A DNA stretch of 64,000 nucleotides. It comes from Lichina pygmaea. Lineage: Eukaryota > Ascomycota > Lichinomycetes > Lichinales > Lichinaceae. The translations under genes and the position numbers were made by a program. The notes below the pieces were generated by a model. That model saw nothing but the letters and a program-made list of their open reading frames with translations, did no database searches and had not been told where the DNA came from. The DNA is taken from assembly GCA_963422465.1 (NCBI GenBank), contig OY730169.1, positions 4,154,001 through 4,218,000 of the forward strand. Direction: 5' to 3'. Shown in pieces: positions 1 to 64,000 of this stretch (the first letter of the stretch is position 1; every line of letters begins with the position of its first letter).

Positions 1-406
1 TGTTGCTTCGCAGAGTGGATTCTAGACAGGGACTTGATAGATAAATAGACAGGTAGGTAGCTCTCCCTGTACTATTAGTCTTATATGATGTGTTCAGCCT
101 GGAGAGCTAATCCCTCTGGGCTTTTGGGGTAGTCTTTTTACAGATGCCCTAGGGGGGGGTCTTCCTCAAGGGGTATCATCCTTTTGCGTGGTCAAGCTCC
201 TCACTTAGCTCCTGCTTGTCCACCAGTCAAGCTCCTCACTTAGCTCCTGCTTGTCCACCAGTCGAGCTTCTCACTTAGCTCCTGCTTGTCCACTAGTCAA
301 GCTCCTCGCTTAGCTTCTGCTTGTCCACCAGGTCAGTCGGATGTTGTTCTGTATGACTAACACACCTCCCTCGCTTACCTAGACTGTTCTGGCCTAGACC
401 TTAACA
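1..406. mobile_element. Right end of an LTR-type insertion (fossil)
   Basis: The window opens with TGTTGC, the same first bases as the LTRs at 7379 and 34651. Homology to LINE-A, read on the minus strand, starts directly after the bases TAACA that end at 406. The block therefore looks like an LTR (TG...CA) inserted in the minus-strand LINE-A copy. It carries four 35-bp tandem repeats, in the place where the other LTRs carry their inverted-repeat cassette. The left flank lies outside the window, so neither a target duplication nor the true left end can be confirmed. No coding region is seen. Family assignment is inference. Confidence 0.45.
191..330. repeat. 35-bp minisatellite, four copies
   Basis: Four consecutive 35-bp units beginning GTCAAGCTCCTCACTTAGCT or a close variant, differing at only a few positions. 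They lie inside the LTR-type block. Confidence 0.9.
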
Positions 407-1965
407 AACTACTCTTTTCTTAATTAGGAGGTTTGCTTGCTCTGGGGTGGCTAGATCCAGATGTAGAGATGTGACTGGCTTCTGGAGGAGTTTGGCTTTT
501 CTGGACCAGTAGGTTCTTAGAATGTTGACCTTACTTTCCATCCCAGGGTTTTGGGAGAAGATTGTCTTTTTGTTTCCTCCAGGTTCTCTGGCTTGAAGTC
601 TTTTGTCTGCACTCTATAGACTAGCACTGGAAAGATTCTGGGTGATATCTTGGCCTCTGCTGTAAAGACAGCTGGGATCCAGTCCTTGTTTTCCTCTAGC
701 TGAGTCTTGGCTTGAGAAGTTTCCAGAGAGATTATAATATCTTCTGAGGGTAGTTTTCTGGCTGCTCTTATTTCTTTTTGGTAGAAGAGTGGTGTTTTCT
801 TCTTGAGAGCTTCCATAAGCTGGGCTGGTGTTCTGTTTACTAGCTGGCCAGTCTGAGTTCCAGGTCTGATAGTGATTTCACTGTGGATTCTGGTTGGAAC
901 AGGGATTTCCTGTCCTACTGTTTTCTGGACTGCCTGGGCATATGTCGGCTTGGTGTTTTGTTTTTAGACTTGTTTCTCAATACTGTCCAGTCTCTCAAGT
1001 ATCTTCTGGAGACTCTGGGAGTTAGGTGAGTGAGTGGGGACATTTTTATCCAAAGCTTCTGCCACTTTGGACAGAATACTATCCTATACTTTTTTGATGT
1101 GTTGGGGAGCTTTTGTGGGGATAAGCTATTCTTCCACTAGCTGGGGAGGTGTCAGCTCTTTCTTTTCTTCTTTTTCTTGAGTCTGGGATTAGTCTGTCAG
1201 AGAGTTGGCTACTGGGGATTGCTGGAAGCTTGGAGAAGACTGGTTTTCTTTTCTTTCTCTGGTTTTTTTTTGATATTATGTGATTTTAGATGTCTTCCAG
1301 CAGTTCTTTTTGGCTGGGATTGGTGAGGCTCTTTTGGAGGCTTCTTCCAGTTGTTTGCAAAGAGTCACCTGGTTCCTAGCAGTAGTTGCACAATCCTGGG
1401 ATCACTCCCCAAGACTGTACTTTCCTGGGCAGTCTTTTCCAACTAGACTCTAGGGAAATCTGGTTGTATTAACTCAAGCTAGGGACCACACCCCCTGCCT
1501 GAGCTTTCCTAGAGTTTTTCAACTCTGCCAGCACTAGAGGCAAGCTCTAAACTATTCCTCTTATCCTGGGAGCTCTGATCTTCTTGTTGGTGGATGTTTC
1601 TCACTTTTAGAAGAGGTTTGGTGTTTTATCTCTGATAGACTGGGAGTACTGGCTTAATCCTGAGTTTTAGTCTCAGGGCTGATTGTTCCAAGGTAGGTAG
1701 GTCTTTGCCCAGTCCTTCAGGATACCTCTGGTCTCTCTCACTCTTGTTGTGGCTGGGTGGTTGGTAGTTAAAGCAAGAAGATGTGAGTTCTGGGATGATG
1801 AATTTTGACCAATAAGTGTGATTCAGAAAAGTGATGGGTTTTCACCTTTGGGAAGTGGGTGGTTTCAGCAAGCTTCGACTGGTTTCCAGGACTTATGACA
1901 AAATCCGCTGATTGTCAAAAGTGATGGTCCTTTGACGATGTGTGGTACTGGGAAGAGTTTCTGAA
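407..1965 (-). mobile_element. LINE-A copy 1 (Tad-like LINE), 5' UTR and part of ORF1
   Basis: This stretch is the inverted counterpart of 2137-3600: the two form long, imperfect inverted arms that run from the 5' UTR into ORF1. The element reads on the minus strand with its 5' end near 1965, so it sits head to head with copy 2. Its 3' part would lie left of the window and is interrupted at 406 by the LTR-type block. The arms have diverged by many substitutions, so these are independent insertions and not a recent duplication. Only ORF1 remnants are coding-like. Confidence 0.8.
517..816 (-). pseudogene. LINE-A ORF1 remnant (copy 1)
   Basis: A 99-codon open stretch that matches the C-terminal part of the ORF1 remnant at 2722-3519. 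Shared positions include RKLPSEDIIIS against RKLLSEDILIN, and FPVLVYRVQT against FPVLIHGVRT. ORF1 of Tad-type LINEs encodes an RNA-binding Gag-like protein. No complete reading frame remains and the zinc-knuckle part is not readable here. It is a dead fragment. Confidence 0.7.
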
Positions 1966-2126
1966 CATTTGATGTAGGTGTTCTACTTTCACTGAATTCT
2001 TGATCTTGACTAGCACCACTTTATAGTACCTTGCCTCAGTGTCTGCTGGCAGTTCTCTGTGTGCCTGCTGTGCAGTCTCTGTGTAGGTTCTAGGTTCTTG
2101 TTTGCCTGCTGCTAGCTGACCTTTCT
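1966..2126. other. Short spacer between two head-to-head LINEs, with left target-site duplication
   Basis: About 160 bp of non-LINE sequence between the 5' ends of the two LINE-A copies. Its last 13 bases (2114-2126, AGCTGACCTTTCT) recur at 12705-12717, just after the A-rich tail of copy 2. They are the target-site duplication of that insertion. Confidence 0.8.
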
Positions 2127-2721
2127 AGTCTTCCCAACTCTTCCCAGTACCACTATGTTCAAGGACCATCACTTCTGATAATCACTGGACTTTGTCAGAA
2201 GTTCTGAAACCAAGCGAGTATCTGTTGGGAACCACCAAAACCTTAAGGTCAAAACCTATCACTTTGGGTAACTCAGCCTGTTTGTCAAAGGTTGTGATCT
2301 CTGAATCTTTGATCTTCAACTTCAACAACCAACAGACTATCTATAACAAGGCAGAGAGTGGCCAGTGAGATTCTGAAAGACTGGGGACAGGCCCTAATTA
2401 TCTAGGAACACTCAGTCTTGGGGTGTAGTCCCAGGATTAAGCAAGTACTCCCAGTCAGGCAGAGATAACAGCTTGAACTTCTCTTACGAGAAACATCTAG
2501 CATCAAGGAGATCAGGGCTCCCAGGATAAGAGAAATAGTTTAGAGCTTGCCTCTAGTGCTGGTAGAGTTGAAAAACTCTAGGAAAGCTCAGGCAGGGTGT
2601 GTGGTCTCCAGCTTGAGTTAATACAGCCAGATTTCCCTAGAGTCTAGTTGGAAAAGACTGCCCAGAAAAGTACAGTCTTGGGGAGTGGTCCCAGGATTGT
2701 GCAATTACTGCTAGGAACCAG

Positions 2722-3519
2722 GTGATCTTTTGTGAACAACCCACTGTGCAGGTTACCTACCCTATACCTATCAAAAAGAAGAAACCAGACTTCTCCCAGA
2801 ACACTACCAGAAAAACAACACCTTCTCCAACAATGCTAGCTTCTAGTTCTGCTGGTACTCAGACTAGTTCTTCTACCCCCTATCCAGCTCTCCAGAATGA
2901 CTACAACCTACTGGACTCATGGCTCAAGACTCAAGCTACCCCAGAATCTGTACTGAAAAGCTGGGAGAATATTAAGAAAAACTCTTGTACTAATGAAGCC
3001 CAGTCCACCAAAACCCAGTCTCTCCCCACTGGTCTGACCAACAAGATTTTCCAGGAGCTGGAGAATATTAACAAGCAGCTAGACAAGCAAGAATCTAAGC
3101 CATCATATGCCCAGGCTGTTCAGAAATATATCCCAGCTCAAATCCCTCTAGCTCCAAGGATTCTGAAGGAAGTTCTTCTCCACCCTGGTAACCAGACACC
3201 TGATGTAGCTAACAGGACTCACATCCAGCTTTTTCCAGCTCTCCAAGACAGACTCCCCAGTCCCTATAATAAACAAGTCAGAGTAGTGAGAAAACTTCTC
3301 TCAGAGGACATTCTTATTAACACTGAAACCCAAGAGACTAAGAGTTTTCTGGAGAAAGACTCCGCCTGGATATCAGCTATTTTTACCAAGAAAGTAACTA
3401 TCCAACCCAAGAGATTCCCAGTGTTGATTCATGGAGTCAGAACCACAGACATCCAGCCAGAAAACCTGGAAAAAACTTGCCAGACTATCCAGAACAGCAA
3501 CCTATCCCTGAGCAAGTAA
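2722..3519 (+). pseudogene. LINE-A ORF1 (Gag-like RNA-binding protein), decayed
   Basis: An open stretch of 265 codons without an obvious ATG at its head; the first in-frame Met is near 2835. It is rich in S, T, Q and K and has the ORF1 core motif RKLLSEDILIN. Downstream, in other frames (about 3,700-3,900), Cys/His clusters of the type CGACGGQHERRTC and CKGAHPAWASTC are visible. These are the zinc knuckles that end Tad ORF1 proteins. The frame is broken between the core and the knuckles, so no full protein can be made. The expected role is binding the LINE RNA to form the transposition particle. Confidence 0.75.
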
Positions 3520-4141
3520 ATCACTATTCTAAGAGTCTACTGGTCAAAGAAGGCTATAGCTCAAAAGAAACCAGTTACTTCACTCCACCTGGATCTGGCC
3601 ACCCCGGAACAGGCCAATCTTCTAATTGAGAGTGGAGTAGTGCTGGGCCACAGATTGCATGAGGCAGAGTCTTTTCTGGCTAACACAGTGGTGCCACAAT
3701 ACTTCAAGTGCTTTGAGTATAGACACCAAGCTTGCCTGTGCAGGAATCAAGCTGTATGTGGTGCCTGTGGAGGCCAGCATGAAAGAAGAACCTGCCAAAT
3801 CCCTGAGTAACTGCTAAAGCCAAAATACAGTAACTGCAAAGGAGCTCACCCAGCCTGGGCTAGCACATGCCCAGTACACCAAGAAGCAGTCAAGAAGGTA
3901 AGAGAAGTATGGATTTCCTGCCCAGAGAAGTATAAGATCTCCACTGCTACCACTGTCCCAGTCACACAGTCTCCAGTTACTTTCCTCTTCATACAGACTC
4001 TTCCAGGGGGAAAAAGACAGAAAACCACAGAGCCAACTAGAAGCTCAGAGAGACTCAGAGAAGAGTCTCCAGAAGTGCAAATTCTGTCTACAAGATCAAC
4101 AAACACAGGGGGAAAGCAGTCAGTCAACCCCTTCAAGATCT

Positions 4142-7100
4142 TTGAAGATAAAATATCTACATGAAGAATACAAAGTTCACACTTCTTCAATACAATGTGC
4201 AGAAAAGCTAATCAGTCCAAGAGCTACTTCTAGCAACCCCAACTCTTCAAGAAGTAGATATTATTGCACTTCAAGAACTCTGGAAGAATTCTCACCTTCA
4301 AACCAGCACCTCAACTGTTTTTTCTTCTTTTCTTTCTTTATATTCTCCAGAGATTGGTAGAACTCTTTTTCTTATTAACAAAAACCTGAAACTGTTATCT
4401 CTCCACCCTACTTTCTGGAGTAAAGACTTTGTTTCTCCTGAAATTCATCTGGAAAACACTACTTCTCTGTAGGTGCATAATCTATACTTCACTCCCTCAA
4501 GTCAAGAGAACTACCTACAAGCATCAGAAGCTCTTCTCTGTCTACTCCAAAATACTTTACAAGCAAAAGGGTAGCATATTCTTCTTACAGACTCAAATCT
4601 TCACCACCCTGACTAGTCAAAGAAAAGAAGACTATATTCTGACACTGCACACAAGTTCCAAACTCTAATGAAAAACTCAAATCTGGAGTTAGCTATTGCA
4701 CCTTTTACACCCACAAGAGCTAGATCTCTTTCCCACAAACCCTGTTCGTCTATTGATCTTTCCTTTATATCTTCTTCTCTTTCTAACTCTCTAATCTTTT
4801 CTAAAATTGCTTTGCAGTTCTTTCATGAGTCTGACCACAGACCTGTGCTAACTAGCCTGGACCTGGACTCACCAAGAAAAATCTGGAAGCCAGAAAGGAA
4901 CTGGAAAACACTGGACACAAATCTGGCAAAACAAGAGTGTAATAATTTGCAGCTGCCCTTCCACTTTCAAGATAAACATGAAGTGGATGAGTACTTGGAA
5001 TATCTTAACCACTTTCTCCAAGAAATAGTAGACAGATGCACAGAACTCCAAAAGCAATCTAGCCACTCAGTCCTCTGGTGGAACCAAGAGATCCAAACTA
5101 AAGTTAAGCAGGAAAGAAGAATAAGAAGACAAGTGCTCAGAGGACAGGCAAGCCAAGAAGAGCTAGAAGAAGCAACTAAGCTCAAGAAGAAAGCTGTCAG
5201 AGAAGGCAAACAGAACACCTTCAGAAAACAAGTTCATGAGCTAGCCAGTTTCTCAAAATTCTGGAAGCTTGCAAAGTGGGGAAAATCAAAAGCTAACAAG
5301 ACCCCTGATCTTTCTCTGGTCCCTGATCTGGAGACTCAAGAAGGACTAGCCAAAAGCTTTGAGGAGAAGACAAAATCTTTCTCAGCTCAATTCTTTCCAG
5401 AAGCACGTGTTCCAGAACCAAGTACAAAAAGTCACCAGAGTACCCCAGAGATCCAGCTTTCTCAGGAGGTTACCACTGAAGAAGTGGAGCAAATTCTGAA
5501 CAAGAAGAAACTTTTTACAGCAGGAGGAAAAGACAAGCTGCTAAATGGATTTCTGAAAACTCTGGGTCCCAAGTTCTGCCAAGCTATAGCTGTTCTCACA
5601 TCAACATGCTGGAGACTGGAATACTTTCCAGAGAGATTCAAGAATGCAAAAACAGTCTGTCTAAGGAAACCTGGCAAGAGAATCTATAACCAAGCTAAAG
5701 CCTGGCACCCTATAGCTCTGCTAAACACAACTGGCGAGCTGATGGAAGCTATTACAGCAGCCAGACTAAGCAAGGTAGCAGAAGAGACTAAACTCTTGCC
5801 AGAAATCCAGATGGGGTTCAGGAAAGGCAGATCAACTGAATCAGCACTTTTCCTTCTAACTTCCCAAGTGGAAAAAGTCTGGAAAGAAGGCATGGTTGTA
5901 TCTCTACTTTCTCTGGACATCTCAGGAGCATATAACAGAGTTCTCCCAGAGATTCTTCAAAAGATTCTGGAGAGAAAAGGAATCCCTCTCTGGCTAACTT
6001 CTTGGATCTTCTCTTTCTGTACCAGACGTACCACCACTCTAGTTTTTGATGACTCTGAGTCCTCTTCTATTCCTATTCACTGTGGAGTCCCCCAAGATTC
6101 CCCTTTGTCTCCTATTCTTTTTCTGTTCTATATTTCTGAACTTCATGAGACTGTACATTCTCCTACTACTGGTGTTTCTGCTCTGGAATTTGCAGATAAT
6201 ACAAATCTGCTTGCATTTGGACACTCTCTTAAAAGCAACCTTCTGAAGTTGAAGAATACACATCTTAAATATCTATCTTGGGCTGCAAGACATGGAATAG
6301 TCTTCTCTCCTGAGAAATATAAAATACTTTATTTTTCCAGAAGAAGATCAGACAATCTGCAGCTCAAGCTTAGACTTGGGAATGTGATTCTAAAACCAAA
6401 AGAAGAAGTGCGAGTATTGGGAGTGTACCTGGATGCCAAACTCCACTGGCACAAACACCAGAGAATTATTCTTCAAAAAGTACAAAAAGCACTATCTTCT
6501 CTTTCTAGAACCTCTTACTCCACCTGGGGCTTTCCAGTTCTCACAGCACACTTTGTGTACACTGCAATACTCAGATCTGTACTGAGCTATGCAGTGGGAA
6601 TTTGGTTCAACCCACTCAGAAAATCCTCTAATATTTCCTCTCTTATCATATTCCAAAACAAATGTCTGAGACTTATTGGGGGTGCTTTCAAAGCCACTCC
6701 TTCTTTTCTATTAGAGAGTGAGCTTTTTCTTTTACCCCTAGATCTCTATTTTAAATTTCGCACAGCTTGTTTTCTATCTTCTATCCAAACCTCCTCTCTG
6801 AAAGACTTTCTTGACAGTACCTTTTCTACTATTTCTTCCTATACTTCTTCACTGAGGAAACCTTTAAAGAAATCCTCAACTATCTCTCCTAATTGGAAGT
6901 TCACTTGGTTAAGTCAAATAACTACTAACCAGGCTAGTTCAAAGAAAGAACTACAAATACTCTTTACTAAAGAGTGGGAAAACCAATGGGAGAAGAAGAA
7001 AAGAAAAGGCTATGCTGGATGGCAGGTGTTTTGCCAAAAACCTCACTACAACAACCTAAAGCTCTACAAAAAGCTACAGAAAGCTGAGGCAAGTCTACTA

Positions 7101-7274
7101 CTGCAAACCAGAACTGGGAGAATTGGTCTAGCAAGTTTTCTTTTCAGAGCTGGAGTCCCTGACTTTCCTACCCCACTATGCATGTGTGGTCAAGCAGAAG
7201 AGACAGTAAAGTATATTACCTCTTCATGCTCTCTTTACTCCAGTCAAAGACAACATGCTCTCTTTAACCCCTAA
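4142..7274 (+). pseudogene. LINE-A ORF2 (endonuclease, reverse transcriptase), inactivated
   Basis: From about 4,150 to 4,660 the APE-type endonuclease is readable in shifting frames: LQYNVQKS, then IIALQELW, and ESDHRPV at the start of the long open part. From 4668 one frame stays open for 868 codons. It holds the reverse transcriptase blocks GFRKGRSTESA, LDISGAYNRV and CGVPQDSPLSPILF, then a C-terminal part with LRLIGGAFKATP and a final Cys-rich CMCGQ motif. The catalytic box reads FADN where an active enzyme needs FADD, and the PQGSP box reads PQDSP; the related copy at 35.1-35.8 kb keeps both. The endonuclease is also split, so this copy cannot move itself. It would act in target-primed reverse transcription. 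Confidence 0.85.
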
Positions 7275-7378
7275 GATTTCACTACTATTATTTCAAACCC
7301 AGAGCTTCTACAGAAGTTTCTGTACTGGTTTATGTCTTTGAAAAGACTAAACCAATTTAATCTGGCTTTCAAACTCCA

Positions 7379-7981
7379 TGTTGCAGTCTGTACTGTGCTG
7401 TCCTAACTGAGTATAGGATTAAGGGCAAGATGTGGAAGGCGGGTTGGTTCTCGCAGGAGAGGAGTGTCAAGGAGTGTGAAGGGGTTTGGTGGAACGTGGT
7501 GGTGGTGACACCTGATCAATGGCTTTGTACAAAAGAATTGTATTGAAGTAGATCTAGTTGTCTGGATCACAACATGAGTTGAAGACAATTGTTCCATAAG
7601 GGAACTATCACCAGACTATATAGTGCTGGCCTGTCAAGACAATCAAGATTGTCTTGACAGTCTTGACATCAAGACAGGTGAGATTGTCTTGACAGTCCCA
7701 CCATGCTATGCATCCTGCGTCAAGACAGGTGAGATTGTCTTGACACTTCATGCACACTGTGTCAAGACAGGTAAGATTGTCTTGATACTTCCTGCACTCT
7801 GCATCAAGACTGGTGAGATTGTCTTGATGCTTCATGCATGCTGCGTCAAGCCACCCATGTTTGTCTTGACAGCCACGTGACCCCTTGTCAGTTTGGTCAC
7901 TTGACTTTCCATGGTGTCCTCTTGCCTGGCCTGCGGCCTGGTTGCTTATAAATGAGTGGCTCCTATCCAGAGATCGTAACA
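7379..7981 (-). repeat. 3' LTR of the Gypsy element
   Basis: 603 bp from TGTTGCAGTC to GATCGTAACA. From about 7,633 to 7,870 it holds a cassette of units with TCAAGACA and TGTCTTGA arms, spaced about 58 bp apart. A TATAAAT-like box lies near 7,948. Confidence 0.93.
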
Positions 7982-8148
7982 CTACCCTTCTCTCCTCTAT
8001 TCATCATCCTGATGAATTCTTGAGTATGTCTGCAACATCACGTGCCTCTGCTTACTGAAGATAACTGGCAGCCCAGATCTGTGATTATAACTTTGTGTTG
8101 CTTGCTCTGTGTGACTTCTGTGTTTTGAACCACAAGCCCTGTTTCTGA

Positions 8149-8515
8149 ATGTCTGACAACAACGATAAGTTGAAGTGCGCTGAGTGCACTTGTCGTGGGA
8201 AGTCTTGTGTGTCGCTTTCTTGGGAGTTGCTGAACATGACCTGAGATAACCTTTGTGAGGATTTGGCTGTTGATGAGGCCAAGCGGGATGCTCTTGTTGA
8301 GCAGCTTGCTGAGCTGCAGGCTTGTATCCCAAAAGCGAAAGGTTCTTGAAGGTGCTGAGGGTCAAGCAAGGAAGAAGCTCCAGTGCCTTGTTGCTGAAAT
8401 GGAGGTGGATGGTGAAGACTTGTCAGTGACAGTTATTGACATGTCTGCGCTGCAGGCTGAGCTGTTCAGTCCTGCTTCTGCTGGAACTGCTGCAGAAGGA
8501 GCTGGCAGTTCATGA
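8149..8515 (+). other. Antisense Cys-motif ORF remnant inside the Gypsy element
   Basis: On the strand opposite to the element, between its coding part and its 3' LTR, a frame begins MSDNNDKLKCAECTCRG and continues into a charged, coiled-coil-like part rich in A, E, L and Q. Small proteins with this CxxCxxRGxxC-WE start are known to me as multicopy hypothetical proteins associated with fungal Gypsy elements; this is from memory and was not checked. It is part of the fossil and is broken. Its function is unknown. Confidence 0.4.
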
Positions 8516-11500
8516 GGTTCCTGAGTGGTTCCCAGGTATTTTCCAAGTCTGGGTAGTTTTTCCACTTGACAAGGTATCACCGACCTTTCCTCTTCAGGAT
8601 ATGTTCAACCTCAAATTCCTGTTCTTCCTCTGGTTGGTAATGAAATGTTTCCTGCAAGGGTGTGCTCTGATCAGCTAATTCAATCATTAAGATATGAAAG
8701 TTTGGTTGTACCCGAGCGTCTCTCAGTAGTCGCAGTCTGATGTTGACTGGTCCAGTTCTTTCTTCGACTGAAAATAGTCTGACCTTGATGTGGTCCAGTT
8801 TCTTTGTTCTTGGTTTCTTGGCACAAGCGTCCTTGAGCTGTTGGAATACTTTTTGTTGTCTCTCCGTCCACCGGTACTCCACATCCTTCTTTGTGAGTTC
8901 TGTCAGTGGTGTTGCCATCTGTGAGTAGTTCTTAATGAACTGTCGGTTGAAGTTGGCAAATCCCAGGAAGGCTTGTACTTCCTTGACTGATGTTGGTGTT
9001 GGCCATTGCTGAATCACTTTGATCTTCTCAGAGTCAATCTTGATCTCTTCAATTCCTATGATGTATCTGAGGAATTTAACTTCTGGTTTGTTGAACTCAC
9101 ATTTCTTTGGGTTGAGCTTGAGCCCTACCTCTTGTAGGCATCGTAGAACATCCTTCACATGTTTGGTATGTTCCTGTTGTGTTTTCAAGTAGACAAGAAT
9201 GTTGTCCAGGTAGGCGATAGCTGTTTGGTCCAGGTGTGCTCTGATGATATTGTTGACCAAGGCTTGACATGTTGCTGGTGTGTTTGTGAGTCTGAATAGC
9301 ATGACCAGATACTTGTAGTGTCTGTATCAGGTTCTGAAAGCTGTCTTCCATTCTTCTCCCTTTTTCATGTGTATCAGGTTGTATGCTTCTTTCAAGTCCA
9401 GCTTGGTGAAGATTGTAGCTTGGCTGATCCTGTCTTGCAGTTCGTTCACATTTGGCAATGGATATCAGTTTTTGATGGTAATGTTGTTGAGTTTCCTGTA
9501 GTCCACGCAAAGTTGAAGACTTCTGTCTTTCTTTGGTGCAAATAGTATTGGGTGTCCTGCTGGCAATTAAGATTCTTGAATGAAACTCTTTTTCAGGTTT
9601 TCCTCCAGGTACTCACAAAGTACTTGGAGCTCTTTCTCTGATAACTGGTAAATTGGTCCAAATTCTGGCTCTGTCCCTGGTTGCAACTTGATCTCATAAT
9701 CCCAAGGTTGGTGCTTAGGCAACACTGCTGTCGTTGTCTCTTCCTGAAAGAGATTATCATACCCAGGTCAGTACTCTTCAGAGATCTCCAGAGAGTTAAC
9801 AACTTCCTCTCTCTTCATCTCTGACTGTTTGGCCACCTGGTTCCGGGGTGTGCCTGTCAAGGTAGACCTCTTCTCTTGAGAGTTGTCCTTTCTGTTGGTG
9901 AGGTTCCACTGAGGACTTCTTCCCTCATCTGTCTATGCCTTCTGCGGCTGGTAACAGGTCCGAGCTGTGTTGTTAGTGCAGTTCCTAAACGTGAGTACTC
10001 CTGTCTTCCAGTTAACAACTGGGTTGTGCTTCTTTAGCTAAGGCATCCCCAAATAGATATCCTGAGTGGCCAACTCAACAATATCAAGGTGGATCCTTTC
10101 AGTATGGTGTCTAGTAACTATTTCTATTGGCTGCGTCTCATGGCAGACTAGCTCTGTCTGTCCATTTGCCATTGTGAGCTGGTAGGGCTGCTGCTTGCGT
10201 TTCTTTCCAGTGCTGAGGGTGTTGTAAAGTTGTCTTGAAATGTAGTTTCTGCTGGCTCCAGAATCAACAAGCGTGTATGTCCGTACTGGTGTGTTGGTGT
10301 GTAGTGACACAGGCAATCGCAGGTGCTTTGCGTTGCTAGGGGTCATGTGGTTGAGCTCCTGATGTCACCCCTTGACAAGGGAGTTCAGTCTTTTCCTGAT
10401 TGAAGTGTTTTTCTGCTGACTGGGCAATGGGTCCAGCCATTCCCATCAGTCCTGAGGAATCTGTTCATGAATTTGTCTTGCTGATGCTTGTCACATCCAG
10501 GCTTAAGGCAGTACTGCCAATTGTTGATGTAGCAGTTGTTGTTGTTGCCTTGCTGTAGGAACATGAGGTGTTTGTGCTAATCATGTGTGTGCCCGGGGAA
10601 TGCAGTGTGTTTGCGTTTGTCCCAAAGGTGGATCTCACACACATCCTTCTTGCAATTGACCCAATGCTTGTGGCAGGTGGCGTGGTAGAGTGAATGTCCT
10701 CTGTACCTTTGTAGTTGTTTGTGGTAGGTGCAGTAGTGCTTTGTGCAGAACCTCCACTGTAGTTCACTGTGCTGTAGGTTTCGTGGGTCCATGCTGTAAG
10801 CATAGCTTCCTTGTAGTATTTCTTCTTTGATAGACGCGGGTTCATCTCAGTCCCCATCAGAGGTGGTTAAGGACTTCTGTCCCTTGTCCTGACCTGTCTG
10901 TTCTGGTAGGTCCTTGCCTTCTGATGTTGCCAGTTGGTGGGCTGCTTCAAGTGTTTGATTGTAATCATCCTATTGTTCAAGGGATAGCTGAGCCTCTCCT
11001 GGTGAGTCCTCTGACTTGATGATGTTCCAGTCTCCATCAAGTGTATTAAGTTGCTGTCGGTGCACCTTGTTCTTTGAACAACAGTCTTTCGCCATGTGGC
11101 CTAGCTTGCCACAGGCATAGCACTTCAGTGCTTTCCTCTTTTTGTTGTTCCTTCCCTTTGTGAACCTTCCCCTGTGGTGGACTGCATCCAGTTCCATGGG
11201 TGCATAGCCATATAGATCATGTGGTGGTGCCCTGTTAGGCGGCTTGTAGTGGTTGCTCACATACCATGCGGGGTAGCTGTATCCTCTGTCGTGGCACTTC
11301 TCTATCACTTGCTCGAATAGCTTGTTGTCAATGTTGATTGCTTGTGCGATGAGTTTGTCCAGTGGCTTGACTGCTTGTCTGTCAAGGGTGATTTCATCCT
11401 TCATGTTTTCCTTGAGTCCACGTCAGTACATGACCATCAGGGTGTTGTCATCCCAGTCGGTCAGTACTGAGTATTGCTTGAACTGTGTAGTGTACTCTGC

Positions 11501-11901
11501 AGCTGAGCGTTGTTACTTAATGTGCTGGATCATTCGTATAGCCACTTTGTCTTCGTTAGATAGTCCAAGGATCTTTTTGATCTCCTCCTTGAATCATGTC
11601 TATTTTGTCATCCACTCTGATGTGCTGTCATAGTCTCTGTTTCCTGAGAGATGTTTGTTGACGTAGGGTTTGACCCATCAGTGGGCAATACCTCTCATGT
11701 AAGTGGTCGCGAAGAGTGGCCACTTCACTTTAGGCAGCCTTGTCTCAGGTTGGAATTGAAAGTAGACTTGAAGTTGCATGGGCTAATCATCAACCTTGTT
11801 CCTTTCACCGTAGAACAGGTCTGGCTTGGCGACGCTAATCTTTCCATCTGGGAAGTTGGGGTTGGTTGCTCCTGAGGTACTCATTCTTAAGGGTTTTCAA
11901 A

Positions 11902-12504
11902 GTGTTGTGGTCTGTACCGTGCTGTCCTATCCGAGTATAGGATTAAGGGTGAGATGCGGAAGGCGGGTTGGTTCTCGCAGGAGAGGAGTGTCAAGGAGTG
12001 TGAAGGGGTTTGGTGGAACGTGGTGGTGGTGACACCTGATCAATGGCTTTGTACAAAAGGATTGTATTGAAGTAGATCTAGTTGTCTGGATCACAACATG
12101 AGTTGAAGACAATTATTCTATAAGGGAACTATCACTGGACTATATAGTGCTGGCCTGTCAAGACAATCAAGATTGTCTTGACAGTCTTGACGTCGAGACG
12201 GGTGAGATTATCTTGACAGTCCCACCATGCTATGCATCCTGCGTCGAGACAGGTGAGATTGTCTCGACGCTTCATGCACGCTGTGTCGAGACAGGTGAGA
12301 TTGTCTCAATGCTTCCTGCACCCTGCATCGAGACTGGTGAGATTGTCTCGATGCTTCATGCATGCTGTGTCAAGCCACCCGTGTTTGTCTTGACAGCCAC
12401 GTGACCCCTTGTCAGTTTGGTCACTTGACTTTCATGGTGTCCTCTTGCCTGGCCCGCGGCCTGGTTGCTTATAAATGAGTGGCTTCCATCCAGGGATCGT
12501 AACA
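11902..12504 (-). repeat. 5' LTR of the Gypsy element
   Basis: 603 bp, colinear with the LTR at 7379. Most differences are transitions. CpG-containing TCGAGAC units here correspond to TCAAGAC in the other LTR, the direction expected from cytosine deamination or RIP. Confidence 0.93.
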
Positions 12505-12717
12505 CTCCACTATTCACACTCCAACATCTAGAAGCTTTTCCTACCAGACACTACAAGATTTCCTTTTGCTACACTTTCTAGTCACCTCCCTGTCTTCAGT
12601 TTTTATTCCTTTAAAAGTTTTCTGAAGAAGTTCACTATTAGCTGGAAGATCTGCATGGCTGTAAAGCTACAAACAGTGTAAGAATCAAATAAAAAAATAA
12701 AAAAAGCTGACCTTTCT

Positions 12718-13280
12718 CCAGCTTGCCCAGCCAGGCCTTAACACTTCCCAGGACTGTTAATACTTCCTTGCCAATCTTCTGGTTCTGCTGCTACTACTGC
12801 GGGCTCTGTGGCATCACTGTATTGTTGTCACACCTTCTGCATATCACCTCCAGGTACATGTTCATGTTTGTGATCATGTCAGAGATCTTGTCAAGCAATC
12901 CCAGAAACTCCACCACTTTTTTCAACAGTTCAAAAGTTGATCTGTCTTCTGAATAGAGGTCTCCCAAGGTGTCTGCTGCATCTATGTGTGCTTTTACATC
13001 GTGGTATAGCTTCACTGACAGAAAGTCAGTTTTGTCACTCAACATGGTTCTTGTACTACCTACTAGATGTACTCATGGATAAGGTAGCTCAATTGAAAAG
13101 ATGACTGATTTGTAGGCATCAAAGTACCTTACTGTAGAGATGGGCTGGCTTGATGTTTGATTGAAAAATATCAATCTAGAGCGACTGCCCACCACAAAGG
13201 TGCAAAGCTTCGAAAGAAGCGGCCACTATATAGAACGATCTTTCTTAAGATGTCTCTCTTTGAGGAAGATTATGTTATTC
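12718..13280. other. Old locus sequence to the right of LINE-A; one weak ORF
   Basis: Sequence that followed the spacer at 1966-2113 before LINE-A inserted. The only open frame of note is 12794-13045 on the minus strand: 83 codons from an ATG, with a helical start rich in D, K and L. I do not recognise it. It may be a gene fragment. No intron or partner exon can be placed with confidence. Confidence 0.3.
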
Positions 13281-13292
13281 TAATTAGCTATT

Positions 13293-13740
13293 TTGATTTG
13301 ATTTGATTTGATTTGATTTGATTCTTACACTGATTTGGCTGTTAAGCCATGCAGAACTTCTTGAAGGATTTTTGTCTCTGGTAGACTTGACTCGGGGACC
13401 TCACGCATTTACCGTACACCCTGTGGTTTGTAGTGTACGTACTGTGGGAAAACCCCAAACCCCGTAGGGGAAATAGAAGAACCACAGTAATAAGGGTTTT
13501 GTGGATCTTGACGGATATTGGGTGAGCTATTTCTTGGGGGTTTTCATACATCTTGCGAGGAGTACATCTTAGACAAGTTCTATGAATCTCGGGGGTTTTT
13601 GTGGCAGAATGTGGGGTGGGTCAGATTCGAACTGACGACTAGTTTAGTCAGGTTCTCCAGGCCTGACACCACTAGTTCCGGGTCATGGGTGCCACGTAGT
13701 GGGAAACTCTCACCAGCTTCCCGCTACACCATGCCACCCC
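13293..13740 (-). mobile_element. tRNA-derived SINE, copy 1 (LINE-A type tail)
   Basis: About 448 bp on the minus strand, bounded by the 12-bp duplication TAATTAGCTATT (13281-13292 and 13741-13752). The 5' end (13740 downward) is tRNA-like. A 7-bp acceptor stem pairs GGGGTGG with CCACCCC; there is an A box TGGTGTAGCGG, a T arm GTCAG-TTCGAAT-CTGAC containing a B box, and a long variable-arm-like hairpin with TCAGG/CCTGA. A body of about 270 bp follows. The 3' end shares CTGCATGGCT and CAGTGTAAGAAT with LINE-A and ends in repeated TCAAA/ATC units. These are the marks of a Pol III-transcribed SINE moved by the LINE-A machinery. A second copy lies at 39035-39456. Confidence 0.9.
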
Positions 13741-13752
13741 TAATTAGCTATT

Positions 13753-14080
13753 AAGACAACTGTGATCAAGTGGTAGATAGTCAGACTGCTTGCTGGAGCT
13801 ACAAGGCAATGGCCTGCTCTGAGCAGGGAGAAGATGATTGTCATTGACACCCTCTCAGACCTGAGAGCTATATGGCCCCCTATCCAGCTGACTAACACCG
13901 CAACACCCCTGCGTGTGTCTTACCACAACCCTGATGACACGGCGATCATTACCTCGACGGGAGTCTTCTGCAGTGCGACGCCAGCTGCTATGTGAGTTGA
14001 CACCCTTCTCTATCTTGGTATAGTGTCCTATTCCCGAGTAGATACTCGGCTCCGGGAAAGGCCTTTTGGTTCATGGTTGT
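13753..14080. other. Spacer, nothing recognised
   Basis: About 330 bp between the SINE and the end of ERG7. No convincing coding signal is seen; it should include the ERG7 3' UTR. Confidence 0.5.
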
Positions 14081-16615
14081 TCAGGCAAGCTGCAAGTCGC
14101 CGTGTAGATGCGCGTACATGCCCAGAGCTTTGATGGGAAAGATGAACTTGTAGTTTGGATAGGATATCATGCTGTTTTCGAGCCCAGGTTGTCACGTCAG
14201 CTGATTGACCCGTAAACTCGGAGGACGGAAAATAGTGTCCTTGTAGAACGTTCGGGATTATCTACTTACCAGCTCTTGTTGAAGACCCCTTCGATCGCCT
14301 CCTGCAACCACTCTCCATTCGGCTGTTGCCTCGCCAGGATGATGTTCCGCAGAGCTTTGGCAATGGGCTTGGGGTCGGGATATTGCGCGATCATCAGGCC
14401 GATGCATGCCCACGCCGTGTTCACTACTTGCGAGCGTTCATGGTGGGTATAGACGCCTGTTTCGCACGCCTAGACATCGAAAAAGAAAAGGCTTCTGTCA
14501 GGGCGTCGTGGGACGGCAAAGGCTCGAGGACGCATAGGTCGGAATGAAAGCACCGCTTACGTGGTAACTCTCGCCCCATCCACCATCCTCCATCTGCTTC
14601 CCAAGCAGGAATTGACAGCCTCGTCGAGAATGCTCGCTCGTGTCGTGCGTCTCCCCCACGCTGGCAAGGCTTTCGAGCGCAAACATGCTAGCGTAGGTGA
14701 AGCAGATGCCCCAGCTTCCGTACCAGCTTCCGTCTGGCAGCTGAGCCCTGCGGATGTACCGCAGAGCGTCGTCCTTAATTATCTTGATGTCGAGCGAACG
14801 ATAGTCGGGGTAGTATTGGGTGAAGAGAGACAAGGCGGTGACCACTGCCGTCGTGCACTCGGGGTAGTCGTACTCGATCATGATCCGGCCAAAGACCTCG
14901 GCCGCGTTCAGCATTTCCAAGTACACGGGCCCGCGAGTCGGCTCGTACGAGGAGAAGCCGCCCGAGGCGTTCTGCATCGTCAATAGCGTGTCGACAGCAT
15001 CCTTGAGCCTCTCGTCCGAGATCAGCCGCGGGAAGCCTGGGCGGTTCTGCAGCAGGATGACGGATTTCAGCGCCTCTGCGGTGCAGTCGCTGACGGTGTA
15101 GCCCTGCTCCCTGGTGCTGAACGCCCAGGCCCCTTTCCGTCGCTGGCGATAGCAGAGGTCTTGATCCACGCAGTTCTCTCGGATCTGCTGGTCGTCGAGG
15201 AACTCGAGCGCCTTGACGAGCATGGGCTCCCACTTTGGCTCGTCGGCAAGACCGGCGTCGACCACGGCCTGGACGGCGAAGGCCGTGTCCCACGTCTGGA
15301 CGCCGTTGGTGCCGTTCATCTGCATGCCTTCGCCCTTCATCCAGAGGAAGTCGTGCATGCGCTGTCGATGCCGCTTGACGGCGTAGCTGCCCTCGCCGTC
15401 GCGTATGTAGCAGGCCAAGAGATTCATCGGACCGCTGACCGGGCCGAGATTTGCATAGTCGGTGTTCAGGTCTTCATACTCGATCAGCTGGGCGGTCCAA
15501 CTCTCGGCTTTCTTCGCAACGGCATCTAAACGTAGATATGGACTCCATACGTTTACGAGAATCCAGTTGAGAGAGCACAACAGCCACGATTTAGGGTGGT
15601 AGTTGTCCACCGGGCTGATACTGTTTCTGTGCGAGGCAAAATCGATGGTCGCATACGGCTCCGTGTAGATCTCTTCACGTATCTTCAAGGTAAGCGGGGT
15701 GGGGGGAAACGAAAAGCGCTTCGACGATACATATGACATGGGCAGAAAGACCTGACGGATGTGGATCCACCAGCGCCAAGGTGCAATGGGCACCCAATCG
15801 GGCAGGAGCCTGGTGCAGCCGGCTCAGCGACGTGTGACAGAGACCATCGATATAACGGTAATTGAAAAAGGCATACCATAATTCTGGAGGCACAGGGTTG
15901 ACAGCTTGCCACTCGCACACGCCCAAGACGCTGAGCCAGAACTTGGCCCAGTGGGGTCCGTTGACCGCTCCACCGAGCCGGTGTAGCATGCCTCTGGCTT
16001 TGATCATCCGCGGATGTTCCTCGCCGACGCCGATCAATCTCAAAACCACGTAGTTCATCGCGGTACCGAAGACGCTGCTCTTGCCTTCGATGTGCAGGCC
16101 CCAGCCGCCATCCCCGGGGTGCTGGCGGGCGAAGAGGTAGTTCTTGATCTCGATGCGATGGGACTCCGGTACTGGCGTGTCGGTGACGTACCAGGCCACG
16201 ACCAGTCCTGGGAGCAAAAACATCGGTCCGCCATAGTCGCATGCCCAATTCCCCGGAGGTAGTTGGAGATGGGAGAAGAAGTCCAGAGCGTTTCTTGCCG
16301 CTCCTAGGCCCGTTTGCGGTGCTGGAAGGCGTGGAAGGCCCTGGAGCAAGCGTCAGGAGATGGATTGACCTCAGGATAGCCGATCTGAAAACACACCGTC
16401 TCAATCCCTAGAAAGTACTTGTCGGCGATGCTCTGAGGCCAATCTTTGAGCTCGTCGTCCGCCTCCAAGTAATGCCACGTCTGCCGCCCTCGTTCGTCCA
16501 AGAGGCGCCATCTACAGCGATCCGTCTTGGCAGCGGTGAAATCAACATCTACGAGATGAACGGGCCGTCCGTTGAGGAAGGCCTCGAACTTCTCGGTCGC
16601 ACGATCGAGATGCAT
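14081..16615 (-). CDS. ERG7: Lanosterol synthase (oxidosqualene cyclase)
   Basis: Cyclises 2,3-oxidosqualene to lanosterol in ergosterol synthesis at the ER or lipid droplet. Five exons fit in frame: 16397-16615, 15877-16340, 14561-15809, 14270-14469 and 14081-14171. They give 740 residues, the usual family size. Motifs in order are WRLLDERGRQTWHYLE, the QW motifs GNWACDYGG and DGGWGLHIEG, PELW-LLPDWVPIAPWRWW across an intron, the catalytic DCTAE (Asp near residue 469), DGSWYGSWGICFTYA, GGWGESYHACETG across an intron, NGEWLQEAIEGVFNKS, and the C-terminal CMISYPNYKF. All key motifs are intact. The start at 16615 is the first ATG of the conserved frame, but fungal N-termini vary and an upstream exon cannot be excluded. 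It is divergent from the nuclease gene at 17686. The motifs fit ERG7 better than protostadienol synthase, but whether this is the main ERG7 or a paralogue cannot be judged here. Confidence 0.93.
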
Positions 16616-17685
16616 AGGACTTCAAGCTGGAGAGCCGGTGCTTCGATCCGTAGTCTGGGCCCAGGCGCAAAGATTTTCGGGTGTGACGAGGAGATACTTT
16701 CAACTCTCATTACTTTTAAGGTGGTGCGTCTTAAAGTCGGCATCAGACAAAAGTGGTTCTGCCACATCAGGTTCCTGCCAGTTTCTGCATGCCGACCCCT
16801 GACGAGCAGTCGGAAGCTCGGCGGTGGAGTAATCAGTACACTGAAGCATTCAGGGTGACCTTTGTAAAGGAACTGGCGAGACGGCGCACGAGATCTGTCT
16901 ATGGATGTTGATGTCAAGCGTCGCTGATCGTCAGTGATCGTTTACCATGGCTTGGCGGCCAGGCACGGTAGCATGGTGATTGGCTGCTGCACTTACGTAA
17001 CGTACCCGATTCCTGATACCGGTAGAGGTCACGTGAGAACTGCTACTCTACTGTACGAGGCTCACTAACTGCTCATACAGTACGGAGTAGGTGCTCCTAA
17101 GCCTACGGAAGTACTCTAGCAGCCTTTAGTACGTAGAGCTTGACTGGCTAATGCTTAGGGCCCCTTGTACTTCCGTAGGTCGCGGGGCTTTGGCCGTTAA
17201 TCGTTAGGCGAAGCCGAGGAGCTAATGCGTACAGTACCTAGAAGGCCCTGGCAACGCCATCCAATCAACAACCGACCCAGTCGGCTAAAGACGCGTGGTG
17301 CGATGCTCGTTGGGGCCAAGCCCCAGACGCCTCGGGACCAGGAATGCTAGACAAGGGGGGTCACCGGCATATCTCCCAATCCGACACTGTCCAATCACCA
17401 TGCGCCATCATTCCACCTGGCATTGGTAGGCCGCATCTCCATCTTCGACGCCAGGACCTCGATCCAGTCGGACCGGATGGCTGCTCCACGTGTGGCGACC
17501 TGGGCGCAATCAACAACACGTTGTTGATTCTGCCACAGACATACGTCTGTACGGAGTATGTCCATCTTATATACATCCGCCATTCTTCAAAGACGAGTCC
17601 TTGATGACTTGCTGGCCTGCGTCCTGCGTATCCTGTCCGCGTAAACAGCTGCGTCGTCTGTTTCGTCATCGTCATTGCAGTCGCG
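16616..17685. promoter_or_regulatory. Divergent intergenic region ERG7 / nuclease
   Basis: About 1.07 kb shared by two divergent genes. It has many GTAC-rich motifs and one perfect 13-bp inverted repeat, CCTACGGAAGTAC (17102-17114) with GTACTTCCGTAGG (17167-17179). No TATA box stands out. The regulatory role is inferred from position only. Confidence 0.4.
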
Positions 17686-19836
17686 ATGATGAGCCTTACG
17701 CGCGTCGTTCTTTACGCGTCCAGCGCGGCTCTGTACATCCTTGCCGCGTCCTCCCAGAGGATTTCAGAGATCAACGGAGTCAAGTTCCTGTCTCCGTACA
17801 GAGATCAGGCCGTCTTCGACACCGCTGGCCTGGTCGTCGCCAAAGGCCCAAAGGGAATATGGATACGCTCGACCGCTCCAGACGACGACGACAGGTCGTC
17901 CGAGTCGATTTACGTGTTCGACAGGAATGTCGGCTCCAACCTCACCGTCGGTGATATCATTGCGCTCGACGGAACGGTCGTGGAGTACCGCTCCACGCCC
18001 GATCACCTGTTCCTGACGGAGATTGCGTCGCCGCGAAACGTCAGAAAGATCTCCAGTGGCAACGAGGTCGAGCCGCTAGTGATTGGCCAAGGCGGAATTG
18101 ATCCGCCGACGGAGCAGTACTCGTCTTTGGACAATGGGGACGTATTCGGCTTACCGAACAACGTCAGCCAGATCTCCAACGTGAACCCGGAACTCGAGCC
18201 AGATATGTACGGTCTCGACTTTTGGGAGAGTCTGAGCGGCGAGCTCGTCACCATCCGAAGGCCAACGGCAATCTCGAAGCCCAACAATTTCCGTGACACC
18301 TGGGTCGTGGGCGACTGGCGAGCCACCGGGCGAAACAGCCGAGGCGGCTTGACCGTGACCGACAGGGGTACTTCTCTTGCCTGGACGATGTCTCCAGCCC
18401 AAGTTCTGCGGATGTCATCTTCTTCTGCCCTCTGCTTACCTTGAGCTAGATGCCAATCCCGAGGCGATTCTCATCGGGGCGCCTCTTGACGGCACGAGAA
18501 ATCCCGCCGACACGAGACTTGGAGATGGGCTGGAAGACATCACCGGCGTCATAACCTATGCGTATGGATTCTACCGCATCCTTCCTCTGAGCGCAATCAA
18601 AGCTGCTCGCCCGGTCAAGGCGCCCCTCGAGCGCACGAAGCTCGTCGCCGGCGGGGACTGCAGCAGCCTTACCATCGGCTCGTACAACGTCGAGAATCTA
18701 GCTCCAGACTCGAGCCATCTGCCTCGGGTGGCAGACCATATCGTCGACTACCTCAACACCCCGACGTTGGTGTTCCTGCAGGAGATACAGGATAACAACG
18801 GCCCTACCGACGACACCAGTGCGTGGCCCCCCTTCCGCGAGGGCGAGCACCGAAGCCCTTCGTGAAGGCCTCGTTGACGTTTGACAGCCGTGGATGCGAA
18901 CGCGACTCTGTCGCGACTCGCCGACGAGATCCGCAACCGGTCTTCGGTCGAGTACGGCTTTGTCGACGTCGATCCCGTCGACGACCAGGACGGCGGCCAG
19001 CCCGGCGGCAACATCCGCGTCGCGTACCTGTACGACCGGGCCGTGCTGCGCCTGCACAATCCCCGGCCGGGATCGAGCACGGATCGCAACGAGGTGCTTC
19101 CGGGCCCGGAGCTCAAGTTCAATCCAGGTCGCATCGACCCGGCGAACGCTGCGGCCTGGAACTCGAGCAGGAAGCCTCTGGCGGCGGCGTGGGAGACCGT
19201 CGACGGCCGCAACAGGTTCTTCACCGTCAACGTCCACTTTGCGAGCAAGGGCGGCAGCTCGTCCCTGCACGGGGATGCCCGGCCGCCGGTGAACGGCGTC
19301 GTCCAGGTCCGGCAGCTGCAAGCCGAGGTCACAGCGGTGCGGTTGCCCCTTCTACCCACCTCCGCGCCGAACCGAGCCCCGGCGTCGTGAGCCGAGACGA
19401 GCGCCCTCGTGTTCCCGCAAGTGACACCCCTCCTTTCCAGACTGACAAGGCAACCCTGCAGGACTTCATCTCGGACATTCTGTCGTACGACGCGGCGGCG
19501 TCGATCGTGGCGGCGGGCGACTTCAACGAGTTCGCCTTCGTCGCGCCGCTCGAGACCTTCACGACGCGCTCGGGCCTGCAGGATCTCGACGTCGTCAGCG
19601 GCACCGACCGGACGGAGCGGTACAGCTACATCTTCGACATGAACTCGCAGGAGCTCGACCACATGTACGTCAGCAGCTCGCTCGCCCCAAAGGCCGAGTT
19701 CGAGCACGTGCACGTCAACACCTGGGCCACGCGCGACGACGAGGTCAGCGATCACGACCCGGGCGTCGCGTTGTTGGGTGTCTGCAGCCGAGAAGATCGG
19801 ACAGGCTGGGCGTACAAGGGAGAACACGCGCTGTGA
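17686..19836 (+). CDS. Secreted endonuclease/exonuclease/phosphatase (EEP) family nuclease
   Basis: Exons 17686-18367, 18450-18818, 18888-19336 and 19441-19836 join in frame to 631 residues. The N-terminus (MMSLTRVVLYASSAALYILA) is a typical signal peptide. Residues ~20-300 form the beta-rich front domain found in extracellular NucH/ExeM-like nucleases. The EEP fold follows with its metal and catalytic motifs: GSYNVENL, FLQEIQDN, VNVHFASKGG, AAGDFNEF, LDHMYVSS and the terminal SDHDP. All expected residues are present, so it is probably an active Mg-dependent DNase or phosphodiesterase that works outside the cell, for example in nutrient scavenging or against extracellular DNA. The substrate is inference. 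The third intron follows EVTA and ends at CCAG (19440). The next in-frame Met at 17689 is an equally good start. Confidence 0.88.
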
Positions 19837-20483
19837 TCCACCGTACCGTGGCGAATCTAGCTCCCGAAGAGAAGCAGAAGAAAAACGCCACGTCAGAATC
19901 TTGGACAATGTGCCTCGACACGTAACTTGTCGCTCTGCCGATCTCTCCTCAAGATCTTTGAGCTATGATTTTGCGTGTGTGTTGAGATCTTGATGTTGAC
20001 CAACCCAGCAGTTGCCATGTAGTAGGTATTGCTATACACATGCTTAGAGGGAGGGGTTAGTACTCCCCTCCCCCTGTCACTTCTCTCTGCTATCAGTACG
20101 GTCAGAACCATGTCAGGCTCAGAAAAGCGTCTATCCGCTGAACAGTAGGTCTGGTTCGGTGATAGATTTTCAAAAGAATGTGCTTGTGCAAGTACTCTGC
20201 TCTTGCTTTTCCTTGGCCGAGATAGTATGTCGCTTAGCGACATTCTTTGTTGGTGTTCCTCGTCTGGTCGTTGTGCTCTCATGACAGAGCAAGCTTCACC
20301 TGTGTACGTAACGTAGACCACTTCTTTGTTCCGGACTTGTCGACGACTTGGTGTGTCTTGGTGCTAGGGTCCATGGTGGTGGACCCTGCGAAGCACCGGG
20401 CGCCTACTTCTCATCGAGAAGAGCGCTCAGTGCGTGTTGTACGTATATGTACAGTACTTGTTGTGAGCTGATTGATTATGCTA

Positions 20484-20625
20484 CAGTGGGAGTCCGTAAG
20501 TGCTAGAAAAAGGTTTCTTGCGACTTTTGTCATTTCTTCATGGTTTCCCGTGAAGCTGTGGGTGATAGGAAAACTACTGCTAAAGTTATGAGACGACTTT
20601 TTCTAACACTTACGGACCCCCACTG
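20484..20625. mobile_element. MITE 1, Tc1/mariner-like, 142 bp
   Basis: Terminal inverted repeats of about 31 bp, starting CAGTGGGAGTCCGTAAGTG on the left and CAGTGGGGGTCCGTAAGTG on the right (read inward), with TA on both flanks (20482-20483 and 20626-20627). There is no coding capacity. TA duplication and CAGT ends are typical of Tc1/mariner-derived miniature elements. Confidence 0.88.
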
Positions 20626-21129
20626 TAGCTAAGTAGCGAGCGAGCTGCCTATCTATGCTAGGGAGGCGCATCCTGGTTGAGGCTCTGCGCCGTCGTAAGT
20701 ATGCGTAGGCGCGGCCTGTAACAGTTGGGTAGATCAAGCTATCTGTCAGTTTTTGTTTACGAATTCAAGCTTATCCATAGTGAGAGTAGCAAGATTTTAG
20801 AAGCATGACTTGTTGTGCACATGTTCTCAGTCTGTCAAGGCTGTTGATGTGCTGACTGACAGTAAGTTTCTTGACAGAGAAGCTTTTCTGTTGGAAGAAA
20901 AGTTATCTGTTCAAGAGAGTGATTTGTTAAAGCGATGTTGACGTTGTTGTCCTGAGATGCTGAAGTGTCGAACCAGCTATGGGATAGCGTGCTTCTCACT
21001 TGTAGGATCAGAGTATGAGGTCTCCAGGATTCAAGCATCAGTCTCAGCATACGGATTGAATACGAGGTGGTTTGAAGTTGTTTTCATCAGCAGAATCGAA
21101 AATGTATCGTTGAACTGATACGTACCGAA

Positions 21130-21148
21130 GAGGGGGTGCCACCCCCTC
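21130..21148. repeat. GC-rich palindrome
   Basis: GAGGGGGTG-C-CACCCCCTC, a perfect 9-bp stem around one base. Role unknown. Confidence 0.7.
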
Positions 21149-21692
21149 GGCAATGGTACATCCACTTTGTTGAGCCCCTACCAAAGGCTTTCTGTGCTAC
21201 ACAGCAGGCGGGTGAAAGCCAATTGAGGCGGAAAGCTGGATGATCATATTGGAAAGGAGAGGGAGGTGTGACCGGGCTAAGATAGAGGTTGGTTAGAGAC
21301 TGCTTAGCAATACATAGACGAGGCATAGGTAGATGTATCTGTTGCATGACACACCTGTCTGGAGTACTCGTGAGCTGCGGCGTCGTTCAATTGGACTAAT
21401 CAGATTCCAAGGCGGGTCATCGTCTTGCTGCGTCAAAACGCAAGAATCGTAAGACGCCAATGGAGGAATGCAAAGATGTCGACGACATGACGTAGATCAC
21501 TGCCCGCCAAGACGACGCCGGTAAGTGGTCATGCCGAACCTGGACGTGACAGACGCATCGGACGCGGAGTCAAAGCACAATAACGCTCGAACGCTATCTC
21601 GGGAAGCTTCACTTCCGTAACGTCAGCCAGGACGTTAGTCAAGTGAGTGGAGTAGGTTTCTCGTACTCAGCAGTCGCCGGTCCGGCGGACTG

Positions 21693-21700
21693 TATAAATA
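21693..21700 (+). promoter_or_regulatory. Candidate TATA box
   Basis: TATAAATA in otherwise GC-rich DNA, about 790 bp before the ATG at 22480. It would fit a long or spliced 5' UTR for that gene. Position-based inference only. Confidence 0.3.
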
Positions 21701-22479
21701 GAAACTCCGCACGCTCCCATCTCGTGGACGGCATCGGTGCTGCCAGCCTTGTCGTACTGGTCGCGGACAAGCGTCCCACCAGCGTAAAGGCTCGTTGGCG
21801 GGCGTGCCCGGTACAGCTTAGAGCCGGTCGAGGGCAGGCCTAAGATGGAATAAGCAGCCGGTTGCGCCTGACCGGCGGCCAATCGCTGCCCTGGCCCGAA
21901 CCAGCATCGAGCCCCGTCCGGTTCGGGCAAGACTCTGGCGGGCCGGTACCGCACGCGTACTTCTGCCGGGCAGTGGCATGAGCGGTTGAAATGCACGAAC
22001 GCAGCTGAGCTGCATCGCACCAGGACTGGGATTACTGTACTTACGTACGTGCTGGCCGTCACGGGTTGGGACTTGCCGCCGCCGTCCGTATTCGGTCCGC
22101 AGTGGGCAGAGACGGATGTCGGCGCTGTTGCCCGACAGGGTCTTAAAAGACGTCAGGGACAAGAGTGGCACCTTCGGGAGCCCCCGTCGACTGATCGAGA
22201 CAGCACTGTTGTGTTCGGGAGGGGCAACGATAGAGGCGATTCGAAAGACGAACGAGCCGGGTCTTCAAACGGCCCGAATTCGGCGGTCGTTGACGTCCGA
22301 AACAGCCTAGGACGTCCGAGGCGTACCACGGTTGACGCCATCTTCTTCCGTCGTGATCGTCACCATCTCCGGTCGGGAGCGTCAGGGGGAGGACGGTGCG
22401 CCACTGCTGTCCGCAACACACGACGAACGACATCCTTCCGTCCGCACACCACAGTCTGGAGGGGCTGAGCCGCACGAAC

Positions 22480-23853
22480 ATGGTGGATCATCGTGGGCCC
22501 CAATATCAGTTCCCGCATCGCAAACCGGTGCCGTTTCATGTCAGCGAGAAGGCCAGGCTGCACCCTCTCACCCAGATCGTTCCCGAACCTCAGCCGCAAG
22601 GACGCAGCTCACCTCCACCACCCCCACCCTACACCGAAACCACCTCGAGTGCCATCCACAGTCGCACGAGAACCGTATCGTCGTCCGTCTTCCCGAACAC
22701 GACGACAGCGCCGAAGATCCAGTCGAATCCGCCGCCGCCGCCAAAGCAACAGCCGCTGCACTCTACTGCGTCGTTTCAGGTCACGATGAACCACTACCGC
22801 CAACCCGCGCGAAGAACGCTGTCCAACGCGACGGCGTCGACCTCGACGACCGGCGGCGGCGGCGGTGGCGGCGGTCTGCTCCCCGTCCGAACGTCGTCCA
22901 CGTCCGACTCGATCGGGCGGTCCGGCTCGTCGCGGTCGGCGGCGTCGCCGACGAGCTACGTCGCTCTGATGCGCAAACAGAAGGCGACGGTCTGGTGCGA
23001 CCGGTCACAGTACGAGGACCCGCGCGCCGTCGCGATACAGAAGGCCGCCCGCATCCGCGCCGAGAGGGAGATTGTCGGATCGGCCGGCCGGACCTTCACG
23101 GCCGGCTCGGGCAGCTTCACGGGCGCCGCCAGGGCCAAGATCAGGCACCACGCCAAGGGCCAGGCCGCCGCGGTGGGCTACGGACCGGTCGAGCTGGTCG
23201 GCGGCGTCGGCGCCGTGCCGATGAGGCTGAGCGCCAGCGAGGTGGGCGAGGGGAACAGCGACGACGACGGAGACGACAGCCTCCGCCACGCCAGCACCGC
23301 GAGCAAGACCAGTCGGAGCTCGGTCGGGTCGTCTCGCGCGAGTCGGATCTCCGACATGCGAGCTCCTCCGCCCGCGAATCCGTACGCGGCGGCGAGGCGT
23401 TTCAGCGGCGAGATGGCGCCCTCGAACGGCGGCGGCGCCGGACGCCCCATGGGAGCTCACGACCCGGATCCGACCCCGATGCCACACCACTACCACGCAC
23501 ACCATCCGCAGCAGCAGCAGCAGCAGCAGCGGAGCACATCCGCCCTGCCCGCCCGAGACGCGCCGCCGGAGGACTACTTTACGTGCTGGGGCGGCACGGG
23601 CGACTCGGGGCACTCGGGCGACAGCCACACGACGATGACGTCGTCGTCGTCCGGGACGGTCGAGCGAGAACGAGGCTTCGGCGGGCTCGGCCAGATGAGC
23701 GAGCGCGGCGCCGACTCGCCTTCCACGATGCGGGACCACCCCCCGCACAGGCCGAGAGAGAGCGTCGACGAGCTGCGCCGCAGAGGCAGCGTCGACGACA
23801 GGAGCATGACGATGACGGGCCGACTTTTCGTCGCGAACCCGGATCCGGATTGA
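22480..23853 (+). CDS. Conserved fungal low-complexity protein, unknown function
   Basis: One open frame from ATG 22480 gives 457 residues. The first ~100 residues are Pro-rich. An alternative start is ATG 22786, directly after a possible 3' splice site (TTTCAG); it gives 355 residues starting MNHYRQPARRTL. Most of the protein is disordered: runs of Gly, Ser and Gln (QQQQQQQ) and acidic patches. The one block that looks constrained is SPTSYVALMRKQKATVWCDRS, followed by QKAARIRAE, KIRHHAKGQ and VPMRLSASEV. I believe this block occurs in uncharacterised proteins of many Pezizomycotina, which is from memory. There is no enzyme motif, signal peptide or membrane segment. The GC-rich codon use makes all frames look open, but the uninterrupted length and the conserved block support the plus frame. 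Confidence 0.7.
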   Translation: MVDHRGPQYQFPHRKPVPFHVSEKARLHPLTQIVPEPQPQGRSSPPPPPPYTETTSSAIHSRTRTVSSSVFPNTTTAPKIQSNPPPPPKQQPLHSTASFQVTMNHYRQPARRTLSNATASTSTTGGGGGGGGLLPVRTSSTSDSIGRSGSSRSAASPTSYVALMRKQKATVWCDRSQYEDPRAVAIQKAARIRAEREIVGSAGRTFTAGSGSFTGAARAKIRHHAKGQAAAVGYGPVELVGGVGAVPMRLSASEVGEGNSDDDGDDSLRHASTASKTSRSSVGSSRASRISDMRAPPPANPYAAARRFSGEMAPSNGGGAGRPMGAHDPDPTPMPHHYHAHHPQQQQQQQRSTSALPARDAPPEDYFTCWGGTGDSGHSGDSHTTMTSSSSGTVERERGFGGLGQMSERGADSPSTMRDHPPHRPRESVDELRRRGSVDDRSMTMTGRLFVANPDPD

Positions 23854-24989
23854 GAGGGCGTCCGGACGATATCGAACGGTCGGACGCTAGACTTGGATGC
23901 TAGACTCCTGGGGAGGAGCTCTACATGCGACGAGGATGCAGCCGGGCGTTGGTCGGAGAAGGCGATGCGTCAGCCTCGTCCGGCTTCGACTCTCGTCCCG
24001 CCTGAGACCGGTCCGGCGTCGAGTTTCCGTCCAGGCGTCGCCGCTCATCAAAAATATCGGATTACTGTAGGAAGTTTTAGATATAGAACCCCGCGCAGGA
24101 AAATATACCAATCCCCCCCCCCCCCCCCCCCTCCCCAGCCCAAAAATCTCGTTCCGATCGCACACGCCACGCATGTCAACAGGATTCCAACACGAACGAG
24201 CGATCAAAAAAGCGTCGTCCTTTTCCAAACTCTGGAATATCAACGCCCGGTCCATGTTGCATCGATTGGATCGACGGGATCGATTGATACGTACTGTACT
24301 TCCGTACGCACGTACCGTGCAGAGTACGTACGGAAGTTATCGGCGCCGTCTTCGCACCTTGGAAGCTACAGTACGTATGTACAAGGAGACCGCTCGGCTC
24401 TTGCTCTAGCTCGTAGCGAAGTCATCGCAGAGGACGTACAGTGTTGTACGTAGGGAAGATACGTAGGGAATATACTGTGCCACTGTGTGCGTACAGTACG
24501 GGAGGTACGTATTGGATTGGGGGTGTGGAGACGCTTTATGGGAGCAGTGGGGAGTAGTTATAGAAAGGGGGGGGGGGTTACGTTATGTTCTGTGTAGTTC
24601 AAGCATACAGGTACAACGATCAGATGCACACATAGACAGGCTTACACTTTGTGATAACCTCTTCAGATAGATGCTTTTCAATGTCTACTTGCAGATGTCT
24701 ACTGGGAGAGAGAGAAAGAGAGAGAAAGTCCTGCGGACGGACTCGTGCAAAGGTTGAATGGAGTAGGAGCTGTGTCAAGGATAAGGATGAGGATAGGAAC
24801 AACAGACACGGTAACAGAGAGTGATTCATAGCCACGTCCATCCACTCTCTATCCAAGCCGCACCCGCTGCACCCCCCTCCTCCCCTCCTCCTCTCCATGT
24901 CCACGACTCACTCTCTTCCCACATCTCATACCCACGGCCCAAAAAAGACATTTCTTCCCCCCCCCCCCCCCCCCCCACTCTACTGCCCC
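23854..24989. other. Intergenic, homopolymer-rich
   Basis: 1.1 kb between two gene 3' ends. It holds C runs of about 19-20 (24114-24132 and 24958-24977), a G run near 24570, and a GTAC-rich stretch (24290-24345) with an 11-bp inverted repeat ACTTCCGTACG / CGTACGGAAGT. No gene is seen. Confidence 0.6.
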
Positions 24990-27944
24990 CTAGAGATTGT
25001 TCTCCGTCCTGAACTTATCCCAGGCCTCGTTCAAGATGGCAAAGACGGCGGCGCTGATCATGCGCTGTTCTGTCGTGGCTGAGATGGGGATCTGAGGCGT
25101 TGTTTAGTCAAGATATCATAGAAGAGAGGAGAGAGGAGAGAGGAGAGAGGAGAGAGGAGAGAAAGGAGAGAGAGAAGAGAGAGAAATGATTTCGCAAAGG
25201 ATGATGACAAGTAGCCAAGGCGAAAGGAGAGCAGGCAACCGAGATATACCCACCTTATCAGGATGCACCTTCGCAATGCCCTTCATGTACACAATCTTGA
25301 CCTTGGTGGCAATGACCAGCTCGTGCATGCCGACCTTCTTCCAGCCCGCCTCGGGCCAGAGCACCGTGTCGAGGCTGCACAGCAAGGCGCGGATGTTGTC
25401 CTGCTTGCCGGCCTTCCACGCCGCGAGCTTCCCGTCGACGACGTCCGCCAGCGCAAACTTCTCGTCGTCGACCTGCTCGGCCGCAATGTGCGCCTGCCGC
25501 AGCTTGTGCACGGCCTCGGACGATCGCGCGCGCGACGTCGCGGCTGTCGCTGGCGTGAGGCCTGGAGTGGCCGCGGCGCGAGGCTTGGACGGTTGAGACC
25601 CCCTTTGCCGGGTCGGTGCTGGACGCTGCGAGACGGGAGTCTGCGATGACGTCCCGGTCCCGTCCGCGGCCTTTTCGCATCGATCGCGCCCTTGGATGCT
25701 CGTGGCGCCTCCGACGCCGGCCTCGACGGCTTCCCGCCACGTTCGGGCAGCGTCGTCCCACTTCTCCATCTGCTCCAGCGCCTCGGCTCTTCGAGCGAGG
25801 GCCTTGCCGTAGAACTCCCGCATGTCCTTCTCGCCGTCGCCACCGCTCAGGTTGATCGTCTCTCCCTCTCCCTTTGACGGCCCTATGGTGGCTAGTGCGG
25901 CGTCCGAATCGGCCAGCGCCGCCCTGGGATCACCGTTCTTGAGATTGACGAGGCCTCGGTTGCAGAGAACGACGATCGTGACGGGGTGGTCCGCCGGAAG
26001 TCCGGCGAGCGCTCGGCTGTACGATAGCTGAGCGGCCGAGTAGTCTCCCCTCTTGAAGCTCTCCGAGCCCTTGTGCCGATCGCTTGCCGAAGACGAGAGG
26101 ACGGCGGCTGAGACCGGCGGTACCGTCCGCTTTGGAAGCCTGGGCTTCGGCGGTGCCGGCGGGGCCGTTCGAGGCTGCTGGCTGGATGTCGACTGCGATT
26201 GACGAGCGCTCAAGGTCGCCTTCGGTAGAGCCTGCGAGGACTCGAGCGAGGGACCCTTCGGGGCTGGCGGTTTTTGGGCAGGCTTCCGTCGTCGAGCTGG
26301 GCTGACGTATGCCTGAGCGTTCTGCTCGTCGACGGCGGCCTTGTCCAGCCGCTGCCTGCTACCCGTAGCCAAACTGCCGCCGATGGTCCTCGCCGATCGC
26401 TGTTGGAGCCGTACGGGCTCCCTCTCGGAGATGTCTGAGAATGGCGACGTGCGCTCCCTCGGCGAGTCCACGGTAGTCGCGAGCACGGACGATGCCCTCT
26501 GCGGCCGCTCCGAAGACGCTGGTTTGGGCCGTACCCTATCGCCTTCCAGCATCAAGGCCTCCTCTGTGACGGAGACTTGCTCTTGTCTAGCCCTAGCCGT
26601 GGCCTCCTGCGACGTACTTGAGGGCTCTGAGACCTGCCGTTCGGCGACGACCACGTCAGGAACATCTTCACGACCTGGCTGAGCGGCTGAACTGCCGCGC
26701 GAATCGGCCATCCACTTGGGCTGGGAAGGATCGCCCTCTTGCTGCAACTCAGTGACGGCCTTCTGAACTTTCTTCTTGCCTGTCTTCCAGATGGTGTTGG
26801 CCGATTTGAACAGGGTGTTGCCAATCTCCGAGGCCGCCTTGGCGATATCTGCATCGGTCCGGGCAGCTGCTCTGTCGTCGGGCGAGCGTCGGCCCATCGA
26901 AGGTCCTTTCCCCGTCATCCACGCAGGCTTGATACCCTCGACCGCACCATCGCCTCCCTCAACATCTGCCACGCGGCTTGCGCCAGACCTTTGGCTCGAT
27001 TTCTGTTTCGCCTCACGATGGGCCGCATCAAGAAGCCACCCCACCGCTGCTTGGACGTCCAGACCCGTCGGAGTCTGGGCCAGAGCCTCCATGGCCCTCT
27101 CCGCCGGGAATCCCATGTCGACAAGTTCCGCGACAGCCTGGTTTTCTTGCTCGGCGCCATCGAAGTCTGCTTGAGCCTCCCCGTTGATCGAAGCGGACGA
27201 TGAAGGCTTCGCGGGACCTGGCGCAGGTGCATAGCGATCCGGGAATCCCAGAAGATTGTCCTCCGCAGATCTGACACCTCGGCCCCCGTCTTCTTTTGAG
27301 TCGTCGACGGCCGCAAAGCCCAGACCGAACGGATCCTCTGCATCATCGGTAAGCACGGCAGGCGCCTTCCCTTTCGCATCTGTAGTCACCGGCTCCGAAG
27401 GCGGCTCGAAGCGGGTTGATCTGTCGACCGGCGCCGCCGCAGAGAACGCAGCAAGCAGGTCATCTTCGCCGTTGGTGCCCGACTGTACCGTAGAAGCCCC
27501 AGCATTTGGATGGCCTCCGTTGCTGCTGGGCGTCGACGCATTGCTTTTGCCCAAGTTGTCCCAGAATCGGCTGTCGGACACGTTGAACTGAGCAGCTGCC
27601 TTCGCCCTCTCCTCCGCCTTTGCTCGCTCCTTCTCCTCAGCCAGACGCCTTTGCCGCTCGAGGAGCGATGGACTGTTGGATGACTTGTTGCTGCCAAAGG
27701 CGACGAGGCTGGAAAAGCTATCGTTTGCAGGAGTCGACGATCGAGAGGTCGCTTGCGGAGTCGTGGAGCGGCCATTGAGCGCCCCAGGGTTGCCGCCAAG
27801 CTGAGGCGTGGATCGGCCCGAGATGGATGGAGACTGTGTGGTGGGTCGCAACGGCGGATAGTACGACGGCTGGGGACCCCCTGCTGCCTTCTGTTTGCTG
27901 TCTCCCGAGCCAGGAACCCAATTCAGACCGGCGAGATCGTCCAT
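24990..27944 (-). CDS. SWA2: Auxilin-like clathrin-uncoating factor with UBA, TPR and J domains
   Basis: Exon 1 is 25254-27944 and exon 2 is 24990-25091, giving 930 residues. It starts MDDLAGLNWVPG. The order is a disordered Ser/Pro-rich N-terminus with DSRFWDNLG-type clathrin/AP-binding sequence near residue 120, a UBA domain (AVAELVDMGFPAERAMEAL, about 265-310), a long disordered middle, TPR repeats (about 620-745) and a C-terminal J domain (about 835-930) with the HPD motif in KVHPDK. This is the layout of yeast Swa2/auxilin, which recruits Hsp70 to strip clathrin from vesicles. The 162-bp intron follows HPDK exactly and contains a GA-rich microsatellite. The last exon encodes IPISATTEQRMISAAVFAIL and ends ENNL, as expected for the J-domain end. 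The gene stands alone and is convergent with the gene at 22480. Confidence 0.92.
25115..25195. repeat. GA-rich microsatellite in the SWA2 intron
   Basis: Repeated GAGAGGA units on the plus strand (pyrimidine-rich in the sense of the gene), filling about half of the intron at 25092-25253. Confidence 0.85.
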
Positions 27945-29223
27945 TGCCCCAGGTCCTGTCTAACGTCGCTAATTATACCGTCAGCATCGGATACGCAGCA
28001 TCGAAGCACAGAAGCACGGAAGCACGGACGTCGTTCACGGTATTCGATGCACGAACCTCTCTGTAGCCCAACCACTTCCTTATGTGATCCTCTTCGTGTT
28101 TCTGTCACAGCAGCAAGCACGTCAACTCGGTCTTAAATTCATTGCTGGGAACAAAGCACCATGCGCGAAAGACCTTGCAGCAGGTGTCTGTCTTGGTTCT
28201 GCGACCATCCGGAATCTCAGATGGCTTCATGCAAGGTGGTCCCTGGGCAGCGATGTGACACCATCGCCAGAAGACACCAAGGCATTGTTTGAGCAGTCTA
28301 AGAGTGTCCGTTGTTATCGATGAGCCAGGCTGGCATTCTAGATACCTTTACAGAGATGATTCTAACATACTACGTACCTAACTAGGACGATCATCTGGAT
28401 CTAATACACCTACTACAACTACATCCTTGCTGCTGGAGAGGTAAGATTGATATGCTCGCAAGAGAGCAACAGTCATCCTTGTAGAACATCTACCGGAGCC
28501 TCTCCCCTGCTGCATCCATCAAATGAAATCCAGGTCACGGGCATCAGTGCCTTGCAGGCAGCATGCAAGTTGCATGTTCACGGCCATCTCCATCTCCCAC
28601 CAGAACCAGAAGTACGTACAATCTCGGATCCTAGTCGGGCCGAAATCTGCTGTAAACTGACGGGAATATAATGGGATTCAACGGGTTAGCCAACGTCAAC
28701 CCCTCCACATTCAACCCTACTTGAACCTCACCACCGCTCTCGACCCCGTACACAGTCTACAGATCCTCATACAGTACACGGATAAGACGCCAAAACCAAC
28801 GGCGACCATACGGCATCTCAACGTCTTCATCAACGCCATCGTCAACGCCATATCTTCCCGGCTGTCCCCGCCCTGATTGGTAGGATTAAAGTTGAGCTAG
28901 GACCGCTATGCGATCTCACTACGCTCTCGACCGGTCGAGATAGGATAAGGAAAGGTCAGAACAGGCTACTGTATCATCCCGTCCATCCGTCCGGCCCGTC
29001 GTCCAGGGTCCCGTCCGGGGGGGGGGGCCGAGATCACAGCAGAGCGGCAAAGAATCAGGGCAGTCGTCCGGCGGAGCCGCAATTCCCCTCTTCTCGTCCC
29101 GGGGAGCTCGTCTGCGTTCACCAGCTGTCGCCGATCCTTCCTATGACCCGGCACCTGCGGTGACCGCTGTTTCCGTCCGTGCAGCGAGCTATATATAATA
29201 CACGCATCCATCTCAGCGCGAGC
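27945..29223. promoter_or_regulatory. Divergent intergenic region SWA2 / URC4
   Basis: 1.28 kb between divergent starts. Apart from GCATGCAAGTTGCATG near 28,560 and a G run near 29,025, no repeat or coding region is supported. Confidence 0.4.
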
Positions 29224-30948
29224 ATGGGGTTTTTCTCGCGCAAGAGCTCGAAACCGTCCGCCCAGAGCGAGAGGCTCTCCATCAACACCAATGGCTCTCA
29301 AATGTCGGGAAGCTCGCTGGCAAAGTCGCCGGTGTTCTCGCGCAACGGAAACGGGTTGGCGACGCCCGTGTCCTCGACCAACATGTCCGAGGCCGAGCTG
29401 GTCGTGCCGAAGGCGGCCGATCCCACAATCGATCCGGCCGGCTATCTCAAGAGCCTGCACTCCGTGCGCGAGCGCAGTCGCTTGATCTTCCAGAAGGCAC
29501 TGAAGAACCAGCTCGTCCACTTTGACGTGGATCTCGACAAGTTCGCGGATACTGCCACCTACGTCGTGTCCATCATCAAAGTGGGTACCGACCATGCTGG
29601 GATGCCAAGGCTTCGCTGATGCTTCGACGCCAGAGGGACTTTGCGCCTGACTTTGCGTCCATACCGCTGCATGGGAAAGGACAACACTTTGATGTCGGCG
29701 GTCGGCCGCGGGTCGAGCAGCTCCTGGCGTCGTGGCCCTCGACGGTCGATGGGCCGGAGCGCACGCGCAGGCTGCTGGATCTCTTTACCGTTTCGGTGCT
29801 CCTCGACGCCAGCGCCGGAGCGAGATGGCAATACAAGAGCAAGCAATCCGGCAAGACGTACCGGCGCAGCGAGGGCCTGGCCGTGGCGACGCTCGAGATG
29901 TTCACGGCGGGGGCGTTCAGCAGCCTGAACGACCAGCCTTGCCGGGTCGACGCAAGCAGCCTGAAACGGATGACCGTCGACAAACTGGCCAAAGGGCTGC
30001 AGACCTCGGAGACTAACTCGATCCAAGGACTCGAAGGACGCGCGGCTCTGCTGACCCGGCTCGGACGCGCTCTCGAGAACCAGCAGTTCTTCGGCACCTC
30101 CTCGAGACCTGGGAACATGCTCGGTAGACCTCCTTCGACTACTAAAGTCCGAAACTGGCAGCTGACCGAAGCTAGACTATCTCCTCAATCACCCGGCTAC
30201 GCAGATGAACTCTGTGCCAGTCGTTCCAGTCACGACCTTGTGGACCCTTCTGATGGACGGCCTAGCGCCGATCTGGACTACTTGCAAGACGCAGGTTTCT
30301 GGAGCCACCTTCGGCGACGTCTGGCCATGCTCCACCATGCCCTCCTCGCCTCCAGCCCAGCAGTGGGAGTCGATCATGCCGCTCCACAAGCAGACGCAGT
30401 GGCTCACGTTCTCGTTGATGGCGCCCATGGCACGAGTCCTGAGGATCCGGTTCGCGGGCGTCGGCCTGCTGACCGCTCTGCCGGACTCCCGCAACGGCGG
30501 CTTGCTGATCGACACGGGACTGCTGACGCTTAAACCGCACGACATGCGCCGCGGCATCGAAGCCTACAATGCCAACGCCAAGCACGAGGGCCAACCGAAC
30601 GTCGAGGTCGTTCCTCTGTTCAACATCGCCGACGACGTCGTGGTCGAGTGGAGGGCCGTCACGATCGGCTTCCTGGACGAGCTGCTCGTCGAGGTGAACA
30701 AGCGACTGGCGCTGACCGACGAATCTGCCTTGAACCTGGCTCAGCTGCTCGAGGCTGGCTCTTGGAAGGTACTGCAACATCGGACCCCATCTGCCGACTA
30801 TCATCGTTCTTCTCGTCAGCAAAGTCCTCCTTGAAGACCATATCTGACGACCATCATCAAACAGGGCGGAAGGGAACTAGCCGAAGTCTCGCGTCCGAAC
30901 ACGAAGGAAGCTCCGATCATGGTGCTGTCCGACGGTGCCCTTCTTTAA
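29224..30948 (+). CDS. URC4: DUF1688 family protein, URC4-type (uracil catabolism)
   Basis: Exons 29224-29580, 29634-30123, 30176-30768 and 30865-30948 join in frame to 507 residues. After a Ser-rich N-terminus (MGFFSRKSSKPS), the DUF1688 domain covers almost the whole rest. Visible blocks are YLKSLHSVRERS, FDVGGRPRVEQLLASW, DLFTVSVLLDA-GARWQY, RSEGLAVATLEMF, VTTLWTLLMDGLAPIW, LHKQTQWLTFSLMAPM, NGGLLIDTGLLTLKP, VEWRAVTIGFLDELL, and the end RPNTKEAPIMVLSDG. The family includes URC4 of the yeast URC uracil-degradation pathway; its reaction is not established. Splicing is clear: NML and DYLLNHP are joined over a 52-bp intron, and GSWK to GGRELAEVS over 96 bp. No other URC gene is adjacent. Confidence 0.88.
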
Positions 30949-33345
30949 AACCACCCACGTACCTTCTTTTTTCTAATTCGATAAAAATTACTTCCCGCCG
31001 AAACGGAAAAACCCCAAAATCACACAAACCCCTCACAGACTCAGAGACACACTTATATACCCTCACCCTTCGAAGCTAGCCCCCCCCCCCCCCCCCTGCG
31101 GTAGATATTTATATCGTCGCTTGTATGTTCGCTTGCTTGCTCGCCCGCTCCGTGCCTCTCTCGTTCTTTTCTGTACATGCTTCATTCTCGAGATACTTGT
31201 TAGCCTGGCCCACAGGCAAAATTCGTTTGTCGATAGCTATGAAATCAGTGAACATACCGTTCTTTACCCCTGCCTTTCGGTTTTTTGGATGACTCGGAAT
31301 GTGGAGACACCAAATGCCGCTTCGTCCAGCGTGACGGCAGGGTTGCAGAATTCGTCTCGGAGCTTCGGCGTGGTGGCCGGGAGTGCGATTTTATAGAGAC
31401 CGGACGAGCTGTAATGTGATGATCCAAGTGTGCCGCTGACCCGAAGTATCTCGCTGGCAGCAAGAGAGGAGGCGTGTCGGGTGAGTGGCGTCGGGTGAGG
31501 TTGAGGTCCAAGGGGAGGGACATCGTCAGAGCGGGCCGAGACACGACCCGTCCACGCCCACGTTGTGGTTAATCATGACAAGGGCTAGATCAAGGTGATC
31601 CATTTCGCCGCCCAGCTCCTTCTCGCTGCCTAAAGCACCGTCATTCCAAAGCCGGTTGTGTGCAAAAGCGAATCGTTGGCCCCGTCGACCAGGCCCAAGT
31701 ACAGTAGGGTACTGTGTCTCTGCTTGCGGCAACATCGTCCGATGTGGGACGGCTGCTGTGAATGGGGAGGGTATCAAGCTGCTCTTGCGGTTCTGGAGTA
31801 TTGGCCTCGTTGTTTAGCAGGATCGGACGGCCTGCCTTGGCTTGACGTTCCGGCAGCAGGAGCCGCTCGATTGGCGTGGCGGTTTGATATGATCGTGCCG
31901 TTGAGAAACAAAGCGCCGCGCATTGCTTCAAGATGACACCAACTCAGAATGTTCGCGCTGGGAGCCGCTGTCCCTAGACTTCACCCATAGCGGAAGACGT
32001 AGGCGCGCCTGTCGGCAATAGACGAGCGCGAAAGAGGCTCCTCTGGCGGAAGAGCGTGACCAAGCTGCCGTGAGGGTAGCAAGCCAGCCTGAGATCCTTG
32101 CGCGTAGAGCGGCTGTTTTGCGATGGGCCTCGACGCCACTCGCATGAGGAGGCCCCAGAGAACCGCCGAGGGCAGTGAGTGGCTAGAGCCACAGCCGACT
32201 ATTTCTCGAGACCCGTCCGACTTTCTCCCTTCCTCCCTCACTGGGGGACGTAATCCTCGATCCGAACTGCCCCTATTTTCCCACCTATACAGACTGGAGA
32301 CTGTAAAAAACAAAACTTCGAGGACAGCCCAGTTGCGGACAGTATTCGTCCCAAATATGACTGGAAAGACAGGACTGCGGATCGGGACAGGGAATCATCC
32401 TTGCACTCGTGCAAAGAGACGATCAAGAGAGCGTGCTATGATCGTTAAACAAGGAGAAAGAGCTGGAAGGGCCGGGAAAGAAAGTGATGAATGAAGAGCG
32501 GAAGACTTCCAGAGTATGGTAGGAAGACATATCACTCATTGCCCCGTGAACGACAGTAGAGATGGCACACGAGGGCACGAGGGAGGAAGAAACGGGAAAG
32601 GCTGGAAAACGACACTGCCGTGACTGCATGTCACAGTCCAGAAAAGACACGATGATTCTTCCGAAGAAGACGTCCTCAACAATGGACGTGCTGAAAACAA
32701 GACATGCAAGATTTTTTGCGATACCAAAGCTGACCAAGGAGAAAGCACTTGACATGAGAAATTCTCAAGATACCATAGAAAAGACGACGACTGAGCAAAG
32801 ATACATAATAGAGAAGCTGCATGGCTTGTATAGCCCAGTAGACATGACAAGAAGCTCCCTGGTGTCGTAACAGAGCTGGGAGCGATACTGTATGAGATAA
32901 CGGAAAAGGCAGAAAGAAGCAGGTAAGAGCATGGAGCAGAACACAAAAACATAGAAGACTAGCGTTCAACACAAAAGAGAAAAGGACTGGGCGAAGAGAA
33001 AAGGGAAAGTACGGCGAAGCTGCATGACTTGTACAGCTCTGTAGACATGACGAGAGACTGTGAGAGCGATAATACGAGATTGACGGATGAAGGCGAGAGA
33101 CGGAAAACAAAGGATTAGCATCCAACACAAAGAAGCGGATAAGACCAAAAGGAAAAGAGAAAAGCACGGCGAGATGGAAATGAGAGAAGTCGGTCTGCCT
33201 ATGAGAAGCAGTAACTTCACACGAAATGACAAGATACCGGTATGAAATGCGACAGAAGTAGGACGGGAACCAGACAATTGCAAGAGAAATACACAGGAGA
33301 GAAGGACAAGGAGAGAGGGAGGGAGAGGGAGACAGGCTGTCAAAA
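30949..33345. other. Intergenic region with a degenerate ~200-bp repeat
   Basis: 2.4 kb without a supported gene. It has a C run (31081-31096). A minus-strand open stretch at 31641-31931 encodes nothing I recognise. From about 32,500 the plus strand is purine-rich (GA, AAG) and contains the repeat at 32810-33175. Confidence 0.5.
32810..33175. repeat. Two degenerate tandem units, period about 203 bp
   Basis: GAAGCTGCATGGCTTGTA at ~32,815 is echoed by GAAGCTGCATGACTTGTA at ~33,018. Matching TAGACATGAC, GAGCGATA and CAACACAAA blocks follow at the same spacing. Purine-rich; origin unknown. Confidence 0.65.
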
Positions 33346-33526
33346 CAGGTTAAAGGTGTTTTATTTTATTTTATTTTATTCTTACTCTGATTTGGCTGGT
33401 GAGCCATGCAGAACTTCTAGATACATGCTTTTTTTTCCCAGAAAACCTTTGAAGGAATAAAAACTGAGACTTGGGTAAGACTAGGGAATTATCTGGAAGA
33501 ATATGCAGTGTCTGGAGAAAATAAAA

Positions 33527-36025
33527 TCACAGAGATGATAGGTTTTCTGGTAAGAGTTGGTGTGCTAAGTTAAACTGGTCTAGTCTTTTCAAAGACATAA
33601 ACCAGAGAAGAAATTCTTTAAGCACTTTAGGCTTTTGAAGTAAAGTAGAGAAATTGTAGGAAAGAAAAGTGGCTTGCTGTCTTTGAGTAAGAAACTTGTT
33701 ACAAGAGAAAGTAATATGTTGAGCAGTCTCTTCTCCAAAACCACAGGAACATAGAGGGGATTGGAAGTCAGGAACATTTGCTCTGAAAAGAAAGCTGGCT
33801 AGTCCTATCCTTGCTGATAGAATCTGCAAGTAAAGACTAGCTTCAGCTTTTCTCAAGTCTTTGAAAACTTTGAGATTTTTCTTTTGGGGTAGTCTGCAAA
33901 ATAGCTCCCAGACTGAAGAACATTTCTGTCTGTTTGCCTGCCATCTGGCTTCCCACTCTTTCTGAAACACTTCTTGAAATTGTTTCTTAGAGTAATCTTG
34001 GTTAGTGGTTAGTTCTTCTAGCCATCTTGCTTTCCAGTTAGGTGTGATAGTAGACAGAGACTTTGGAGGTGTTCTCAGAGTAGAAACAAAAACAGTGATC
34101 TGGGAAAAGAGCTTATAGAGAAGTGAGGAGAGAGGATTAGAAGAAGTATTGGAAAAATAGAAAGATTGTAGGAAAGTTGCTGTTCTAAATTTGAAATAAA
34201 GATCAAGAGGTGGTAGGAATAGTTCTCCTTCAATAAGAAATGTAGGAGTAGCTTTGAAGACACCTCCTATAGTTTTTAGACACTTAGTCTGGAAAAGATT
34301 TAGAGAAGAAATATTAGAAGGTTTTTTGTGGGGATTGAACCAGACTCCTACTGCATAGCTGAGAAGTGATCTCAGTATTGCAGTGTAGACAAGTCTAGCA
34401 GAGAGGACAGGTAGACCCCATGTAGAAAAAGTAGTTCTGGAAAGTGCTGAGAAAAACTTGGAAGCTTTCTGTAATATGATTTTCTGGTGTTTTTTCCAGA
34501 GAAGCTTGGAATCATAGTGTAGTCCCAGAATACGCACTTCTTCCTTAGGCTGTAGTACCACTTCTCCAAGTCTTAGACTGAGCTGAAGATTATCTGTTCT
34601 TCTTCTAGAAAAATGGAGAAGTTCATACTTTTCAGGTGCAAACTTCATTCTGTTGCGGTCCGTACCGTACCGTCCTATCCGAGTATAGGATTAGGGCGAG
34701 AGGCGGAAGGCGGGTTGGTTCTCGCAGGAGAGGAGTGTCAAGGAGCGCGAAGGGGTTTGGTGGAACGTGGTGGTGGTGACACCTGATCAACGGCTTCGTA
34801 CAAAAGGATTGTATTGAAGTAGATCTAGTTGTCTGGATCACAACATGAGTTGAAGACGATCGTTCCATAGGGGAACTATCGCCAGACTATATAGTGCCCA
34901 GTTCGTGAGCAGAGTGAGCTCTGCTCACTTTGCTCACTCGGTGAGATAAGTGAGCTCTGCTCACTTTGCTCACTTTTCATGCACGCTGCGGCGAGCTGGG
35001 TGAGCTCTGCTCACTTTGCTCACTTGTTCGTGCATATGCATGCTGCGGCGAGCACCCCCTGGTTTGTCTCGCCGGTCACGTGACCGGTTCCCGTGTCACG
35101 CTGTCTGGTACTTCTGTCCAGTATCCTGTCTGCTGCTTTCTGTGAGTATATAAAGACCGTGTTCCTCCTGGGTCGTAACACATTCCATGTTTTCTTGCCC
35201 AGTCTAAACACTTGGAGTGAGTAGACTTTAGCTTCAGGAGATTGCTTTTAAGAGAAGGGGAAAATGCCAGAAGGTTTGTGTCATCTGCAAAGCCCAGAGC
35301 TGATACACCTTTCTCTGGTGTATGAACAGTATTATGAAGATCTGAAATATAGAAAAGAAATAAAATAGGAGAGAGAGGTGAACCTTGAGGGACTCCACAG
35401 TGTACTGGAAAAAAAGAAGACTCTGAATCATCAAAGACAAGAGAGGTTTTTCTTTGGGTAGTGAAAGAAAAGATCCAGTTAACAAACCAGCTGGGGATTC
35501 CTTTTCTCTCCAGGATTTTCTTGAGAATTTCTGGCAGAACTCTATCATAAGCTCCTGAGATATCCAGAGAAAGAAGACTCGCTACCATTCCTTTCTTCCA
35601 GACTTTTTCAACTTGGGAAGTGAGTAGAAATAGTGCAGACTCAGTTGATCTTCCTTTTCTAAAGCCCATCTGGATTTCTGGTAGTAGGTTTTCTTTCTCA
35701 GCCAGTTCACTTAGCTTTGTGGCTGCCAGAGCTTCCATCAGCTTCCCAATTGTGTTGAGAAGTGCTATTGGCCTCCAAGCTTTGGCATAGCAATAGGATC
35801 CTTTGCTAGGCTTTCTCAAGCATATTGTTCTGGCTGCTTTGTATCTGTCAGGGAAATATTCTAGCTTCCAGCAGGCCTCCAGAACTTTGGCTATCTTTTC
35901 ATTGAAAGAGTCTCCTAATACCTTTAGAAATCCATTGGGTAGAGTGTCTTTCCCAGGAGCTGTAAAAGGTTTTTTCTTTTTCAGAATATTGTGGATATCT
36001 TCTTTGGAGATTTCCTGAGATAGCT
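33527..36025 (-). pseudogene. LINE-A ORF2 fragment (reverse transcriptase to C-terminus)
   Basis: This is the reverse transcriptase and C-terminal part of the same ORF2 as at 4668-7274, truncated at its 5' side. It reads from about 35,820 down to 33527. Blocks visible are IALLNTIGKLMEAL, GFRKGRSTESA, LDISGAYDRV, CGVPQGSPLSPILF and GFADDTNLLAF. After the solo LTR come KFAPEKYELLHFSRRR, SYAVGVWFNP, GGVFKATPTFL and the final CSCGFGEETAQHITFSC. Here the catalytic FADD and PQGSP boxes are both present, unlike in copy 2. The endonuclease and the ORF1 part are missing, so the copy is not autonomous. No frame disruption other than the LTR insertion is obvious in this part, so it may be younger than copy 2. 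Confidence 0.85.
34651..35180 (-). mobile_element. Solo LTR (Gypsy type) inside LINE-A, fossil
   Basis: 530 bp, TGTTGCGG...GTAACA, with the 5-bp duplication CATTC (34646-34650 and 35181-35185). Its first ~240 bp match the Gypsy LTRs at 7379 and 11902 closely. The middle is different and carries repeats of AGTGAGC and GCTCACT. Near the end a TATATAAAG box precedes the CA end, as at the Gypsy LTR TATA position. It is the remnant of an element lost by recombination between its LTRs. The orientation follows the Gypsy LTRs. Confidence 0.9.
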
Positions 36026-36039
36026 GGTGTTGTTGGTGG

Positions 36040-37174
36040 TTGGCTGGCTGGCCACAGTTGAGCTATGCCGAGGCATAGCGCAGAGTCGACATCCCGTGCA
36101 GGGTCTCTGCCACGCTTCCCCGCAGTCCTGAGGTCTTTTGCGCTCCGCCGTGTACGCTCACCCCTAGGTCCTGCTTCGGAGCGCCGGGTTGCCAGCCCGG
36201 AGCCCACGCTCCAACTGCAGTTTGCTCCTTGAGCCCGTCATTTGCAGCCTGAGCCTGCACTCTGTACGGACCGGCATGCGCTTCCGTCCTCTCGGGCCAT
36301 ATAGACAGTCTCGTAGTAGGCCCAGACCCTACTGCCGTCACTGCCATTATATGCCACGCCCCGCAGCTCTCGCTGTTTCGCGTTATCTCTGTAGATCTCT
36401 CGTACAGAGGCCGACCATGCCTCGCAGGCTCTACGGACCCTGCAGGCCATGCCAGCACCTGCAGGACCGCCTTTCCAGCCCACTAACCAAGTAGGGAGAA
36501 GTCTCCGTCTGCCCGCTGTCGCCTGTGGGACCCCGGATGTACGTGGTGGCCCACTGGAGAACCTCCAGTGCCCTAGCCCCGGTCCGTAGGTGGCCCGAAG
36601 AGAATCCGTGGCAAGACCTTAGGCAAAACCATCAAGCCAGCACTTTGACTATCACACGGCCCTTAGGTACTGGAGCGTCGGAAACCCTTCGTGCCACCTG
36701 CTCGCCTTCTTTAACACGTAGTCCCCGTTCGATTAACAACGCCGCGGTACAGACATCGCTCCCCTCCTAGAACAAGATCCTCGATGCATCAGCTGCTGGA
36801 GACTCTGCCAGAAGGGGGGTGTGCGATAGGAACTCCTCTCGTCTACTCCAGAGGTGCCCTGTCGGGTGTCTAGACTTCACATCCACCAGTTGCAAGGCTG
36901 GCTTCGGGCCGTAGCGTACACGGTAGACATCCGTCGGGTGGTTTTCATAACCAGTTTGGTCGAAGTCCTCTGTTCTGCTGATGTCGCTTCACGGGGGCGT
37001 CCAGGGTGCCTGCACGACACCTCCGGTGGCCCGTCGCTCCACGGGCACCAGCAGCTCGACCGGTGACTCAATTAGCTCTCGGTGCAGCGACTACAAGCAG
37101 CTTGGGAGACTGCCTGCCATCGCTGCCCCGAGGTTCCCAGCCTGCACCGCGTGGAGGTTTGAGTCTTCGCAGGC
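36040..37174 (-). repeat. Module W, copy 1 (5' half of chimera 1)
   Basis: About 1.13 kb, colinear with 40,486-41,596. It starts GGCCTGC at the 5' end, as copy 2 does, and both copies end their shared sequence near CTGTGGC. A short conserved reading frame (36238-36483) contains VGWKGGPAGAG-like, ACEAWS and NAKQ segments that are also readable at 40777-41064. No known domain. It resembles, in size and behaviour, the WEIRD module of the Magnaporthe MINE element; that comparison is from memory and concerns architecture, not sequence. Confidence 0.75.
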
Positions 37175-37185
37175 CAGGTTAAAGG

Positions 37186-37573
37186 CGTAGAGCGCATCGG
37201 CTGTTTTTGCTGAGAGCGGGATACCTGACTCGAAGATTGCTGGGAAGGGAGGGCTATCGCGGGGAGAATGACGCTTATAGAATTCGCTGTCTTGCCAAAC
37301 TGGCATTGAGCGACTTGGCTTTTGAATCTGCTGTCGATACAACCTCGGCCAACAGCGGACTGTTCATGAGATCTTGCTGTCGGCTGATCTGTTGCGGCGC
37401 TCTCGAGCTGTCGAATGAACTGGGAGCTAGGTCTGAGGCTTCTCGGCTTTGGTATCTTGCCGCAACGAACGATGGTGGAGAGATTTCGGTCGTCGAATCG
37501 GAATATTGAGGGGCAGACGAGCTAGCTCGACGTCTGCGACGCTTCTGAGGTCAAGTGTTTGCAGGAAAAACAC
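37186..37573. other. Remnant sequence downstream of the NLR fragment
   Basis: About 390 bp between the NLR stop and the target duplication of chimera 1. TPR coding sequence would be expected here on the minus strand, but no TPR frame can be followed. Confidence 0.4.
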
Positions 37574-38840
37574 TCATGGATGGCAGAAGGATAGGATTTC
37601 GTCAAGCCAGATCCGAGAAGCAGCGGGGAGGCGGGGGCCTACGGATTTGGTGTGGACTAGGACGGCAAAGGCATGCGGGAGGTAAGCGTTGCAGAGACTC
37701 CAGTTGTCCGAGTTCGGGTTAGGATAGAGCTTCCAAACGGTCTCTAAGGCAGCTGCCGCCACCTTATCTGGCGATCCGTAACGGACTAACCACTTGCGCA
37801 TGACTACCTGAACAAGGCGATGCAAGTCGAAGTTTTGACCGCTTCGACTTCTGGAGATGAGGGAAAAGGCTTGGAGAACCCCGAGGGCTTCTCGTCGATG
37901 TTTCAAGTCGGTCTGGTGCTCTTCAAGAAAGGCTTCAGGAATTTCTTGTCGGTCGAAGAAAGTCATGAGCGATAGAAACTTTGCTGCCAGCGGGAACTGC
38001 TCTTGAATTTGACAGAATGATATCGAAAGGGTGGCAGCGACGGCGCTGGGAGCCTTCGCGTCTCGTCCGGTATCCTCGAATGGCTCGTCTAGAAGCTCCG
38101 CCCAAGTATCTTCACTTTTTTGCAGCATTTCACGGTATTCAGGAACGGAAAGGCTGTTCTCTGATATGTAGGCACCCGCCTGGACGATTGCCAAAGGAAG
38201 ATGTTGCAGACGATCCGCAAGGACGGTAAGCTCTTTATCACTAGAATCCGTCCGAGTCTTCTGACGGAGTAGTTCAATAGACTCCGTGCTATCCATCTCT
38301 TGTACAGCGATGAGGTCTTCATTTCTCGTGAATTTGACTCCGGCTTTCTTATCGCGGGTTGTCACAGGGATATGACCATGGTTGCACTCCGGAATGTATT
38401 GCTTGAGGCGGGGGTTTTGAGGAGGCTCTGGGTGGCCGTACTTTCCATTCCCGAAGAAGATCCGGCCGTCGTCCGCATTGTCGATGATCATCACCCACGG
38501 TCCAGAATCGCTCTTTAGTAGCCATAATCTGACGACCTCCAGTAAGTCTTCCTTTTTATCTTCGGTGCCTGGGATAGCACATTCCCGTGCAATCTCTGCA
38601 TAGGATTGTCGAAAGCGATCAACGCTGCCTGCGTGAACCCAGAACACGGAGGTCTCCGGATAGGTCTCTTGAATCCAGAAGGCATGCTCTATAGCTGGCT
38701 GGGATTTTCTATGACGGATCAGCATTTCATCAAGCATGTGCCGAAGGGAACCAAGATTACCCGACGCCACCTAGTCCATAAAGCGCAAGCCGCGCATGGT
38801 ACTCCTTTTGCATTGAACAACTCGGATTGACCCTTGCTCT
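37574..38840 (-). pseudogene. NB-ARC and winged-helix part of the NLR
   Basis: The best preserved part of the NLR. The exon ending at 38761 encodes EAILDKLRA...ARLALYGLGGVG. After the intron at 38709-38760 one frame stays open to 37574 (KSQPAIEHAFWIQETYPET onward). It contains VFWVHAGS, WVMIIDNADD, PVTTRDKK, HLPLAIVQAGAYI, FLSLMTFFDRQEIPE and DLHRLVQVVMRKWL. These are the order and spacing of NB-ARC, winged-helix and pre-TPR segments. The P-loop Lys and Ser are intact. The long open frame suggests that the ruin of this gene is fairly recent. Confidence 0.85.
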
Positions 38841-39034
38841 AAGCTTATCGAGGATCGCCTCACGCCCTACAAACCTCGGGTTGCGTGTGTACGGAACCAG
38901 AACTCAAGAACGACGAGGTCAGTCTCAGACTTCAAATCAGATTTCACTGTTTATTACACATCTACTCACAGTGGGGCGTCGCAAAGAACGCAATTCCTTG
39001 CGTAGCCTCTGCGACAGCCTTGTAAGTGCTATTT

Positions 39035-39456
39035 TTTGATTTGATTCTTACACTGATTCGGCTGTTAAGCCATGCAGAACTTCTTGAAGGATTTTTGTCT
39101 CTGGTAGACTTGACTCGGGGACCTCACGCATTTACCGTACACCCCGTGGTTTGTAGTGTACGTACTGTGGGAAAACCCCAAACCCCGTAGGGGAAATAGG
39201 AAAACCACAGTAATGATGGATCTTGACGGATATTGGGTGAGCAATTTCTTAAGGGTTTTCATACATCTTGCGAGGAGTACATCTTAGACAAGTTCTATGA
39301 ATCTCGGGGGGTTTTTGTGGCAGAATGTGGGGTGGGTCAGATTCGAACTGACGACTAGTTTAGTCAGGTTCTCCAGGCCTAACACCACTAGTTCCGGGTC
39401 ATGGGTGCCACGTAGTGGGAAACTCTCACCAGCTTCCCGCTACACCATGCCGCCCC
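39035..39456 (-). mobile_element. tRNA-derived SINE, copy 2 (3' part of chimera 2)
   Basis: Same element as at 13293-13740, very similar along its length. It begins GGGGCGGCATGGTGTAGCGG directly after the A run and ends with the LINE-A type tail. It keeps the A box, the B box and the T arm. It has no target duplication of its own at the junction with the A run. The duplication is shared with the H2B part. Confidence 0.9.
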
Positions 39457-39472
39457 TTTTTTTTTTTTTTTT
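39457..39472 (-). other. Poly(A) tract at the H2B / SINE junction
   Basis: Sixteen T on the plus strand, that is, 16 A at the end of the H2B 3' UTR. The tract is followed immediately by the first base of the SINE. Confidence 0.9.
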
Positions 39473-39670
39473 CGCTCGGTCTGGAGGTTTGATTGTGTTT
39501 ATACAGGGTTATCATAATCTCTCAAGCCGACCCAGCTCAGAGAAACCATTGCACCGGAAAAGCGACTCCCCTTCCCATAGCACGTCATACCAGAGATAGA
39601 AAAAGGGAAGAATGGAAAACCTAGGAAGCCTAGGCCACTTGAGTGCACATTACCAAAGGCTAGCCACAAT

Positions 39671-41596
39671 TGATTGATTGATTGAATTCCTACACCATTC
39701 TAGCGCTAGTGTATCTAGGCTACACTGGGTCAACTATAGAATTAGGCTAGGAAAACTCAACCGAGTAAAAAACCTCTCCCTGCAGCGCCTCAGGCAGCGC
39801 TAACCTCTCAAGTAATCTGTAGAACATGGGGGGTGACTGGTTAGTAACCAGTATCCAGCTGCTCCTGAGCCCAGGAGAACTGGGAGAGAACTCCGTGGTG
39901 TAGGATCCACGAGGTGAGGGTGGCGGTGGGCCGCGGGCGCAAGATCATCACCTGGTAGTCAGTAGTAGCAGTGGCAGTGTAAAGACTGGCGTACTCACTG
40001 CAGGTGTGGGCACTCTAGAACAACATGCTTGGCAGTCTCCCACTGTGCTCCGCAGCAACAAGCTGGTGTCAGGAAGCCGGGGACTCATCACCTGCAGAGG
40101 AAGGCTGCCAGCCCAATCTTACCTGTGTGCACCTGCGTTAGGATGCTGCTTTGGGCCTTGGATAGGCCGGCGCAAAGCCGGAGGGATGCCTGATACAGCA
40201 TCTTGTCTGGCTTCCACTTGTCTCCCCCTCCAGGGTCGGGGTCCAGCAGCTGGACTTGAGGTGGGGGTCCACCATGGAGCTTGTGCCATCGCTCCCAGCA
40301 CCATTGCTCCGATAGCAAGCGGGCCTGCCAGACTGTTCGTGGGGGAGTGCCTCAGGGTGGGGTGGCTGTGGGGTGGCTGTCAGCCCACGGGGGCAGGCCC
40401 AGAGACCCCTCAGTGGATTCCAGTGGCCGCTGAGGCCAGAGGATTGACTCTGCCCAGCGGTGTCACACCTGGCCTGGTGCCACAGTCGTACTATGCCAGA
40501 ACATAGTGTAGAGTTGGCACCCCCCCACAGGGTCTCTACCACGCTTTCCCACAGTCCTGAGGTCTCTTGCACTCCGTTGTACGTGCTCACCCCTGGGATC
40601 CTGCTTCGGAGCGCTGGGTCACCAGCCAAGAGCCCACGCTCCAACTGTAGTTTGCTCCCTGAGCTCGTTGTTTGCAGCCTAAGCCTGCACTCCGTACGAA
40701 CCAGCATGCACATCTGTCCTCTCAGGCCATATAGACAGTCTTGTAGTAGGCCCAGGCCCTACCTCCATCACTGCCATTATATGCCACGCCTCGCAGTTGT
40801 TAACTGTTTTGCGTTACCTTTGCAGATCTCTCGTACGAAGGCCGACCATGCCTCACAGGCCTTACGGACCCTGCAGGCCGTGCCAGCACCTGCAGGGCCG
40901 CCTTTCCAGCCCACTAACCAAGTAGGGAGGAGTTCTCCTTGGTCCGCTGTCGCCTGTGGGGCCCCGGTTGCACCTGTTGGCCCACTGGATAACCCAGTCC
41001 CCTGGCCCCAGATTGTGGATCGTACAAAGAGACTTTGTGGCAAGGCCTTAGGCAAAACCATCAAGCCAGCACTTTGGCTATCACACGGCCCTTAGGCACT
41101 GGAGCGGCGACGTCTCCTCGTACGACCACTCTCCTTCTTTAACAGGTGGTCCCCGTTCGATTAACAATGCCGCGGTGCCAAGGCCACTCCCCCCCTAGCA
41201 GATCCTCACGCGTTAGCTGGAGACTCTGCTAGGAGGGTGACGTGACGAGAACTCCTCTCGACTACTCCAGAGGTGCCCTATCAGACGCCTAGACTTCACA
41301 TCCACCAGCTGTGGGGCTGGCTTCGGGCCGTAGCGTACACGGTAGTCGTCTGTCGGGTGGTTTTCATCTCCCAAGCTTGGTCGCAGTCCTCTGTTCTGCT
41401 GTAGCTGTTTCACGGGGGCGTCCAGGGTGCCTGCGCGACACCTCCGGTGGCCCGTCGCTCCGCAACACCAGCAGCTCGACCGGTGACTCGATTAGCTCTC
41501 GGTGCAGCGACTACGAGCAGCCTGGGAAGCCGCCCGCCATCGACTGCCCCGAGGTTCCCAGCCTGCACCACGTGGAGGTTCGAGTCGTTGCAGGCC
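39671..41596 (-). mobile_element. Chimeric or internally deleted LINE (module W + LINE-B 3' end) nested in the H2B 3' UTR
   Basis: 1,926 bp bounded by the 13-bp duplication GGCTAGCCACAAT (39658-39670 and 41597-41609). The 3' half (39671 to about 40,485) encodes the C-terminus of a Tad-type ORF2: AKSSILTQ-type sequence near 40,130, HTGKIGLAAFL, then PGFLTPAC and a Cys-rich end in a second frame. Its tail is a TCAA repeat (GGAATTCAATCAATCAATCAA region). This LINE differs from LINE-A and is called LINE-B here. The 5' half is module W copy 2. W begins with the same GGCCTGC as in chimera 1 and gives way to the LINE at nearly the same point. Confidence 0.85.
40486..41596 (-). repeat. Module W, copy 2
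   Basis: Colinear with 36,040-37,174 over its whole length, with many substitutions and small indels. A short frame (40777-41064) shares VGWKGGPAGAG, ACEAWS and GNAKQ with copy 1. It ends near CTGTGGC, where the sequence changes to LINE-B. Confidence 0.8.
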
Positions 41597-41644
41597 GGCT
41601 AGCCACAATGACGCCCCCGGAGAGAAGGAAAAGAAAAAGAAATC

Positions 41645-42065
41645 TCATTTCGCCGAAGACGAGTACTTGGTAACCGCCTTGGTGCCTTCCGAGACCGCGT
41701 GCTTCGCGAGCTCACCCGGGAGAATCAATCGGACCGAGGTTTGAATCTCTCTAGACGAGATGGTCGACTTCTTGTTGTAGGCTGCAAGCTTGGAGGCCTC
41801 GGTAGCAACACTCTCGAAGATGTCATTGACGAACGAGTTCAGAATCGACATGGCACGGTTCGAGATACCGGTGTCCGGGTGCACTTGCTTGAGCACTTTG
41901 TAGATGTAGGAAGAGTATGTCTCCTTCCTCGCCTTGGTTCGCTTCTTCTTCTCGCCCGACGCGGCTGCCGTCTTTTTGCCGGCCTCCTTCTTCTCGGCTG
42001 GTGCCTTTCCGGCGGGGGCCTTGCCCGCGGTCGTGGTGGGCTTCTTCTCGGCAGCGGCTTTGGGA
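41645..42065 (-). pseudogene. Processed retrocopy of histone H2B
   Basis: A continuous frame [12 protein letters not shown]...[16 protein letters not shown]...KYSSSAK-stop, matching fungal H2B from the third residue to the end. It has no introns. The insert starts with TCCCAAAGCC, so the cDNA ended a few bases after the ATG; the start codon is lost and no in-frame ATG replaces the N-terminus. No internal stop is present. One conserved histone-fold residue differs: [10 protein letters not shown] where H2B has IFERVATEAS. The 3' UTR and poly(A) follow. It lies in the same orientation as the NLR exon that it interrupts, but one frame off. Most H2B genes of filamentous ascomycetes carry introns (general knowledge), so this is a copy of an mRNA and the real H2B gene should lie elsewhere. 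Confidence 0.92.
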
Positions 42066-43113
42066 GTAAGTGCTATTTAGCTTAGCCTCGACTAAAGCCT
42101 GGAGAAGATCAGCTGCGTGTTATCGCAAGTCTCAGTTCAACTGCCGGCTTGAACGTATATGGCATATGGCGTACCTTTTTTACAACAATGCCGCCGAGGC
42201 TGTGACAGACGAATAGAAGAGGCCTTTTTTCTGCATCCTTTGCAACTCACTGTCAGCGGTGTGAGCTACAAAGCAGCAGTGAAGATCTCTCATACCCTTC
42301 GCTTCCACTTTAACTTATTGAGCAAATTCCCGGCCTGTTCCTCCACGCCGGCGGTCGACGACTCGAACGCGAGGTTTGCGTTGTATCCGAAAAGGAGCAC
42401 CCTGCTATGAGGTAGATCTTTTGGAAGGAAGTCCCGTAGCCACAGCATGCCTCCGGCGGTCTATGTTGTCTCCGCGTGTGACTCGATCCCGGTGGGATTG
42501 AGCCCGTGCACAGCAACAATGCTTTGGAGTCGCGCCGTCAGCTCCCGGCCCCGAAATCGACACCAAGGAGGAAATGGTGTCGGCCTCGCGGAGGTTGCTT
42601 CTAGGGTTACTCGTGGGATCCTGGGGAATCCTGAGAACAGCTTTCTCGAAGCATTGAGATCGAACTCGTGGTAGCGAGCTTGCAGGGCCTTTCGTTCCCC
42701 CTTGCTCGCAACGGCATACTCGGCTAATGGCAAGAGATTGGATATGACGTTCTCATAGTCCGACCCTCCGGCGCTCTCGAATTTGCATATCGTGTTGTGG
42801 TCGGCGTCCATCAAGATCCGTTCTTCCCGTGTGCCAGGGAGACCGAGGGTTGCCGACTTCATATCAACGACCTAGAAACGGTTAAGATTCGCCCAATGAT
42901 CTCTGGTTTGAAGGCTTACGATTCCGAAATTCTATTCATTGGATTAGAATTTGCTCGGCATACTTTCATGGGTCAACTTACAAGGCCATGTTTACGCAGA
43001 GGGAGCGTTTCGTAGAAACTTAGCACACTGTGATCCCTTGTGAGAACTTACTCAAGGTTCGGCCATATCGGTTCGACAATCACCTTCAGAAAGTCTCGCT
43101 CTATCTTCGCCAT

Positions 43114-43836
43114 CGTTGTCGGCAGCCGATGGTGGCCTGCTCGTTAATATCAGACGCTGTTCGATGTAGAGTTCACCATCTCAGTCTTCTTCGTTGTTCG
43201 TTGTTGCGGCGACGGAGCCACGAACGAGTCGATCAGGAAGAGGGGGAGAGGGAGCTGCGGCAGCCTCGTGAGTGAGCGGAGCGGCAAGTATCCCATTTTG
43301 ATTGGTTCAGCATGCAGTCAGCATGCAGTCAGCATCTGATACGGACAAGACATCCACTTGCAACCTGATCCGGTATCAGCATGAGTTTGCTAAGCCCCAT
43401 TGGGAAAAGGCTGCGACGACGAGAGTTGGATCGTTAGGACATGGTCGACTTGATGTTGGCCCTGTATCGTGACTAGGCCTTAGCCTATCGTAGTTGGAAT
43501 TGGTATCCATCCGGAAAGCTGTACGTACGTACAACATACTCTGTAGGCTCTCGCGAATTCAACATGAAGTGGTCTTGAGATCTCGTGTCAGCACGTACGT
43601 AGATGGTCACTCTAAGCCGGAAAGCTGTATCGCGCGCCCCCAAGCGTGTCTTTTGTGAAGACATGATAAGTGTGGGACCGCAGGGCTGGCATTAGAGGTT
43701 CTCACTGCCATTGAGGCACGAGTAGGTATAAAGCGTGACGATTCCTTTGCTGGAACTGTAACTGTAGAGACGCGCTGTCTTACACTAGAAACCACTCCAG
43801 AAGTCATCAAAACAGCAGCACGACAAGCTCCACGGC
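43114..43836. other. Intergenic
   Basis: About 720 bp between the NLR 5' end and the WW-protein 3' end. It has a small tandem repeat GCATGCAGTCA (near 43,310-43,335). No gene is supported. Confidence 0.5.
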
Positions 43837-44595
43837 TCAATCCCTCAGCCATGCCCTTCTCTTTTCCTCCTTCTTTTCCCTCCTCTTGTCTTTGAACGCC
43901 TTGAGCTCCTTCTTGGTCAGTTTCTTGCCTGACCGCTCTGCCTTGAGACTCTTGCCGTCGTGGCTGTTGGCGGCGGCGTCCACATCAAAAAAGGCACTCA
44001 TCTGTCGCCGGCTCTTGTTCTCGTCATTGAAATTCTCCGGTGCAAGGGCGGCTGCCTGCCACTTGCCCGTGAATCGATTGAAGGTTCCCGTGGCCGAATA
44101 ATCAACGTTGGCTGCTTCCTCCTCAGCTTGCCCTTGTTGCGCGTAGTCGGCTGTAGGGTCATAGTCCCCATGAACAGCTGGATTATATCCCCCATGTGGC
44201 CGTGACCGCTGCTGGGAGCCATCTGCGCCCAGCCCCTCCCCTTCGCTGCCCCTGTCAAAGCTGCGGACAGCTGCTGCTGGTACCTCTGGTACCCGAGGAT
44301 TGGTCCAAGTTGTAGCACCGCTGAATCTGTTGTAGAAGTAATAAGCCTGATGGACATCGTCCCAGACCGGTTCCCATCCGTCGTCGTCAGGGGTCGCTTC
44401 TGGCGGAGCCTCATCAGGTAAGGGTGGTCGGCTGTTATCATCTGGTTGTGAATCAGGTGTGGGGGATTCGGCTTCGCCCGTTTGACTTCTATCGTTGTGG
44501 TCTGTGTCGGCATCACCACTCTGCGATAACTGATCGTCATCGTTAGGGATAGCAGATGACCTGGCGGCCTTACTGGAGCCGGAATCAGATCCCAT
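43837..44595 (-). CDS. WW-domain protein with charged C-terminus, unknown role
   Basis: An intron-free frame starting MGSDSGSSKAARSS at 44595, 252 residues. After an acidic, Ser/Asp/Pro-rich N-terminus comes one WW domain (about residues 72-105) with both signature Trp and the aromatic core: GWEPVWDDVHQAYYFYNRFS...TTWTNPRVP. WW domains bind Pro-rich ligands, often in splicing or transcription proteins. The middle has GTFNRFTGKWQ. The C-terminus is very basic (KKLTKKELKAFKDKRREKKE), like a nuclear localisation signal. I recognise the type (small fungal WW proteins) but cannot name a specific function. A TTG two codons upstream is not a start. Divergence from neighbours and compact length support a real gene. 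Confidence 0.82.
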   Translation of the reverse strand: MGSDSGSSKAARSSAIPNDDDQLSQSGDADTDHNDRSQTGEAESPTPDSQPDDNSRPPLPDEAPPEATPDDDGWEPVWDDVHQAYYFYNRFSGATTWTNPRVPEVPAAAVRSFDRGSEGEGLGADGSQQRSRPHGGYNPAVHGDYDPTADYAQQGQAEEEAANVDYSATGTFNRFTGKWQAAALAPENFNDENKSRRQMSAFFDVDAAANSHDGKSLKAERSGKKLTKKELKAFKDKRREKKEEKRRAWLRD

Positions 44596-45187
44596 CGTCA
44601 ATGTTGGAGATGAATGAATGATGTTGGGTTTCGCGGGTTCCTTTCGGGTACAGTACCACCAAGTTCGTTGGTTGCTATTTTGGCATCAATGGGTCACTAG
44701 AGTGAAAGCCGCTCACGTGTAGAGTCACGTGAGTGCTGAATATAGCCTTAGTCAGTCTAGCTTAGTCAGTGAGCACGCCTCACGTCGGCCTCGAGTCTCT
44801 CGACAATGACTACCCGTGCCATTGGGGGGGGGGGGGGGGGGGCAATACCCCCCCCATGGCATGGGTATCTTTTGACTCCGTCAGAAATCCAAAGTACAGT
44901 ATCTTACGCCAGATTGATGAAGACCGTGAGGGAAGTAGGTACGAGGCTTAGTAAGATGATGTAGGGAAGTAAAACAAGTCGGGCAACCAGTTCACAAGAG
45001 GTGTCCGCTGATCTGGACCCTGCTTGTTGGTGCTCAACTACCGTACGGGTGAAGGGAGAACCCAACATCTATCGACGACTGAAATGATTTTGAAAAATCA
45101 TGCATTGATAGGCGTCACAATCTGCTATCACGAGCTGTTATGAGGGACGCATGATTGAGAAACATTGTTGTCATAGTAAATATCAGA
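44596..45187. other. Intergenic with a GC foldback
   Basis: 590 bp. It holds an inverted repeat at 44811-44867 with a long G run. No gene is seen. It should include the WW-gene promoter and the 3' UTR of the ceramide glucosyltransferase. Confidence 0.5.
44811..44867. repeat. Foldback with TACCCGTGCC ends
   Basis: TACCCGTGCCATTGGGG (left) pairs with CCCCATGGCATGGGTA (right) with few mismatches around a G-run loop. The same end sequence starts the palindrome at 58153. Confidence 0.75.
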
Positions 45188-46904
45188 TTAAGACCGTTTC
45201 GACTTCCATTTCGTCCGCTGAAACCAGCCTATCCGCTGGGCTCCATCCTCCTCCCTGATCTCGTGTACTCTCATATCGACGCCAACACGGAACCGCGTAC
45301 CTCGCCAATTGACGGTGGTCCCACCAAACACGGCCCACGCCCAGATCGGAAAGGCTAAGACTTCCCTTCCTAGCCACGCCATGAGCCACTGGCCGATCGA
45401 TCGCCTTTGCCGCTTGCTGAGCGGCTGCGCAAAGTGCGGCGTTTGTCCGTCGAGCTCTATTGACTTGGCGGAATGAAGCCTGAGATAGAGAGCGCGATCC
45501 AATACAGCCCAGAGCGACACGCTGCTGAGCCAGAAGCCGGCGAAGAGAAGCCAGCCAGGGATTCGTAAAGAATCGTAAAAATGACAGATGTATGTAGTGA
45601 ATGCATACGCGCCGTAAAGAGAGCCAAGAAAGCTCTCCGTCCCCGGCTCCACGAGCGTGGCAAGAGTAACCGTAAATTTTCTGACGCGAAGCCAGCGGAC
45701 CCGTCGAGCGATGTAGTCACGGAGACCCATTTTGGCTATAGGCTGGATAGCTAGATCGCCGAAGACGAGAGCATGTTTGCCCCATTTCCCTCCCTTCTTC
45801 TCGTCCGCGGTCTTTTGCTTCCACAGCAGGTCTCCGATAAGGTGATCTTCGCATATGTTGTGCGAGAAGTAGTCAATCCCAGGGGTTCTCGTGGGATACC
45901 CGGATGTCAGTTGCTCGAGATGCGAGCGCCGGAACATGTTCGACTTGCCCAGAATGCATGGAGCAATCAGGACCGTGTTGATGGCCGTATAAAACTTGGC
46001 GTGAGCTGAGGACATGAACGCTTCCTCGAGCTTACTGCCCGTATCACTCGATATGGTGGAGAGTCCGCAGTCGAAGGGGGTAGTTGGTTTGCTTGCCGCT
46101 GGAGCGTCTGCATTCGCTACCCTTGAGGAAACGCCATTTGGGACGTGCTGATGTTGCAAATCTCCAGTCACGGTAGTGCCTCCGGGGGTATGCACAACCA
46201 AGGGAAGTTGATGCACGAATTTGTACTGCATCTCCCGTCCTCCATCCGGCTTCAGTCCGCACAGCTTGTCGACCATGTGACCACAAGCTTCCTTTCCCAC
46301 CCAAACGTTACAATCCAAGACCCATAGGATGTCACCCTTGGCCTCTCGATAGCCTCTGCTCATATTCCTTATCTTTGGATTCGGTCCAAGGGCATTCTTT
46401 AGATTCCCTTGCAGGAGAGGGTCTTCCGTTTCCGCCAAGATCATCGCGTCGAAGCCTACGAGCTCGGCCAGCACATGTTCCAAGACCGGGAAAGCGGGAT
46501 CATCTCTGGAAGACACGCAGAGGAAGATCGTGAGCTTTGCCCTTGGGTATCTCTGATGGAACGTGGCCGCCAGGCATTGGTATAGCTCTGGGTCGAGTCC
46601 TCTGACGGGCCGTAGAATAGTGACATGGGGTACTTCGTCTGGGGACAGCCGTGGCGAGACTGCTGGAGCTGGTCGAGAAGAGTAATATCGCCATCTGCCA
46701 GGCGTTAGTCTCAGTGCCTCACAATGAAGATAGAGCACTGTACAGTTGAATGCTTCCCAAAGCGCTGACCACTAGCACTATGAGATACCACACCAGTGCA
46801 CCTGTGGCGATGATCAAGCTCCAAGTAGGCAATCTGCCTTCGAGAGATGCATCTCTACCATGCGAGTTTGCAACATCAAGCATAACCTGCTCCGCCATAG
46901 ACAT
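45188..46904 (-). CDS. Ceramide glucosyltransferase (glucosylceramide synthase)
   Basis: Transfers glucose from UDP-glucose to ceramide on Golgi/ER membranes, making the glucosylceramide that fungal growth and virulence often need. Exons 46744-46904 and 45188-46694 (49-bp intron) give 555 residues. The N-terminus carries a signal-anchor helix (SLIIATGALVWYLIVLVVSA). The GT2 domain follows with VTILRPVRGLDPELYQ, the D1 motif VLDCNVWVG, DLQH, the D3 motif ICEDH in FSHNICEDHLIGDLLW, and the (Q/R)xxRW box RRVRWLRVRK. Further membrane helices fill the C-terminal third (AYAFTTYICHFY, LLFAGFWLSSVSLWAVL, WLGREVLAFPIWAWAVF). The true start is the ATG at 46904; an upstream TTG at 46916 is not a start. 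All catalytic motifs are intact. Confidence 0.93.
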
Positions 46905-47091
46905 GATGTCTTGCAAGATGCGTTCTTCATCTTGTGTTGAGGTCTTAATATAATTAGGAGTTCGTTTTTGGAAAGTGCAGCAAGTCTATCGGTAAGTTCC
47001 GCTCATAGCACGTGTCTACTGCCGGCTCGTACCACAATCGTGGACCGATTGGCAAGTACGAGGGGTGTACGTATGTACGAGGGGTGTGATA

Positions 47092-47418
47092 GATATATTG
47101 TTAGCAAAGCACTATTAGTAAGCTGAAAAACCAGTGACGGTGTCAAAACACTGAGCCACCGACTCACTCCAGTCAAGCCCCAAGTATGGATCAGGTCCCT
47201 GAGTTCCTCGATACACCAGCAACTCCAAGACGACAGCAGAGGAGTGGCTGGAAAAGCTGATGGACTCGATGCAAACACGTTGCCAGGCAGTCATTGATGC
47301 CAACGGGGGTCATACTGAATATTGAACGGTATCTGTCTCAGGAGTTCTGACAATGCGGCTCTGCAACTAGCTTTTGACTGTACCTCCGTCCGGTACCGTA
47401 CTTTGCTAACAATATATC
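47092..47418. repeat. Inverted-repeat element, possible MITE
   Basis: GATATATTGTTAGCAAAG (47092-47109) is matched by its exact reverse complement at 47401-47418, 18 bp with no mismatch. TA lies inside both ends, so a TA-flanked element starting TTGTTAGCAAAG is possible. The interior is about 290 bp with no coding frame. It lies between the ceramide glucosyltransferase promoter and the CAF-1 3' end. Confidence 0.7.
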
Positions 47419-47668
47419 CGTCATACAACTCGTACAGCTACTGAAGCCGGCCAACAAAAGGCAATCTCTACGTAGTCTATCCACAACTTGAATGTCATCT
47501 CGGCTCCGAAGGTCTACAAGATGTCGAGCTTTGAGTTTCATATCGAAGCAGAGCAAAGAAGAGTCCATAGAGATGAATGCGCCTTAGCCACACTTGAAAT
47601 CATGATAGCCAGCAAGTGAAGAAAGCCAATCTCCACAAATCCCAACAAGGGAGTAGCACTGTACCCCG

Positions 47669-49881
47669 TCATGCATCGCCAACAAGTCTCCATCGTTTGT
47701 CCACCTCTTTTACCCCCACACGAGCTGCGTAAGCATTTAGAGTGTCCTTGATGACATCCTTGGGGACTTTAGGGAGCCTAGGGGGTAGTGTCAGCCTTGT
47801 AGGTATTTACTCATGAAATGGACGGTGGCCTACCTCTTCTTCAATACTTCTATCAGCCCCGTCTTGGTCAGGTCACTGTTCCGAACCGTCTCCTTGAAGG
47901 CGGGCATATGCTCCTGAGCTAGGAGTACCTTCCCACGTTTCGATCCTTTGCCAGCGCCCTTGAAGAGGTTCTCTGTCGAGTCCACGAGGGTTGACCGGTT
48001 GATTGCGGTGTTCCCGCTACCGACTGCATGAAGCGGTAGGCGTGGTGGGTCCATTGGATATATCTCTTTCATCGTTACCTTCACAGACGGGTCCGTGTCG
48101 ATGCATGCTGAGCTTTTGGCAGAGGTCACCGGATGCCAGTATCTCGCCGAGAATGGGTCGATGGGTGTCTGAGCAGCATCTTGAGTTGGAGTAAGTATCA
48201 GTAGCTACTGTGCAGAAACATTCACTCACCATTTAGAAGCTCCATCCTGAGTTCTCCGAACAAGACCGATGACTGCGCTTCATCGGCTTTTGCACCAAGC
48301 TGCCCATCAACACCCTCCCACCTCAAGCCGCTGCAGATTGGTTCCAAATCACTTAGAACCATGCGACGCTTGTTCGGAGGACCGTCGGTTTCGGCGTCAT
48401 CGAGAAACTCGTCCATTTCCCCGTCATCCTCACTCTCGACGTCCTCCTCGCTTTCTACGTCTACGTCATCTCCGTCTTCAGGGTTCTCCCACTCAACTTC
48501 AGAATCGTAATCGTAGTCGGTGTCCGGCAATGAACGCTCAAATGGACATCTGCCAAGCCTCAATCGTGACCCAGCAGGCGGCTGTTTGGAAAATGTACCT
48601 CGATACGGCGGTCGAACATCCTCGAAATATTGCAGCGCTTTGATGGGTAGAGAGTCAAGTAGACATATTGGGTCTCTAGTCGGTCTTTCGTTGTCGAAGG
48701 AGAGAGGGTCGGCTGCTCTCTGAACTGCCGCGACAATATCCTTGACGTTGGCAGAAGAAGTCAACCGCCGAAGACTAATCGCTTTGAACGAGGACCTCAA
48801 GTTGGGTTGAATGATAGAGACTGATTCAACGCTATGTCGGGCCGAGCGATAGGTCCCCAAGGCTTCATCGAGAGTGTCGCGAACAGCCGGTAGATCTTTG
48901 GCTCCTTGGAATCTGTTCTGAGCAGCCCAGGAGACATGAGCCTTCTGGAAAAACGGTTGAAAGATCTCGTCGAAGAGTTCGTTGGTAGATTTCGTAGGAG
49001 AACGGGATTTGACGTCATGAGGTTCGAAGGTTGAGCGGCTGGCCGTTGGAGATCTCGGTCCGACTCTAGCGTGTTCTGCGGAAGCAGCTTCCAGCTTATC
49101 CTCCTTGGTCTTTTCAGAGCTGGTTGTTTCTTTGGCTCCAGGGAAGAATGCGTTGAGCCGCAGTTGAGACTGGTTCAAGTTTCAGCGGAGAGGCTGTGCG
49201 CGGATAGACTGACAAGCACTCACCCTGTCCTTGCTCTCCTTAGCCCCATCCTTCTTCCTCCTTGCCTCCTCTTTTTCCTTCTGTTCCTCCACCTTGGCTA
49301 GGCGCTTTTCCTCACGCTCGATTGCCTTCTTTCGTCGGTCTGCCTCGCGCTCTTGCTGCTGTTGTTGCTTTTTAGTGTCTTTCTGTCGCTTCTCAGCTTC
49401 CTTCACTTGACGTTCCTCGTCACGTTTCGCTTTCTACCCGGTCGAGATACGTAAGCGTCCATTCCTGCGAGTCGAGCCCTTGGACTGATCTGTGGTAGGA
49501 ATAGTGCCAGACCATTTCCGCTCTTTGACGAGTTTTCATATCTTTCTCCCTCTGCCTCTCTTCCCTTTCCTCGGCGGTCAACCTCCTCCGCTTAGTCGAC
49601 CGCGACGAGTCAGGATCTGCGTCGACTCCCACCCCGTTCGCGACGTCTGCCTTTTCATCATGGTTACCACGGTCCGTCGGTAAACTGTCTAGGTCTGCTT
49701 GGGAACGAGAGTCGTTCGGCTCTGTCGAGTCGTCGTCCTCATCTAAGTTTGAATTTCGTGACACGGAAACATTCCTCGGAGCATCGGTGTGGTGGTTGAT
49801 CATGACCGCATATCCAGCCTCACCAAATAGTGTCGGCTCATCTGGACTGATGTGGTTGTTTGGAGGGGACACCAAGGTCAT
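47669..49881 (-). CDS. RLF2: Chromatin assembly factor 1, large subunit
   Basis: The p150/Cac1 subunit deposits H3-H4 behind replication forks through PCNA. Exons 49513-49881, 49224-49433, 48230-49169, 47834-48179 and 47669-47777 join in frame to 657 residues. The order is an acidic N-terminus, a KER region of charged coiled coil (about residues 95-192, RRKKAIEREEKRLAKVEEQKE), then the PCNA-interacting motif QLRLNAFF (about residues 195-202) exactly after an intron. The conserved CAF-1 A domain follows (YFEDVRPPYRGTFSK and SEVEWENPEDGDDVD), and then a strongly acidic stretch. The C-terminus (RNSDLTKTGLIEVLKKR joined to LPKVPKDVIKDTLNAYA) is the winged-helix DNA-binding end. Intron phases all agree, and the conserved order leaves little doubt. 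Confidence 0.92.
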
Positions 49882-50804
49882 TGTCTCGTTCTGACCGGCG
49901 TGCCGGGAGGCTTAGCTGTAGCTACAAAAAATGAAGAGTGTGATTGTTTCCACCCTGAGCGCGACGCGACTATGAGCAGCAACGCGTAGAGAGTGTTATC
50001 CCCTCTTGATTGCCGCGGGATTAGTAAGGCACTGTACGTACACGGCAATCGGCTGACTAACTACGAGACCGGTACCTACGAGTAAACACGAAGACCACGT
50101 CCGAGTGTGTATGTACTGTACGCTCCGTACTGTATGTACGTATGTACGAAGTACGGAGTACCCCATCATGGATCAGGGAGCCTGGAAGCGGACCCTCCTG
50201 ATGAAAGGCACACTACCGTAACATCAATTCATTTGAAGCTACCACCAAGGGTTCTAGTGGTCTCCAAGTCGAGTGACTCTGCCGACTGTCCCATCGAGAT
50301 AATTCCAGTACGTATCACCAGCTCAACCAAGCATTGACGCCCGTGTACTCAACCAACTCACGCTAAGCCGTTTCATTATGCTTTAAGTGCGGATGATCAT
50401 TCCACCGGATTGTCCATTATCGATTGCCACATGATCTGGTGATGCAGTCAGTGTTGGAAAACATTGATGTGGCGTGGCTGAGGACTTCCGAGTACAGTGT
50501 ACGGTATGGAATGGATATCTGGACTTGTATCTGAGGACGAGCCACCTCGCATTCTCAGCAGCAATTTATGGTCTTCCTGGCACCTTTATTTGTTCAATGA
50601 AACAAAGATGTGAAGTCAAAGAGGGCCTTTTGACCTATCATAGTTCTTGAAGAATTCTTTGGCCTCTTCATCGAGTACTTATATACGTTCTGTACGGTAC
50701 AGTGGCGACAGGTGCCATAGTGGCCGAAGGCTATCGAGCAATACTTCATGCTCCTCAGGAGACGGCCAAATTTCAGCCATCTTACACATACCAGTACTGT
50801 AGAT
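49882..50804. promoter_or_regulatory. Divergent intergenic region RLF2 / SPO11
   Basis: 920 bp between divergent starts. A cluster of GTAC-rich palindromic sequence (ACTGTATGTACGTATGTACGAAGTACGGAGTA, first part near 50,130) lies near its middle. No gene is supported. Confidence 0.4.
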
Positions 50805-52566
50805 ATGGACCTTACAAAGATACTCAATCCCTTAGTGGGAGAAAATCCGAGCCAAGCATCAGTCAGCTATCCCAGTCTGTCAGTGGAAGTCGAGTCCAGC
50901 GTGCCATCGTCTTCAGAAGGCGTCCTTCCCCCAATAAGCTCTCTACGCGATGGCGCTTCATCTCAAATAAATGCCACCCAGAGCACTAGATGTAGTGTCA
51001 TACCTGCTAGTGATCAGAGCAGGTACGGAGCGATCAGGAACAGTTCAACCGTCTCCTCAAACTTCTCAACTGGGCTTGATGCTGAATAGCGCAGAGAACT
51101 AGTGATCTTCAAGATTGAAGAGATGATTCAGAGTATCGTCGACGGCATCGTTGATGATGCAGCTAGCCTAGACTTGCAGCTATCCGTCAGGGGCATAGCG
51201 AGCACACAATCTCAAGACGAAAATGGTGGAGGGATATCAGGCTCCCAGGGAGGCCGCATCAAAATCATCAGGTTTCCCGGCAGCACCCCTAACGAAGCTT
51301 GGAGATTCGGTAGGTCCTAGGGAATATGAAGGTGCTCTTAGCTGACGTGTTTTGTAGCCGTCGTTATTAGAATCCTTGAGCTGATGCACGAAGCTCTGAC
51401 CAATGGCTCTATCATGACAAAAAGGTCAGTCCAGCTAAGTTCGAACGAAGCTATACATGGCTGTAAACTCCATAACCCTTGATCTGATGCTCGCAACAGG
51501 GATTTGTTCTACAAAGACCCGCAGCTTTTTGTCAGGCAAAACATAGTGGATCGATACGTCGACGACATTGCCTGCACGTTTGGAGTTCAGAGACACTCGC
51601 TGAACGTGGTCAGTCTCAGTACTTAGCACTGAACATGAATGCGTAATCTAATACGGTCCATCCAGGTAGCTGCTGCAAAGGGTCTTGTCGTAGGCCCCTT
51701 AAAGATCCTGAAACCCAATGGATCGTTGTTGGACTGCTCGGCAGAGGTGGAAGTACAGCTGCGCCTCTTCCAACCTCTGTTGTGATGCCTCGTCTGTGCA
51801 GGTACTGACATCAGGTACTCCATTTAAAGGGAGTACTAGTGCCCAGTACTCTAGAGATCCAGAATGTGGACCTCTCTGGAGTCCGCTGGATTCTGGTAAT
51901 TGAAAAGGAGGTCCGAGCCACTCCCCTGGCATGGATGACCTGACGCTCAGACTCGTTAACAGGCCACATTCCGCTCGTTGGCTGTCAATAAGTTCTGGGG
52001 GAGCCTGTCCATAGGTGAAGGGCTTCTTATCACGGTATCGGCAATCTGGGCATTCTCCGAAATTAATATCCTCTAATAATTGAAAGGCCAAGGGCTATCC
52101 AGACATCTCAACCCGCTCGTTCCTCCGACTCCTGGCCACGCACCCGTCCGTCCACGAAGCTCAACCGCCACGGATGTACGGTCTCGTCGACTTCGATCCC
52201 GACAGCATCGGTATTTTGTCGACCTACAAGTATGGGTCCTTGGCTCTGCCGCACGAGAACGAGCATCTCAGGGTATCGACTTTGTGGTGGCTGGGAGTCC
52301 GCAGCAGTGCCGTCTTCACGGCTGACGCCTCGGGAGAAGGACGAGGTCTAATTCCAATGACTTTGAGAAATCGCAGAAAAGCCCGAAGCTTGTTGGACAA
52401 GCCCCCGTTCCAGGAAGAGGCAGACGAAGCGGAATGGAGGCGTGAGCTGCAGATCATGCTGATGCTCAATCGAAAGGCCGAGATTCAGTGCATGAGTGAC
52501 TCTGACGGAGGTCTCGAACGGTGGCTAGGCAGGGAGATTGTTACGCGATATTTGGCCGACAAGTGA
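50805..52566 (+). CDS. SPO11: Meiotic double-strand-break transesterase Spo11
   Basis: Topo VI A-like protein that makes meiotic DNA breaks. Eight exons join in frame: 50805-51022, 51095-51309, 51358-51424, 51500-51608, 51666-51752, 51815-51910, 51963-52034 and 52087-52566, giving 447 residues. The 5Y-CAP (winged-helix) part has AVVIRILELMHEAL, then KRDLFYKDPQLF with the catalytic Tyr, and VDRYVDDIACTFGV. SLNVVAAAKGLV follows. The Toprim part has WILVIEKEATFRSL (metal-binding Glu), AKGYPDISTRSFL, and GLVDFDPDSIGILSTYKYGS (Asp pair). All catalytic residues are present. The weakest join is exon 5 to exon 6, where the donor after SAEVE could shift by two codons. The start at 50805 (MDLTKILNPLVG) is favoured over an in-frame ATG at 50748; the N-terminus is poorly conserved in the family. 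It is convergent with UBC7. Confidence 0.92.
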
Positions 52567-52837
52567 TCGTTTCAACAGCTGACGACAGTATCTCGATGTG
52601 CTATGGCGTAGCTAGAGGCTCCCTTGGGTCGTTTCTCATCTGCAAAGACAGAGTGACAGATTAGCTGAAAAATATCTAATGAGATGGCTGCTTCTTCAAG
52701 TGCATCGGGGACATTCGTGAAAACGTACAACAACGACACGCCATCTTTCAATCGTACTCCTAAGCCGAGATTCAAGCCCTCACACAGCCAGCCTCGAGCA
52801 AACAGTGCCATCATGATCATCAGTGTCATCTGGCTAT

Positions 52838-53519
52838 TCACAGTCCCAGGCCCTTTCTAACGCTCTCCTTGACGATGTTCTCATAGTCCTTCCTCCGCTC
52901 TCTCCACATCTTCGCAGCCTCGACATTCGCCGGGCTCTCGTCGTTCGGCTCGGCCAACATGCTCATGACGCTGATCAAGATCTTCTCGACGCTCTGAATG
53001 GGTGACCATCGCTCCGAGGCGCGTTCGTAGTGGTTCGGATCGTCGCCCGGAGGATGCAGAATCGAGATGCACACTACGCCTGTTGGGTAGACTGTGCTTT
53101 CACCACTCGTACGTGAACGTAGAAATCAGCTTTGGGACTTGGCCAGATATTCCTTGATTTGGCGAAGGCAGGAGGAACAGGCAGTGGACCGAATGTAGTT
53201 GGTCTCGGGGTAGCAGCAGAAAACTGGCAGAAACCTCATTCTAAGGCAGTCGTAAAAGTAGAGCAAGGCACGCACCATTCGGATGCCAGATGTCACACTC
53301 AAACTTCATCGTCGGCGGCGCCAGAGGGTAGTCTTTCGGGAAGGTGAGCGTAGCGGGGAAAACGCCTCCTTCGAAGGGTGTTCCCTCGGGGCCTTGGATC
53401 AGACATTCCCAGTTGAACATGTCATCCTCTGAGCGTGGCCCAGCGATGATGCCCTCGGGGCTATCGTTTGTGAGATTTTTGTACTCTGTTAGGAGCCGTT
53501 TGTGTGCTGTGGCTGCCAT
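52838..53519 (-). CDS. UBC7: Ubiquitin-conjugating enzyme E2, Ubc7/UBE2G type (ER-associated degradation)
   Basis: Exons 53276-53519 and 52838-53091 give 165 residues, the family size. It starts [16 protein letters not shown]. The E2 fold shows [30 protein letters not shown] and the HPN box (DIWHPN) at the exon end. Then comes the active Cys89 in [14 protein letters not shown], directly followed by the acidic loop insert [15 protein letters not shown], which is specific to the Ubc7/UBE2G class. It ends RKGLGL. In yeast Ubc7 works with Cue1 at the ER membrane to degrade misfolded proteins. The 184-bp intron is placed by the N-VYPTG join (HPN then VYPTGVVC). The start is the first Met of the domain; a longer upstream open stretch is 5' UTR. 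Convergent with SPO11, 271 bp apart. Confidence 0.95.
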
Positions 53520-53789
53520 GTTGTGCGGATGGTTCCTGTTGGTGGTGGGGTAGGTAGACTGACTTTGGGTGGCGTTTTCAAAGGAATTTGGTACTACGAG
53601 TAACAAGTTAGTCGACGATTTAGTTGCAGATCGAATGATGATGCGTATCTTAAGATCGACATGCGATGCTGCACGAGGTTGAATGTAGTTGGTATGTTGT
53701 AGGTAGAGGCTTCTCTGGTTTACAAAACCACTATAGATATGCAAAACGACTGAACTCCTTCCATGCAATCCTGTTAATGTGCGCGTTCA

Positions 53790-55508
53790 TCAAAACCAAT
53801 CTTCCCAATCCTCGCCGCCTTCTCCACCTCCGCCACTACCAATGTCGCCATATCCTCCTCCGCCTTCACCTCCAGGAGGGGAGCCACCACTGCCCTGACC
53901 TCTTTCCCAAGGGTTCCATTCACCCCATACTTCCTCCCCTTGGTCGAGAGGAGAATCCGAACCAGAGGGCATTTCTGATGGGGGTGCGTCCTGAGAAGGA
54001 GAAGCATCGCCATGCGCACCGCCACCTCTCATCGCCCCAATACCAGCTGTTGCGGCGCCGGCGCCAACTGCCCCACCTACATCCTCGCCGGCAGCCCTTT
54101 CTGCGATACCTCCAGCCTCAGCTTCGGCTGCGGCGGTGCCCCCTGCTGCTGCTTCACCCTCCGCCGCTGCTTCCCCGGCGCCAGGGAACCAGAGGGGAAG
54201 GAAGCCCATCCCGCCCGAGTGACTCTTTTTGCTGAAGTAGTCGAAGTCGACGCTTACCGCTGTGGCGAGCATAACAGCTCGCTGATCTAGCGTCATCCCA
54301 GTCGAAGCATTGTCGTAAGCGCTCTGAGTACGCTCTCCCGTCTTCGAAATCAGATGCCTGGGCTCTTCGGCAAGACCCGCAGCATCCATCCGCAAGGCAT
54401 ATATGCCGGTGTCCGTCAATATCTCCCTGGCGAATCCTGCGAAATTGCGGTTGACGGACCCAATCAATCTTGTATCGGCTGAGAGGAGAGAGAAGTCCCA
54501 TGACAGAAATGGCTCGTCTACATGCGCAAATTGAGAGAAGGCCACGTCGTTCTGCGTGCTCTCTGTGGTCTTGTGCGCATCTGATAGAGAGTCGGTAATG
54601 AAGAGGTTATATTTTCGCCTTAAAGGGGCCCATTGTTGCTGAGCTTCTCCGATGACGCGCATATCTGACAAGGAGAGTGGAGAGACCCGGGGTGTCTGTT
54701 GCGAGACATCCAAAGAAAGCTGTTCAGAAACAGTAGACTGAAGGTTTTTTGATGATGATTGGGAGGGGACTTGAGGATCTAAGGGGTCATAAGCTTGGAT
54801 GCGGGAGGAAATCCAGGCGAACGGTCTGTGAAACTGTTGAGCGATCAGCCATTCCCTATCCAGAGGTTTGCTTACTCCATGGCCTCGAGCCGAAAGGTAC
54901 ACGTCCCGAGAAAAACTTACCCGCAGAACCTCGAGTTGATTCTTGTCAAATACATGTGTAGTAAAGCTTCTGTGGGTGCGGAACGATTGACGAGCCAGCA
55001 TATTGCGCATGCCCATTTCACGCTCCGCCAAGTATCCAATGTGATTGCCCTGGGGATCCATGATCACGTATTTGTTCGCTTGTTCGAAGCCCCTAAGGAC
55101 AGTTAGTCAAGTCAAGAACATGCCATAGTAGACAGGTACTCACATCATGACATTCATGAGCTCAATTTGTCGTTGCACTACTATGGCAGAATGTGAAAGC
55201 AACTTTGCAGCTGGGTGATCCTCCCTAAGAACGGCATTTCTGGCAGCGGGTATGTGGACAGGCGCGAGCAAGCTATTATTTTCTGCCCGCGTCTCCTGAA
55301 GGGTTTGGGACACAGACGCCGATCCTGAGACCTTGGGGGCTATCTGAGTGCTTGCCAGTCGTCGCCCAGGTAGGTTCGATGTGAATTGAGATGGCACTCG
55401 AAGCCTGGAGAGCTGGAAGAAGCTCTCACAGCAGTGAAACACGCTCTGCGGGCGACATCGCCACGGTCTGAATGTGTATGTGTGCGTCATGTAAGGGCGG
55501 GGCTTCAT
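53790..55508 (-). CDS. AIM25: Phospholipid scramblase family protein, mitochondrial (AIM25-like)
   Basis: Exons 55144-55508 and 53790-55092 (51-bp intron, LMNVMM joined to GFEQANKYVIMD) give 555 residues. The N-terminus (MKPRPYMTHTYTFRPWRCRPQ) is rich in Arg and Thr without acidic residues, like a mitochondrial presequence. The scramblase beta-barrel runs from VVQRQIELMNVMMGFEQANK and DPQGNHIGYLAERE through FDKNQLEVLRVSF and HRPFAWISSRIQ, then SLLSADTRLIGSVNRNFAGF and TDTGIYALRMD. It ends at LDQRAVMLATAVSVDFDYFSKKS, the usual terminal helix. The C-terminal ~130 residues are unusual: Ala/Glu then Gly/Pro-rich low complexity, ending GGEDWEDWF. Yeast Aim25 is a mitochondrial scramblase homologue linked to stress and respiration; the biochemical role here is inference. 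Confidence 0.9.
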
Positions 55509-55626
55509 CCCAAGAGAAGGCTTTCGTTGTCGATGACGACGGTTGCGTCGATGCTAGAGTATACTGTACAGTACCAGTACCGTGGCGTTCGTGGCAACGT
55601 TACGGTACGGTGTACGGAAGTACGTA

Positions 55627-55809
55627 CAGTGTCACGACAAAAGTCTGCGTACACCTCCATACAAAATCCACTTCGGGTTACTCTGGAGAATCAATACATA
55701 CTCTAGCTGCTTATTGTCACTGGGGTAACCCGTCAATCTGATGGTATTACTTATGAAAGTAGCAGCTGACAGCTTGTACTGGTGTACGCAGACTTATGTC
55801 GTGACACTG
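55627..55809. mobile_element. MITE 2, Tc1/mariner-like, 183 bp
   Basis: Terminal inverted repeats of 29 bp with one mismatch (CAGTGTCACGACAAAAGTCT on the left, CAGTGTCACGACATAAGTCT on the right read inward). TA lies on both flanks (55625-55626 and 55810-55811). The interior has no coding capacity. It shares only CAGT with the ends of MITE 1, so it is a different family. It lies in the divergent promoter region of AIM25 and SEN2. Confidence 0.92.
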
Positions 55810-55811
55810 TA

Positions 55812-56287
55812 CGTACTTTTTGTGCTATGGCTCCACTGTACTAGAGGCAACAGCCGCCGACGAATCAGGCCTGTTGACCGCTGTTGTTCAGGGGGTTCAT
55901 CGCTACAGTGAGAATGCTTAGTCAGAGAGGCCCAGGGTACATACGTAAATTGGCTCTAAAACTCGGTTTCAGCACTCTACAGTACATTGCTCACATCATC
56001 TTGTTGTCATTGCACGAGTCCAAGCACGGATACCGTAAGTATAAGTCCATTACAGTGCCCCCCAGATCTATGACAATGATGTAACGCATGTTTTAAGTCT
56101 CCGAATATGTCTTTATCTGTTGACTTTGCATTCATCCAAGACTACAACGGTATCTGAGTCATGCAAGTGTGGACGGGGTATTCTCTTCGCAGAAGGCACC
56201 AGATCTTGACTGACACGTATCCTGGCTTTACAGAAGATCATCGTCATCGTCTGCCTGATCTTGAGCCAATATACACATCATAAACAA
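55812..56287. promoter_or_regulatory. Upstream region of SEN2
   Basis: 475 bp without other features, apart from a weak plus-strand frame (55884-56084) that has no recognisable protein. Confidence 0.35.
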
Positions 56288-57718
56288 ATGGCAAGGCAGG
56301 TTACGACGAGAGGGTCCTCGACCCTATCTACGAACAACGCACAAGGCAAATTTCGAAGTCGAAAGCCGCACTACGCCGAAATTCATTCAGATCCACTACC
56401 TCTCACCATCTATCCTTCTCCTACATTGATATTACACAATCCGTTGTCACTCTTACATGTCATATGGCGTTCAATCTCTCTGTGGTTTTATAACTCTTCA
56501 TCACATCCTCCACAGCTATGTAAGGCTCGAGTTTCCGTCGAGACTCAGGCCATACACGTCACGGACCCGGAGTCTGTGCGTCTGCTTTGGACCCATGGGT
56601 TCTTTGGCAAAGGTAGTCTCAGTCGAAGCGAGCCGAGTTGGCTGGAGCGGGAAAGGGCGAGACAAGGCCTGTCAGCAGCTCGGACCAGCGAACAAGTGAC
56701 CCAGAAGAGGAGAGCCGAACGCAAGGAATTCAAGAAACAGCGAGCGAAGAAAGAGAGGCAAGCCATTGAGCAGCTGCTTACAACCGAGGACAATATTGTG
56801 TCTCCAGAAAATACTAGCTCCATTACCCGCGATGCTGGCCACAGCCGTCAAGCGCTTCTCTCAAGCGATCCGAATGCGGAACACACCAACAATATGACAA
56901 GTTCAGTACAACAGGTTGATAGTGGTCCAGCTGGTGACACCTGCACTCTTGAGGTTGGCCATGAATTTGTGCCATCGAATGGAGCGCCTGGAGAACTCGC
57001 GAGGCCCGGACCCAGGCACAATGAAAAAGAGAGCTCGGAAACGTCCGGACAGAGCCTCCCAAATATTCCAAAAATTAACAGGTCGAATTCGACGGTTACA
57101 GCGGCCAATGTCCCAGCGCCCATCGTCGACCAGGAACATCTGCAGCTGACGCCGGAAGAAGCCTTTTTCTTGGCCTACGGCCTTGGCGTGCTTGAGATCT
57201 GGGAAGACGGAGCCAACGAGCCGTTGTCGGCTCGCTCTCTCTTCCGCCTCTTTCGCCAATGGTCGTATTTCCCACCGCAGCCATCGACATCGTTGCAGCC
57301 AGATGATCCATTCCTTGTTTCCTACGTGGCCTACCATCACTTCCGCTCCCTGGGCTGGGTAGTTCGTCCGGGAGTGAAGTTTGGTGTAGATTACCTCCTC
57401 TACAACCGCGGGCCTGTCTTCGCCCATGCCGAATTCGCTGCGGTCATCGTGCCGTCCTTCAGTCATCCTTATTTCTCGTCGATTTCACCCGAAGCGGAGG
57501 GCTACAAGAAAAAGGAGCGGAAGCCATGGCAATGGTTGCACTGCATCAACCGGGTGCAGAGTCAGGTCAGGAAGAATCTGCTGCTGGTCTTCGTGGAGGT
57601 GCCTCCTCCAGAAGAGGGCCAAATAAAAGGCTGCGAAGGCATCGGAAGCCTGCTGAAGGAGTTCAGAATCCGGGAAGTCATCGTCAAGAGATGGACGCCA
57701 AATCGTACACGGGACTAG
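56288..57718 (+). CDS. SEN2: tRNA-splicing endonuclease catalytic subunit Sen2
   Basis: Cuts the 5' splice site of intron-containing pre-tRNAs in the SEN complex. The intron-free frame begins MARQVTTRGSST at 56288 and has 476 residues; an upstream TTG is not a start. The N-terminal half contains FYNSSSHPPQ and VRLLWTHGFFGKGSLSRSEP, the Sen2-specific front block, then a charged region (RRAERKEFKKQRAKKERQ) and a disordered linker. The nuclease domain starts at LTPEEAFFLAYGLGVL and holds YVAYHHFRSLGWVVRPGVKF. The catalytic triad is visible: Tyr in GVDYLLYNRGP, His in FAHAEF, Lys in QSQVRKNLLL. It ends VKRWTPNRTRD. All three catalytic residues are intact and domain order matches fungal Sen2. A TA-flanked MITE lies about 480 bp upstream. 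Confidence 0.93.
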   Translation: MARQVTTRGSSTLSTNNAQGKFRSRKPHYAEIHSDPLPLTIYPSPTLILHNPLSLLHVIWRSISLWFYNSSSHPPQLCKARVSVETQAIHVTDPESVRLLWTHGFFGKGSLSRSEPSWLERERARQGLSAARTSEQVTQKRRAERKEFKKQRAKKERQAIEQLLTTEDNIVSPENTSSITRDAGHSRQALLSSDPNAEHTNNMTSSVQQVDSGPAGDTCTLEVGHEFVPSNGAPGELARPGPRHNEKESSETSGQSLPNIPKINRSNSTVTAANVPAPIVDQEHLQLTPEEAFFLAYGLGVLEIWEDGANEPLSARSLFRLFRQWSYFPPQPSTSLQPDDPFLVSYVAYHHFRSLGWVVRPGVKFGVDYLLYNRGPVFAHAEFAAVIVPSFSHPYFSSISPEAEGYKKKERKPWQWLHCINRVQSQVRKNLLLVFVEVPPPEEGQIKGCEGIGSLLKEFRIREVIVKRWTPNRTRD

Positions 57719-58571
57719 AATGAGGTGATCTTTAATCCATCAATGACTCGTCGCACCGTCCCACCACTCAATACGGTATCAGATTACCAGCTTTGCGTGT
57801 ACGGTTATCAAATGATCACGTACTACTCCAACGAGCGGACTCGAATCAGTGACCGTTGATCTTCTGCTACCCTTTGGGTTGTTTGCACCTGTTGAGGTAG
57901 GTACTGCACTGTCCTGCATGTAGATTGTATTTTAGGTAGACGGCTCGCTGGCGCCGATGCTACGAGCAATCAACGTACTGCGTAGATGCGACTCTGGAGA
58001 GGGGGAAACCGTTGGTACCTTCGTACTTTCATGCTAAGACATGGTACGTGTGTATGGAGTACTCGTACGTTGCGTAGCCAAAACGTAAACCGTACATGAG
58101 CTAACCGCATACGGTAAAGATAGAAGCTAGTACGGAAGTACGCACCGGTAATTACCCGTGGCTTGGAGGTACTGCAGTACCTCCAAGGCACGGGTACCTC
58201 GGAGTCGGATAAATACGAGTGCGTACTTCTTCGCTCTTATCGCAGGTCGTTCTCAAAGCTGCTGGAACCCAACCCTTCGGTGTTTGCATTTGAAATGCGA
58301 TAGATCTTAATAGATGCATCATTTCTATCTTGACTGGTCTCTCAAGCAACTGCTTCTGCCGCCACAGGAGCAGGGTGCCATCGCTGCAGGGTGCCATCGC
58401 TAATAGCGATATTTTATAAACTTTTGGTTGTCCTACCGTACCTTCAAGTCGCAAACGTCACATCTTTGGTCGAAGAATGAGAGCCTCAGCGGCTGCCCTG
58501 ACGATCACCATTGCTCAAGACGTTGGCGGAGGATGATGTTTGACAAGTCGCCGTGAAGTGGCGTAGCTCTG
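57719..58571. other. Intergenic with a 44-bp palindrome
   Basis: 850 bp between two tandem genes. It contains the palindrome at 58153-58196 and short direct repeats (TGCCATCGCTGCAGGG, near 58,376-58,398). No gene is seen. Confidence 0.55.
58153..58196. repeat. 44-bp near-perfect palindrome
   Basis: TACCCGTGGCTTGGAGGTAC meets its reverse complement at a CTGCAG centre, with one mismatch in 22 bp. The ends match the foldback at 44811 (TACCCGTGCC). Confidence 0.85.
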
Positions 58572-61500
58572 ATGGATGACTCGAGATCAAGTCCGGAAAA
58601 TGTGGATACCCAGCCCCTTTCAAACTCGGCCTACGCCGAATATGCCAGGCCAAGCCTGGAGTCCTCGCAGGTTCAAAATATAGGAGACTTTGAGCAAGAT
58701 GCCCAAGGGTCCTTGGTTCCATTGGGATCGTCAGACTCGCAGAGCTCGAGAGGCGACGACGTTGATAGGAGTCTTGATCACGCCGTTCGATTTGCAAGCA
58801 CCCGCAGCAGCCAGAGCGAGCATGATACAGATAAGGCCGCTGACGAGCTTGAAACCTCACCCGGGGCCGGCGATATGCTACTGGACGATAGCGGCCCACT
58901 CCAGCCCAGGACTCCTGGAATTAGCCCAGCCAAACAGACGGGCTATCCTGGGACTTCCAGTGTGGCGGTCACGCCGGTCTTGCCCATCAATCCATTTGCA
59001 GTACGAGGAGCCCCTGCTGGAGGAGTAATCAACTTATCGCAGCTCTTCCAAGCCACTCAGGCGGTCACTCCTGGGCGTGCCAACCCGGTATCCGACCCTC
59101 TAGCTCAGCGTCCTTCGCCGGACATTTACAACTACCGGCCATCGTCTGCCCTCGCACATCAATCGTCGGCGAGGAGGAACCTCAAGTCGCCTCTTACGAA
59201 GCTTTACGAGCAGTCTAGCCTTGGGTATAGTTCAGGCACACAGTCTCAGCAACCGGAAATAACGGCGTCAACACAGCGGTCTTCTCTAGCCGCTCTCACT
59301 CACAACATGCCTTCCGACAACGACGGAGTCACGATACTTGGCCTAGAAAAGAGGTCGCGCAAGCGCAAGAGAGGCCGCCACGAGGCGACAGATACAAAGT
59401 CGCCGGATCGGATGGCTAGGCGAGACTCCAATACAGGAGCTGGCTCAGGAGAAGGCAAACTTCAGGAGTCTGCAGAAGATACGGACGGTGTTGTCGAAGA
59501 TGAAGTCAGCTCACCTACGCGGCGCTTGTTGGCTTCCAAAGGCCTTCCATTGGCGGCCAGAAGCACGCCAGCAACACCAGCGTCTGCTGCAGTCGAGTAT
59601 TACAAAAGCACAGAACACCCGGCTACCTCTGTCCAAGCGGGCTTCCAGACTTCCACGCCACAGTTGCCTGCAAGCACAATTCAAGTCTGTGAGACAACCA
59701 TCAAAAAGGCTAAGCTCAAATCTACGGCTGCAGAGCTAGGGGCGTCACGAGTTGGCAACGGATCCCCCACGGAAGACGAAAAGGGCAGTGGACGAGTAGG
59801 ACAAGATGGTTTGGATTTCAACTGCCGCAATGGTCCGATCACGGTAGCAATAGCTCAACTAGGCAAAAGAAACGGTGCCTCGGAGCCAAGGATGAATGGC
59901 AAACGTGAGCTCTCACCAGACTCCGAATCATCCGATTCTCCGTTCAAATCGAAACTTGCCAGCAACGCCGGCACCAAGACCATTTCTCTAGCCTCCGCAA
60001 CTAGAATTGAACAGCCGGAGCATGTGGGAGTAAACGTTCCGGTGCTAAAGGAAAAGGGATGGCAGCCTCGGGAGGCTACTGATGTGGATGTGATCAGCAT
60101 CAATGTACTCGCCAGCTCCTCGAGATCAAGAAGAACATCAACAGCGAATCTTTTGAGCACAATGAGGCGCAGCCAGGAGGGCTACTCGGAGATCTTGCCC
60201 CAGTCGTCGGAGAAGTCTGTCCTTGAAGTGCCAACGCGGCCTGTGGGAAGTCTTCGTCGATCGTCAAGACGCAAGAATGTCTCGTCATCGGCGGAAGAAG
60301 CTGCCAGTCTCGACACAGTCATTCCAGAAACAAGTCCTGCGGTCGGAAGTGGAAAATCGCTTGAAGCCAAACAAAGCCAGGCTTCAGCGAGGTGTGCTTT
60401 GCCTGAGAAGGGATTGCGACAAGTCTCAAAGCTGGCAACAGAAGGCTTTAGTGCAGCAACCGAGAGTGCTAGGACAACCCACCGACAGTCGACTGACCAA
60501 GCTGCTCTTGGTCGATTCAAGGGCGGGGTTAGCAACAAGCGTACGCGTACTGTGGCTGAGACTTCTCCATTGATGGCGAGACTGAAACGCCCGCGGCTCA
60601 ACGCCCAACACGAAACTTGTGAACAAGAAGATGAAAATGACGTCGTAACGTCACCGGCCAGCGAAGTACAGGATGGTCTTGGTGGAAAGGGTCAAGAGAA
60701 AGCCGTCGCGAGCGGATTTGAGGAGGGCCGCGCGCAGTCGCCGGTAACAAACGTAGCATATGCTACGACAGAAGGTTCCTCCCCCGGAGACACGGATCAT
60801 GATCAGCCAAGTTACGACACCGACGACCCGACCACTCGAGACAGCACTCCTTCAGCAAGGCGCAGCCCGACGGACCGGCGTTCCGACGGACGCCGAAGCG
60901 GCCGACGACATCAAAGACCCCGAGAATATGCCAAGGATTCGACTTCCAGACGAATAGCAAGGTCCAAGCAAAAAGCACAACAGGGTCGGCGGAATCCCAA
61001 CAGGGTGTTTGCACTGTTCAAAGGAAAGTCTTTGGCTTATCACCCCGCAACATGCTTGTCGAGGCTCCGAGGTCTCAATTATCGGGTTCGGTTCGACGAT
61101 GGGACACAAGACACGGTCGAAAAGACCAGTATACGACAGCTCATTCTACGTCAAGGCGACATGGTCAAGGTTGATCGGCCTGGGATGCGGACGAAGACAT
61201 TTGTCGTGAAGGAGCTGGGTTACGGTGGGTGCGACGACGATGCCAATAGGGAAGGAGGGATTTTGGAGCTCCAAGCCCCTCATACCTCTGTGCTCTATCC
61301 GAAAACAGACATTCGAGGCCACTCTATAGCGACTCTCGTAGCGAAACAGCGAGGGAGCATGGGTGAACCGTCAGCTCTGGCGAGCGAGGTCGTCGAGGTG
61401 CCGATCACTGAGCTCTATATCGTCCACAGCAACTGGGCCAACTTCAACGACCGAAAATATCTGCACGTAGCAGATTATCCCAGCGTACTCCCAACCTCCG

Positions 61501-62552
61501 CCCTCCCGAGTCGTGGAACCTCGAGTCATTCCACGATGTCGCTGGCGAGTCGCCGCTTGCCCAACAGCGCTGGGAGACTGAGCACACTCACGGAGATGTT
61601 GCCCCCTTCTACCAAGGCCAAGAGTCGGCTCTTCTCGAACATGGTTTTTGCTGTCTCCTTCAGTGACCACAAGGAGAAAGAGCGTGTCAACAAGACAATC
61701 GAGGTGTGTGGAGGAAGAATTCTTGAGGAAGGCTTTAACGAGCTTTTCGATTTCGACCTGTCACCGAGCCACGCGCAGAACGGTCTTCTTTCTGTGGCAG
61801 ACAACGACAAGCAATGCCTACGCCTCAGGCCGGAATGGTCGACGATAGGCTTTGCGGCGCTGATCGCAGACCACCACTCGACACGTCTCAAATTCCTGCA
61901 AGCACTGGCATTGGGCATACCCTGTCTCGCGGGCCAGTGGATCAACGACTGCGTGCACGACAAAGAAGTGCTGAACTGGGAACACTACCTGCTACCGTCC
62001 GGCGAATCCAGACACCTCCGGGGCGCCATTCGCTCACGCACATTACCATACATCGACCCAGAGACGACTCGATTCGCCGACACCATCTCTCTCAGCCCGC
62101 AGTTGTTCCACGGCCAATCGATCCTGTTCATCGCCGGACCCAGCGACGACACGGAGCGCTGCAACGCCTTTCTCTTCCTGACGTACGCGCTCGGCGCAAG
62201 AAGCGTGACGCGGAAAGCCAGCCTCGCAGCAGCGACATCGAGCCTCACGCGTGCGCAGCGCACTAATAAGGCGGGCACATGGCACTACGCGTTGTATATC
62301 GACGCGCAGCCGGAGCCCGACAGCAGCAAAGCCAAAACCTCGCTCGACTCTTCCTCGCTCGCCATCGCACCGCCGGGCACGACCTCCTATGGCCGATCCT
62401 CCGGCCCCTCCGGCCCCTCCGGCTCCTCCTCCGCCGCCCGAACGTCGAATCAGATTCAGAATCTGTTCGCCCTCGCCGAGGCCGTTGATATGAAGGTCAT
62501 TCACGACGATTACGTCAAGCAGAGCCTCATCTTGGGTAAATTGATTCCTTAG
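58572..62552 (+). CDS. CRB2: DNA-damage checkpoint mediator, Crb2/Rad9/53BP1 type
   Basis: One uninterrupted frame of 1,326 residues from ATG 58572. The N-terminal ~750 residues are disordered and rich in Ser, Thr, SQ/TQ and TP sites, as expected for a target of ATM/ATR and CDK. A conserved block is PINPFAVRGAPAGGVINLSQ (near residue 140). A tudor domain follows at about 808-880 (RVFALFKGKSLAYHPATCLS, YRVRFDDGTQDTV, LILRQGDMVKVD); in Crb2 it binds methylated H4K20. Two BRCT repeats follow: about 1,020-1,140 (MVFAVSF, NKTIEVCGGRILEEGFNELF, PCLAGQWINDC) and about 1,183-1,320 (SILFIAGPSDD, LFLTYALGARSVTRK, KVIHDDYVKQSLILGKLIP). It recruits the effector kinase at breaks in the nucleus. The absence of introns over 4 kb is unusual beside its neighbours but the frame is clean. 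Confidence 0.92.
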   Translation: MDDSRSSPENVDTQPLSNSAYAEYARPSLESSQVQNIGDFEQDAQGSLVPLGSSDSQSSRGDDVDRSLDHAVRFASTRSSQSEHDTDKAADELETSPGAGDMLLDDSGPLQPRTPGISPAKQTGYPGTSSVAVTPVLPINPFAVRGAPAGGVINLSQLFQATQAVTPGRANPVSDPLAQRPSPDIYNYRPSSALAHQSSARRNLKSPLTKLYEQSSLGYSSGTQSQQPEITASTQRSSLAALTHNMPSDNDGVTILGLEKRSRKRKRGRHEATDTKSPDRMARRDSNTGAGSGEGKLQESAEDTDGVVEDEVSSPTRRLLASKGLPLAARSTPATPASAAVEYYKSTEHPATSVQAGFQTSTPQLPASTIQVCETTIKKAKLKSTAAELGASRVGNGSPTEDEKGSGRVGQDGLDFNCRNGPITVAIAQLGKRNGASEPRMNGKRELSPDSESSDSPFKSKLASNAGTKTISLASATRIEQPEHVGVNVPVLKEKGWQPREATDVDVISINVLASSSRSRRTSTANLLSTMRRSQEGYSEILPQSSEKSVLEVPTRPVGSLRRSSRRKNVSSSAEEAASLDTVIPETSPAVGSGKSLEAKQSQASARCALPEKGLRQVSKLATEGFSAATESARTTHRQSTDQAALGRFKGGVSNKRTRTVAETSPLMARLKRPRLNAQHETCEQEDENDVVTSPASEVQDGLGGKGQEKAVASGFEEGRAQSPVTNVAYATTEGSSPGDTDHDQPSYDTDDPTTRDSTPSARRSPTDRRSDGRRSGRRHQRPREYAKDSTSRRIARSKQKAQQGRRNPNRVFALFKGKSLAYHPATCLSRLRGLNYRVRFDDGTQDTVEKTSIRQLILRQGDMVKVDRPGMRTKTFVVKELGYGGCDDDANREGGILELQAPHTSVLYPKTDIRGHSIATLVAKQRGSMGEPSALASEVVEVPITELYIVHSNWANFNDRKYLHVADYPSVLPTSALPSRGTSSHSTMSLASRRLPNSAGRLSTLTEMLPPSTKAKSRLFSNMVFAVSFSDHKEKERVNKTIEVCGGRILEEGFNELFDFDLSPSHAQNGLLSVADNDKQCLRLRPEWSTIGFAALIADHHSTRLKFLQALALGIPCLAGQWINDCVHDKEVLNWEHYLLPSGESRHLRGAIRSRTLPYIDPETTRFADTISLSPQLFHGQSILFIAGPSDDTERCNAFLFLTYALGARSVTRKASLAAATSSLTRAQRTNKAGTWHYALYIDAQPEPDSSKAKTSLDSSSLAIAPPGTTSYGRSSGPSGPSGSSSAARTSNQIQNLFALAEAVDMKVIHDDYVKQSLILGKLIP

Positions 62553-62999
62553 GAGGAGAGCCGGTCTGCGCCATGGACGGCGGAGAGGGGGTGTGAACAA
62601 ATGTGTTGGGTGTACGGACCGGGAGGGTGCTGGTGTTTCTTAGGGAGGGGGTGGTTCTGTGGCTGTTGTCGAGGAGGAGTGCTGGATCTGTGACAGTGGA
62701 TTTGGGTAGTGGATTTGAGCATTTGAGGGGTCGAGGATTCGAGGATCTGTTTGTGGGCGCAGCACCTATACCCTTGTGGTCTCCGTTCTGTGGTTCCCTT
62801 TGGATATTCAACGAAGGAGATAATTACACGAAGCCGGACCTCGGTCGATTTCAAGTGCGGGCTACAGAATGGTTGTACGGTAAGAACGAATGATTTCCTC
62901 GGAAGATGTACGCGCTCATCGGCTCCAAAAGTCGCCTCGGATAGCGTGCGGATGCCTCTACCACCCAAGAGCAGGCAGGTCGGATATACCCCAAGCGTG
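62553..62999. other. Convergent 3' intergenic region
   Basis: 450 bp between two gene ends; no further gene supported. Confidence 0.5.
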
Positions 63000-63900
63000 T
63001 CATCTCCTCTTCTTGACCGCCGTCTTCCTGAGCATGGCCCTGCGATCCACGTTCTTCTCCTTCCTGGCCACCGCCTTTCGCCACGCCAGGAAGCGATCGC
63101 CGCGCTGGAAGGTGCGGACCTTGACCTTCGCTCTCTCGGCCGCTCGTCCAATCTCCCAGTTGGCCTCGCGGTACGAGTAGCCCGGACGCATCGTCAAGAC
63201 CTTCTCGGGCTGACCCTCCTTGCGGGGCTTGATCCGGAAGACGGTCTGTTCGTTGGTGTGGAGTTTCGGTGGTGGTGCCGGTGGTAGAAGCACGTCGGAT
63301 CCGGCGTCCTCGGCGGACGATGCCACGACCGTGGGCATCGGAACGGCGACCATGTTGAGGCGTCTCTTGCGCGGCGCGTCGGTCGGATACGGAAGCTTGT
63401 CGTCTCGCTCAAAGGCGACTCCGATGTACTTCCTCTTCGGATGGCGCGCGGGGTCTCGGTAATACTTCACGTACCCGGTCTCTGCGGCGTAGATCGTGTG
63501 GTCTCGACCCATGCCCACGTTTGTCCCGGGAAACCAGTGAGTGCCGCGTTGGCGGAAGATGATGTTACCGGGGATCACCAATTGCTCTGGAGAGGTTATT
63601 GGTGTTAGCGTGTCCAACACGGCATTCTTGTGGGCTGAGATGTCAGTGGTGATGCGAGAAATCTAAAAACCGACCTCCGGTCTTCTTTGCCCCCAATCGT
63701 TTCCCAGGTCCTTGCTTCGGTCCGTTGACCGAGCCTTGCTGCTTGTGCGATGCATTCCGCTTGAAGGTGAGAGCGATGGAGGGTCGGTTCAGGAAGCTGG
63801 GTGGCTCAAGAAAGCTCCCCAGGCTGGGAGTTGAGCCTCCTGTTCGACATATTCGACAGATCCTCGAAGCTGGGCCAAATCGGGGTAAAAGACTCGCCAT
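63000..63900 (-). CDS. MRPL27: Mitochondrial large-subunit ribosomal protein bL27m
   Basis: Exons 63675-63900 and 63000-63586 (88-bp intron) give 270 residues. The N-terminus [20 protein letters not shown] is a clear mitochondrial targeting sequence. The bL27 core follows: [20 protein letters not shown] then GAKKTG joined across the intron to [20 protein letters not shown], followed by [18 protein letters not shown] and [11 protein letters not shown]. It works near the peptidyl-transferase centre of the mitoribosome. The C-terminal extension (about residues 150-270), with [12 protein letters not shown] and a very basic end ([14 protein letters not shown]), is typical of the fungal mitochondrial form (yeast Mrp7/MRPL2). 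The join is in phase (G then AG giving Glu); an alternative 3' splice site at CACAAG would add residues that are not in the family. Confidence 0.93.
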
Positions 63901-64000
63901 TGTGGTCCATTGACGAGAAGAGAAGCTCGACGGAGTTCAGCAGCATGGCAGTCGGCGCTTGCGGCGCTACGGTACGGTATCGTACCGTACCGTACTGTGG
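63901..64000. promoter_or_regulatory. Upstream of MRPL27, CGTAC palindromes
   Basis: Ends in GGTACGGTATCGTACCGTAC-like self-complementary repeats, of the GTAC-rich kind seen in other intergenic regions here. Confidence 0.35.

Follow-up and report, generated by a model that had tools for sequence, protein, structure and literature searches.

Results and Discussion

A probable two-template retrocopy in an NLR exon

An NLR exon in the window, the whole 64,000-nucleotide stretch of DNA analysed, carries a block (42065→39035, minus strand) in which an H2B retrocopy, a run of 16 A (A16) and a SINE are directly joined, all in the same orientation. This outer block is very probably a two-template retrocopy made by LINE-A-type machinery, into whose H2B 3′ UTR a second chimera was then inserted. 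The features are collected in Table 1.

Table 1. Features of the block, its insertion site and a comparison element (positions in the window)
Feature	Position	Strand	Basis or remark
Comparison element, related 5′ module + 5′-truncated LINE-A	33360..37175	-	low end uncertain, 33356-33360; LINE-A 3′ end matches SINE 3′ end
ORF with NLR nucleotide-binding/DUF7779 part	37574..38770	-	Pfam PF25000
NLR exon, part downstream of insertion (..KAVAEATQGIAFFATPH)	38970..39021	-	open frame; homologues
Outer TSD beside SINE 3′ end	39022..39034	.	exact 13-bp match to 42066-42078; AAATAGCACTTAC on minus strand
Full-length SINE, 422 bp, 3′ part of outer chimera	39035..39456	-	ends shared with other copies
16 A, poly(A) tail of H2B mRNA, joined to SINE base 1	39457..39472	-	no counterpart downstream of parental 3′ UTR
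Distal part of H2B 3′ UTR, including inner duplication 39658-39670	39473..39670	-	99% to G000:C4:1276799-1276996, up to poly(A)
Nested element 3′ part, 5′-truncated LINE-B, TCAA-repeat tail	39671..40478	-	inner TSD; relatives
Nested element 5′ module, 1,118 bp	40479..41596	-	29 copies compared
Predicted HDV-ribozyme-like fold, exact 5′ end of nested element	41480..41596	-	RF00094 match itself 41598→41482
Inner TSD	39658-39670 and 41597..41609	.	exact 13-bp match, GGCTAGCCACAAT; single copy in parent
H2B retrocopy, coding sequence starting just past start codon and ending at stop at 41645, + proximal 3′ UTR	41610..42065	-	Pfam Histone 81.8 bits; introns lost
Outer TSD beside H2B 5′ end	42066..42078	.	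exact match to 39022-39034
NLR exon, part upstream of insertion (ALVEAK.., after predicted intron)	42079..42098	-	open spliced frame through empty site

This is a single locus, described from one genome sequence. As the first-pass annotation had claimed, an exact 13-bp duplication surrounds the whole block (GTAAGTGCTATTT, at 39022-39034 and 42066-42078), and none was found at the internal A16/SINE junction, where one was looked for. Taking out the block and one duplication joins the flanks into an open, in-frame NLR exon, and among the 120 homologues listed, 13 from other fungi extend across the junction, 4 with no gap; the exon is thus restored, as had been stated. The spliced NLR peptide scored 20.7 bits for NB-ARC, under the cut-off of 23.5. 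An assembly artefact or a chance juxtaposition is extremely improbable, given that an exact 13-bp repeat at two fixed places has a chance probability of 1.5e-8 (equal base frequencies) and that the joined flanks give back a conserved exon.

The H2B copy and its parent gene

The parental H2B gene on contig C4 contains three introns (114, 58, and 54 bp), all of which are missing from the retrocopy. Across 654 aligned bases, the two differ by 6 substitutions and one 2-nt deletion. The alignment therefore confirms both the intron-less H2B frame and the expectation of an intron-containing parent with the same 3′ UTR. The poly(A) begins where the parental 3′ UTR ends. The annotated run of 16 A leading into SINE base 1 also stood, since A16 is absent from the parental locus and the SINE starts as in other copies. 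A SINE match was sought in the 4.5-kb parental H2B stretch and not found. At its 5′ end, the copy is truncated just after the ATG, and the 5′ UTR is absent. Of 12 candidates in a Pfam histone search, 4 matched, one of them the retrocopy; the search missed the intron-split parental H2B and is thus a poor guide to other retrocopies. The copy is probably functionless. Absent introns and a present poly(A) are hallmarks of a processed pseudogene; in an ordinary one, however, the TSD directly follows the poly(A), whereas here the 422-bp SINE sits between them.

SINE copies and their common start

The block and 39 copies at 96–97% made up 40 of the 41 genomic matches listed (40 of 688 candidates scored). 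The first 20 SINE bases occur at 137 genomic places with at most one mismatch. From these, 82 SINE 5′ ends were surveyed for jumps onto other RNAs, 81 in 80 loci plus that of the window; the 80 loci comprise all 72 other exact matches and 8 of the 27 one-mismatch places listed, the listing covering 100 of the 137 places. Five of the 82 (L060, L062, L070, L101, and L107) lack a complete 3′ end, leaving 77 complete copies, from whose consensus the block SINE, itself included, differs by 4 substitutions in 421 positions.

A TSD abuts the SINE start in 71/77 complete copies, bearing out the prediction that other copies would start at the same base. These TSDs span 10–19 bp, most commonly 13 bp (37/71). 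Six complete copies have no clean abutting TSD. Besides the block, these are L054, with 21 extra nt; L077, with a duplication displaced by 10 nt; L069, whose duplication abuts the SINE with two mismatches (by eye); L080, where neither a duplication nor a displaced copy within 3 kb was found; and L098, where no duplication was found and the flank is repetitive (220 matches). Because 71/77 complete SINEs show no sign of a jump, the event is rare. Eight A followed by the first 12 SINE bases match once in the whole genome (at most one mismatch), at the outer block itself. The possibility that A16-SINE chimeras are common was accordingly dropped, the SINE start occurring 137 times against once for A8 plus the SINE start. 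The SINE had been called tRNA-derived; box A-like and box B-like motifs can be recognized by eye, but neither ARAGORN nor Rfam found a tRNA in it.

LINE-A, the target site, and the proposed route

The 3′ ends of the SINE and LINE-A align with a score of 40, whereas 500 shuffles of the LINE-A end, base by base, gave 16 at most. This shared end suggests a LINE-A-type LINE as the probable enzyme donor for the SINE. LINE-B was rejected in this role; aligned to the SINE, its 3′ end obtains 13, under the 16 reached by shuffles of the LINE-A end. The comparison element contains an RVT_1 match (35076-36062, 108.6 bits), and the LINE-A copy in the window is broken, with a foreign insert inside. The outer TSD starts with A and is preceded by CT. 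In the 71 SINE TSDs, CT precedes 41 and A is the first base in 61.

In the route we propose, a LINE-A-type enzyme would nick a CT|A site within the NLR exon and begin target-primed synthesis on the 3′ end of the SINE RNA, a mimic of the LINE-A end. Having copied the SINE RNA up to its 5′ terminus, the enzyme would jump onto a spliced H2B mRNA at its poly(A) tail, copying this mRNA almost to the start codon. Repair would leave the 13-bp duplication around the whole product. Later, a chimera of a module with an HDV-like 5′ fold and a truncated LINE-B would have inserted into the H2B 3′ UTR. The first-pass annotation had ascribed the block to a LINE reverse transcriptase template jump in a single insertion; this is the best explanation for the outer part, but not for the nested 1.9 kb.

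Joining could also have occurred at the RNA level, with the H2B mRNA tail ligated to the SINE RNA 5′ end and the fused RNA reverse-transcribed in one pass. The DNA product would be identical, and A16 does meet SINE base 1 precisely. Some U6/LINE-1 chimeras have been ascribed to such RNA ligation. If the SINE is a Pol III transcript, as may be the case, its RNA should, however, bear a 5′ triphosphate, which makes a poor ligase substrate. The module junctions described below (28/29 distinct) fit jumps during copying at least equally well. Neither point is decisive; we regard RNA-level joining as rather improbable.

Two successive insertions, with an H2B processed pseudogene receiving a SINE in its poly(A) or the two arriving in reverse order, are an alternative flagged as a caution for chimeras (PMC4476161), and nesting does occur at this locus with the 1,926-bp element. 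A SINE inserted into an A-run should nevertheless leave a second A-duplication of ~10–19 bp (the range in 71 SINEs), while the stretch from the last SINE TC to the T that belongs to the outer TSD holds no more than six A, three consistent with the SINE unit and three with the TSD. In the reverse order, H2B would have had to land exactly at SINE base 1 without a duplication. We consider successive insertions very improbable and favor a template jump during cDNA synthesis.

The nested element and its module

Inside the H2B 3′ UTR lies a nested element of 1,926 bp (41596→39671), which the parental H2B gene does not have. The stretch from 41644 to 39473 had been annotated as a 2.2-kb H2B 3′ UTR; ~0.24 kb of it is true UTR, but the rest is the 1,926-bp insertion. 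A single long 3′ UTR was rejected, because the 3′ UTR of the parent is uninterrupted and the insert is flanked by a duplication of its own. The duplications and the parent show that the block contains two nested insertions rather than one. The annotated "one event" thus applies to the outer H2B-A16-SINE order, but ~1.9 kb came in by a separate insertion.

The nested element itself reads as a second chimera, the module joined to a LINE-B 3′ end. LINE-B was assigned as a LINE by eye, from a translated C-terminal-like frame, and has relatives at 81–83% in L021, L030, and L033. All 29 module copies surveyed (L014-L042) are full length, with an identical 3′ end point (GTGG followed by C or T), and the 20-mers downstream of it are distinct in 28 of the 29. 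Fixed ends combined with 28 distinct junctions show joining of this kind to be frequent in this genome. Over the 1.5 kb surveyed downstream of each copy, 19/29 match LINE-A proper and 3/29 match LINE-B. In L014, L026, and L041 the match is confined to the foreign insert within the window's LINE-A; L017, L022, and L025 have no match to either LINE, and L029 continues into a second module. Both module chimeras checked have their own TSD, 13 bp in the nested copy and 10 bp exact at 33360-37175.

An HDV-ribozyme-like fold is predicted at the module's exact 5′ end. The RF00094 match (model 1-89, E 0.0038) scores 37.8 bits against a gathering threshold of 50, and all 85 RF00094 matches score under gathering. 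A first alignment (31 rows, 13 distinct) had its paired percentage and covariation score reached by 43/500 shuffles. In the full alignment of 50 rows, 29 distinct, which includes L039 and leaves out the 78-bp locus L147, 97.2% of cells in the distinct rows are paired; the fold fits, with some covariation in P2. None of 500 shuffles reached its paired cells, both-side cells, or score, a result that related sequences may give without any structure. As to the count of pairs changed on both sides, 270/500 shuffles reached it, and 500/500 reached that of pair types; one P2 pair is broken in 9/29 rows, L039 among them. A firm claim of covariation in the ribozyme was rejected on these counts.

Implications

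The outer block would exemplify a rare way for a host mRNA, spliced and polyadenylated, to enter the genome through a LINE specific for its own 3′ tail, with the SINE borrowed by the mRNA as a handle. Formation of MINE-type chimeras, as in Magnaporthe, appears to be widespread in a further fungal genome, and an HDV-like fold at the module's exact 5′ end suggests a testable explanation for the constancy of this one partner RNA. A wider interpretation, which we put forward tentatively and with more doubt than confidence, is that LINEs with strict 3′-end recognition here seldom take an mRNA as sole template. The SINE tail would then serve as an entry ticket, and cellular RNAs would be reached only when the enzyme jumps from its own template. 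The favored landing RNA would be a 1.1-kb transcript whose HDV-like 5′ end cleaves itself; two or more LINE families would share it, and it may be a counterpart of WEIRD, whereas the histone mRNA would be accidental.

Comparison with known chimeric retroelements

Chimeras described in Magnaporthe grisea are MINE, WEIRD-MGL, WEIRD-MgSINE, and WEIRD-MgSINE-MGL (Gogvadze et al. 2007, PMC2104539). Like the outer block, they occur in a fungus and join a 5′ RNA directly, and in the same orientation, to a 3′ partner that is a LINE or SINE; they have 10–20 bp flanking duplications and a SINE tail that mimics a LINE tail (PMC2104539). The outer block differs in that its 5′ partner is a protein-coding, polyadenylated, spliced mRNA and its SINE is untruncated, whereas the published Mg-SINE parts are 5′-truncated. 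The same source gives LINE-made chimeric retrogenes a full-length 5′ part and, as 3′ part, a 5′-truncated LINE or other RNA, neither of which the outer block fits; direct joining in the same orientation, and repeats around the whole with none inside, both fit (PMC2104539). Magnaporthe itself was rejected as the source of the window, since none of the 120 relatives listed for the window's ceramide glucosyltransferase (8,000 candidates scored) bears that name; relatives with organism names lie at 53–60%, and the best of the others at 88%.

Mammalian snRNA/LINE and snRNA/SINE chimeras include U6-L1 and U6atac-Alu, the latter with a 14-base TSD, and for U6 the "stringent" L2 and RTE clade LINEs are reported to form chimeras only (PMC4476161). 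They resemble the outer block in placing a cellular RNA and a SINE under one TSD, but their 5′ partners are small RNAs without poly(A) (PMC4476161). In published L1 chimeras, a single TSD likewise encloses a retroelement with mRNA or SINE sequence fused to it. The 5′ pieces there come from mRNA or lncRNA, 15/17 of them from transcript starts and six ending at splice donors, and stand ahead of a mostly near-full-length L1, whereas the outer block joins an mRNA 3′ end and its poly(A) to a SINE. The novelty claimed in the first-pass annotation is therefore narrowed. Template-jump chimeras of cellular RNAs with LINEs or SINEs are known from fungi, flies, and mammals, but the specific case of an mRNA, its poly(A), and a full-length SINE was not found described among the best-ranked open-licence literature, a scope outside which the survey of Buzdin et al. 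2003 falls.

For the nested element, the nearest parallels have an HDV-like 5′ part or a constant module. Drosophila R2 makes template jumps in vivo, including to U12 snRNA and tRNA, and R2/R1 hybrid SIDEs, for which the authors prefer recombination, likewise combine an HDV-like 5′ part with another LINE's 3′ end (PMC3414825). These hybrids are fly rDNA elements with demonstrated ribozyme activity, whereas the HDV-like fold of the nested element is predicted (PMC3414825). The nested element also follows the MINE plan of a constant 5′ module with varied junctions, and its 1,118-bp module and WEIRD (1,113 nt) are of similar length (PMC2104539).

Organization of the Block

Two insertions, one nested inside the other, make up the block; each has its own duplication and consists of two joined parts (see the table). 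The first-pass annotation had described a single H2B–poly(A)–SINE insertion. That chimera is real, but a nested element resembling MINE, a chimeric retroelement of Magnaporthe, had been overlooked inside it. The block is well supported as a real chimera of a known mechanistic class with an unusual combination of parts. The window covers positions 4154001-4218000 of contig C1 (G000) in an assembly of 32.5 Mb and 8 contigs. One protein from the window points to a filamentous ascomycete, and no Magnaporthe appears among the 120 relatives listed for it.

Features of the block and of the comparison chimera, in window coordinates
Feature	Position	Strand	Remark
Outer TSD, beside H2B copy			first in minus-strand reading order of block
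H2B copy	42065 to 41610	minus	alignment to parental gene
Nested element	41596 to 39671	minus	between two copies of 13-mer
Distal H2B 3' UTR	39670 to 39473	minus	
A16	39472 to 39457	minus	
SINE, then second outer TSD copy	SINE 39456 to 39035	minus	
Module/LINE-A chimera	37175 to about 33360	minus	related 5' module and 5'-truncated LINE

A DNA search returned one other H2B place in the genome, on another contig (G000:C4:1276987-1277680, 3' UTR at 1276799-1276996), which is the intron-containing parent with the same 3' UTR that had been predicted. With the nested insert excluded, alignment showed that the parent's introns, of 114, 58 and 54 bp, are all three absent from the window copy, and that over 654 bases the two sequences are separated by 6 substitutions and one 2-nt deletion. 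The window copy starts directly after the ATG, one substitution changes a parental arginine to serine, and comparison with the parent gave no sign of a working gene. A16 starts exactly where the parental 3' UTR continues into other genomic sequence, and is therefore read as a poly(A) tail. Polyadenylation of histone mRNAs is normal in fungi, so a tailed histone transcript is not odd in itself. A Pfam histone search of the genome gave 4 places among 12 candidates, including the window copy but not the parent with its split coding sequence, and is not usable as a census. The parental H2B is followed, after about 0.6 kb, by a diverged relative (66%) of LINE-B, the nested element's 3' part; this relative is oriented the same way as the gene (L043:529-1169, on G000:C4).

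The Nested Element and Its Family

The nested element is a separate insertion, since it carries its own 13-bp duplication and is absent from the parental H2B gene. Alternatively, it could have entered an allele of the parent gene ahead of retroposition, at the cost of one extra step. The element has two parts, of which the 5' one is a 1,118-bp module that has at least 39 further copies at 95–98% and one at 85% (best 40 of 585 candidates scored). All 29 fetched copies are complete, ending in GTGG plus C (21) or T (8), and 28 distinct sequences follow them. Within 1.5 kb after the module, LINE-A proper is reached in 19 of 29 and LINE-B in 3, while in L014, L026 and L041 the sole match is to foreign sequence lying within the window's LINE-A, and L017, L022 and L025 match neither LINE; several loci matching neither LINE-A proper nor LINE-B overlap other copies further upstream. 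In one locus (L029) a second module (85%) follows the first. This family follows the MINE plan, in which a constant RNA forms the 5' side and LINEs truncated at many different positions form the 3' side. A tRNA gene with an intron-like insert adjoins the module copy of the same locus (L029:1220-1314, minus).

The module's first 117 nt cover the whole length of the HDV ribozyme model at 37.8 bits (gathering score 50), with the cleavage point, which we take to be positioned as in HDV ribozymes, at the nested element's first base. Two subfamilies of the 1.1-kb module begin with such an HDV-ribozyme-like fold (41480-41596 and 37060-37175, minus). Of 1,614 first-look candidates in the genome, 86 were scored, which gave at least 85 matches at E<=1; all 85 stayed under the gathering score. 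When 13 further loci were searched together, only one was found at E<=1 (39.0 bits), and sub-cut-off matches also arose in 2 of 14 control genomes. Across 50 aligned rows (29 distinct), 97.2% of cells are paired versus 29–34% when slid, and 12 rows have AU in place of GC at the P2 pair 16-107. However, 9 of the 29 distinct rows cannot form pair 15-108, and two of five measures on this alignment were not above shuffles. With an earlier alignment of 13 distinct rows, 43 of 500 shuffles reached the observed values.

SINE Insertion and the Proposed Template Jump

The first 20 SINE bases occur at 137 genome places with at most one mismatch. From the best 100 of these, 80 loci were fetched: every exact match besides the window's own (72), plus 8 of the 27 places listed with one mismatch. 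Together with the window they contain 82 SINE 5' ends, and in 77 of these SINEs the 3' end is complete as well. A duplication of 10–19 bp (13 bp in 37) lies within 3 bases of the SINE start in 71 of the 77 complete copies, bearing out the expectation of a common first base. CT precedes the duplication in 41 of these 71, and its first base is A in 61. The block and five others are the complete SINEs without a clean abutting duplication. The block's outer duplication has the length and motif found at other SINEs, GCT|AAATAGCACTTAC, but is placed beyond the H2B copy. Its SINE differs from the consensus of the 77 copies (block included) at 4 of 421 bases, with 8 columns missing and 1 extra, a divergence comparable to that of the H2B copy from its parent. 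Elsewhere, 21 extra bases separate SINE base 1 from the duplication at L054, possibly through a short jump onto another RNA, and at L101 the SINE match stops at base 178, followed by an apparent reverse complement of the LINE-B 3' end, probably a further nested insertion.

We propose that reverse transcription would have been primed on the SINE tail, copied the SINE to its 5' end, jumped from there to the H2B poly(A) and stopped near the H2B start codon. Between the last TC of the SINE and the T of the duplication there are only six A, which counts against sequential insertion of H2B and SINE. Joining of the two RNAs before copying is possible.

For the SINE, the likely enzyme donor is LINE-A, the LINE of the comparison chimera, given the 3' end common to both and a CT|A-type flanking repeat. 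The two 3' ends align with a score of 40 (maximum 16 in 500 shuffles), and the chimera's flanks have CCTTTAACCT in common exactly, or 13 bp beginning at CT|A with one mismatch allowed. LINE-A contains a reverse-transcriptase domain (Pfam), and the chimera's 5' module is 84% to that of the nested element. At ~34.7–35.1 kb a foreign sequence that carries GTGAGCAGAGTGAG-type repeats in turn interrupts the chimera.

The Target Gene

When the flanks are joined and a single duplication is kept, they form an exon of an NLR-type gene (42300-42870 and 38970-39021, minus) which, spliced over three predicted introns, has a frame open to a stop; the sensible NLR exon expected on removing the block is thus recovered. 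Two stops in the same frame lie just upstream of this open stretch, so another intron or decay is assumed. The 45 residues around the insertion site align to 17 of 120 listed homologues; 13 span the site, four gap-free (69–76%) and nine gapped, some near the site. The 470-residue peptide gives DUF7779 and an NB-ARC match below threshold. In a hydrolase-like segment upstream there is a further in-frame stop, and the 114 and 161 residues that two homologues have between the ATPH-like and VPY/VPF motifs are missing, so the gene may be degenerate for reasons other than the insertion. By eye, a hydrolase C-terminal-like piece lies there upstream of an N-terminal-like piece.

Comparison with Known Chimeras

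Drosophila has ribozyme–LINE hybrids and template jumps to U12 and tRNA (PMC3414825), and HDV-variant ribozymes are known in fungi (PMC5640933, whose main text contains no word beginning "transpos" or "retrotransposon"). No ribozyme paper among the matches listed ties, in its title or abstract start, an HDV-type ribozyme to fungal LINE chimeras. No published mRNA–poly(A)–full-length-SINE chimera appeared among the literature matches listed, which cover the best-ranked papers. Mammalian chimeras include U6atac–Alu (PMC4476161) and mRNA–L1 (PMC13174262). LINEs that need their own 3' end should, according to PMC4476161, rarely yield plain processed pseudogenes; on that view the SINE would have given the H2B mRNA its handle for entering the genome. 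The Magnaporthe chimeras, as described in PMC2104539, resemble the block in direct fusion, same orientation and TSDs, but they have a noncoding RNA as 5' partner, and the SINE parts found in them are truncated.
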